Of a DNA stretch of 35,625 nt, positions 1-35,625 are shown one piece after another. The stretch lies in NCBI GenBank assembly GCA_031287095.1, contig JAITTG010000004.1, forward strand, positions 1-35,625. Reading direction: 5' to 3'. The translations under genes were made by a program, and so were the position numbers. How positions within the stretch are numbered: the stretch's first letter is position 1; the number at the start of each line of letters is the position of its first letter. The DNA is from Candidatus Parendomicrobium reticulitermitis. Its GTDB lineage: Bacteria; Elusimicrobiota; Endomicrobiia; Endomicrobiales; Endomicrobiaceae. The notes beneath the pieces were generated by a model that saw only the letters and a list, made by a program, of their open reading frames with translations, had not been told where the DNA came from and did no database searches.

Positions 1-369
1 TTTAAGATCAAAGAAATAATTTGCACAGCAATATGTAATGGCAAGAAACACGATTTCAGATTATTTAAAGAAGCAAAGATATATGCGTCAAGCGCGACAA
101 AATATCTTGTTGATATAGGGTTTAAGGGACTTAATAAAATACATATAAACACATTGATTCCTAAAAAGAAAAGCAAGAAACAACCGCTAACAAAAGAAGA
201 TAAAAAGTTCAACAAAGAGATTTCAAGTAAAAGGATAGTAGTAGAAAATGTAATAGGATTTGTAAAAAGATTCAAAATAGTATCAGACAGATATAGAAAC
301 CGCAGAAAACGATTAGGACTACGATTTAACTTGATTGCAAGTATATGTAATTGCGAATTTGATACTTAG
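1..369 (+). CDS. Transposase, IS5-like DDE family, C-terminal part only
   Basis: The reading frame is open from the first base of the window to a TAG at 367-369, so only the last 122 residues are present and the start lies outside. The frame holds HDFRLFK, then a D-x-GF-x-G block (DIGFKGL) that fits the second catalytic Asp, then a basic stretch and VENVIGFVKRFKI, where the Glu fits the third catalytic acid, followed by RYRNRRKRLGLRFNLIA. This order matches the C-terminal half of IS5-group DDE transposases, which cut and join the element's DNA ends. No terminal inverted repeat could be assigned between the stop and the next gene. Whether the full copy is intact cannot be judged here. It borders the polysaccharide region, in keeping with the pseudogenes further on. 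Confidence 0.85.
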   Translation, partial: FKIKEIICTAICNGKKHDFRLFKEAKIYASSATKYLVDIGFKGLNKIHINTLIPKKKSKKQPLTKEDKKFNKEISSKRIVVENVIGFVKRFKIVSDRYRNRRKRLGLRFNLIASICNCEFDT

Positions 370-578
370 TTATAATGTCTCCTTAATGACGCTAAACCCT
401 TTTAGCATTTTAAGCGAATCATTTTGATTTCAATCTTTCAAAGTATAATTACGCTGCATTTAGCGGTATGCGCTTTTATTATACTAACCCAAAGCATACT
501 CCTATATGTAGATTAAAAAGGCTTGGGAAAAGAATAAACCTCGTTTTCGATTTTTTAATAAAAGGTAAAAGAAAAAAT

Positions 579-1718
579 ATGAATAAAAAACTAAAACAAC
601 CTATTTTTATCACCAGCCCAATAATTCCCAATATGTTGGATTTACAGAACGAATTAAAAACTATATTTGAGTCAAAATATCTTACCAATATGGGCGTTAA
701 ACATAATGAGTTGGAAAAGCGATTAAAAGCCGCATTAAAAATTGGAGATAAAAATTTTTCCCTTTTTAATAACGGCACAATTGCTTTATTGGTAGCGCTA
801 AAAGCGCTAAATCTTCCCATCGGAAGTCAAGTGATAACAACGCCGTTTACTTTTGCGGCAACGGCTCATTGTATATCTTGGAATGGACTAAACCCTGTTT
901 TTTGCGATATTGAGCCTAATACTATGTGCATAGATGCGGATAAAATAGAAACATTGATTACCAAAAATACTTCAGCTATTCTTGCCGTTCATGTCTATGG
1001 TTTTCCGTGCGATGTAAAAAAAATTAATAAAGTTGCTAAAAAACATAAATTGAAAGTTATATACGACGCCGCGCATGCTTTTTCTACTGAAATTTTCGGC
1101 AAGGGAATCGGCAGTTTTGGAGATATTACAATGTTTTCATTTCACGCTACCAAACTATTTAATACAGTCGAGGGGGGGGGGCTTGCATATCCTCAAGAAT
1201 TGTCAAGAAAAATTGGCAGTCTTAGAAATTTCGGCATACAAAGCGAAGAATTTGTTGAGGATATAGGAATAAACGGTAAGATGAATGAAATTCAAGCCAT
1301 TTTTGGACTTTTAAATCTAAAATCATTCAAGAAAGAACAAAATAAAAGAGCAAAAATTAAACAATTATATGATGACGCTTTGTCTAAAATAAAAGGCATA
1401 AGAATTCCAAAGATGCCGTATTATGCGTCGCATTCTTATCAATATTATCCAATAATTATTGAAAAACAATATCCGATTACAAGAAATGAACTTTATGATA
1501 ATTTCAAAAAATTAAATATATTTACAAGAAAGTATTTCTATCCTCTCTGCTCTGACTATGAGTGCTATAAAAATCTGCCGTCGTCAAAAAAAGAAAATCT
1601 CTCAATAGCGAATGATATAAAAAACAAAGTATTGTGTTTGCCTTTTTACGGAGATTTGCCTATAGAAGCGGCAAAAATTGTATGCGATAAGATACAAGGA
1701 ATTTTTAAATATGTTTAA
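579..1718 (+). CDS. DegT/DnrJ/EryC1/StrS sugar aminotransferase, VioA-like
   Basis: A PLP-dependent aminotransferase expected to move an amino group to a nucleotide-linked keto-sugar for surface polysaccharide. The frame reaches back to 468, but ATG 579 is preferred because the family's N-terminal motif (ITSPIIPNM, then YLTNMGVK) begins a few residues after it; the ribosome site is weak. About 379 residues is normal for the family. The PLP lysine is Lys192 in SFHATKLFNTVEGGG, and the Asp of YDAAHAF fits the pyridine-binding acid. The N-terminal pattern resembles VioA-type (dTDP-4-amino-4,6-dideoxyglucose) enzymes more than WecE, but the exact sugar cannot be fixed from sequence. The glycines after the lysine are encoded by a run of ten G, unusual for this AT-rich DNA. 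The stop overlaps the next gene's start by 8 bases, implying translational coupling. Confidence 0.88.
   Translation: MNKKLKQPIFITSPIIPNMLDLQNELKTIFESKYLTNMGVKHNELEKRLKAALKIGDKNFSLFNNGTIALLVALKALNLPIGSQVITTPFTFAATAHCISWNGLNPVFCDIEPNTMCIDADKIETLITKNTSAILAVHVYGFPCDVKKINKVAKKHKLKVIYDAAHAFSTEIFGKGIGSFGDITMFSFHATKLFNTVEGGGLAYPQELSRKIGSLRNFGIQSEEFVEDIGINGKMNEIQAIFGLLNLKSFKKEQNKRAKIKQLYDDALSKIKGIRIPKMPYYASHSYQYYPIIIEKQYPITRNELYDNFKKLNIFTRKYFYPLCSDYECYKNLPSSKKENLSIANDIKNKVLCLPFYGDLPIEAAKIVCDKIQGIFKYV
1172..1181 (+). repeat. Ten-G homopolymer tract inside the aminotransferase gene
   Basis: A run of ten consecutive G forms the end of a GAG codon plus three GGG codons, about six residues after the PLP lysine. 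I see no other G or C run of this length in the window. Slippage by one base would truncate the product at about 55-60% of its length: in one alternative frame a stop occurs at 1264-1266. Such tracts are the classical substrate of phase variation in surface-sugar genes. Confidence 0.9.
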
Positions 1719-2763
1719 AGAATGGATTGCCGATAGAAAGATAAGTTCAAGAATTTCAAAACATAAATATATACATTTAATGTTTAATGATAAGTTTAAC
1801 AAACCTTTTGTCGATTTTTTAAACAAAAGTTTTAATATTTCGCAACATTTGATTTTATGCAAAAGATTTTTTGAAGATACCGCATCCCCTTTTCCTGTCG
1901 GTTCTAATGTCATTGAATTAAAAAAACTCAAGAGATTAAACTTTGATTTTGAAAATATTGCTAAAATATTTTGCCACTCTCTGTTTGATAACGAGATAAT
2001 TGAATTTTTTGACAAATACCCAGATTTATTAAAAAAATCTTATTGGGTAGTTTGGGGCGGCGATTTATATGAAGCCGCAAGAGATAATAAGAATGATTTT
2101 GTGAGAGAAAATTTTAAAGGATATTTGCTTTTTGCAAAGAACGATGAAAAAGTATTGACCAAAAATTATAGAGTCCAAAACAATAATTTTTTTCAAATTG
2201 AATATCCGCTCTCAATAGATTTGCATTCTATCGCTAAAAAAAACAATTCCGCTTCAAGTTTTTTGTATATCCAAATCAATAATTCAGCCGACAAATCAAC
2301 TTTAGAAATGTTGGATATATTGGCGCTGTATAAAAATGAGAATATTAAGATAATAACGATACTTTCTTATGGGCAAATGGAGTATAAATCGCAAATCATA
2401 GAAAAAGGGAATAAAATATTTGGCGATAAATTCGTCTATATAGACGCAATTCTTGCTCCTAATGATTACGCCGTCCACCTTTCAAATATTGATATTTTAA
2501 TTTGTAATCAAAGCAGACAACAGGCTACGGCTAACATATATATGTCTTTGTATTTTGGGGCAAAAGTGTTCATAAGAAGCGAAGTGTCAACTTATGAAAT
2601 GTATAAAAAAATGGGATATGAAATTTTTGATACTAATCAAATAAAAGATATGGATTTTTTAAGTTTTTCTCAAAAACTTTCAAATAACAATACGAAATTG
2701 GCAAAAAAACATACAAGCGTTGAATATCTAAAAAAATTGTGGGAAAAAGTTTTAGATGCGTAA
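1711..2763 (+). CDS. WecF-like TDP-Fuc4NAc (4-acetamido-fucose) transferase
   Basis: Resembles the glycosyltransferase family 56 (WecF) enzymes that add 4-acetamido-4,6-dideoxygalactose from its dTDP form to a lipid-linked intermediate at the inner membrane face in enterobacterial common antigen synthesis. Visible support: the central VVWGGDLY segment, and a C-terminal block APNDYAVHLSNIDILICNQ then RQQATANIYMSLYFGAKVF, which fits the donor-binding half of these enzymes. Length (350 residues) fits. ATG 1711 overlaps the previous stop as ATGTTTAA; an in-frame ATG at 1678 lies inside the upstream gene and is less likely. Placed directly after a sugar aminotransferase of the 4-amino-sugar type, it plausibly uses that enzyme's product after acetylation. 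The acceptor is unknown, and no acetyltransferase gene is seen in the window. Confidence 0.72.
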   Translation: MFKEWIADRKISSRISKHKYIHLMFNDKFNKPFVDFLNKSFNISQHLILCKRFFEDTASPFPVGSNVIELKKLKRLNFDFENIAKIFCHSLFDNEIIEFFDKYPDLLKKSYWVVWGGDLYEAARDNKNDFVRENFKGYLLFAKNDEKVLTKNYRVQNNNFFQIEYPLSIDLHSIAKKNNSASSFLYIQINNSADKSTLEMLDILALYKNENIKIITILSYGQMEYKSQIIEKGNKIFGDKFVYIDAILAPNDYAVHLSNIDILICNQSRQQATANIYMSLYFGAKVFIRSEVSTYEMYKKMGYEIFDTNQIKDMDFLSFSQKLSNNNTKLAKKHTSVEYLKKLWEKVLDA

Positions 2764-2788
2764 AATATAATTGAACGGGAGATTTGCA

Positions 2789-3631
2789 ATGAAAGTATTT
2801 AAAATTGAAAAAGACCATGAGAATAATACAGCGTTGTATTTTTTAGGCATTAAGCATACGGTTAGAAAGCCGTTTTTAGAATATTTAGAGGTTCATTTGT
2901 GCGACCACTGTAATTTGAATTGTAAAGGATGCGACCATTTTTGCCCAATTGCTCCTGAAAAATTCACAGATATTGACGGATATGTTAAAGATTTAAAAAT
3001 GCTTTCGTCAAAAATAAACATAGGCAAAATAAGATTGATGGGAGGAGAGCCGTTGCTGCATAAAGATGTGAACAGATTTATATATGAGACAAGAAAGTTT
3101 TTTTTTAACTCTGATTTGCGAATTGTCACGAATGGGATTTTATTGCCTGCCATGAAATCTGATTTTTGGCAATGTTGCAGGGAATGTAAAGTCACAATAG
3201 ATATGTCTAAATATCCATTAGTAGGAGATAAATTTTCTCAATATCTTGACATCATCGACGGCAATGGGGTTAATATAGGAAATATTCATGTGGCAAATAA
3301 AATGATGCAGGTTTTAAATCCAAATGGGACATCTGATAAAGAAAAAACTTATTTAAGTTGTAATTCCCGTTTTTGCGCAAATTTAAAAGACCATAAATTA
3401 TACACCTGCTCTTTTTGTTTTGTCGGTTATTATAATGAATATTTCAATAAAAAGATTCTTGAGCCAAGCGGGATAGATTTTTATAAAAAAAAGGGGAAAG
3501 AAATTATCAAATTTTTAAGAAAGCCGATTGAAAGTTGCAGATATTGCTCGTTTTCTTCTCCGCTTATTCCTTGGGAACAATCAACTAAACAAGAGAAAGA
3601 TTGGATAGCAATACAAAAAAACCGAATATAA
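2789..3631 (+). CDS. Radical SAM protein of the polysaccharide cluster
   Basis: A radical S-adenosylmethionine enzyme of unknown substrate. The cluster-binding motif CxxxCxxC is Cys41, Cys45 and Cys48 (in CNLNCKGC). MGGEPLLH follows as the SAM-binding GGE motif. Extra cysteines lie around the core (CDH just before it; CNSRFC, CSFCF and CRYC in the C-terminal third), as expected if an auxiliary Fe-S cluster is bound, SPASM-like. ATG 2789 is chosen because CGGGAG sits 6-8 bases upstream; a TTG at 2771 in the same frame has no such site. Length is 280 residues. It sits between the WecF-like gene and a broken methyltransferase, so a sugar modification is the simplest guess, but peptide or lipid substrates are possible. 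Confidence 0.85.
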   Translation: MKVFKIEKDHENNTALYFLGIKHTVRKPFLEYLEVHLCDHCNLNCKGCDHFCPIAPEKFTDIDGYVKDLKMLSSKINIGKIRLMGGEPLLHKDVNRFIYETRKFFFNSDLRIVTNGILLPAMKSDFWQCCRECKVTIDMSKYPLVGDKFSQYLDIIDGNGVNIGNIHVANKMMQVLNPNGTSDKEKTYLSCNSRFCANLKDHKLYTCSFCFVGYYNEYFNKKILEPSGIDFYKKKGKEIIKFLRKPIESCRYCSFSSPLIPWEQSTKQEKDWIAIQKNRI

Positions 3632-3692
3632 ATTATGAGGATGCAATGTCGGCAAGTTTTTCATAAAACAAATTGTATTGCAAGGAGTTAAC

Positions 3693-4085
3693 ATGAACAA
3701 AGCAATTAAAGCGCTCGCAAATCTCATTCCTTATAGTATTTGCCGCCGCCGCATGAGAAAATTTTTAGGGAAGAAGTTTTCTGAAGGAATAAGATTTGAG
3801 CAGTTCAAGAAATTTTTCTTTGCATTCAGGCGAAAGGCAGACGGCGGCAGATATACGCGATATAAAGAAAGATCGTATAAATAGATGCGAATTTGTAGTA
3901 AGCGTGATAAAAAAATATTTTGATACAAGTAGTTTATTAAACGGCGCAGATGTTTTCTGCGGTAATGGATACGGTTCTTTTTTTATATCTTAAAATTTAG
4001 AGAATGTAAAATTATTACTGATTTCTCAAATGGATATAAAAAAGATTTTGACTGGCAATTTAATATCTTTATATTGAGAAAATAA
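3693..4085 (+). pseudogene. SAM-dependent methyltransferase remnant (frameshifted, core deleted)
   Basis: A good ribosome site (AAGGAG) precedes ATG 3693, and the frame reads MNKAIKALANLIPYSICRRR and onward to about 3850. There one base has been lost or gained. The next frame continues RDIKKDRINRCEFVV and ends in ADVFCGNGYGSFFIS, which fits methyltransferase motif I (SAM-binding glycines), before a stop at 3991-3993. The original frame then resumes with LKFRECKIITDF and ends FNIFILRK at 4083-4085, a typical C-terminal strand of such enzymes. The catalytic core between motif I and this end is missing. Together these pieces read as one gene with a frameshift and a large internal deletion. Function is surely lost. 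The original substrate, perhaps a sugar of this polysaccharide, is unknown. Confidence 0.75.
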
Positions 4086-4104
4086 TGAAAATTAAGGAGT
4101 AAAT

Positions 4105-5262
4105 ATGAATATCTTAAAAAAAGCAGTAATGAAAATTGTAAAGAACGGCAATCTTTTTGAAAATAAAAGGCTATTGTCTTTAGAGAAATCAAATTATTAT
4201 ATGTTGATAGATAGTTTGGTTAGTAGAGACATAAACAAAGATTTTAATGTCAATTTCAACAATCCTATGGACATTTTTTATACGGATATTTGGACTAATA
4301 TGCAATATGTACTGCCTCATAATAAATTTGAGCCCGTTAGAAACAGCGAAGAACTTTGCGATGTTGTTGTAACAATGGGAATAGGTTTTTACGAACAACA
4401 AGTCGACGCTATGAGGCTTTGCCAACTCAATAATATTCCTCTTATTATATGTGAAGACGGTTTTTTGAGAAGCGCGACGACTTTTGCCGATAGAAAAGCG
4501 GATGAAAAATATTATCACGGAATTTCATTTGTGTTTGATAATTTGTCGCCGTATTTTGACGCTACAAGACCAAGTTTGTTGGAGAATATGTTAAATGATA
4601 AAAATTTGATAATTAATGAAGAGCAGGTACAGACATCTCGCAAATTGATTGATTTAATTATTGAAAAAAAACTGTCAAAATACAATCATCAGCCTATATA
4701 TGCGCCGTCTATAGGAAAAAGGAACAAAAAAGTTCTTGTCGTTGACCAATCTTACGGAGATGCGGCTATTATTAAAGGTAATGCCAATGATAAGACATTT
4801 GCCGATATGCTTAATAGCGCTATAAGAGAAAATCCAGATGCGGATATTATTATTAAAACGCATCCCGATACTAATTGTGGTTTTCGCTCTGGATATTTTG
4901 TCAATGAAAAAGAGCATGATAATATATACTTGATGAAAGAGCCTATCAATCCGATTTCGTTGATACAGTATGTGGATAAAATTTATGTTTGCACAACGCA
5001 GCTCGGATTAGAAGCCTTGATGTGCGGGAAAGAAGTTCATGTTTTTGGAATGCCTTTTTATGCCGGCTGGGGGCTTGCTAATGAGCGGCAAACATTAAAA
5101 AGAAGAAATAACAAAAGAACATTGGAAGAGTTCTTCTACATAACCTATATTTTGTATTCGAGATATTTTAATCCTGACACACGCAAACCTTGCGAAATAG
5201 AAGAAGCGATTGAATATCTTTTAAAAATCAGGCAAGAATATTTTCAAAAATACAATGTATGA
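4105..5262 (+). CDS. Capsule polysaccharide glycosyltransferase, single-domain KpsC/LipB-like
   Basis: Member of the Capsule_synth family, whose KpsC and KpsS members build the beta-Kdo linker on a lipid anchor of group 2 capsules. Diagnostic pieces are EDGFLRS from residue 117, VVDQSYGDAAI near residue 210, IKTHPDT, and the C-terminal TTQLGLEALMCGKEVHVFG followed by FYAGWGL. Length is 385 residues: one glycosyltransferase unit, about half of the two-domain KpsC and close to KpsS in size, although the EDGFLRS and VDQ motifs point to KpsC. ATG 4105 follows AAGGAG. No partner KpsC/KpsS gene or Kdo gene is in the window, so the sugar transferred may not be Kdo. It stands 19 bases after the methyltransferase remnant. 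Confidence 0.85.
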   Translation: MNILKKAVMKIVKNGNLFENKRLLSLEKSNYYMLIDSLVSRDINKDFNVNFNNPMDIFYTDIWTNMQYVLPHNKFEPVRNSEELCDVVVTMGIGFYEQQVDAMRLCQLNNIPLIICEDGFLRSATTFADRKADEKYYHGISFVFDNLSPYFDATRPSLLENMLNDKNLIINEEQVQTSRKLIDLIIEKKLSKYNHQPIYAPSIGKRNKKVLVVDQSYGDAAIIKGNANDKTFADMLNSAIRENPDADIIIKTHPDTNCGFRSGYFVNEKEHDNIYLMKEPINPISLIQYVDKIYVCTTQLGLEALMCGKEVHVFGMPFYAGWGLANERQTLKRRNNKRTLEEFFYITYILYSRYFNPDTRKPCEIEEAIEYLLKIRQEYFQKYNV

Positions 5263-5412
5263 ATAAGTTGGTTATGAATTTTTCCCAATATGAATATTGT
5301 CTTATGCAGGCAGATGCAAGTCCTCGCTATTCCGAGCAAGAAAAATTGGAGGAATGCTATTTTGTTTTAATGTAAAGATTAAAAGTAGTCTATAAAATAA
5401 AAGATTAAATAT

Positions 5413-5775
5413 ATGCAAAAATTGACCCATGAAGAGAAATTAAATTTAATGAAAAATTTGGATTTGGAAGATAAATATCTGCAAATGACGCAGGATATAT
5501 TGCGTAAGCGGTTTATTGATACCAATGTGAAAGCGTATATATTCGGTTCGCGCGCAAAAGGCGCGGCGAAGAAAACCTCGGATATAGATTTGGCATTGGA
5601 TAATGACGGCAAGAAATTGGATTATTTTAAAACGCTCGGCGAATTGCAAAACGATTTTGAAGAAAGCGATATTAAATACAGCGCGGACATAATAGATTTA
5701 AACGATATATCCGAAAGTTTTAAGAAACGCATAATAAACTATTTGAAGGAAATCAACTATCAATCAGCAGTTTAA
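5413..5775 (+). CDS. Minimal nucleotidyltransferase (MNT-type) domain protein
   Basis: A 120-residue protein with the polymerase-beta-type nucleotidyltransferase core: GSRAKGAAKKTSDIDLAL (GSR...SDIDLA, with the two catalytic Asp) and a third acid candidate in YSADIIDLND. Such small MNT proteins usually pair with a HEPN-domain protein in toxin-antitoxin modules, where the MNT partner nucleotidylates the HEPN toxin. No HEPN gene is next to it: 5263-5412 has only a 33-codon ATG frame (5274-5375) that I do not recognise, and the following gene is a sugar aminotransferase. It is therefore an orphan here. The ribosome site before ATG 5413 is poor. A role in polysaccharide synthesis is not suggested by the fold. 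Confidence 0.8.
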   Translation: MQKLTHEEKLNLMKNLDLEDKYLQMTQDILRKRFIDTNVKAYIFGSRAKGAAKKTSDIDLALDNDGKKLDYFKTLGELQNDFEESDIKYSADIIDLNDISESFKKRIINYLKEINYQSAV

Positions 5776-5795
5776 TATAATTAACAGGACTTCAA

Positions 5796-6884
5796 ATGAT
5801 TAAATTTTTAGATTTACACAAAGTCAATGAGCGTTACCGCGATGAGATTGACGATAAAATCAAAGAAGTTCTCGACAGCGGTTGGTATTTGTTGGGACGG
5901 CAAAATGAGTTCTTTTGTAAAAACTTTGCTAATTATTGCGGCGCAAAGTTTGCGCTTGGCGTTGCTAATGGTTTGGATGCGCTCAATTTGATAATCAAGG
6001 CTTATGAGTTTGGCGCAGGAGACGAGATTATTGTCCCCGCGCATACTTATATAGCGACTATTTTGGCTATATCGCAAAATCAATGCATTCCTATTTTGGT
6101 AGAACCCGATATTCTCACCTATAATATCAATCCAGATTTGATTGAACAGAAAATCACTCCAAAAACAAAAGCGATTATGCTTGTCCATCTCTATGGAACG
6201 GCAGTCCCAATGGACAATATTTTAACTTTGGCTAAAAAATACAATTTGAAAGTAATAGAAGATTCGGCTCAAGCGCATGGGGCTGTATATAAAGGCAAAA
6301 AAACAGGCAATTTGGGCGATATTGCGGCTTTTTCTTTTTATCCCGGAAAAAATTTAGGCGCTCTTGGCGACGGTGGGGCTATTACGACAAATGATGAAGA
6401 ACTTTATTTAAAAATAAAAGCCATAGCAAATTACGGTTCTCTCAAAAAATATGAGCATAGATATAAAGGCGTTAATTCCCGCCTTGACGAAATTCAAGCG
6501 GCTGTTTTAGATGTGAAGTTAAAGTATTTGGACAAAGACAATGAAAGAAGACGGCAAATTGCAAAGTATTACTGCGAAAATATCAAAAATCCCAATATAA
6601 TTTTACCGCAAGTTTATGATGAGGCGGCAAGCGTTTGGCATGTTTTTGTAATCAGAACTCAAAACAGAACTCAACTGCAAAACTATTTGTCGGACAATGC
6701 AATAGAAACAAATATACATTACCCAACTCCTATACATAAACAATCAGCCTACAAAGAATGGGAAAGTTTAAGTCTGCCTATCACAGAACAAATTTGCAAA
6801 GAAGTCTTATCTTTACCAATAAGCCCGGCGATGAGCGACGCGGAAGTTGAAAAAGTTGTTGAAATAATGAATGTTTATAAGTGA
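5796..6884 (+). CDS. DegT family sugar aminotransferase, FdtB/QdtB-like (3-amino-sugar type)
   Basis: PLP-dependent transaminase for a dTDP-keto-deoxysugar. Starts [19 protein letters not shown] and carries [21 protein letters not shown], the pyridine-binding [10 protein letters not shown], and the PLP lysine Lys185 in [15 protein letters not shown]. That last segment is characteristic of the FdtB/QdtB/DesV branch, which makes dTDP-3-amino-3,6-dideoxyhexoses from 3-keto sugars. Its length (362 residues) is standard. ATG 5796 follows ACAGGAC. The ketoisomerase (FdtA/QdtA) expected to feed it is not in the window, so the substrate assignment is by subfamily resemblance only. It differs from the aminotransferase at 579-1718, so two different amino sugars are likely. 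Confidence 0.88.
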
Positions 6885-6892
6885 AAATTGTT

Positions 6893-6975
6893 TATTGGGC
6901 TGACTTTTTATGAATTTATATAATTATAGACTTGACTTTTCTCAATTTTTATGGAAGTATTGGGCTGACTTTTTA
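6893..6975 (+). repeat. 18-bp direct repeat ahead of the ATPase gene
   Basis: TATTGGGCTGACTTTTTA occurs exactly twice, at 6893-6910 and 6958-6975, separated by 47 bases. A related GACTTGACTTTT lies between them. The pair fills the space between the aminotransferase stop and the start of the AAA ATPase. It could be a duplication made on insertion of that gene or a protein-binding site; nothing decides between these. Confidence 0.7.
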
Positions 6976-6991
6976 GAAAAAAGGATATTTT

Positions 6992-8329
6992 ATGGAATAT
7001 ATTCATAGAAATATTGAGCGTGAACTTATAAATTGGCGTGATGATGAGAACCGTAAGCCTTTACTTTTGCGAGGAGCAAGACAGGTAGGAAAATCGTCTT
7101 TAGCGCGTTATTTTGGAAGCGCGTTTGAGCATTTTCTTGAAATCAATTTTGATGATGAAAAACCAGCGCATCAAGTGTTTGAGAGATACGCAACTCCTAT
7201 TGAAATATGTAAGGAATTAGAAATACTTTATAAAACGCCGATTATAGCGGGAAAAACGCTTTTGTTTTTAGATGAAATACAGAGTTGTCAGGCGGCTTTG
7301 TCAAAATTGCGCTATTTTTATGAAAAATACCCTCAGCTGCATTTGATTGCCGCAGGTTCGCTTCTGGAATTTGCTTTTGAACAAGTTCCGTCTTTTGCAG
7401 TTGGGCGGCTTCGTTCAATGTTTTTATATCCGTTTAATTTTGAGGAATTTCTTATAGCGCAAAATGAAAAAAAACTTGTTCAGATATTTAGAGAGGCTTC
7501 TCCCGCCAAACCGCTTTCTGAACCTATTCATAATCTATTGCTCAAACACTTAAAGAAATTTTTATTGATAGGCGGTATGCCTGAAGCGGTTTCTGAGTAT
7601 GTTAAAACAGACGACATAAGCCGCAGTCAACAAGTATTAGACGATATTATTATCTCGCTGAAAAGCGATTTTGCTAAATATAAGAAGAGAGTTCCCGCTA
7701 TTAGAATCAATGAAGTTTTTGAGTCTGCGGCAAATCAGGCTGACGGTAAATTTGTATATGAAAAAGCGGCGATAAATGCAAATAATATGCAGGTTAAGGA
7801 AGCGTTGGAATTGCTTATAATGTCAGGCATTGTATATCCCGTAACTCATAGCGCGGCTAATGGAATACCGCTTGGCGCTGAGGCTAATTACAAATTCCGC
7901 CGTGTGATTTTTAATGATACGGGGATATTTCAAAGGGTTTTAGGGCTTGATACGGCGCAACTATATTGCGCAGATGATTTTAAGATAATAAATCGCGGGG
8001 CTTTAGCCGAGATATTTGCGGGCGTAGAATTGATTAAAGGCGCGTCTTGTTATAATCCAATTCAACTTTATTATTGGCAAAGAGAAAAAAAACAATCCAA
8101 TGCGCAAATTGATTATCTCATTCAAAGGGGAGAAACCATTATACCCATTGAGGTAAAATCTGGAACGCGCGGTTCAATGCAGAGTCTGCATCTTTTCATG
8201 AAAGAAAAAAATATAAAACGCGGAGCGCGGACATCCCTTGAAAACTTTGCTCAATATGAAAATATTGACGTATATCCGTTATATGCGGTGTCCAATTTGA
8301 TGCAAAGTAATTTGAAAACAAAGGATTAA
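6992..8329 (+). CDS. AAA ATPase with C-terminal DUF4143 domain
   Basis: A 445-residue protein of the widespread AAA_14/DUF4143 family. The Walker A motif is GARQVGKSS (Gly28 to Lys34), Walker B is LLFLDEIQ, and the sensor region reads LIAAGSLLEFAF. The C-terminal DUF4143 part ends with IDYLIQRGE...IIPIEVKSG near residue 386, a PD-(D/E)xK nuclease-like signature. The biological role of the family is not established; members are scattered, often in many copies, in gut and anaerobic bacteria. ATG 6992 follows AAAAAGGATATTTT. It interrupts the polysaccharide gene order and is preceded by an 18-bp direct repeat, so it looks like an inserted cargo gene. A second, dead copy of the family lies at 9451-9813. 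Confidence 0.88.
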   Translation: MEYIHRNIERELINWRDDENRKPLLLRGARQVGKSSLARYFGSAFEHFLEINFDDEKPAHQVFERYATPIEICKELEILYKTPIIAGKTLLFLDEIQSCQAALSKLRYFYEKYPQLHLIAAGSLLEFAFEQVPSFAVGRLRSMFLYPFNFEEFLIAQNEKKLVQIFREASPAKPLSEPIHNLLLKHLKKFLLIGGMPEAVSEYVKTDDISRSQQVLDDIIISLKSDFAKYKKRVPAIRINEVFESAANQADGKFVYEKAAINANNMQVKEALELLIMSGIVYPVTHSAANGIPLGAEANYKFRRVIFNDTGIFQRVLGLDTAQLYCADDFKIINRGALAEIFAGVELIKGASCYNPIQLYYWQREKKQSNAQIDYLIQRGETIIPIEVKSGTRGSMQSLHLFMKEKNIKRGARTSLENFAQYENIDVYPLYAVSNLMQSNLKTKD

Positions 8330-8402
8330 ACAACGGCGTTTAGTATGGATGATATTATAATCTTTGAAAGATACAGATTTAAATTCAAAAAAGGGGAGTT
8401 CA

Positions 8403-9356
8403 ATGGAAAATACGCCGTTAGTAAGCGTTTTAATACCAGCGTATAATCATGAGAAATATGTTCAAGAGGCTATTAATTCTATTATAAGTCAAACATATAA
8501 AGATATTGAATTGTTGATTGTTGACGACGGCTCTAAAGACGATACTTGGACAAAAATCTGCGCGATGAAAGAAGTTTGCGAAAAAAGATTTGTTAGAATT
8601 GATTTTTCAACGCAAGATAATTGCGGAACCTGTAAGACTTTAAACAAATTAGTTGATAAAGCGCAAGGCAAATATATCTATCTTATTGCTTCAGATGATT
8701 TGGCAAAGCTCCATGCTATTAAAATTCAAAGCGATTTTTTAGAAAACAATCCTCAATACGCTCAAGTTATGGGAGATAATGAAATAATTGACGGAGATTC
8801 CAAAAGAGTGTTTTGGGATAGAAAGCAAAAAATAGTTGGTGAAGAAAATGCTCAGTTTAAAACTTTTTCCCAATTTTTGTTCGGAGGGAGAAAGGATGTT
8901 TATTTCAATTCTTCTGATTTCGGCTCTTACGAGACTTTACTAAAAGGTAATTATATACCCAATGGCAATATGTGGTTGAGAGAGGCTTTCATAAGTATTG
9001 GACAACTTACAACAGAGGCTCCGATAGAAGATTGGTATATAAATTTGCAAATATCAAAACAATATAAAATAAAGTATATTGACGAGATATTGTTCTCATA
9101 TCGCTGGCATAGCGCTAATACGGCAAAAGATAAGCAAAAGATGAGCAGACTTATTAAACAGACTATAAATTATGAACTTTTTTTGATTAGAAATGACGAA
9201 AAAAAACTTTTGTTTATCAATAATTTTGTTTTGTATAGAAAGACGAGTTTTTTGTTTTTTAAAGTAGAAAAATACAGAAATATGTTGCAAAAAAAGAAAT
9301 ATATCGTCATTTTTAACAAAAAATTTCTTATTCAAACTGAAGAAATATATAAATAG
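8403..9356 (+). CDS. Family 2 glycosyltransferase
   Basis: GT-A fold glycosyltransferase, likely cytoplasmic face of the inner membrane, adding a sugar to the growing surface glycan. The N-terminus shows VSVLIPAYNHEKYVQEAINS, then LLIVDDGSKDDTW, and the metal-binding acidic motif as IASDD. C-terminal sequence after about residue 230 is basic and aromatic, without clear membrane spans. ATG 8403 is chosen because GGGGAG stands 5 bases upstream; a TTG at 8364 in the same frame is less likely. Length is 317 residues. Donor and acceptor cannot be predicted. A DUF4143 ATPase gene and the remains of another flank it. Confidence 0.88.
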   Translation: MENTPLVSVLIPAYNHEKYVQEAINSIISQTYKDIELLIVDDGSKDDTWTKICAMKEVCEKRFVRIDFSTQDNCGTCKTLNKLVDKAQGKYIYLIASDDLAKLHAIKIQSDFLENNPQYAQVMGDNEIIDGDSKRVFWDRKQKIVGEENAQFKTFSQFLFGGRKDVYFNSSDFGSYETLLKGNYIPNGNMWLREAFISIGQLTTEAPIEDWYINLQISKQYKIKYIDEILFSYRWHSANTAKDKQKMSRLIKQTINYELFLIRNDEKKLLFINNFVLYRKTSFLFFKVEKYRNMLQKKKYIVIFNKKFLIQTEEIYK

Positions 9357-9450
9357 ACAAAAAGGGTAAAAAATGTATTTATACATCCTTGCTATTTTCA
9401 CTCAAAATATTTGTAATCCAATAAAATAGGTTTTACGAGAGGTTTTGTGT

Positions 9451-9813
9451 ATGGCGGTAGAAAGAATTAAGCCAATCTATTAAAGGCAAACTTTTTAAAG
9501 GTAAAGTTATTGTCATAATGGGAGCAAGGCAGGTTGGCAGACCCGCATTACTTAAAACTCTTTTTCAAGATGATTTAAGCGTTTATTGGTTAAATGGAGA
9601 TGAATTAGATACGCAATCCCTTTTTGAAAATATCAGCGCTCAAAGATTAAAGAGATTGACTATATAGAAGAAAGCGGCGGACAAATACAGGCTTTTGAGT
9701 TTAAATGGAATCCAGACGCTAAATATAAAATTCCAAAACAATTTTTATTGAAATATCCAAATGCTTCGGTTAAAATCATCGCTCCCGATAATATGGAAGA
9801 ATTCTTGCTTTAA
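9451..9813 (+). pseudogene. Second AAA/DUF4143 ATPase, dead remnant
   Basis: The ATG at 9451 is followed within a few codons by a frameshift into a frame reading ELSQSIKGKLFKGKVIVIM, then GARQVGRPALLKTLF. The Walker A lysine has become Arg and the next residue Pro, so nucleotide binding would be lost. This frame stops at 9665-9667. After a junction near 9650, the frame used by the first ATG carries EIDYIEESGGQIQAFEFKW and ends at 9811-9813 with MEEFLL, the normal C-terminal end of DUF4143 proteins. Roughly the central 250-300 residues are missing. It is distinct from the intact copy at 6992-8329. The remnant ends 22 bases before the ABC transporter gene. Confidence 0.8.
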
Positions 9814-9835
9814 AATAAATATAAAGGAAAATCAA

Positions 9836-11608
9836 ATGAAAAAACTAATTGACAAGTATGTGCTGCAAAATATCTTTGTGAGAAATTATAGGCGGATGTG
9901 GCCGTTTATAAAACCCTATTGGGTTAAGGCTGCAATCGCTCTTGCTTTTGCTGCGCCTATCGGGTCTATGGACGCGGCTATCGCTATGCTTTTAAAGCCT
10001 TTTATGGATAATGTTTTGGTGGAGAAGGAAGTGGTCTTTTCTTCCGTGCTTCCTTTATATATTATGGGCATCACTTTGGCGCAAGGCTCTATGATTTATG
10101 TGTCGGGATATCTAAATACTTGGGTGGCAAATAAAATAACTCTCAGCGTCAGAGGAAGATTATACCGCAAATTATTGGAAATGGATTCGGCTTTTTTTGA
10201 TAAAAACAATTCGGGCATGGTGATACAGAGATTTTCCAGCGATGCCGAATCTGCGGCGGGCGGTTTGATAAACAATTTAAAAACTTTTGCCACAAGATTC
10301 TTTTCATCGGTTTCTTTGGTCTGCGTGCTTATTTATAATTCTTGGCAGCTTGCAATTATAGCGGTTGCAGTTTTGGCTGTCGCCGCTTATCCTTTGACAT
10401 TGGTTAGAAAAAAAATCAAAGAAATCATGAATAGAAGCGTCGGCGCCGGAGCGGCTATTACCACGCTTTATAATGAGACTTTTAACGGAAATAGAGTGAT
10501 ACAGTCGTTTAACCTTGAACAACATCAACAAGAGAGATTTAATAAGAACACGGAAGTGGTATTCAATTTGAATATGAAAATGGCTATGACAAATAATTGG
10601 ATGTCTCCTTTTATGCACTTTATAGGCTCTTGCGGCATAGCGGGAGTTTTGGCTTTGGGCAGTCATTTTATTATCAATGGCACAATCACGAGCGGAAATT
10701 TTGTCGCTTTTATAGCGGCATTGATGATGTTATACACCCCTTTGCGTTCAATAAGCGGAAATTATTTTGAAATCACCCGCTCATTTATGGCTCAAGACCG
10801 AATTTTTGATTTATTGGACGCAAAACCTGTTATAAGGTCGCACAATGGTTCTATAGAGCTAAAAAACATAGAAAAAAATATTCAGTTTAAAAATGTGAGT
10901 TTTGGATATTCGACGGATGCTGATAGGAGAGTGTTAAAAAATATCTCTTTTGAAGTCAAGATGGGGCAGATGGTGGCATTAGTGGGAAATAGCGGCGGCG
11001 GCAAAACCACTATAAGCAGTTTAATCCCAAGATTGTATGAAATACAAGAAGGTGAAATTTTAATAGATGGAGTTGATATAAAACAGTTTACCATAGACTC
11101 TTTAAGGCATAATATCTCTATGGTTTTTCAAGATAATTTCTTATTTGACGGCACAGTCAAAGAAAATATAGTTTTAGGAAATGAAACTGCGACGGACGAG
11201 CAAATTGAGGCTGCCGTCAAAAATGCTTATTTAGACATTTTCATAGATTCTCTTCCTCAAAAACTTGATACAGAGATAGGCGAGCGCGGTATTTTGCTTT
11301 CAGGCGGACAAAAACAGAGGCTTGCTATAGCGAGGGCTTTTGTCAAAAACGCCCCTCTTGTGATTTTGGACGAAGCCACAAGCGCCCTCGACAATAAGGC
11401 TGAAAAGGTAGTTCAAAAAGCGTTAGACAATCTTATGAAAAACAGAACTGTAATAGTAATCGCCCATAGGTTAAGCACAATAATAAACGCTCATAAGATA
11501 TTAGTAATAAACGACGGAAAAATAGTAGAAGAAGGCAGCCACGAACAATTGCTTGCTATGGAAAACGGCGCCTACGCTTCGCTATATAAGACAGAATTCA
11601 AGAAATAA
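9836..11608 (+). CDS. MsbA-like ABC exporter (membrane domain fused to ATPase)
   Basis: A 590-residue half-transporter that would act as a homodimer in the inner membrane. The N-terminal part has about six membrane spans (for example AAIALAFAAPIG, VLPLYIMGITLA, LVCVLIYNSW and GTITSGNFVAFIAALMML). The nucleotide-binding domain has Walker A GNSGGGKTT (Gly384, Lys390), signature LSGGQ (from Leu488), Walker B LVILDEATSALD and the switch His in VIAHRLST. MsbA-type exporters flip lipid A core or lipid-linked glycans. Its place at the end of a polysaccharide cluster supports either job. ATG 9836 follows AAAGGA; the frame extends back to 9761, but that stretch lies inside the ATPase remnant and is not coding in this frame. 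Confidence 0.87.
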   Translation: MKKLIDKYVLQNIFVRNYRRMWPFIKPYWVKAAIALAFAAPIGSMDAAIAMLLKPFMDNVLVEKEVVFSSVLPLYIMGITLAQGSMIYVSGYLNTWVANKITLSVRGRLYRKLLEMDSAFFDKNNSGMVIQRFSSDAESAAGGLINNLKTFATRFFSSVSLVCVLIYNSWQLAIIAVAVLAVAAYPLTLVRKKIKEIMNRSVGAGAAITTLYNETFNGNRVIQSFNLEQHQQERFNKNTEVVFNLNMKMAMTNNWMSPFMHFIGSCGIAGVLALGSHFIINGTITSGNFVAFIAALMMLYTPLRSISGNYFEITRSFMAQDRIFDLLDAKPVIRSHNGSIELKNIEKNIQFKNVSFGYSTDADRRVLKNISFEVKMGQMVALVGNSGGGKTTISSLIPRLYEIQEGEILIDGVDIKQFTIDSLRHNISMVFQDNFLFDGTVKENIVLGNETATDEQIEAAVKNAYLDIFIDSLPQKLDTEIGERGILLSGGQKQRLAIARAFVKNAPLVILDEATSALDNKAEKVVQKALDNLMKNRTVIVIAHRLSTIINAHKILVINDGKIVEEGSHEQLLAMENGAYASLYKTEFKK

Positions 11609-11609
11609 T

Positions 11610-11740
11610 AACGGCAACGACTTCTCGCAAGCAGCGCGGCATATTGTTAGCGGTTGCTTTTGTCTTTGTCGTTTTTGCGCCCCTTGCGTTGTCGTTGTTT
11701 TTGTCGTTTTGCATTCCTTGCGGTAAGCCGTTGCCGTTGT
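11610..11740. repeat. Intergenic repeat, family D
   Basis: A GTTG/GTCG/CGTT-rich segment between the ABC gene and rpsO. It begins ACGGCAACGACTTCTCGCAAG, which recurs with a few changes at 29848-29867. The stretch 11661-11697, read on the other strand, closely matches 29941-29975 (core GCGCAAAA and GACAAAGAC). The outer ends (GGCAACGAC and CCGTTGCCGTTG) are roughly complementary. I take it as a dispersed repeat without coding content. Confidence 0.65.
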
Positions 11741-11746
11741 TGTTAT

Positions 11747-11774
11747 TTGTATTTATATATAAATTTGATATAAT
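11747..11774 (+). promoter_or_regulatory. Promoter of rpsO-pnp
   Basis: TTGTAT (11747-11752) and a perfect TATAAT (11769-11774) are 16 bases apart, in a very AT-rich stretch that follows the repeat. This is a good sigma-70-type promoter 48 bases before the rpsO start. GAGGAG, the ribosome site of rpsO, lies downstream at 11809-11814. Confidence 0.6.
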
Positions 11775-11821
11775 CGCCGCACAATCAGGACAAAAATAAG
11801 AAAAAAAGAGGAGTAATTAAG

Positions 11822-12082
11822 ATGGCATTTGAGAAGAAGACAGTAGTAGAAAAATTCAAAACTCATCCGACAGACACAGGTTCTGCAAATGTGCAGATTG
11901 CGATTTTGACTTCAAAAATTGAATACCTTTCAGAGCATTTCAAAAAGTTTCCCAAAGATTTTGGTTCAAGAGCGGGCTTTTTAAAAATGATAGGGCAAAG
12001 AAGAAAGTTATTGGCTTATGTCAAAAAGCATAATCCAGAAGTCTATGCGGAACTTATCAAAAAACTCAATTTGAGAAAGTAA
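11822..12082 (+). CDS. rpsO: 30S ribosomal protein S15
   Basis: Binds 16S rRNA in the platform of the small subunit as a primary assembly protein. The 86 residues show the family pattern: DTGSANVQIAILTSKIEYL, then H-x-KD-like FPKDFGSRAGFLKMI, GQRRKLLAYVKK and a C-terminal YAELIKKLNLRK. Length is slightly under the usual 89. ATG 11822 follows GAGGAG with 7 bases spacing. It is followed by pnp, the arrangement found in most bacteria, with a leader of about 190 bases between them. Confidence 0.97.
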   Translation: MAFEKKTVVEKFKTHPTDTGSANVQIAILTSKIEYLSEHFKKFPKDFGSRAGFLKMIGQRRKLLAYVKKHNPEVYAELIKKLNLRK

Positions 12083-12183
12083 AACAATCCCACCTATAAA
12101 AAATCATTCATTTGTCAATCAATTTTGATATTTGTGATTTATCTAAAAGGCGGTATAGTTATGTCGTTTTATAGGGTATATGG

Positions 12184-12258
12184 GGGCAAATAATTATTTG
12201 CCCGCAGTAAATAATAAAAATAGGATGCAAAAAATAAACAGTCCAAAAGAATTTGGAC
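12184..12258 (+). promoter_or_regulatory. Two hairpins in the rpsO-pnp spacer / pnp leader
   Basis: The perfect 20-base palindrome GGGCAAATAATTATTTGCCC spans 12184-12203, and a second hairpin, GTCCAAA-AGAA-TTTGGAC, spans 12241-12258, directly before the pnp ribosome site (GGAGAG, 12262-12267). Neither is followed by a T run, so they are poor terminators. In enterobacteria a leader stem cut by RNase III lets PNPase repress its own mRNA. These stems are candidates for a similar role, or for RNA processing between the two cistrons, but this is inference. Confidence 0.45.
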
Positions 12259-12273
12259 AATGGAGAGTAAAAA

Positions 12274-14343
12274 GTGGAGTATTTAAAGAAAGAAGTTGAA
12301 GTTTCAGGAAAGAAGTTTGAAGTAGAGATCGGAAAAGTAGCAAAACAAGCAAGCGGCGCTTGCACAGTGAGATTGGGAGATACTATTGTTTTGGCTACGG
12401 TGGTAGCGTCAAAAGAACCTAAAGAAGGCATAGATTTTATGCCTTTGACTGTGGATTTTAGAGAAAAAATGTATGCCGCAGGAAGAATTCCGGGCGGTTT
12501 TTTTAAAAGAGAAGCAAAGCCAAGAGATGCGGAAATTCTTGTCAGCAGGCTTATAGATAGAAGTATAAGACCTCTTTTCCCAGAGTATTGGCGTAATGAT
12601 ACTCAAGTTGCGGTATGGGTTTTGTCTTTTGACGGGCAAAATAAAGCTGATATGCCCGCTATTTTGGCGGCATCTATAGCGTTGACCATATCAAATTTAC
12701 CTTTCACAACCCCAATAGCCTCTGCAAGAATAGGCAGAATTGGCGGCAAATTAGTAGTAAATCCAACATTAGAAGAATTAGAAAAAAGCGATTTGGAATT
12801 GGTGGTAAGCGGCACACAAGACGCTTTAACTATGGTTGAAGCGGGCGCAAAAGAAGTTTCAGAAAGCGAAATGCTTGAAGCCTTAAATCTTGCCAAAGAG
12901 ACGGTAGGCAAGGTTAGCGCTTTTATTGATACTCTCCCCAAAAAAGAGAAAATCAAAATAGAGCCGCCTAAATATAATGAGGCGTTAAAAGCCGATATAG
13001 AAGCAGAGGCAATATCCAAAGCCGAACAAGGCGTGACTATAAAAGAAAAAGAAGAAAGAGAGAATTTTTGGTCAGACTATAAAAAAGACATCAAAGCAAG
13101 GCTTGCCGAAAAATATCCCGAAGAAGCGCCCGCAACAATAAGCGCAATTTTGGAAGATATATATTATAAGAAAGCAAGAGAACTTGTTTTAAACAAAAAA
13201 GTTAGAACTGATGGACGCGGTTTTGAAGAAATCAGACCTATCGCTTGCGAAACAGGACTTTTGCCAAGGGCGCATGGTTCCGCGCTGTTTACAAGAGGTC
13301 AAACGCAAGCGCTTGCGAGCGTAACTTTGGGCTCTGTTGGAGACAAACAAATCATTGACGGTATGGAAAGCGAATATAAAGAGAGATTTTTGCTCCATTA
13401 TAATTTTCCCGGTTTTGCCACAGGCGAGGCTAAAGGCGATAGGGGCACAAGCAGAAGGGAAATCGGTCATGGCAATTTGGCGAGAAAAGCATTGCTCCCG
13501 CTTTTACCTTCTGAAGATGAATTCGGCTATACAATAAGAATAGTTTCCGATATTTTGGAATCTAACGGCTCTTCTTCTATGGCTTCAGTTTGCGGCGGGT
13601 CGCTTGCTTTATTTGATGCGGGCGTTCCAGTAAAGGCTGCTTGCGCAGGCGTTGCAATGGGCTTGATAAAAGAAGATGATAAATACGCTATTTTGACGGA
13701 CATCATGGGTATGGAAGACCATTTGGGCGATATGGATTTTAAAGTGACAGGCACAAGAAAAGGCATTACTGCCCTACAAATGGATATAAAAATATCTGGT
13801 CTTACCACAGAGTTGATGTCTCAAGCATTAGAGCAAGCAAAAAGAGGCAGATTTTTCATATTAGATAAAATGGAAACTTTGATTCAACTACCCAAGACCA
13901 CGCTTTCCGATTATGCTCCCAAGATGGCAGTAACTCAAATACCACCCAAGAAAATAGGGGAATTGATAGGTCCTGGCGGTAAGAATATAAAGAAAATCCA
14001 AGAGGAAAATGAAGTGGATATAGATATAGACGACGATGGCAGAGTGTCCATTACGGGCGCGAATGCGGTAGGCGTCAATGCCGCTTTGGAATTGGTCAAA
14101 GGCATAGCGGTAGAGCCTGAAGTAGGCAAAATCTATAAAGCGAGAATAGTAAAGCTGATGGCTTTCGGCGCTTTTGCAGAATTTTTGCCCGGCAAAGAAG
14201 GTTTAATCCATGTATCTCAAATTTCAGACAGCCATGTTAAAAATGTGGAAGATGTCTTAAAAGAAGGGCAAGAAGTAATGGTAAAACTGACAGAAATAGA
14301 CAAACAAGGCAGATTGAATCTAAGCATGAAAGCCGCTAAATAA
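12274..14343 (+). CDS. pnp: Polyribonucleotide nucleotidyltransferase (PNPase)
   Basis: Phosphorolytic 3'-5' exoribonuclease, normally a trimer in the cytoplasm and a partner in RNA degradation complexes. Two RNase PH-like units flank a helical domain: the first starts with ASGACTVRLGDT, the second with RTDGRGFEEIRPI and holds GSALFTRGQTQALA, and the catalytic region reads ITALQMDIK. A KH domain follows (GPGGKNIKKIQEE from about residue 566), then an S1 domain (GKIYKARIVKLMAFGAFAEF). Length is 689 residues, standard. The start is GTG 12274 with GGAGAG 6 bases upstream; an ATG at 12260 is out of frame. All expected domains are present. Confidence 0.97.
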   Translation: MEYLKKEVEVSGKKFEVEIGKVAKQASGACTVRLGDTIVLATVVASKEPKEGIDFMPLTVDFREKMYAAGRIPGGFFKREAKPRDAEILVSRLIDRSIRPLFPEYWRNDTQVAVWVLSFDGQNKADMPAILAASIALTISNLPFTTPIASARIGRIGGKLVVNPTLEELEKSDLELVVSGTQDALTMVEAGAKEVSESEMLEALNLAKETVGKVSAFIDTLPKKEKIKIEPPKYNEALKADIEAEAISKAEQGVTIKEKEERENFWSDYKKDIKARLAEKYPEEAPATISAILEDIYYKKARELVLNKKVRTDGRGFEEIRPIACETGLLPRAHGSALFTRGQTQALASVTLGSVGDKQIIDGMESEYKERFLLHYNFPGFATGEAKGDRGTSRREIGHGNLARKALLPLLPSEDEFGYTIRIVSDILESNGSSSMASVCGGSLALFDAGVPVKAACAGVAMGLIKEDDKYAILTDIMGMEDHLGDMDFKVTGTRKGITALQMDIKISGLTTELMSQALEQAKRGRFFILDKMETLIQLPKTTLSDYAPKMAVTQIPPKKIGELIGPGGKNIKKIQEENEVDIDIDDDGRVSITGANAVGVNAALELVKGIAVEPEVGKIYKARIVKLMAFGAFAEFLPGKEGLIHVSQISDSHVKNVEDVLKEGQEVMVKLTEIDKQGRLNLSMKAAK

Positions 14344-14345
14344 TA

Positions 14346-14386
14346 TACGAGAAACTCGTAGGGGCAGACCCGTATGTCTGCCCCTA
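14346..14386 (+). terminator. Hairpins after pnp (possible terminator or repeat)
   Basis: An 11-bp stem with a 6-base loop lies at 14359-14386 (TAGGGGCAGAC / GTCTGCCCCTA), preceded by TACGAG-AAA-CTCGTA at 14346-14360. The two stems share the bases TA at 14359-14360, so they compete slightly. No T run follows (ATTAAAAGG), hence termination is doubtful. The GC-rich stem may equally protect the pnp 3' end or be one of the dispersed palindromes. Confidence 0.5.
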
Positions 14387-14401
14387 TTAAAAGGATTCAT
14401 C

Positions 14402-14887
14402 ATGGAAAACACAGACATTAAAAGCAAAGTTAAATCTCTTTACGACATAATGGCTGACGAACACATTCAAGAATTAGAAATCAATTCCGCAGATAGTTCT
14501 ATTTCCATAAAAAGAAAAGCGGCTCAACCTATTCTCAATAAGCCCAAAAGCCCCGTTCAAGTTCAGGTTCAAAAAGAGATTGTTGTAGAGCAGACGGTTC
14601 AAGAGCCTATTGAAGCGGAGCCGCCCGTCCAATCCCAACTTTCAAGCGAAAACACAATCAAATCTCCAATCACAGGAATTTTCTATAAAGCCGCGTCTCC
14701 CGATTCTCCCGCTTTTGCGGCGGAAGGCGATATTGTGGAATCTGGCAAAGTCTTATGTATTATAGAAGCGATGAAAGTTATGAATGAAATCAAAGCCCAA
14801 TCAAAAGTAAAAATAATAAAAATTCTTTCAGAAAACGGCAAATCAGTTGAAGCAGGACAAGATTTGTTTGAAATTGAAAAATTATAG
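14402..14887 (+). CDS. accB: Biotin carboxyl carrier protein of acetyl-CoA carboxylase
   Basis: Carries biotin between the carboxylase and transferase parts of a biotin-dependent carboxylase, normally acetyl-CoA carboxylase of fatty acid synthesis. The N-terminal helix (KVKSLYDIMADEHIQELEI) resembles AccB. A Pro/Gln/Val-rich linker covers about residues 40-80, and the C-terminal biotinyl domain has SPITGIFYKAASPDSPAF and the biotinylation motif EAMKVMNE, whose Lys receives biotin. At 161 residues it is typical. ATG 14402 follows AAAGGATTCATC. accC is not adjacent, so pairing with acetyl-CoA carboxylase rests on the AccB-like N-terminus; a decarboxylase carrier is the alternative. Confidence 0.88.
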   Translation: MENTDIKSKVKSLYDIMADEHIQELEINSADSSISIKRKAAQPILNKPKSPVQVQVQKEIVVEQTVQEPIEAEPPVQSQLSSENTIKSPITGIFYKAASPDSPAFAAEGDIVESGKVLCIIEAMKVMNEIKAQSKVKIIKILSENGKSVEAGQDLFEIEKL

Positions 14888-15305
14888 GGATGGCGGGATT
14901 CCCATAGTCATTTGCGCTTTTGTTTTTGCCGTCCATTGCGCTTTGTTATTTTGCATAGACCAACTCTGTCCATTGCGCGCGAACCAGCCTGTCCATGTGC
15001 GCGCCCCGAGCCTGTCATTGTGCGCAAAGCCGCAGAATCCATTTAAAAGTCCGTCATTCCCGAGCGTCTTTGTCGCAGAATCCATTTTGCCTTTGTTTTT
15101 TAACTTATATTTCCGATAACAACTTTCGGGAATGACGAATAAGAGTCGTCTATCCCATTTTCAATCCTTTGTTGCTCGTGCGGGCTTGACCCGCAATCTC
15201 TCAGCAAAGCGTTTTTGAATCTGCGGGTCAAATGCTGCAGACAGCGGCAAAAAAATTTACTTAATCGGCGTTTTCTTAACAATACATAATAGATTTAACA
15301 ATAAT
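14888..15305. repeat. Non-coding 418 bp filled with dispersed palindromic repeats
   Basis: I see no gene. From left to right: several GTCCATTGCGCGC / GTCATTGTGCGC units (14930-15050); a family B unit CGTCATTCCCGAGCGTC ... GAATCCATTTT (15052-15088); an inverted family B half, TTTCCGATAACAACTTTCGG then GAATGACGA (15108-15137); a family A unit, GCGGGCTTGACCCGCAATCTC (15180-15200); and a partial inverted copy, CTGCGGGTCAAATGCTGCAG (15220-15239). The last 50 bases are AT-rich and must hold the ftsK start region. I cannot identify a clear promoter or ribosome site for ftsK there. Confidence 0.7.
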
Positions 15306-17450
15306 ATGGCTAAAAAAGATAAAAATAAAAAAAAGACAAGAACTCTAAAAAAAAACAGGGATGTGCTAGCCCTGTTTTTTGCTTTGATTGCATTTATTAG
15401 CGCTTATGCGATTGTTTTGCCTAATGAGTCAGGCATAATCGGCGCCGCATTTTCAACCCTTATGTTTGAAATTTTTGGAACATCAGCCTATCTCTTCCCA
15501 ATCATTCTATTGTGGTATTTCATCATCTATATAAGCAAATCATTTGAAATCAGAGAAAAAACAGACTTTTTGTGGTCTGTATTGTGCATAGTTTCAGCGT
15601 CTGTAATGTTTTCGCCCATGAAAGAGCATTTTTTAATCAATGCAGACGGCGGCTGGATAGGCGCTAAACTGTATCCTTTTTTTGAACAATTGCTTGGATT
15701 TGGTCTTGCTTTTGCAGTAATACTAATAGTTTTTGTATTCTCAATATTTAGTTTATTTAGAATTTCTCTCATATCCATAGCAAGCAATATAATAGAAAAC
15801 ATAAAAAATAAAAAAGAGCAATCGGCAAAACAGCCGAAAGTTATAGAAAAAAGTCCGGAACCCGCTCCTATTTATGCTCCCAAACCGCCGTCTTTTCCTT
15901 TTATCAAAAAAGACGAGCCGAAAATAATAAGAAAAGACGAGCCTAAAAAGGAAGAAAAAAAGTCCGCTCCTGCGCCTCAAACAACCAAAAATAAAGATTT
16001 TGATTATACATTGCCCGCTACAGACCTTTTGGAAAAAGATAAACCTTTAGACTCAAAATCCAACATAAAAGATTTACGGGAAAGAGCAAAATTGCTTGAA
16101 AACACTTTGGCAGAATTTGATATAACCGCCGCAGTAGGCGATATTATCACAGGACCGGTAATCACCCGTTATGATTTGACGCTTGGAGCAGGCACAAAAA
16201 TACAGGCTATAAGCAATATAATAGAAAACATCTGTCTTGCTATGAAAAGCGCTTCAATACGAGTAGTGCCTATACCTGAAAAATCAGCGGTAGGTATAGA
16301 AGTTCCAAATCCAGACAGCGCGATAGTTGGTTTGCGCTCCATACTTGAGAGTTCTGCCTTTGAACAATCCCGCTCTTTGCTCACTCTCGCTTTGGGCAAG
16401 ATGACTGACGGCGAAGGATATGTTGACGCTCTCTCTTCCATGCCGCATTTGCTTATTGCCGGCGCGACAGGTTCCGGCAAAAGCGTAGGTTTGCACACTG
16501 TAATTCTTTCAATACTATATAAAGCCCGCCCCGATGAAGTTAAAATTATGCTCATTGACCCCAAAAGAGTGGAAATGCCCATTTATAAAGACATACCTCA
16601 TCTATATAATCCTATGACTCAAGCGTCTGAGGCTGACATCATAGTCCATCCCAAAGAGGCGGCTTTTGCTTTAAAAAAATTGCTCACAGTAATGGACGAT
16701 AGATATAAGAAATTTGCTGAAAATATGGTGAGAAATATAGAAGAATACAATAATAAAATGGCTGAAAGCGGCGGACAAAAAGAGTTTTACATAGTTGTAA
16801 TAATAGACGAACTTGCGGATTTGATGTTAGTAGCCCAAAAAGAAATAGAGGATTCCATACAAAGGCTTGCTCAGATGGCAAGAGCGGTAGGCATACATTT
16901 AATTCTTGCCACACAAAGACCTTCTGTAAATGTGATTACAGGCATAATAAAGGCAAATTTTCCCGCCCGTATGTCTTTTCAAACCACTTCAAAAGTTGAT
17001 TCAAGGGTAATTTTAGATATGATGGGCGCGGAAAATCTGCTTGGCAAAGGCGATATGCTATTTTTGCCTCCTGGAGAAGCAAGACCTATAAGGCTGCAAG
17101 GCGCTTTTGTGTCTTTAAAAGAGGCTCAAAAAGTCATTGATTTCATAAACAAGCAGGATTTTCCAAGAATTTACGAGCCTATAGTTGAAGAAGTAGAAGT
17201 TGAAAGCGGCGTATTTAACGCTGATGACAATAAAGAGACGAAAGATTTAATCCCCGCGTTAAAACTGATAGTTGAAAGAAAAAGAGTTTCCCAAGACATA
17301 TTAAAAGCCAATTTTGGCGGTTCGGCGAGAGCCTCAAATATATTGAGTTTACTTGAAACAAGAGGTTTCATTTACAAACCCGAAGGCACCAACAAATGGC
17401 AAGTAAATTTTGAAGCCGTCAACGCCTTCTTATCCCAAAGCCAAGATTAA
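15306..17450 (+). CDS. ftsK: DNA translocase FtsK/SpoIIIE
   Basis: Membrane-anchored hexameric motor that pumps chromosome ends through the closing division septum. The N-terminus is basic (KKDKNKKKTRTLKKNRD), followed by about four membrane spans up to residue 160, a charged Pro/Lys linker (about 165-230), and the motor: TGPVITRYDLTLGAGTKI, Walker A GATGSGKS (Gly386 to Ser393), Walker B VVIIDELADLM, and HLILATQRPSVNVITG. The end is a winged-helix gamma domain (VSQDILKANFGGSARASNIL) of the type that reads KOPS-like DNA sites. At 714 residues it is a short-linker form. No convincing ribosome site precedes ATG 15306. Confidence 0.96.
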   Translation: MAKKDKNKKKTRTLKKNRDVLALFFALIAFISAYAIVLPNESGIIGAAFSTLMFEIFGTSAYLFPIILLWYFIIYISKSFEIREKTDFLWSVLCIVSASVMFSPMKEHFLINADGGWIGAKLYPFFEQLLGFGLAFAVILIVFVFSIFSLFRISLISIASNIIENIKNKKEQSAKQPKVIEKSPEPAPIYAPKPPSFPFIKKDEPKIIRKDEPKKEEKKSAPAPQTTKNKDFDYTLPATDLLEKDKPLDSKSNIKDLRERAKLLENTLAEFDITAAVGDIITGPVITRYDLTLGAGTKIQAISNIIENICLAMKSASIRVVPIPEKSAVGIEVPNPDSAIVGLRSILESSAFEQSRSLLTLALGKMTDGEGYVDALSSMPHLLIAGATGSGKSVGLHTVILSILYKARPDEVKIMLIDPKRVEMPIYKDIPHLYNPMTQASEADIIVHPKEAAFALKKLLTVMDDRYKKFAENMVRNIEEYNNKMAESGGQKEFYIVVIIDELADLMLVAQKEIEDSIQRLAQMARAVGIHLILATQRPSVNVITGIIKANFPARMSFQTTSKVDSRVILDMMGAENLLGKGDMLFLPPGEARPIRLQGAFVSLKEAQKVIDFINKQDFPRIYEPIVEEVEVESGVFNADDNKETKDLIPALKLIVERKRVSQDILKANFGGSARASNILSLLETRGFIYKPEGTNKWQVNFEAVNAFLSQSQD

Positions 17451-17465
17451 AAAAAGGAATTTAAA

Positions 17466-18116
17466 ATGAAAAAAACATTGATTTTACTTGTAGTTTTTGT
17501 ATTTTCTCTTGTCTCGCAGGTCTCATCTCAAAGTGTTTCGGCGCTATCTGATATATTAAATTCCATGCGCAATAATGAAAAACAGACTAATTCTTTGGAA
17601 GTTGATTATAAAGAAGAGATTTTATATACTTCGGCTTCGCAAAAGCAAGAAATCAATGGGAATTTAAAGTTTCTTAATCCTAAGCGGTTCTTTATAGTTC
17701 AGAAAACGCCTCAAGAACAGAGAATTTATATAAACAATAATAAAATAACCGTTTATACGCCTTCCAACGCTCAAGCAATCATAAATAATTGGAAAGATGT
17801 GTTGAATTCGGATTTCACGCCGGTATCTATGGTGAATTTTGCAAGTAATTGGCAAACTTCCCAAAAGAGCAATTCGCTGAGATATATAAGCGAGGATTCC
17901 CAAAACTATGTTTTAGAATTGTCTCCCAATAAAGAAGATTGGGCAATGACTCTGTATATTTCAAAAAGTATATTTAGACCCATTAAAGCGATTTTAAAAA
18001 ATTCGGGTTATATAATGACGATAGTATTTTCAAATTATAAAATAAATCAAATAACAAGCAATAATATATTCAATTTCAAAGCGCCTTCGGGCGTTGAAAT
18101 AATAAATTTAGATTAG
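17466..18116 (+). CDS. lolA: LolA-like outer-membrane lipoprotein carrier, secreted
   Basis: Periplasmic carrier thought to take lipoproteins from the inner-membrane LolCDE complex to the outer membrane. The N-terminal signal peptide is clear (KKTLILLVVFVFSLVSQVSS). The rest fits the LolA half-barrel: DYKEEILYTSASQKQEINGN, LKFLNPKRFFI, QRIYINNNKITVYTP, and the late strands WAMTLYISKSIFRPIKAIL and NNIFNFKAPSGVEIINL. Length is 216 residues. ATG 17466 follows AAAAGGAATT, 15 bases after ftsK. Sequence in this family is weakly conserved; a related outer-membrane carrier such as an LptA/MucB-like fold protein is less likely. The gene lies between ftsK and a rodZ-like gene, an order I take to be one operon. 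Confidence 0.8.
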   Translation: MKKTLILLVVFVFSLVSQVSSQSVSALSDILNSMRNNEKQTNSLEVDYKEEILYTSASQKQEINGNLKFLNPKRFFIVQKTPQEQRIYINNNKITVYTPSNAQAIINNWKDVLNSDFTPVSMVNFASNWQTSQKSNSLRYISEDSQNYVLELSPNKEDWAMTLYISKSIFRPIKAILKNSGYIMTIVFSNYKINQITSNNIFNFKAPSGVEIINLD

Positions 18117-18126
18117 GCGGGTAAAA

Positions 18127-19056
18127 ATGAGAGAAATAGGACAGATTTTAAAAGCGGAAAGAGAAAACAAATCCATAAGTTATGACCAAATTTATGAAGC
18201 GATAAAAGTTCAAAAGAAATATCTTATAGCGATAGAAGAAGGCGACGAAAGCGCTTTTGTAGCGAAAGTCTATTATATGTCCTTTATGAAGGCTTATGCT
18301 AAATATCTCAATTTGAATTTTGACGAATTGTATAAAGATTATGAACTTAGAAAAATCAAAGACGAAGAGATGAAAAAATCTGTTCAAAATCCTCAAGTTT
18401 TGCGCAAAGAATTTTTTTTGCATCGTTTTGTTGAGTTTGTTAAAACAAAAAAAGTTTCTATTTTGCTCATTACTATTGCGATTCTTTGCGCCATTGTTAT
18501 ATATCTGTATGTGACTTCCGCCAAAAATCAAATAATCGTTCAAGAAGAAGATATAATAGAAGTTTATGATAATACTCAAACTTCGGCAAAATCTCAAACT
18601 CCCCCATCGCCTCTTCTTCCGCAGCCCGCTAATATACCGCAAACGCAAACTATTCCCGAATCTCTTGAACTTTCTACTGTGTCCGTTTTATCTCCCTCTT
18701 CTCAAATAGAGCCTAAAACAGCCGCCCAACAGCCCGCTCTGCCTGCCGGAATAAGAACTGATATTGATATAGACGCTGTAGCGGCAAGTAGAAATAGCGA
18801 AAAGCAAATACTCGCTATTACAGTTAATAATGCAGACGCCGTGTGGATTAGCGTAGAAGCTGACGGTAAAAAAGTGTCTCCTATCGATGGAATTACCCTT
18901 AAAAGAGGGGAAAGAGTCGTTTGGGAAGCAAATAATTCTTTTAGAGTTGTAATAGGATATGCGCCGGGCGTCATAGTGACATTTAACGGAGTTGTAGTTG
19001 ATGCGACGGTAAATTCCAAGCAAGATGTAAGCGTTCTAAATTTAAGAAAACCTTAA
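18127..19056 (+). CDS. RodZ-like membrane protein (HTH, one membrane span, DUF4115)
   Basis: A 309-residue bitopic protein with a cytoplasmic Xre-like helix-turn-helix (IGQILKAERENKSISYDQIY and VQKKYLIAIEEGD, residues 3-75), a single span at about residues 108-130 (SILLITIAILCAIVIYLYV), a Pro/Gln-rich periplasmic linker, and a C-terminal DUF4115 beta domain (VWISVEADGKKV, ITLKRGERVVWEA, YAPGVIVTFNGV). This is the architecture of RodZ, which links MreB filaments to the cell-wall elongation machinery and can also affect gene expression. GGCGGG precedes ATG 18127. It is 10 bases after the lolA stop and 3 bases before rimO, so it is very likely co-transcribed. mreB itself is not in the window. 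Confidence 0.85.
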   Translation: MREIGQILKAERENKSISYDQIYEAIKVQKKYLIAIEEGDESAFVAKVYYMSFMKAYAKYLNLNFDELYKDYELRKIKDEEMKKSVQNPQVLRKEFFLHRFVEFVKTKKVSILLITIAILCAIVIYLYVTSAKNQIIVQEEDIIEVYDNTQTSAKSQTPPSPLLPQPANIPQTQTIPESLELSTVSVLSPSSQIEPKTAAQQPALPAGIRTDIDIDAVAASRNSEKQILAITVNNADAVWISVEADGKKVSPIDGITLKRGERVVWEANNSFRVVIGYAPGVIVTFNGVVVDATVNSKQDVSVLNLRKP

Positions 19057-19059
19057 ATA

Positions 19060-20373
19060 ATGAAAGCGTCTATTATTGTTTTAGGCTGTCCCAAAAATAT
19101 AGTTGAATCCGAATATATGCTTGGAATATTAAAAGAGCAAGGATTTCAAATAAGTTCTGATTTAAAAGAAGCCGATATTGCAATAGTTCATACTTGCTCT
19201 TTTATAGACAGCGCAAGAAAAGAGTCTGAAAAATCAATAAAAAATTTGATTAACTTAAAAAGAAATGGCGTTCCGAATTTGAAAATTTTCGTTTCGGGCT
19301 GTTTGCCTCAATTGCTTAAAGAATCTTTGATTATTAAATTTCCTCAAATTGACGGATATATAGGGACAGGCTCTCTTAACAAACTTCCAAACATAATAAA
19401 ATCACAAAAACAAATAGATATAGGACGAGCGGGCGGATTAAGGACGGCAAAAAACAGAATTCTGTCTTCAAATTTGCCTTATGCTTATTTAAAAATTGCC
19501 GAAGGCTGTAATCACAATTGTTCTTTTTGCATAATCCCAAAACTGCGGGGAAAGTATTGCAGTAGAAGTATGCAGTCTCTGCTTAAAGAGGCGCAAGGCT
19601 TGGCTGATGCGGGCATAAAAGAATTGATAATTATAGCCCAAGATACTACGAGTTACGGCTCGGATTTATATAATGCCTTTGTTTTGGATAAACTTCTTGT
19701 CAAATTGTCTGAAATAAAAGAAATAAAAAGAATTAGATTGTTATACGCTTATCCAAACAGCATTACAGAGGATTTATTAAAAGTTATATCCGAGCGGCAA
19801 AACATAAGCAAATATATTGATATTCCAATTCAGCATATAAGCCGTCCCATACTTTCTCTTATGCGCCGACCGCTCAATACAAGAAAAATTATTGAAAAAA
19901 TCAGCGCTAAATATCCCAAAATAGTTTTAAGAACTTCTTTTATAGCAGGGTTTCCGCAAGAGACAAAACGAGATATTAAAGAATTGACAGACTTTATTAA
20001 AGAAGGACATTTCCAATACGGCGGAGTTTTTAAATATTGCGATAATAAAGAGTCGCTTTCGTCAAAACTTGCAAGGCATATTGTTCAAAAAGAAAGTCAG
20101 GCAAGAAAATTGTTAATTGAAAATGCCCAATATGAAGTTTTCAAATCCAAGTTTGAAAAGTTAAAAGGACAAACAATGGAAGTCTTGGTAGAAAATTGTC
20201 GTCAAAAAGGGAATGATTATATAATCAAAGCCCGTTTGGATTTCCAATCTCCAGAAATAGACGGCAATACAATTTTTAAAAGCCCGATGCCGATTCCCAT
20301 AGGCAATTTCGTCCAAGTAAAAGTCCAGTCCAACAAAGGTTATGATATAAAGGCAGTTATTCCCTGCGTTTGA
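19060..20373 (+). CDS. rimO: Ribosomal protein S12 methylthiotransferase
   Basis: Radical SAM enzyme that adds a methylthio group to a conserved Asp of ribosomal protein S12. The MTTase domain has its three cluster cysteines at Cys10 (LGCPKN), Cys46 (HTCSFIDSARKES) and Cys81 (SGCLPQ). The radical SAM cluster is Cys150, Cys154 and Cys157 (CNHNCSFC), followed by IPKLRGKYCSR. The C-terminal TRAM domain covers the last 65 residues or so. RimO rather than MiaB is supported by LGCPKN with DSARKES near the second Cys, and by YAYPNSITEDLL and DIPIQHIS. Length is 437 residues. It starts 3 bases after the rodZ-like stop without a good ribosome site, so translational coupling is likely. Confidence 0.95.
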   Translation: MKASIIVLGCPKNIVESEYMLGILKEQGFQISSDLKEADIAIVHTCSFIDSARKESEKSIKNLINLKRNGVPNLKIFVSGCLPQLLKESLIIKFPQIDGYIGTGSLNKLPNIIKSQKQIDIGRAGGLRTAKNRILSSNLPYAYLKIAEGCNHNCSFCIIPKLRGKYCSRSMQSLLKEAQGLADAGIKELIIIAQDTTSYGSDLYNAFVLDKLLVKLSEIKEIKRIRLLYAYPNSITEDLLKVISERQNISKYIDIPIQHISRPILSLMRRPLNTRKIIEKISAKYPKIVLRTSFIAGFPQETKRDIKELTDFIKEGHFQYGGVFKYCDNKESLSSKLARHIVQKESQARKLLIENAQYEVFKSKFEKLKGQTMEVLVENCRQKGNDYIIKARLDFQSPEIDGNTIFKSPMPIPIGNFVQVKVQSNKGYDIKAVIPCV

Positions 20374-20704
20374 AAGGGCGGGGTCAACGCGAATCTATGG
20401 GAGAGTGGTGAGGTATTGATAAGAAATGATTATGAGAGCGGAGGGGGTCAACGCAAAGAGAATCGTTTGCTTTCCGCCATTGCGGGAATGCCGCTGTGAA
20501 ACGGCATGTAAAAGCGAAATGTAATCGCAATGTGATAATTATTATATTTGTCATTGCCGAGTTTTGGGTTTGTCGCTGCGGGCTTGACCCGCAATCTCCA
20601 TCTTTGATTTTTGTCATTATTCCAACTGCGTCATTCCCGAGCGTCATAATCGAGAATCCATTTTCAATCACAATGCGGCGTTAAATTAAAAAAGGGAGGG
20701 AAAA
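20374..20704. repeat. Non-coding 331 bp with palindromic repeats
   Basis: No gene is seen. GGGGTCAACGC occurs twice (near 20390 and 20446). A hairpin ATGCCG...CGGCAT lies near 20490-20510. A family A unit GCGGGCTTGACCCGCAATCTC stands at 20578-20598, and a family B unit CGTCATTCCCGAGCGTC ... GAATCCATTTT at 20629-20664. The final bases carry the strong ribosome site of pgsA (GGGAGGG). Confidence 0.7.
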
Positions 20705-21325
20705 ATGAATTTTGCAAACAAACTAACTTTATCAAGAGTATTGCTCGTCCCGGTTTTTATTGTATTAGCGGAAATGAGCGGTTTCTGGCTGTCAATTTGC
20801 GCGTTATTGGTTTTTAGCGCAGCCGCTATAACGGATTTTTTTGACGGCAGATACGCTAGAAAACATAATCTTGTCACTTCTTTTGGCATTTTTCTCGACC
20901 CTCTTGCGGACAAATTGCTCATATCGTCGGCTTTTATATGTTTGCTTGACATAGAATATCTGCAAATCCCGGCATGGATGATAATAATAATTATATCGCG
21001 GGAATTTATCATCACAGGTTTTAGAACTATAGCGATGTCTAAAAATGTGATAATTCCCGCAGATAAATCGGGCAAATTTAAAACCATGTTTCAGATAATG
21101 TCAATAATAGCGGTATTCTTGATTATTATAATCAAAGAAGGATTTTTGAAATTTTACAATGTCAATTTTGATATGCTCGCCTTATTTGATTCGGGCGCTT
21201 ATAAAACTTTGGCATTGCTTTTAGACAATATCCCATATTGGACTGTCTTAATAGCGGCTATTTTGACAATATATTCAGGGGCAAATTATATATGGAAATA
21301 TAGAGATTTGTTAAAGGACAAATAA
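20705..21325 (+). CDS. pgsA: CDP-diacylglycerol-glycerol-3-phosphate 3-phosphatidyltransferase
   Basis: Inner-membrane enzyme that makes phosphatidylglycerophosphate from CDP-diacylglycerol and glycerol-3-phosphate. The CDP-alcohol phosphotransferase motif is complete: D-FF-DG-RY-AR in TDFFDGRYARKHN, then FGIFLDPLADKLL with the last two Asp. It begins NFANKLTLSRVLLVPVFI, as PgsA proteins do, and has several membrane spans. Length is 206 residues. ATG 20705 follows GGGAGGG. It is followed directly by pgpA, the next enzyme of the pathway: the last base of pgsA is 21325 and the first of pgpA is 21326. Confidence 0.94.
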   Translation: MNFANKLTLSRVLLVPVFIVLAEMSGFWLSICALLVFSAAAITDFFDGRYARKHNLVTSFGIFLDPLADKLLISSAFICLLDIEYLQIPAWMIIIIISREFIITGFRTIAMSKNVIIPADKSGKFKTMFQIMSIIAVFLIIIIKEGFLKFYNVNFDMLALFDSGAYKTLALLLDNIPYWTVLIAAILTIYSGANYIWKYRDLLKDK

Positions 21326-21775
21326 ATGCAAAAAATCATATTATTTTTTTCATCTGTATGCGGAGTAGGATATATAAAATATGTATCAGGCACTTTTGGT
21401 TCAGCCGCCGCTCTTATTTTTTGGCTTTTCATTCCCGATGATTACAAGATCCAAGCCGTTTTTATAATAGCCGCTATAATAGTATCGGTAATAACCTCTT
21501 CTTATGCCGAAAGAATTTATGACAATATAGACGACGGCAGAATAGTGATAGACGAATTATGCGGTATGTGGATTAGCGTTTTTATGCTTCCCAAAACCCC
21601 GTTTTTTTTAATAGCTGGTTTTCTTCTATTTAGGTTTTTTGATATAAAAAAACCTCTATTCATAAACAAATTACAAGAGTTAAAAGCCGGTCTGGGCATC
21701 ACCGCCGACGATGTAGCCGCAGGCATTTTCGCCAATATAATCCTCCAAATCATCCACAGATGTCAAATCGTTTAA
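21326..21775 (+). CDS. pgpA: Phosphatidylglycerophosphatase A
   Basis: Removes the phosphate from phosphatidylglycerophosphate to give phosphatidylglycerol, after PgsA. Family motifs are present: YVSGTFGSAAAL near the start, GRIVIDELCGMWIS (metal-binding acids), FRFFDIKKPLFI and GITADDVAAGIFAN. Three or four hydrophobic spans fit an inner-membrane protein. Length is 149 residues, near the usual 160. It abuts pgsA and ends the + strand block; repeats follow and then convergent recO. Confidence 0.92.
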   Translation: MQKIILFFSSVCGVGYIKYVSGTFGSAAALIFWLFIPDDYKIQAVFIIAAIIVSVITSSYAERIYDNIDDGRIVIDELCGMWISVFMLPKTPFFLIAGFLLFRFFDIKKPLFINKLQELKAGLGITADDVAAGIFANIILQIIHRCQIV

Positions 21776-22119
21776 AAACGACTCCTAAAATAGTAATAGA
21801 CCCCTTGCATAACCAATGCATAAAAATAGATATACATTGCCATTGCGCGCCTTGCGGCAATGCGCAATCTCAAATCCGACGCAGAATCCATAGGATAAAA
21901 TTCTATTTCAAGCCTTTGCCTTTAACGACTAACAACAAAGGCTTAAATAACGGCATTTGATAGATTCCGCGACTTAATACACAATGACAACCAACTTCTT
22001 GTCATTGCAGGTTTTGGGGTTGTCATTGCGGGCTTGACCCGCAATCTCCCCGCAAAGCGGTAGTTTCTGTTTTGGAAATGGTTTTGAATAGATAGGCGGG
22101 ATTAGGCGGATTATAAATT
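21776..22119. repeat. Non-coding 344 bp between convergent pgpA and recO
   Basis: No credible gene. ATTGCGC...GCGCAAT (near 21836-21870) forms a hairpin. AAGCCTTT (21910-21917) pairs with AAAGGCTT (21937-21944). A family A unit GCGGGCTTGACCCGCAATCTC stands at 22028-22048 and is preceded by GTCATTGCAGG/GTCATTGCGG units. A small frame at 21760-21960 is made of this repeat DNA and is not considered coding. Confidence 0.65.
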
Positions 22120-22779
22120 TTAGAAATGTCCGTGTTTTTGCAGTTTTTGTATGAAGGTTGAAACTGAAGGTTTTTTTATATAGTTTAATAAGTATTCTTC
22201 CACTAATGCGCTTATCTTTTTGTCGTCAAAATCCATTTCATCTAAATCAGCCGCATTGCAGTTTGAAATTTTGTTTATTATCTGCGCGCTTTCTGCGTCT
22301 ATTGAAAGATTGCCCGTCTTTATATAATCTCTAAAATCATATCCGGAAAGAGAAAGGAATCTTAAAGTAAAAGCGCTTAGCGCGCGGGAACAATTTTTGC
22401 ACTCTTCTAAAGCCGTCCATATCCTTGATATGAGTCGATATTTTTGCTCGTTTGGAGTGTTAAAAGGCAAGAGTTTATCGCTGATTTCTGCGGCGTATAA
22501 AGCGTATAAATTGCTTTTAAATGTTGTTTTGATTTTGCTGTGATTGTTTATTATTTGCGCGCCTGTGATTTTTGGACGCATCAATTGATGATTTTGATAG
22601 ACCATAAACTCGCTTTCTGTTAAAGGTTCCGTCGCGCCGTTTAATTTTGCGGCAATCTTTTTTGCGCTTGGAACAAGCGCTGTTATTTTGCCCCATTCAT
22701 AGGTATAAATTAGAGCGGCTTTGTCGGCATCATTGTGCGTCTTGACATTTAAAACAAGACCTCTTATTTGATAATACAT
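22120..22779 (-). CDS. recO: DNA repair protein RecO
   Basis: Recombination mediator that helps load RecA on SSB-coated DNA with RecR and RecF. The N-terminal OB-fold is recognisable (QIRGLVLNVKTHNDADKAALIYTYEWGKITALV, then SAKKIAAKLNGATEPL with the characteristic L-x-P/L-T pattern), followed by the helical part (LYALYAAEISDKLLP, LSAFTLRFLSLSGYD). Length is 219 residues. The four-Cys zinc motif found in some RecO proteins is not complete; only CKNC is seen. The start overlaps the end of the corC-like gene by 16 bases, so the two are co-transcribed. Confidence 0.88.
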   Translation of the reverse strand: MYYQIRGLVLNVKTHNDADKAALIYTYEWGKITALVPSAKKIAAKLNGATEPLTESEFMVYQNHQLMRPKITGAQIINNHSKIKTTFKSNLYALYAAEISDKLLPFNTPNEQKYRLISRIWTALEECKNCSRALSAFTLRFLSLSGYDFRDYIKTGNLSIDAESAQIINKISNCNAADLDEMDFDDKKISALVEEYLLNYIKKPSVSTFIQKLQKHGHF

Positions 22780-24035
22780 CTTAAAATTATCCTATTTATT
22801 TTCTTTTCATCGGCGTCTTTTATTTCTATCTCATAATTTTGCCATCTTATTTTTTCGCCGTTTTTTGGGATTTTGCCAACTAAACTTAAAACCCAGCCGT
22901 TGATTGTGGAATAATCCCCGTCGGGTATATTGATTTTTATATAGTCGTTAACATTTAATACCGATTCTTTCGCCATTATCAGATATTCTTGTCCGTCTGC
23001 GCCGATATAGGTTATAATCTTCTTTTCGTCTATATCGTATTCGTCTAAAACTTCGCCTACTATTTCTTCAAGCAAATCTTCTATTGAGACTATGCCTACC
23101 GCCGTTCCAAATTCATCAACTACAATTGCGCTGTGTCTGCGCCCCATTTTAAATTCTTTTAATACTTGATTTACTTTTGCGCTTTCGGGAACGAAATATG
23201 CCGGTCTTATCAAATCTTCTAAAATTATAATGTCGGAGTTGCGCCAAGCCAAAGCCAAATCTTTGCTGTATATTATGCCGACAATATTTCCAAGATGATT
23301 TTTATATACGGGAACTCTTGAATACTGAGAATCTATTATGCTTGCGACAATTTCATCTTTATCTTTTGTTATATCAATGGCAAAAATTTCAGAACGAAGA
23401 GTCATAACTTGCGACACTCTCATATCGGAAAAATCCATTATATTGCCCGCAATTTCTCTTGAATCGTCTGTGAGCGGAGAAGTCATTTCATTAGACAAAA
23501 GAAAATCTATTTCTTCGGCTTTTACAAGACGGCTTTCTTTTTTGTTTTTTGATAAGAATAAACGAATTATAAAGTTTGCGATTTTAGAAAGGGTTTTCGC
23601 AAATGGTCTAAATATAGAAGAAAATAAAACGATGAAAGGCAAAAGATTCGGCGCGGCTTTTTCGGCATTATATCTTGCAAAACTTTTTGGGAAGATATTT
23701 CCAAAAACAAGAGTGATGACGATTGCCGCAGCCGGCAGTATAACGGTTGCTTTTATATCATTCCTTTCGAAGTTTAAGTCCGATATTATTGAAGATGAGA
23801 TTACGCTTATGCCTACCACGGCTAAATTTAAACCTATGACCATAGCCGTGACGGCTTCATCAGAGAAGTTTTGCAGGAATGATATATATTTAGACAGTTT
23901 TGGTTTTTTGCTTTTTAATTGTTTTAAATAACTCTCGCTTATGCCGACTATAGTCGTCTCCGACATACAAAAGAGAGCGAGAATCAGAAAAAGAAAAACT
24001 AAACCTATGATTTTAATAAAGATTATTTCGTTCAT
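22764..24035 (-). CDS. CNNM/CorC-type membrane protein (DUF21, CBS pair, CorC_HlyC)
   Basis: A 423-residue protein often annotated as hemolysin or magnesium/cobalt efflux protein. The N-terminal DUF21/CNNM membrane domain has about four spans (starting IGLVFLFLILALFCMSETT, with the conserved SE). Two CBS repeats follow (VMTLRSEIFAIDI...SRVPVYKN and GRRHSAIVVDEFGTAVGIV), then LLEEIVGEVLDEYD and a full C-terminal CorC_HlyC domain (INGWVLSLVGKIPKNGEKI). Likely an Mg2+-linked transport or homeostasis protein; hemolysis is not implied. AGAGG precedes the start by 5 bases. A shorter paralog lies upstream at 24192-25193. Confidence 0.9.
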   Translation of the reverse strand: MNEIIFIKIIGLVFLFLILALFCMSETTIVGISESYLKQLKSKKPKLSKYISFLQNFSDEAVTAMVIGLNLAVVGISVISSSIISDLNFERNDIKATVILPAAAIVITLVFGNIFPKSFARYNAEKAAPNLLPFIVLFSSIFRPFAKTLSKIANFIIRLFLSKNKKESRLVKAEEIDFLLSNEMTSPLTDDSREIAGNIMDFSDMRVSQVMTLRSEIFAIDITKDKDEIVASIIDSQYSRVPVYKNHLGNIVGIIYSKDLALAWRNSDIIILEDLIRPAYFVPESAKVNQVLKEFKMGRRHSAIVVDEFGTAVGIVSIEDLLEEIVGEVLDEYDIDEKKIITYIGADGQEYLIMAKESVLNVNDYIKINIPDGDYSTINGWVLSLVGKIPKNGEKIRWQNYEIEIKDADEKKINRIILRCIIK

Positions 24036-24059
24036 TAAACCTCTTATATAATTATGTTT

Positions 24060-24101
24060 GTCATTGCGCGTCCTGCGCGAAGCCGCAGGACGCGCAATGA
24101 C
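24060..24101. repeat. Perfect 18-bp-arm palindrome between two corC-like genes
   Basis: GTCATTGCGCGTCCTGCG (24060-24077) and its exact complement (24084-24101) enclose a 6-base loop CGAAGC. Beside it, 24103-24144 is an inverted copy of the family E repeat seen at 29128-29170 and 34790-34832. Degenerate relatives of the palindrome occur near 14995-15045 and 35446-35475. It may fold in the mRNA between the two - strand genes, but lacks a T run. Confidence 0.85.
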
Positions 24102-24191
24102 GACCTTTTTGGATGGTTTGAACCCTGCCGCTATGATACGCGCGCGACAACATTTGTCGTCTTTCCTCTTTATTCTCTTCTAACTGCCGTT

Positions 24192-25193
24192 TTATTCTTT
24201 GACCTCGTATTCGTCAACAATTTCTCCGACCACTTCTTCTAAAATATCTTCCAAAGCGGCAATGCCCGTTATTTTGCCTTTTTTGTTTTTGATAAAGGCT
24301 ATATGAGTTTTGCCGCTTTTAAATTTTTTTAGCAAATAGTTTATTTTTAAATCTTCGCTCACAAGATAAGGTTTTTTAATCAGATTTTTTACAAAATTGG
24401 TTTTTCCTTCGCGCCAAGCGAGCATAATATCTTTTATATGTATATAACCGATTATATTGGATTTATCGTTTTTATATATCGGCGTGCGGCTTCTTGAGGT
24501 TTCCACAACCGCGTTTAAAAACTTTTCATTATCAAGCGCAAAATCTACAGAATCAATTTTATCTATCGGCTGCATAATTTTTTGGACTGACAAATCGCTG
24601 AAATTTAAAGTTCTTTTGAGCATATTGCTTGTTTCTTTGTCCAAAGCGCCGCTTATGCCGCCTTCATTGATTATGCGCTCGGCTTCTTCATCGCTTAATT
24701 CATAGGACATGGGGATTGAGGTTTTGGGAGATAAAAGTTCGGCAAATTTTATTATTGGATAGATAAAAGGTTTTAAAATTTTTTCTATTTTTGCAAGACG
24801 AGGGATTGAGAATATTGTGATTTGCTCAGAATGAGCGCGGGCATATATTTTTGGAGTGATTTCTCCCGCTATTAAAACCGCAAAAGAAGTGATTAACCAA
24901 GCGGCAAGTTCCACTATATGTCTATTTAACATATCAAATGCCGAAATTAAGACGAAAGTAGACAGAAAACTGATGAGCATATCGGAAATAACATTGATTG
25001 TGAGTATTAAAGTCAAAAGATAGTAAGGAGATTTCAACCAGAGGAAAAGAGTATGAGAAAGTTTGGGATTTTGGGCTATGAGTTTTTTTATTCTAAACGG
25101 AGACAAAGCGGTCACCGCTATTTCGGCTGAGGAAATCCAAGCCGAAATTGATAAAAAAAGCAAAAGGCATATAAAACCTAAGAGAATAAACAT
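24192..25193 (-). CDS. CNNM/CorC-type membrane protein, short paralog without CorC_HlyC domain
   Basis: A 333-residue paralog of the neighbouring protein. It has the DUF21/CNNM membrane domain (LLFLSISAWISSAEIAVTAL, with the conserved SAE), then a CBS pair (KIMQPIDKIDSVDF...SRTPIYKND and GKTHIAFIKNKKGKITGIA). It ends right after LEDILEEVVGEIVDEYEVKE, so the C-terminal CorC_HlyC domain of the 423-residue protein is absent. The ending is a normal stop and not an obvious frameshift. Its start overlaps the ybeY end by 16 bases, a tight operon link. Role as for the paralog: probable divalent-cation handling at the membrane, not demonstrated. Confidence 0.87.
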   Translation of the reverse strand: MFILLGFICLLLFLSISAWISSAEIAVTALSPFRIKKLIAQNPKLSHTLFLWLKSPYYLLTLILTINVISDMLISFLSTFVLISAFDMLNRHIVELAAWLITSFAVLIAGEITPKIYARAHSEQITIFSIPRLAKIEKILKPFIYPIIKFAELLSPKTSIPMSYELSDEEAERIINEGGISGALDKETSNMLKRTLNFSDLSVQKIMQPIDKIDSVDFALDNEKFLNAVVETSRSRTPIYKNDKSNIIGYIHIKDIMLAWREGKTNFVKNLIKKPYLVSEDLKINYLLKKFKSGKTHIAFIKNKKGKITGIAALEDILEEVVGEIVDEYEVKE

Positions 25194-25627
25194 TTAAAGA
25201 TATTATCCTGTTTTTCAAACATTATTTTTTTATTTTGAGGTTGATAATCGTCATATCCGCAAAGGTGCAAAACGCCGTGTATAGTTAAATAAACTAATTC
25301 TTTAATCCAAATATGCCCATACTTTGCCGCTTGTTTTTTTGACCGTTCTTGCGATATATAAATATCGCCCGTAAAAGTTTGAGGCTCTATTAAGAAAGAA
25401 ATCACATCGGTAATGCGGTTGACTTTGCGGTATTTGGCGTTTAGTTTTTTGATTTGAATATCGCTTATCATAATAAAATTTATATTGTATTGATTGATTT
25501 TTTCAGATTTCAAAGACAAAAGCGCCGCTCTTTTTAAAAGCGGAACTTGTTCTTCTTTAAATCCCGCAAAATTAAGAATTGTTATTGTTTTTTGTTTTTT
25601 CATCGTCGGCATAAGGTATTCTTGCAT
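25178..25627 (-). CDS. ybeY: Endoribonuclease YbeY-like, third zinc ligand replaced
   Basis: YbeY is a zinc-dependent RNase acting in 16S rRNA 3' maturation and ribosome quality control. The family pattern is present: LNAKYRKVNRITDVISF, TGDIYIS and HGVLHLCGYDDYQ. Numbered from the first ATG at 25627, the zinc ligands are His117 and His121, but the third His of the usual HGxLHLxGYDH is Asp127 (codon GAT, one change from CAT). The start is uncertain: ATG 25627, 25612 or 25603 are possible, and the last gives the usual MKK...TITIL beginning. All overlap the end of the upstream pgpH-like gene. pgpH-ybeY-corC is a common gene order, which supports the identification. Confidence 0.88.
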   Translation of the reverse strand: MQEYLMPTMKKQKTITILNFAGFKEEQVPLLKRAALLSLKSEKINQYNINFIMISDIQIKKLNAKYRKVNRITDVISFLIEPQTFTGDIYISQERSKKQAAKYGHIWIKELVYLTIHGVLHLCGYDDYQPQNKKIMFEKQDNIFKCLFS

Positions 25628-27050
25628 GATACATTCCCAATAGAGTGGCGGTAATGCTCTCTTTTATTTCGTCTAATTCTCTCATCGTTATAGGACATTT
25701 TTCAAATTGTTTTTCTTTAACTTTCGTTTCAAAAATTTTATCAACCGCATCTTTTATTTTGACATTGGAAATCTCTTCTATGGCATGGCATACCGCTTCG
25801 CAAGAGTCGGCAAGCATAATAATAGCCGTAATTTTTGAGCGGGGTCTGGGTCCCTCATAAGTAAAACCGCTTTTGTCTATATCGGGATTTTGTTCAAGAG
25901 CCTTGTGATAAAAATAAGCCATCAAAGTGGTTCCGTGATGCTGCCTTATCGCGTCTATTATAGAATCGTCTAAATTATATTGTTTAGCCAAAATTACTCC
26001 GTCTTTTACATGCGAAGATAAAATCAAAGCCGACATTGCCGGAGTAATAGGGTCATGCGGATTTTTGCCTCCCAATTGATTTTCTACAAAATATTTTGGA
26101 TTTTTGATTTTGCCTATATCGTGATAATATGCGCTCACCCTTGCGAGTATAGAATCTTCTTTTATTGCCAATGCGGCGCTTTCTGCAAGCGCGGCTGTCA
26201 TTATGCAATGATGATAAGTTCCGGGCGCTTCAAGCATAAGAGTTTTTAAAAGAGGATTGTTGAAGTCTGCAAGTTCTATCAATTTTATGCTTGTCGTTCT
26301 TGAAAAGATTTTTTCAAAAATCGGCATTATCACAAGCAAAATAACCGCTGTAAAAAATCCGCTTAAAAGAGAATAATAAACATAGAATTTATAATGGTCA
26401 AAAGCGTAAGCGTCAAGAAGATAAAATATAGTAAGTATCGCTATGCTTGCAACAGCCGCCCTTAAACCTATACCGACAAAATCTGAACGGTTTCTTATAT
26501 TTTTTGAAGGATTTAAAACAAACATACTGCTTCCAAATAAAACAAAAAAGACTATAAAATTCATAGCGCTTAAAATTCCTGCGATTAAACTTAAAATTAT
26601 CGCATACACAAGAGCAATTCTTGAATTTACAAGCATAACGCCCATCACTACAAAAGCGCCTATGGGAAAAGCGAAAATAGAGATATATTCCTGCGTGATT
26701 TGCATAGCGAGTATGCCTATAATAAGGATAAAACATATTAAAACCATCGCGTCATTATTGTTTGATATAGTTCTTTCTTTTCTGATTTCGCTAACGAAAG
26801 CAAATAGAATAGTAATTGTTAAAATAAGAACCGCTATCATGGCGTCATATCTGGGACCAAGCGCAAGCAAAATCATAAAATAAACTATGATTGACGCGAC
26901 GACTGCGGTAATAATTACGGGGATTTTGATTTCTTTTGTAAAAAATTGTTTGGTATTGCGCATCACGGGTCCGCGTGATTTATTGCTTGAATTCAAATCC
27001 CGTGCAGTCCTAATCAAAATCCAAATAATCCATTGTTTTATTTTTTTCAT
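25572..27050 (-). CDS. PgpH-like HD-domain membrane phosphohydrolase (7TM + HDIG)
   Basis: Resembles the PgpH family of c-di-AMP phosphodiesterases: a membrane domain with about seven spans (residues 42-270) followed by a cytoplasmic HD domain with HHC (GTYHHCIMTAALAES), HD (YYHDIGKIKNPKYF), H-x-P-like NPHDPITPAMSAL, SSHVKDG, IRQHHGTTLMAYFY and MLADSCEAVCHA. At 492 residues it lacks the large N-terminal extracytoplasmic 7TMR-HDED domain of typical PgpH (often 700 residues or more). The C-terminal tail is poly-Asn (KTKNNNNS) and overlaps ybeY. The start is supported by AAAGGA upstream of ATG 27050. No c-di-AMP cyclase is in the window, so the nucleotide substrate is inferred from the family. 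Confidence 0.85.
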   Translation of the reverse strand: MKKIKQWIIWILIRTARDLNSSNKSRGPVMRNTKQFFTKEIKIPVIITAVVASIIVYFMILLALGPRYDAMIAVLILTITILFAFVSEIRKERTISNNNDAMVLICFILIIGILAMQITQEYISIFAFPIGAFVVMGVMLVNSRIALVYAIILSLIAGILSAMNFIVFFVLFGSSMFVLNPSKNIRNRSDFVGIGLRAAVASIAILTIFYLLDAYAFDHYKFYVYYSLLSGFFTAVILLVIMPIFEKIFSRTTSIKLIELADFNNPLLKTLMLEAPGTYHHCIMTAALAESAALAIKEDSILARVSAYYHDIGKIKNPKYFVENQLGGKNPHDPITPAMSALILSSHVKDGVILAKQYNLDDSIIDAIRQHHGTTLMAYFYHKALEQNPDIDKSGFTYEGPRPRSKITAIIMLADSCEAVCHAIEEISNVKIKDAVDKIFETKVKEKQFEKCPITMRELDEIKESITATLLGMYHARIPYADDEKTKNNNNS

Positions 27051-27290
27051 TTGTTAATCCTTTATTGTCATTGGCGGTTTGCTTTTTAATTCATTGAAAA
27101 TTGTCAATTGAGAGTCAAGCCCGCAGATTGTTCTTTTTTGTTTCAATACTATTCAAACGCGTTATTTCTATTTTAGACAGAAACATTCGAGAATGACGCA
27201 TTTCTCGTGAATCCAAGTTGTCGTCTATCGCAAAGCGTTTTTCTCATCATTCCTAAATGTCTCTATCGGCAATGACGGCGCGCGAACGCT
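27051..27290. repeat. Repeat-bearing spacer upstream of the pgpH-like gene
   Basis: Carries a half family A unit (GAGTCAAGCCCGCAGATTG, 27112-27130), a family B-like inverted pair (ATTCGAGAATGACGCATTTC then TCGTGAATCCAA, 27187-27218) and GTCTCTATCGGCAATGACGG near 27250-27272. The ribosome site of the pgpH-like gene lies at the left edge. No gene is seen. Confidence 0.55.
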
Positions 27291-29057
27291 TTACTTATTA
27301 GCCTGTTTCAATACTATTCTCAATCCCAGTTCTTTTAATTGCTTTTCGCTCACATCGGCAGGCGCATTGGAAAGCGGGTCTGCCGCTTTTTGAGTTTTTG
27401 GGAACGCTATCACTTCTCTTATTGACTCTTCGCCTATCAAGAGCGCGCAAAGTCTGTCAAACCCGAGCGCTATGCCTCCGTGAGGCGGAGCGCCGAAAGA
27501 TAAAGCGTCAAGCAAAAATCCAAATTTTTCTTTTGCGGCTTCATCGCTGATATTTAAAATATCAAAAACTTTTTTCTGAACATCGCTATTATGTATTCTT
27601 ATAGAGCCGCCGCCGAGTTCCGCGCCGTTTAAAATCACATCATATGCTTTCGCTACTGCTTTTGCGGCATTATCTTTTGAAAGAGTTTCGCCGTCTTTGG
27701 GAGAAGTGAAAGGATGATGCAAAGCGTCCCATTTGCGTTCGTCATTATTCCATTCAAACATTGGGAAATCCACCACCCACAAGAGATTGAATTTGTTCTT
27801 GTCTATAAGCCCGAGTTGTTTTCCCATCTTTATACGCAAAGCGCCCAAGCCTTGCGCTACGATTTTGACATCATCAGCCAAAAATACGACTAAATCTCCG
27901 TCTTTGGCGTTTAATTTTGAAACAATTGTTTTGATTTCTGTTTCTGAAAAATATTTGACTATATTTGATTCCGCTCCGTTTGCCGTGATTTTCATCCAAG
28001 CAAGCCCTTTCGCTCCGTATTCGCCGACAAATCTTGTCAATTCGTCAATTTCAGAACGGGACAGAGACGCGCCTTTTGGTATGCAAAGACCGCGGACGGG
28101 ATTGCCTTTGGCTATTACATTGGCAAAAACTGTGAATTTGCAATTTTTAAGTTCGTCGCTAAAATCCGATATAAACATTTCAAATCTTGTATCGGGTTTG
28201 TCCGAACCGTATTTGAGCATAGCCTCGCTATGCGGCAGCCTTGCAAAAGGCGTTTTAATCTCAATATCTAAAACCTCTTTAAAAACCTTTGCCAACATTC
28301 TTTCCGTCGCGTCCATAATATCGTTTTCTTCTATAAAAGACATTTCCACATCCACTTGCGTAAACTCCGGTTGTCTGTCCGCTCTCAAATCTTCATCTCT
28401 AAAACATCTTGCGATTTGATAATACTTGTCAAAACCCGCAATCATTAAAATCTGTTTAAAAATCTGCGGCGATTGAGGCAAAGCGTAAAAACTTCCATTA
28501 TGTATTCTTGATGGAACAAGAAAATCTCTCGCCCCCTCAGGCGTGGATTTGCCTAAAAAAGGCGTTTCAATCTCCAAAAATCCTTCTTTATTAAAAAATT
28601 CCCGTATAGTCTGAGAAATTTTGTGGCGAGTAATAAAATTCTTTTGAAAAATTGGGCGGCGCATATCAAGGTAGCGGTATTTGAGCCTCAATTCTTCGGA
28701 AGTTTCAACATAATCCGATATTTCAAAAGGCAAAGCAGGCGAAGTATTGAGAATTTCAAGTTCTGCAACCAATAATTCAACCTGTCCTGTGGGCATATTG
28801 GGATTGATAGTGCCTTCTGGTCTTTGCCTGATTTTGCCTTTTACAGATAAAACAAATTCGCTGCGCAACTTTTCAGCAATTGCAAAAACGCTTGTATTTT
28901 CAGGCTGAAATACGATTTGCAATATACCGCTTCTATCCCTTAAATCAACAAAAATTACGCCTCCATGGTCCCTGCGCGAATGCGCCCATCCGCATACAGA
29001 TACTTCTGTTCCAATGTGAGATTCTCTTAAATCTGCGCAATAAAAATTCCTTTTCAT
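27291..29057 (-). CDS. aspS: Aspartyl-tRNA synthetase
   Basis: Class II synthetase charging tRNA-Asp, and tRNA-Asn too if the enzyme is non-discriminating, which cannot be told here. An N-terminal OB-fold anticodon domain (VSVCGWAHSRRDHGGVIFVDLRDRSG) is followed by class II motif 2 (FRDEDLRADRQPEFTQVD), the bacterial GAD insertion (about residues 290-420), and motif 3 (GGIALGFDRL) with GAELGGGSIRIH before it. At 588 residues it is the bacterial type. It lies upstream of the pgpH-like gene with a 240-base repeat-bearing gap, and its own start is MKRNFYC, a typical AspS beginning. Confidence 0.97.
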   Translation of the reverse strand: MKRNFYCADLRESHIGTEVSVCGWAHSRRDHGGVIFVDLRDRSGILQIVFQPENTSVFAIAEKLRSEFVLSVKGKIRQRPEGTINPNMPTGQVELLVAELEILNTSPALPFEISDYVETSEELRLKYRYLDMRRPIFQKNFITRHKISQTIREFFNKEGFLEIETPFLGKSTPEGARDFLVPSRIHNGSFYALPQSPQIFKQILMIAGFDKYYQIARCFRDEDLRADRQPEFTQVDVEMSFIEENDIMDATERMLAKVFKEVLDIEIKTPFARLPHSEAMLKYGSDKPDTRFEMFISDFSDELKNCKFTVFANVIAKGNPVRGLCIPKGASLSRSEIDELTRFVGEYGAKGLAWMKITANGAESNIVKYFSETEIKTIVSKLNAKDGDLVVFLADDVKIVAQGLGALRIKMGKQLGLIDKNKFNLLWVVDFPMFEWNNDERKWDALHHPFTSPKDGETLSKDNAAKAVAKAYDVILNGAELGGGSIRIHNSDVQKKVFDILNISDEAAKEKFGFLLDALSFGAPPHGGIALGFDRLCALLIGEESIREVIAFPKTQKAADPLSNAPADVSEKQLKELGLRIVLKQANK

Positions 29058-29127
29058 ACTGACCTCTTTAATAGTTATTTTTGTATATCTATGCTCATAA
29101 TGCCGTTAGTCTGCGCTGATAGAGACT

Positions 29128-29170
29128 GCGCGCGTATTGTAGGGACGGGATTGAAACCATCTAAAAAAGG
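29128..29170 (+). repeat. Family E repeat in the aspS-NUDIX spacer
   Basis: TGCGCGCGTATTGTAGGGAC and the following GGGATTGAAACCATCTAAAAAAGG form a unit that recurs at 34790-34832 and, inverted, at 24103-24144. The remainder of 29058-29261 contains other short GCGC-rich repeat scraps and no gene. Confidence 0.65.
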
Positions 29171-29254
29171 TTGTGCGGTTTTGCGCGAAATAACAAACAA
29201 CGGTTTAATGTATTGCGCGCCTTGCGGCTATTCATAGGACAGAATCTATAAAAA

Positions 29255-29274
29255 GCGCGGTTCACGACCGCTTT
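29255..29274 (-). terminator. Hairpin overlapping the NUDIX stop codon
   Basis: On the - strand, GCGGT (29267-29271) and ACCGC (29257-29261) pair around CGTGA, which contains the stop codon of the NUDIX gene. The 3' side runs into GCTTTTTAT. It fits a short rho-independent terminator placed on top of the stop. Confidence 0.5.
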
Positions 29275-29804
29275 CTTATACTTGCAAAATATAAAAGCGC
29301 AATAATGGTTTTAGAATCTTTTATCTCTGCGCTATATACCATTTTGACAGCCTCGTCAAAATCCATAATTACATTTGACACAAACTCATCTTCATCAGGA
29401 TTATTTGAGCCGCTTTCAAGTTCATAAGCGGCAAAAATATGCAAAAGTTCATTGGAAAACGCCGTAGAAGGATAAAAAGCCATAATCTGCTCTATTCTTT
29501 TTGAAGTATATCCAGTTTCTTCTTTAAGTTCCCTTGTAATACATTCAAGCGGAGTTTCGCCTTTATCGGTTTTTCCTGCAGGTATTTCAAGCGTGATTTT
29601 GCCTACGGGGTATCTGTATTGTTTAACCAAAATGATTTTATTTTCGTCTATGAAAGGTATTATGGAGGATGCTCCGGGGTGATTCAAATACTCTCTTTTG
29701 GATTGATGACCATTAGGTAAAAGCACTTCATCGCAATAAAAATCAACAGCCCTGCCCTTATGGATTAGATTTTTCTTAATCAACTTTTCTTCTAAAATGT
29801 TCAT
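29262..29804 (-). CDS. NUDIX hydrolase, ADP-ribose pyrophosphatase-like
   Basis: A 180-residue cytoplasmic hydrolase of the ADP-ribose pyrophosphatase (NudF-like) group, which splits ADP-ribose or similar nucleotide sugars. The Nudix box is complete: Gly77, Glu83, Arg91-Glu92, Glu95-Glu96 and Gly98 in GKTDKGETPLECITRELKEETG. KQYRYPVGKITLEIPAG before it and FYPSTAFSNELLHIFAA after it are typical of this subgroup; the Pro-x-x-x-x-x-x-E pattern after the box favours ADP-ribose. It shares the - strand with aspS, but a repeat-bearing gap of about 200 bases separates them. Confidence 0.88.
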   Translation of the reverse strand: MNILEEKLIKKNLIHKGRAVDFYCDEVLLPNGHQSKREYLNHPGASSIIPFIDENKIILVKQYRYPVGKITLEIPAGKTDKGETPLECITRELKEETGYTSKRIEQIMAFYPSTAFSNELLHIFAAYELESGSNNPDEDEFVSNVIMDFDEAVKMVYSAEIKDSKTIIALLYFASIRKRS

Positions 29805-29839
29805 TGTGCGGTTATATTAGCATTTTTAAGACCGCTTTC

Positions 29840-30071
29840 AAATATGACGGCAAAGGCTTCTCGCAAGTTGCAGCCGCCGCGCGATGAATAAAGAGCGCAA
29901 GTCTGGAGGCGGGCGCTCTTTCCTTAAACAACTACAAAGGCAACGACCACGCAAGGAGCGCAAAACGACAAAGACGACGGCAATAGCGACAGCGTTAGTC
30001 TTGTCGTTTTGCGTTTCTGGAACTCGCGAAACTTGCGAGAAATTCGTTGTCTTTGTTTTCAGCGGATAAGA
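29840..30071. repeat. Intergenic repeat, family D (second copy) between divergent genes
   Basis: The stretch 29848-29867 (ACGGCAAAGGCTTCTCGCAAG-like) matches the left end of the 11610-11740 repeat, and 29941-29975 (CAACGACCACGCAAGGAGCG onwards) matches the complement of 11661-11697. GAACTCGCGAAACTTGCGAG (30020-30039) is itself imperfectly palindromic. Frames on both strands here (29884-30069 and 29838-30152) are Arg/Lys/Thr-rich, low in complexity and copy the repeat, so I do not call them genes. 29805-30171 therefore holds only this repeat and the promoter that follows. Confidence 0.65.
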
Positions 30072-30118
30072 CAAGCGAGAGATGAAGGCAAAAAGAGCGG
30101 CTATTATTTCCCTTTTTA

Positions 30119-30147
30119 TTGAAAAAAAAGTCATAAACTTATATAGT
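30119..30147 (+). promoter_or_regulatory. Promoter of the NifS-like / desulfoferrodoxin / rubrerythrin unit
   Basis: TTGAAA (30119-30124) and TATAGT (30142-30147) are separated by 17 bases, an excellent sigma-70-type pair 25 bases before the start codon and just upstream of the ribosome site GAGAGGA (30161-30167). I see no clear inverted repeat of a PerR/Fur type next to it. Confidence 0.65.
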
Positions 30148-30171
30148 GGCATCTGTAAAAGAGAGGAAATT

Positions 30172-31416
30172 ATGAATAGAATTTATCTTGATAATCAATC
30201 AAATACAAAGATGGACGAAAGGGTTTTTGAGTTTATGAAACCGTTTTTTTTAGAAAATTACGGCAATCCTCAAAGCGCGTATGCTTTCGGCTCTATATCA
30301 AAAGACGCGGTTGAAGAAGCGCGCCTTTGCGCAGCAAACCTTATCAATGCAAAACCCGCAGAAATCATCTTTACTTCTTGCGCGACAGAATCAAATAATC
30401 TTGCTTTAAAAGGCATAAGCGCCGCTCTAAAAGTTCAAGGACGCCATATTGTGATTTCTGCAATAGAGCATTTGTCTGTAACTAATGCGGCAAAAAGACT
30501 TGAAAAAGACGGGTGGAGCGTGAGTATTGTCGGCGTTGATAAATTCGGAAATATCAAACAAGATGAATTAAAAAACGCTTTAAGAGACGACACGATTTTG
30601 GTATCAATACAATATGCAAACCCTGAGATTGGGACTATTCAAAATATAAAATCCCTTGTTGAGATTGTCAAGAATAAAAACCCTAAAACAATTTTTCATA
30701 CTGACGCTGTGTCCGCTTGCGCAAATATTCCTATAGATGTTGTGGATTTAGATATTGACGCTCTTTCTTTTTCTTCATCTGTGATATATGGACCAAAAGG
30801 AGCGGCGGCTTTGTATTTAAAACAAGGAACAAAAATTATCCCGCTCTTTGACGGCGGAACGCAAGAAAATTCAAAACGCTCAGGGTCAGAAAATGTCCCC
30901 GCTATAGCGGGTTTTGGTTATGCTTGTAAATTGGCAAAAGAAGAGATGGCAAAAAATGCCGCAGATATGACGCTTTTACGAAACAAACTTATATCGCATC
31001 TTCCAAAAAACATTGACAATATATATTTAAACGGCGCAACAGAAAACCGTCTGCCTCAAAATATCAATTTCTCAATTGAATTTGTAGAAGGCGAAGCGCT
31101 GTTTTTATTATGCGACGCAAAAGGCATTATAGCGGCAAGCGGCTCCGCATGCGCGTCAAAAAATCTCAAATTATCTCCTGTTTTGACGGCTCTAAATGTT
31201 GACGCCGCTTTGGGGCAAGGCTCTATAATTTTCACTTTATCAAAATATAATACGGCGCAAGATATAGATTTTGTTTTGCAGGAGTTCCCAAATATAGTAA
31301 AAAGACTTAGAGATATGTCGCCGTTATATTCGTATTTCCTAAAAACAGGAAAAAGAAAAGAGGCTGGACCGGGAACTGATTATGACGACCATCATCATGA
31401 TGAAGAAGAGGAATAA
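30172..31416 (+). CDS. NifS/IscS-like protein lacking the PLP lysine, with His/acidic tail
   Basis: Fold-type I aminotransferase homolog closest to cysteine desulfurases, which take sulfur from cysteine for Fe-S clusters. Kept residues: His100 (AIEHLSV), Asp178 (HTDAV), the catalytic persulfide Cys327 in SGSACASK, and general motifs such as CATESNNLALKG and YGPKG. Lost residues: the His-Lys of SSHKIYGPKG is Ser203-Val204, so no Schiff-base lysine exists; the Gln after HTDAV is Ser181; the substrate-binding Arg of the IRFSLG motif is Ile353; and the GG-x-QE-RG-RAGT segment reads GGTQENSKRSGS. The C-terminus ends DYDDHHHDEEEE, suited to metal binding. ATG 30172 follows GAGAGGA. Length is 414 residues. 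Likely not a normal desulfurase; a sulfur or iron scaffold, or regulator, beside the two oxidative-stress genes is possible. Confidence 0.85.
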   Translation: MNRIYLDNQSNTKMDERVFEFMKPFFLENYGNPQSAYAFGSISKDAVEEARLCAANLINAKPAEIIFTSCATESNNLALKGISAALKVQGRHIVISAIEHLSVTNAAKRLEKDGWSVSIVGVDKFGNIKQDELKNALRDDTILVSIQYANPEIGTIQNIKSLVEIVKNKNPKTIFHTDAVSACANIPIDVVDLDIDALSFSSSVIYGPKGAAALYLKQGTKIIPLFDGGTQENSKRSGSENVPAIAGFGYACKLAKEEMAKNAADMTLLRNKLISHLPKNIDNIYLNGATENRLPQNINFSIEFVEGEALFLLCDAKGIIAASGSACASKNLKLSPVLTALNVDAALGQGSIIFTLSKYNTAQDIDFVLQEFPNIVKRLRDMSPLYSYFLKTGKRKEAGPGTDYDDHHHDEEEE

Positions 31417-31459
31417 TAGTATTCGCAAGTAAGCGAAAATAAAAAAAGGAGGAAGCGCT

Positions 31460-31897
31460 ATGAAAGGATTCGTGTGTAAGTGCTGCGGTTTTGTCGCATT
31501 GGACGGGGACATCAAAAAATGTCCTATCTGTATGCAAGAAAATGTTTTTGAAGAGAAAGAGGATGCTTATAAATTGCCTGATTTTAAGACGGAAAACGGC
31601 GAGAGTGAAAAGAAACATATACCTCAAATAGGCATTGAAACGGCTTGCAAAACTATGGGAGGAGCGAAAGTTATCCATGTGAAAGTTGGAGAAATTACTC
31701 ATCCTATGCTGCCTGAGCATCATATCGGAGAGATTACATTTTATTTAGACAAAAAATTTGTCTCAAATGTAATGCTTAACGAAAATATCAATCCTGTCGC
31801 AACAATTCACTTAAAAGAGGGAACAAGCGGCAAAGTTCAAGCGATAGAAACCTGCAATTTGCACGGTAAGTGGTTTAATGAAGTAGAAGTTAAGTAA
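31460..31897 (+). CDS. dfx: Desulfoferrodoxin (two-centre superoxide reductase)
   Basis: Reduces superoxide to hydrogen peroxide in the cytoplasm of anaerobes without producing oxygen. The N-terminal desulforedoxin-like centre has Cys6/Cys9 and Cys21/Cys24. The catalytic Fe(His4Cys) centre ligands fit His53 (KKHIP), His81 and His87 (HPMLPEHHIGEI), and Cys132 with His135 (CNLHGKW); all are present. The active-site Glu-Lys before the first His is shifted (EKKH in place of EKH). Length is 145 residues. A strong AAAGGAGG lies before ATG 31460. It is 43 bases after the NifS-like gene, in the same orientation, so it is probably one transcript, with rubrerythrin next to deal with the peroxide formed. 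Confidence 0.93.
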   Translation: MKGFVCKCCGFVALDGDIKKCPICMQENVFEEKEDAYKLPDFKTENGESEKKHIPQIGIETACKTMGGAKVIHVKVGEITHPMLPEHHIGEITFYLDKKFVSNVMLNENINPVATIHLKEGTSGKVQAIETCNLHGKWFNEVEVK

Positions 31898-31905
31898 TTA
31901 AAAAA

Positions 31906-31982
31906 GCGCAAAAGCGGGAGAGGGGACGCGAAAGTCAGCCGCTCCGCCCAAACACTGAAAGGGTTTAATGTCGTTAATAACC
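31906..31982 (+). repeat. Dispersed 77-bp repeat, copy 1, with following hairpin
   Basis: About 60 of 77 positions match 33454-33529; the last 35 (31948-31982) match at 33 of 35, including CTGAAAG.GTTTAATGTCGTT. It is followed at once by a hairpin (CCCCG...GCCT-GCA-AGGC...CGGGG, 31981-32009). It lies between the desulfoferrodoxin and rubrerythrin genes. I see no coding function in it. Confidence 0.85.
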
Positions 31983-32091
31983 CCGTATTGCCTGCAAGGC
32001 TATGCGGGGACATAGGAGCGTATTGCGCTCCTCATCCGTCGCTTTGCGTCGCCCTCTCCAGAGGGGAAAATATGAAAAAAGGAGGCTTATT

Positions 32092-32670
32092 ATGGCAAAA
32101 TCAGTGAAAGGAACACAGACGGAAAAAAATCTTCTCATGGCATTCGCTGGAGAATCGCAAGCAAGGAATAGATACACTTACTTTGCTTCAAAAGCAAAAA
32201 AAGAAGGCTTTGAACAAATATCGGGCTTTTTTACAGAAACAGCGGCTAATGAAAAAGAGCATGCTGAAAGATTCTTCAAATTTTTAGAAGGCGGAGAACT
32301 ATCAATCACCGCGTCTTTTCCCGCAGGAATTATCAACACAACAGTTGAAAATTTAAGAGCGGCAGCCGCAGGCGAAAAAGAGGAATGGTCGGACGCTTAT
32401 CCTAAATTTGCAAAAATAGCGAAAGACGAAGGCTTTCCAGAAATTGGAACTACATTTGAAATGGTAGCGGTCGCAGAAAAACATCATGAAGCGAGATACT
32501 TACAACTTCTTGCCAATATTGAAAATGATGAAGTTTTCAAGAAAAAGTCGGTAGTCCGCTGGAGATGCCGCAATTGCGGATATGTATATGAAGGCAAAGA
32601 AGCTTTAGATATATGCCCCGCCTGCCAACATTCGCAAAGTTATATGGAATTGTTAAACGACAATTTCTAA
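32092..32670 (+). CDS. rbr: Rubrerythrin
   Basis: Non-haem di-iron peroxidase of anaerobes that reduces hydrogen peroxide to water. The ferritin-like domain carries the metal ligands Glu21 (AGESQA), Glu54 and His57 (NEKEHAE), a central Glu in GEKEEW, and the second ExxH in [12 protein letters not shown]-terminal rubredoxin domain follows ([11 protein letters not shown] and [11 protein letters not shown]), giving the electron entry site. Length is 192 residues, standard. ATG 32092 is chosen because AAGGAGG stands 5 bases upstream; the open frame continues back through repeat DNA to 32002 but has no site there. With desulfoferrodoxin it forms a complete superoxide-to-water pathway. Confidence 0.96.
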
Positions 32671-32701
32671 GAAAAAATGGAGTCATAAGAAATACGCAAA
32701 C

Positions 32702-32739
32702 AAAAAGCCGTCCGACTTTAAAAAGTCGGACGGCTTTTT
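32702..32739 (+). terminator. Strong rho-independent terminator after rubrerythrin
   Basis: A perfect 17-bp stem AAAAAGCCGTCCGACTT / AAGTCGGACGGCTTTTT with a 4-base loop TAAA ends in a T run (TTTTTGTTTT). It closes the NifS-like / desulfoferrodoxin / rubrerythrin unit. Confidence 0.92.
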
Positions 32740-32753
32740 GTTTTATCTCATTC

Positions 32754-32819
32754 TTGACATCATACTATAAAACATATATCTTGTTTCTGTAATTACCATT
32801 TTTTTAGTAATTATAGAAA
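32754..32819 (+). promoter_or_regulatory. Promoter and operator-like inverted repeat of the AbiEi gene
   Basis: A consensus -35 TTGACA (32754-32759) is followed 17 bases on by TATCTT (32777-32782), or 15 bases on by TATATC. An inverted repeat then spans 32784-32819: TTTCTGTAATTAC and GTAATTATAGAAA match at 12 of 13 positions around a 10-base AT spacer. It ends just before the ribosome site GGGAGG (32821-32826). AbiEi proteins repress their own operons by binding inverted repeats upstream, so this is a good operator candidate. Confidence 0.6.
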
Positions 32820-32830
32820 TGGGAGGAAAT

Positions 32831-33466
32831 ATGAATTTTAACGATTTTAAGAACGAATTTCGCAATATCCCAATTATCAATAGTTCAGATATTGTCCGCA
32901 AATACAAAGGGCAAACCGCTTACAATCAACTAAATACTTGGACTAAAAAAGGATTGTTGATTCAGTTAAAGCGGGGATTGTATATTCTCAATAAAGATGA
33001 TAGAAAGATTGCTGTTGGCAATTATTTTATAGCTAATCAATTATATCAGCCTTCCTATATTAGTATGGAAAGCGCATTGAGTTTGTATGAACTTATTCCA
33101 GACACAACGACAACAATTACAAGTATTTCCACAAAAAAGACAATGACTATTGATAATTCGTTCGCTTCCTTTACATATCAGCATATCAAATCAAAAGCAT
33201 ACAGAGGTTTTAAACTTGAAATAGATAATAATAATCTTAACTATTTTATCGCAGAACCCGAAAAAGCGATTTTGGATTTTTTATATTTCAATCTATCGGA
33301 TATTGATAGGCAAGACGCAGACATTTTTGAAAAGTCTTATCGTTTTCAAAATTTAGATATTTTAAATACAAAGAAAATTCTCCAATACGCAGAATTCTTT
33401 GATAATCCCAAATTAAAAGATACAGCAAAAGCGCTGTGCGTTATTGTAAGGAAGCGCAAAGTATGA
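32831..33466 (+). CDS. AbiEi-family antitoxin / transcriptional autorepressor, orphan
   Basis: Fits the type IV antitoxin AbiEi: an N-terminal winged-helix (SSDIVRKYKGQTAYNQLNTW, LIQLKRGLYIL) and a C-terminal domain with QPSYISMESALSLYELIP, TITSISTKKT, SFTYQHIK and FIAEPEKAILDFLY, the family's hallmark segments. In intact systems it represses the operon and counters the AbiEii nucleotidyltransferase toxin. ATG 32831 follows GGGAGG; an ATG at 32819 precedes the site and is rejected. Length is 211 residues. The last codons (CGC AAA GTA TGA) already belong to the dispersed repeat copy 2, so the natural C-terminus may have been replaced. Only a scrap of the toxin gene remains downstream. Confidence 0.82.
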   Translation: MNFNDFKNEFRNIPIINSSDIVRKYKGQTAYNQLNTWTKKGLLIQLKRGLYILNKDDRKIAVGNYFIANQLYQPSYISMESALSLYELIPDTTTTITSISTKKTMTIDNSFASFTYQHIKSKAYRGFKLEIDNNNLNYFIAEPEKAILDFLYFNLSDIDRQDADIFEKSYRFQNLDILNTKKILQYAEFFDNPKLKDTAKALCVIVRKRKV

Positions 33467-33529
33467 GAAGGGATGCTAAAATCAATCGCTGTAACCAAAC
33501 TCTGAAAGCGTTTAATGTCGTTAATAACC
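33454..33529 (+). repeat. Dispersed 77-bp repeat, copy 2, at the antitoxin-toxin junction
   Basis: Homologous to 31906-31982 from its first bases (GCGCAAA) to its last (TTAATGTCGTTAATAACC). It contains the antitoxin stop codon and is followed by an imperfect hairpin ATCTAAA...TTTAGAT (33531-33560). The ATG at 33463 opens a 31-codon frame wholly made of repeat, not considered a gene. Confidence 0.82.
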
Positions 33530-33536
33530 AATCTAA

Positions 33537-33671
33537 AATTTCATATCGGACAATTTAGATAAAATTAATTTTAAAGCCGCCCAAAAAGACATTGCGAGAT
33601 TTCTGTTTATAAATGATGAACTCAAATTTATAAACAAAGATTTCATTAAGTCTTTGCTTTTAGTTTATTAA
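33537..33671 (+). pseudogene. C-terminal scrap of an AbiEii-type toxin
   Basis: After the repeat, an open frame without a usable start reads DKINFKAAQKDIARFLF, then DELKFINKDFIKSLLLVY and a stop at 33669-33671. This resembles the C-terminal tail of AbiEii/AbiGii nucleotidyltransferase toxins (INF...V..FL.D..EL..WS..F), at exactly the place where the toxin gene is expected after AbiEi. The catalytic nucleotidyltransferase domain is missing. The tail overlaps the end of the convergent LPP20-like gene by 12 bases. The assignment rests on a short stretch and on position. Confidence 0.5.
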
Positions 33672-34424
33672 AGCCGCTATAAAGCGTTTGTGGGCGTCTG
33701 CTTGGGCGGATTCTTTGTCTTTGCCGTAGCCTGTGGAGTTTATGGTTTGAATTTCGCCGTCGATTTCTATAGAGACATTTATGTGGCAGGAATGTATATC
33801 GTTTGCCGATATGGAAAAGCGTTGTTCTATCAGAGATACTTGTATTATTTTGTTGCCGCCGCCGCTTATTGTATAGCCTTGTTCTTGCAGGTGTTTCTTG
33901 ATAGAGGTTAAAAGAGGCGGGTTTTGGAAATTGGATATTATGGTAAATACTCCCATTTTTTTGCGTTCAGCGATTTTCTTTTGTTTTTGGGCTTCTATGT
34001 CTGTCCTGCGGTTTTTTTCTTGCTCTAATATGGATTTTTTATATTCTATCAGCGCATAACCGACAAACTTTTTATCATTGGTTTTTGTGTATTTAAACTC
34101 TTTAATTATCGCTTGGGACAGAAAAGTGTCTTGGATTGACAGATTGGTTTGGCTGTTTATATTGTCATAATTGCTGTTTAGATTTTGAGTGGTTTTATTG
34201 TTGATAGTCATCCCTACAAATTCGGCGGCTTTAATAACGGCGTTCATATAGGCTTGCTCTTTTGCTTCTTGCAAACTATTGCCGTCTGACGATATGCCGC
34301 TGAAATAATAATAATTGCCCTCGCTCCAAGTTTTGCCAATCCAAGCAGGCTCTTGCCGCAGCGCAGAGCAGGCGGCGGCAAGAAATGCGATCCCCAAAAT
34401 AATAATTATTTTAACATTAGTCAT
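33660..34424 (-). CDS. LPP20-like lipoprotein
   Basis: A 254-residue lipoprotein. The signal sequence is KIIIILGIAFLAAAC, with the lipid-attachment Cys19 in the lipobox LAAAC. Next is an LPP20-like segment: PAWIGKTWSEGNYYYFSGIS, then LQEAKEQAYMNAVIKAAEFVG and a long helical, Gln/Lys-rich middle. The C-terminal part (LLTSIKKHLQEQGYTISGGG, and HSCHINVSIEIDGEIQTI) resembles a small alpha-beta periplasmic domain. ATG 34424 is chosen for the signal peptide and the upstream AAAGGA; the frame extends to 34505 through repeat DNA. LPP20-domain lipoproteins include FlgP of Vibrio; the FlgO-like neighbour at 34850-35365 makes a functional pair plausible. No flagellar genes are seen. Confidence 0.72.
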   Translation of the reverse strand: MTNVKIIIILGIAFLAAACSALRQEPAWIGKTWSEGNYYYFSGISSDGNSLQEAKEQAYMNAVIKAAEFVGMTINNKTTQNLNSNYDNINSQTNLSIQDTFLSQAIIKEFKYTKTNDKKFVGYALIEYKKSILEQEKNRRTDIEAQKQKKIAERKKMGVFTIISNFQNPPLLTSIKKHLQEQGYTISGGGNKIIQVSLIEQRFSISANDIHSCHINVSIEIDGEIQTINSTGYGKDKESAQADAHKRFIAALIN

Positions 34425-34849
34425 TCCATTATTTCCTTTTATATTTTGTTTTTTTGTCCTCATGCCGGCGCTGCGCGTGTAGCAAGATTTATCATTGCGG
34501 GTCAAGCCCGCACGGTATAGAAAATATAAGCCGTATTCAAATTAAGCGGCAATCTCGCAATTGCGGCAAAACCGCGCCCAGCGCTTCGTTCCCGAACGCC
34601 GCGCCTAATGCGTCATTCCCGAATGCCGCGCCTAATGCGTCATTTCCGAATGTCTCTGTCGGGAATCCACTTTTGCCGTTGCCTTTTTAACTTGGATTCC
34701 CGATAACGAATTTCGGGAATGACGAAAAAAAGAAAAGGTTTTTACCCTATTTTCAAGTGGGTTGATGACGACGACAACTCGCTGTTATTGCGCGCGTATC
34801 GTAGGGATGGGTTTCAACCCCGCATAAAAAGGCTAAAAACAACAACCCA
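34425..34849. repeat. Non-coding 425 bp with repeats of families A, B and E
   Basis: No gene is accepted here. An inverted family A unit stands at 34497-34511 (GCGGGTCAAGCCCGC). A 27-bp tandem array runs at 34574-34644. An inverted pair ATTCCCGA (34696-34703) / TCGGGAAT (34713-34720) forms a family B hairpin. A family E unit lies at 34790-34832. Frames in this region (34454-34690 and 34719-34976) consist of repeat DNA or run antisense into the FlgO-like gene. Confidence 0.7.
34591..34644 (+). repeat. 27-bp tandem repeat within family B sequence
   Basis: Two adjacent 27-base units (34591-34617 and 34618-34644; CCCGAACGCCGCGCCTAATG plus CGTCATT) match at 26 of 27 positions. A degenerate partial unit precedes them at 34574-34590, and the next unit starts as TCCGAATGTC at 34645. 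The unit combines CGTCATTCCCGAA of family B with GCCGCGCCTAATG. Confidence 0.85.
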
Positions 34850-35365
34850 TCAATTAAGCAAATCCCTTGAAAATACGCTTTGTTTTACTTTTACTCTGTC
34901 TGAAAATATGGCAAGACCATTTTCTATATTAACCACTTCAATATTGATATTTACCATCCCGTCGCCAAACCAATAACTGCCTGTCACTATCAAATCCGCA
35001 GATAAGAGTTTTCCAAATTGTTTTCTGTTATTGGAATCAAAAACATCGTCCCTTGTGATTTTGAGTTCTTTTAAAACTGTGTCTATGTGATTTTTGGCTA
35101 TTATGCGCCCGGGCATTTTATTGATTAAAGCGTTAGATAAATCGTCTTCAATCACAGAACTCAATTTTAACTGTTTTTTTGACGAACTCTCTTTAAACCC
35201 AATCACAACCATTTTTGCGCCCTGCGGAATACGGGAAGTTTTTGATATTGTAATAGCGGTCTGTATCAAAGCCTTATCAAAAGGCGACAAGTAATCCCCA
35301 AAAACCCAAGACGAACCCAACAAACAAATCCCACACACAAATACAACTAAATACTTCATTTTCAT
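34850..35365 (-). CDS. FlgO/CsgG-like secreted protein
   Basis: A 171-residue exported protein. The N-terminal signal is YLVVFVCGICLLGSSWVFG. The mature part has the pattern of the FlgO/LpoB/CsgG-like fold: KMVVIGFKESSSKKQLKLSS, VIEDDLSNALINK, a helix-loop with NHIDTVLKELKITRDDVFD, FGKLLSADLIVTGSYWF and VNINIEVVNIENGLAIFSD. ATG 35365 follows AAGGAGG with 4 bases spacing; a second ATG lies two codons later. A TATAAT-like -10 is at 35381-35386 on the - strand. The frame extends back to 35470 through repeats and is not used. Proteins of this fold assist outer-membrane rings, secretion channels or cell-wall synthases; which applies is unknown. Its neighbour is the LPP20-like lipoprotein. Confidence 0.7.
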   Translation of the reverse strand: MKMKYLVVFVCGICLLGSSWVFGDYLSPFDKALIQTAITISKTSRIPQGAKMVVIGFKESSSKKQLKLSSVIEDDLSNALINKMPGRIIAKNHIDTVLKELKITRDDVFDSNNRKQFGKLLSADLIVTGSYWFGDGMVNINIEVVNIENGLAIFSDRVKVKQSVFSRDLLN

Positions 35366-35399
35366 ACTTCCTCCTTGTATATTATATGGCATAGCTATT

Positions 35400-35625
35400 A
35401 GACCTCTTGCGCAACTAACACATAAAAACAGAGGGATAGTGTCAATTGCGCGCGAAGCCGCAGGACACACAATGACAGCGAGATGTCGCCGTCAATTGCG
35501 GGCTTAACCCGCAGTCTCTGTCGTTGTTTCTTTTCCCATTATCCCCAATCGTCTCACCAACTCCGTCATTCCCGAATGTCTCAATCGGGAATCCATTTTC
35601 CTCGCAAAGCGCGTCTTTTTTTAAT
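35400..35625. repeat. Repeat-rich right end of the window
   Basis: Contains a degenerate relative of the 24060 palindrome (GCGCGCGAAGCCGCAGGACAC, near 35449-35469), a family A unit with one change (GCGGGCTTAACCCGCAGTCTC, 35498-35518) and a family B unit whose ATTCCCGA (35568-35575) pairs with TCGGGAAT (35585-35592). No gene is seen before the window ends. Confidence 0.65.

What the first reader, a model, noticed from the sequence alone, without database searches (positions are those of the whole stretch)
30172..31416. NifS-like protein without the PLP lysine but with the persulfide cysteine
The codons for Ser203-Val204 replace the universal His-Lys of the SSHKxYGPKG motif. Gln after HTDAV is Ser181, and the cysteine-binding Arg is Ile353. 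Yet His100, Asp178 and the catalytic-loop Cys327 (GSACAS) are kept, and the frame is intact over its whole length. A normal desulfurase reaction is impossible without the lysine, so the protein may have become a sulfur or iron carrier, an Fe-S scaffold, or a sensor. From memory, an archaeal IscS (Archaeoglobus) lacks the same lysine, so this is rare but not without precedent. The co-directional desulfoferrodoxin and rubrerythrin suggest a function under oxidative stress.
Basis: partly seen in the sequence, partly recalled or inferred. Interest (0 to 1): 0.85.

Follow-up and report, generated by a model that had tools for sequence, protein, structure and literature searches.

The report
Lysine-less NifS partner of IscU
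A gene that looks like a sulfur-mobilising enzyme has lost the residue the enzyme needs, yet it is intact, conserved across a bacterial class and beyond, and usually encoded beside the cell's only detected general iron-sulfur scaffold, so it probably helps hold iron-sulfur clusters during assembly instead of extracting sulfur from cysteine.

Summary
ORF 30172-31416 is an intact 414-aa NifS-like protein in which the PLP lysine (V204), its histidine (S203), the PLP glutamine (S181), the substrate asparagine (P151) and the substrate arginine (I353) are all replaced. His100, Asp178 and the persulfide Cys327 are kept. It is neither an error nor a pseudogene: lysine-less orthologues occur in nearly all class-level relatives checked, including closed genomes, under strong purifying selection (dN/dS 0.04-0.09 where finite). 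Each such genome with good coverage also has an intact NifS. The lysine-less form, not the intact one, is gene-paired with IscU (29/35 against 3/28), and SUF is missing from 38 of 41 genomes. Similar lysine-less proteins form a broad clade in anaerobic bacteria, often beside TusA (19/32 against 1/49) and DsrE. Archaeoglobus IscS, known to ligate a [2Fe-2S] cluster with IscU, shares the same losses but falls elsewhere in the tree; a single origin is not rejected. Best explanation: a non-catalytic IscU partner whose Cys327 carries sulfane sulfur or ligates the nascent cluster, with sulfur from sulfide, a TusA/DsrE relay or the intact NifS. It is a new variant of a known kind. The dfx/rbr linkage is real but looks secondary.

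The parts
30119..30147 (+). promoter-like site TTGAAA-17-TATAGT upstream of NifS*
   Evidence: consensus match only, 10 of 12
30160..30169 (+). Shine-Dalgarno-like AGAGAGGAAA, 2 nt before the ATG at 30172
   Evidence: sequence
30172..31416 (+). NifS*: lysine-less NifS/IscS-like protein, 414 aa
30469..30471 (+). His100 (E. coli H104, PLP stacking), kept in all lysine-less proteins
30622..30624 (+). Pro151 in place of the substrate Asn (E. coli N155)
30703..30705 (+). Asp178 (E. coli D180), kept
30712..30714 (+). Ser181 in place of PLP Gln (E. coli Q183)
30778..30783 (+). Ser203-Val204 in place of His205-Lys206
31150..31152 (+). Cys327, persulfide cysteine (E. coli C328), kept
   Evidence: invariant in class; (comparison rows were required to have Cys here)
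31159..31170 (+). Lys330-Asn-Leu-Lys333: basic residues in the Cys loop where lysine-bearing enzymes have Gly/Ala and Glu/Asp
31228..31230 (+). Ile353 in place of the substrate-carboxylate Arg (E. coli R354)
31342..31413 (+). C-terminal tail KTGKRKEAGPGTDYDDHHHDEEEE; motif AGPG[T/S]D[Y/F] plus His/acid-rich end, shared by the phylum's NifS* and absent from intact paralogues
   Evidence: low-confidence, probably disordered in the model
31460..31897 (+). desulfoferrodoxin (superoxide reductase)
   Evidence: Pfam PF01880
32002..32670 (+). rubrerythrin; likely true start ATG near 32092
   Evidence: Pfam PF02915 and PF21349
32698..32743 (.). 20-bp palindromic terminator-like stem after rbr, closing the NifS*-dfx-rbr unit

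Best explanation
NifS* is a non-catalytic (PLP-independent or at most PLP-vestigial) member of the IscS/NifS fold that works as the dedicated partner of IscU. It docks IscU as IscS does and puts its mobile-loop Cys327 into the IscU assembly site, where the thiolate or persulfide becomes a ligand or sulfur donor for the nascent [2Fe-2S] cluster held by the conserved Cys/Asp residues of IscU. It cannot release sulfur from cysteine by the usual reaction; sulfur comes from cellular sulfide, from sulfane-sulfur carriers (TusA/DsrE where present) or from the intact NifS encoded elsewhere. Shown by sequence: the loss of five catalytic residues, retention of the Cys, long-term conservation, the gene pairing with IscU, and absence of detected SUF. 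Inferred: physical docking, cluster ligation and the sulfur source.
For: Five catalytic positions invariant in 43 intact enzymes are changed in the window, while the Asp180 and His104 equivalents are invariant in 52 lysine-less proteins, as is the Cys, which was required for inclusion. dN/dS is 0.04-0.09 where finite. IscU lies within 4.5 kb on the same strand in 29/35 NifS* loci against 3/28 intact loci of the class. PF01592 (IscU) is in 40/41 genomes, SUF core in only 3/41. The neighbouring IscUs keep Y3, C37, D39, C63, H105, C106 (29/29 class, 19/19 other) and carry Asn at position 108 (29/29 and 16/19, against 7/45 beside intact enzymes). The model's best structural match is A. fulgidus IscS (4R5F; 4EB5/4EB7 are its IscS-IscU complex), 41-43% identity over the alignment. 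A. fulgidus IscS has the same losses (SSNDIYG, HIDATA, GTLLLTL; [quoted passage not shown] TusA lies near lysine-less proteins in other phyla in 19/32 loci against 1/49.
Against: In the window genome IscU is on another contig (C44) and TusA was not found, so the pairing there is inferred from relatives. One relative without detectable NifS* (G027) keeps the Fur-IscU-FprA-Dfx-Rbr cluster, so NifS* can be dispensed with. No binding or activity data exist. Twelve of 32 lysine-less loci in other phyla show no IscU nearby on the stretch held.
Confidence: 0.62

Rival explanations
1. NifS* is a regulatory or structural subunit of a mixed dimer with the intact NifS (pseudoenzyme-enzyme pair). The active chain makes the persulfide and NifS* supplies the IscU docking surface or receives the persulfide.
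For: Nearly every NifS* genome with good coverage also has an intact NifS. The residue equivalent to T243, which from general knowledge contacts PLP across the dimer interface, is kept as Thr or Ser in nearly all lysine-less proteins. In G009, G018 and G004 the two genes are adjacent.
Against: In most genomes the two genes are far apart. The two proteins are only about 42% identical. The intact gene can instead be explained as the general sulfur source (MnmA linkage 10/28 in class).
Confidence: 0.17
2. NifS* is part of an oxygen-stress or iron-storage response (repair of damaged clusters, or metal binding through its His-rich tail) more than of housekeeping Fe-S assembly.
For: Fur-family gene 12/35, FprA 18/35, Dfx 23/35 and Rbr 19/35 near NifS* in the class, none near the intact paralogue. 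The same detox genes adjoin NifS* in a Clostridia locus, L121. The tail is His/acid-rich.
Against: In most other phyla the neighbours are IscU, DsrE and TusA without oxygen-defence genes, and in other families of the same phylum the cassette is NifS*-IscU-zinc ribbon-DsrE-TusA. IscU would then be a stress protein in genomes with no other general scaffold found.
Confidence: 0.13
3. NifS* has kept some PLP or PMP chemistry with a different substrate and catalytic base.
For: Asp180, His104, Thr/Ser76 and Thr243 equivalents are conserved.
Against: The lysine site is variable (V, Q, S, M, R, N), the Gln and His that hold PLP are gone, and the substrate Arg is mostly aliphatic; a new active site would be expected to be invariant.
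Confidence: 0.06
4. Decaying pseudogene or sequencing error.
For: None beyond the residue losses themselves.
Against: Intact frames, losses shared across 35 class loci and closed genomes, and dN/dS of 0.04-0.09.
Confidence: 0.01

Closest known systems
Archaeoglobus fulgidus IscS2 (PDB 4EB5, 4EB7, 4HVK, 4R5F)
   Same: Lacks the PLP lysine, the PLP Gln and the substrate Arg; keeps the loop Cys; works with IscU, where its cysteine ligates a [2Fe-2S] cluster (PMC7585200); closest solved fold to the model.
   Different: Lysine replaced by Asp in the archaeal type, by V/Q/S/M here; keeps the substrate Asn that is lost here; no AGPGTD tail; lacks the Lys that the bacterial clade has at position 333 of the Cys loop; falls with archaeal lysine-less proteins (100/96), apart from the bacterial lysine-less clade (93/87), although one common clade is not rejected (p-AU 0.30).
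Methanosarcina acetivorans IscS1
   Same: Reported to lack the catalytic lysine and proposed to act like A. fulgidus IscS (PMC7585200).
   Different: Archaeal, not characterised biochemically (inclusion bodies in E. coli); its sequence was not compared here.
IscS and NifS cysteine desulfurases (E. coli IscS, T. maritima NifS)
   Same: Same fold, same loop Cys, IscU partner.
   Different: Five catalytic residues changed; below the NifS and IscS equivalog cut-offs of NCBIfam (443.4 against 530.75 and 355.8 against 643.2 bits).
MIS, the minimal ISC system
   Same: A two-component set of an IscS-like and an IscU-like protein without carriers.
   Different: MIS is described as having a cysteine desulfurase (PMC12192291); here the IscU-paired protein is not expected to be one. 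The paper defining MIS was not held, so whether it includes these proteins is unknown.

Membership tests
PLP-dependent cysteine desulfurase (NifS/IscS) | Schiff-base lysine after His in S[S/G/A]HK.YGPKG | tested here: not met
   Ser203-Val204; present in 43/43 lysine-bearing comparison rows
PLP-dependent cysteine desulfurase (NifS/IscS) | substrate Arg, PLP Gln, substrate Asn | tested here: not met
   Ile353, Ser181, Pro151
PLP-dependent cysteine desulfurase (NifS/IscS) | persulfide Cys in a mobile GSAC loop | tested here: met
   Cys327; loop of low confidence in the model
PLP-dependent cysteine desulfurase (NifS/IscS) | NCBIfam equivalog score | tested here: not met
   below all listed equivalog cut-offs
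Aminotransferase class V fold | Pfam PF00266 above gathering score | tested here: met
   222.8 bits, cut-off 21.5; Foldseek TM about 0.84-0.88 to the best IscS-type structures
A. fulgidus-type lysine-less IscS (IscU partner) | loss of Lys, Gln and Arg with Cys kept | tested here: met
A. fulgidus-type lysine-less IscS (IscU partner) | encoded with IscU | tested here: met
   29/35 class loci; in the window's own genome the IscU is on another contig
A. fulgidus-type lysine-less IscS (IscU partner) | common descent with A. fulgidus IscS as one lysine-less clade | tested here: inconclusive
   separate in the best tree, one clade not rejected, p-AU 0.303
A. fulgidus-type lysine-less IscS (IscU partner) | Cys ligates a [2Fe-2S] cluster on IscU; no desulfurase activity | not testable with these tools
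   needs purified proteins
MIS minimal ISC system | cysteine desulfurase plus IscU-like scaffold, no carriers | tested here: inconclusive
   scaffold pairing met, desulfurase residues not met; defining paper not held

The most novel reading that the evidence does not exclude
A large, old clade of anaerobic bacteria makes Fe-S clusters on IscU without a co-encoded cysteine desulfurase: a dead NifS acts as persulfide carrier and cluster ligand and is charged by a TusA/DsrE sulfane-sulfur relay or by sulfide, a cysteine-independent branch of the ISC pathway.
Probability: 0.33. Interest if true: 0.82.

Novelty: new variant of a known kind. Interest (0 to 1): 0.62.

Why it matters
In the papers read here, lysine-less IscS appears only as an archaeal oddity. 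This work finds it in many bacterial phyla and, in one class, as the partner encoded with the only general Fe-S scaffold detected. That makes an open question testable: how anaerobes supply sulfur to Fe-S clusters, and whether IscU systems can run without cysteine desulfurase. A cultured strict anaerobe, Endomicrobium proavitum, appears to carry the gene. Many genes now named 'cysteine desulfurase' would be misannotated.

Tried and rejected
Pseudogene or sequencing error: rejected. Lysine-less proteins as one clade with A. fulgidus IscS: not supported by the best tree but not excluded; in the quick tree the held-together tree scored better, in the careful tree worse. Nitrogen-fixation role: not tested. 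TusA as sulfur donor in the window's own genome: no TusA found there, so that relay cannot be general for this family. A first neighbour count with a greedy gene caller missed overlapping IscU and TusA genes and was replaced by a six-frame count, corrected for one missorted locus. The paper defining MIS was not available, and searches for papers on lysine-less bacterial IscS found none.

Full report
WHAT IS THERE. The frame 30172-31416 (+) encodes 414 residues without interruption. Compared column by column with E. coli IscS and 42 other lysine-bearing homologues, the five catalytic positions N155, Q183, H205, K206 and R354, each invariant in those 43 enzymes, are Pro151, Ser181, Ser203, Val204 and Ile353 here; T76, H104, D180, S203, T243 and C328 are kept (T243 as Ser). 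A promoter-like site, a Shine-Dalgarno-like sequence and a strong palindrome after rbr fit a NifS*-dfx-rbr unit, but these are consensus matches only.

NOT A PSEUDOGENE. Of 41 genomes searched (own plus 40 relatives), nearly all with good coverage hold an orthologue (50-70% identity, plus an 84% fragment in the same genus) and a second, intact NifS at about 42%. All orthologues with a readable site lack the lysine; the replacements vary (V, Q, S, M), as expected of a site no longer catalytic, whereas Cys327, Asp178 and His100 are invariant. dN/dS for same-genus or near pairs is 0.04-0.09 in six pairs (one more pair has saturated dS), similar to 0.055-0.072 for the intact paralogue (dS is high, so the ratios are rough). 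The gene is kept in reduced genomes of about 1.1-1.3 Mb. G010 is a single contig of 1,588,979 bases, exactly the published chromosome size of Endomicrobium proavitum (PMC4505116); its identity is inferred from that length. It places the window in the family of Endomicrobium, phylum Elusimicrobiota.

THE PARTNER. In the class, a same-strand IscU lies within 4.5 kb of 29/35 lysine-less genes but of only 3/28 intact ones. IscU (PF01592) is in 40/41 genomes, the SUF core (PF01458) in 3/41 although it is in all 14 control genomes. So the only general scaffold detected is genetically tied to the lysine-less protein. In the window's own genome IscU is at C44:9024-9398, followed by a small zinc-ribbon-like protein (PF12773, just below cut-off). 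That IscU keeps all ligand residues (Tyr3, Cys37, Asp39, Cys63, His105, Cys106). IscUs beside lysine-less proteins have Asn at position 108 in 29/29 class and 16/19 other cases, against 7/45 beside intact enzymes, and mostly Asn or Gln in place of Val in the LPPVK motif. This is association, partly by shared descent.

BREADTH. A scan of public genomes, seeded with this family and therefore biased, returned 32 lysine-less proteins with the loop Cys in Chloroflexota, Myxococcota, Thermodesulfobacteriota, Nitrospirota, Acidobacteriota, Aminicenantota, Omnitrophota, Zixibacteria, Deferribacterota, Bacillota, WOR-3 and archaea. In a tree built without the trait columns, the bacterial lysine-less proteins form one group (93/87; 100/99 when the lysine-bearing 9WEP is added), the archaeal ones with A. 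fulgidus IscS another (100/96), and the class's intact NifS a third set. One single lysine-less clade is not rejected (p-AU 0.303), so two or more losses are favoured but not shown. The bacterial group also has basic residues in the Cys loop (Lys at position 333 in 44/48 where lysine-bearing enzymes mostly have Glu or Asp, Lys/Arg at 330 in 40/48) and Ser102 in 48/48.

NEIGHBOURS ELSEWHERE. Near lysine-less genes in other phyla TusA occurs in 19/32 loci (1/49 near intact ones, and that one is on the same contig as a lysine-less gene) and DsrE in 8/32 (1/49). Intact genes instead adjoin Rrf2/IscR-type regulators (26/49 against 4/32) and MnmA (11/49 against 1/32). The recurrent order is NifS*-IscU-zinc ribbon-DsrE-TusA, seen in Dehalococcoidia and Myxococcota and, without the zinc ribbon, in Smithella and Clostridia; TusA and IscU also adjoin the archaeal type. 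The same cassette occurs in other families of the window's phylum, while one family there lacks NifS* and has a NifU-intact NifS pair, and others have intact NifS-IscU-MnmA. Fisher p-values ignore relatedness of the loci.

OXYGEN DEFENCE. In the class, FprA, Dfx, Rbr and a Fur-family regulator adjoin NifS* (18, 23, 19 and 12 of 35) and never the intact NifS; a Clostridia locus has FprA-Dfx-Rbr-TrxB-NifS*-IscU-DsrE-TusA. So oxygen defence and Fe-S assembly are co-encoded, but the Fe-S part is the constant one. G027 has the cluster without NifS*.

THE TAIL. All class orthologues with a complete C-terminus but one (L068) end in AGPG[T/S/A][D/N/K][Y/F] followed by a His/acid-rich stretch (35 with the motif, window included; 27 with three or more His), as do the phylum-level orthologues read in full; none of 28 intact class paralogues and none of the lysine-less proteins elsewhere do. 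It has low confidence in the model and is probably disordered. Metal binding is a guess from composition.

HOW IT WORKS, BEST GUESS. The model (mean pLDDT 81, 17-sequence alignment) matches A. fulgidus IscS best, 4R5F first and the IscS-IscU complex 4EB5/4EB7 among the top eight. According to PMC7585200 that protein has no desulfurase activity and its cysteine ligates the [2Fe-2S] cluster in IscU; M. acetivorans IscS1 is proposed to do the same. The shared set of losses makes the same role the most economical reading. The sulfur source is open: sulfide (the genome has a CysK-like gene near IscU, recognised by eye only), TusA/DsrE where present (TusA not found in the window's genome), or the intact NifS.

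VERDICT. Observation confirmed; interpretation right in direction, wrong on rarity, and incomplete on partner. A new bacterial variant of the lysine-less IscS known from Archaea.

Noticed in passing
L193:9403-9585 (G000:C44), also L102, L103, L207-L210: A Cys-rich protein of about 60-75 aa, weakly like a double zinc ribbon (PF12773), follows IscU in the window's class and in Dehalococcoidia and Myxococcota; role unknown.
   Followed up: partly
G000 and 40 relatives: SUF core proteins (PF01458) are absent from 38 of 41 genomes of this class, although all 14 control genomes have them.
   Followed up: yes
G027:C23:28000-45000 (L196): A relative without NifS* keeps Fur-IscU-FprA-Dfx-...-Rbr in one cluster: a natural absence that could show what NifS* adds.
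   Followed up: partly
L121 (Clostridia MAG): FprA-Dfx-Rbr-TrxB-NifS*-IscU-DsrE-TusA in one stretch: the oxygen-defence and sulfur-relay neighbours together in another phylum.
   Followed up: partly
PDB 9WEP to 9WFY: A series of variants of one cysteine desulfurase in which active-site residues, in some entries the lysine and the Arg, are replaced; 9WEP is the lysine-bearing protein nearest the bacterial lysine-less clade in the tree.
   Followed up: no
window 32828-33466 (+): Reading by eye suggests an AbiEi-like antitoxin without a toxin partner beside it; Pfam gave no match.
   Followed up: partly
window 5796-6884 (+): A second fold-type I PLP-type protein, DegT-like by eye, with its SF.PGK lysine motif present.
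   Followed up: no
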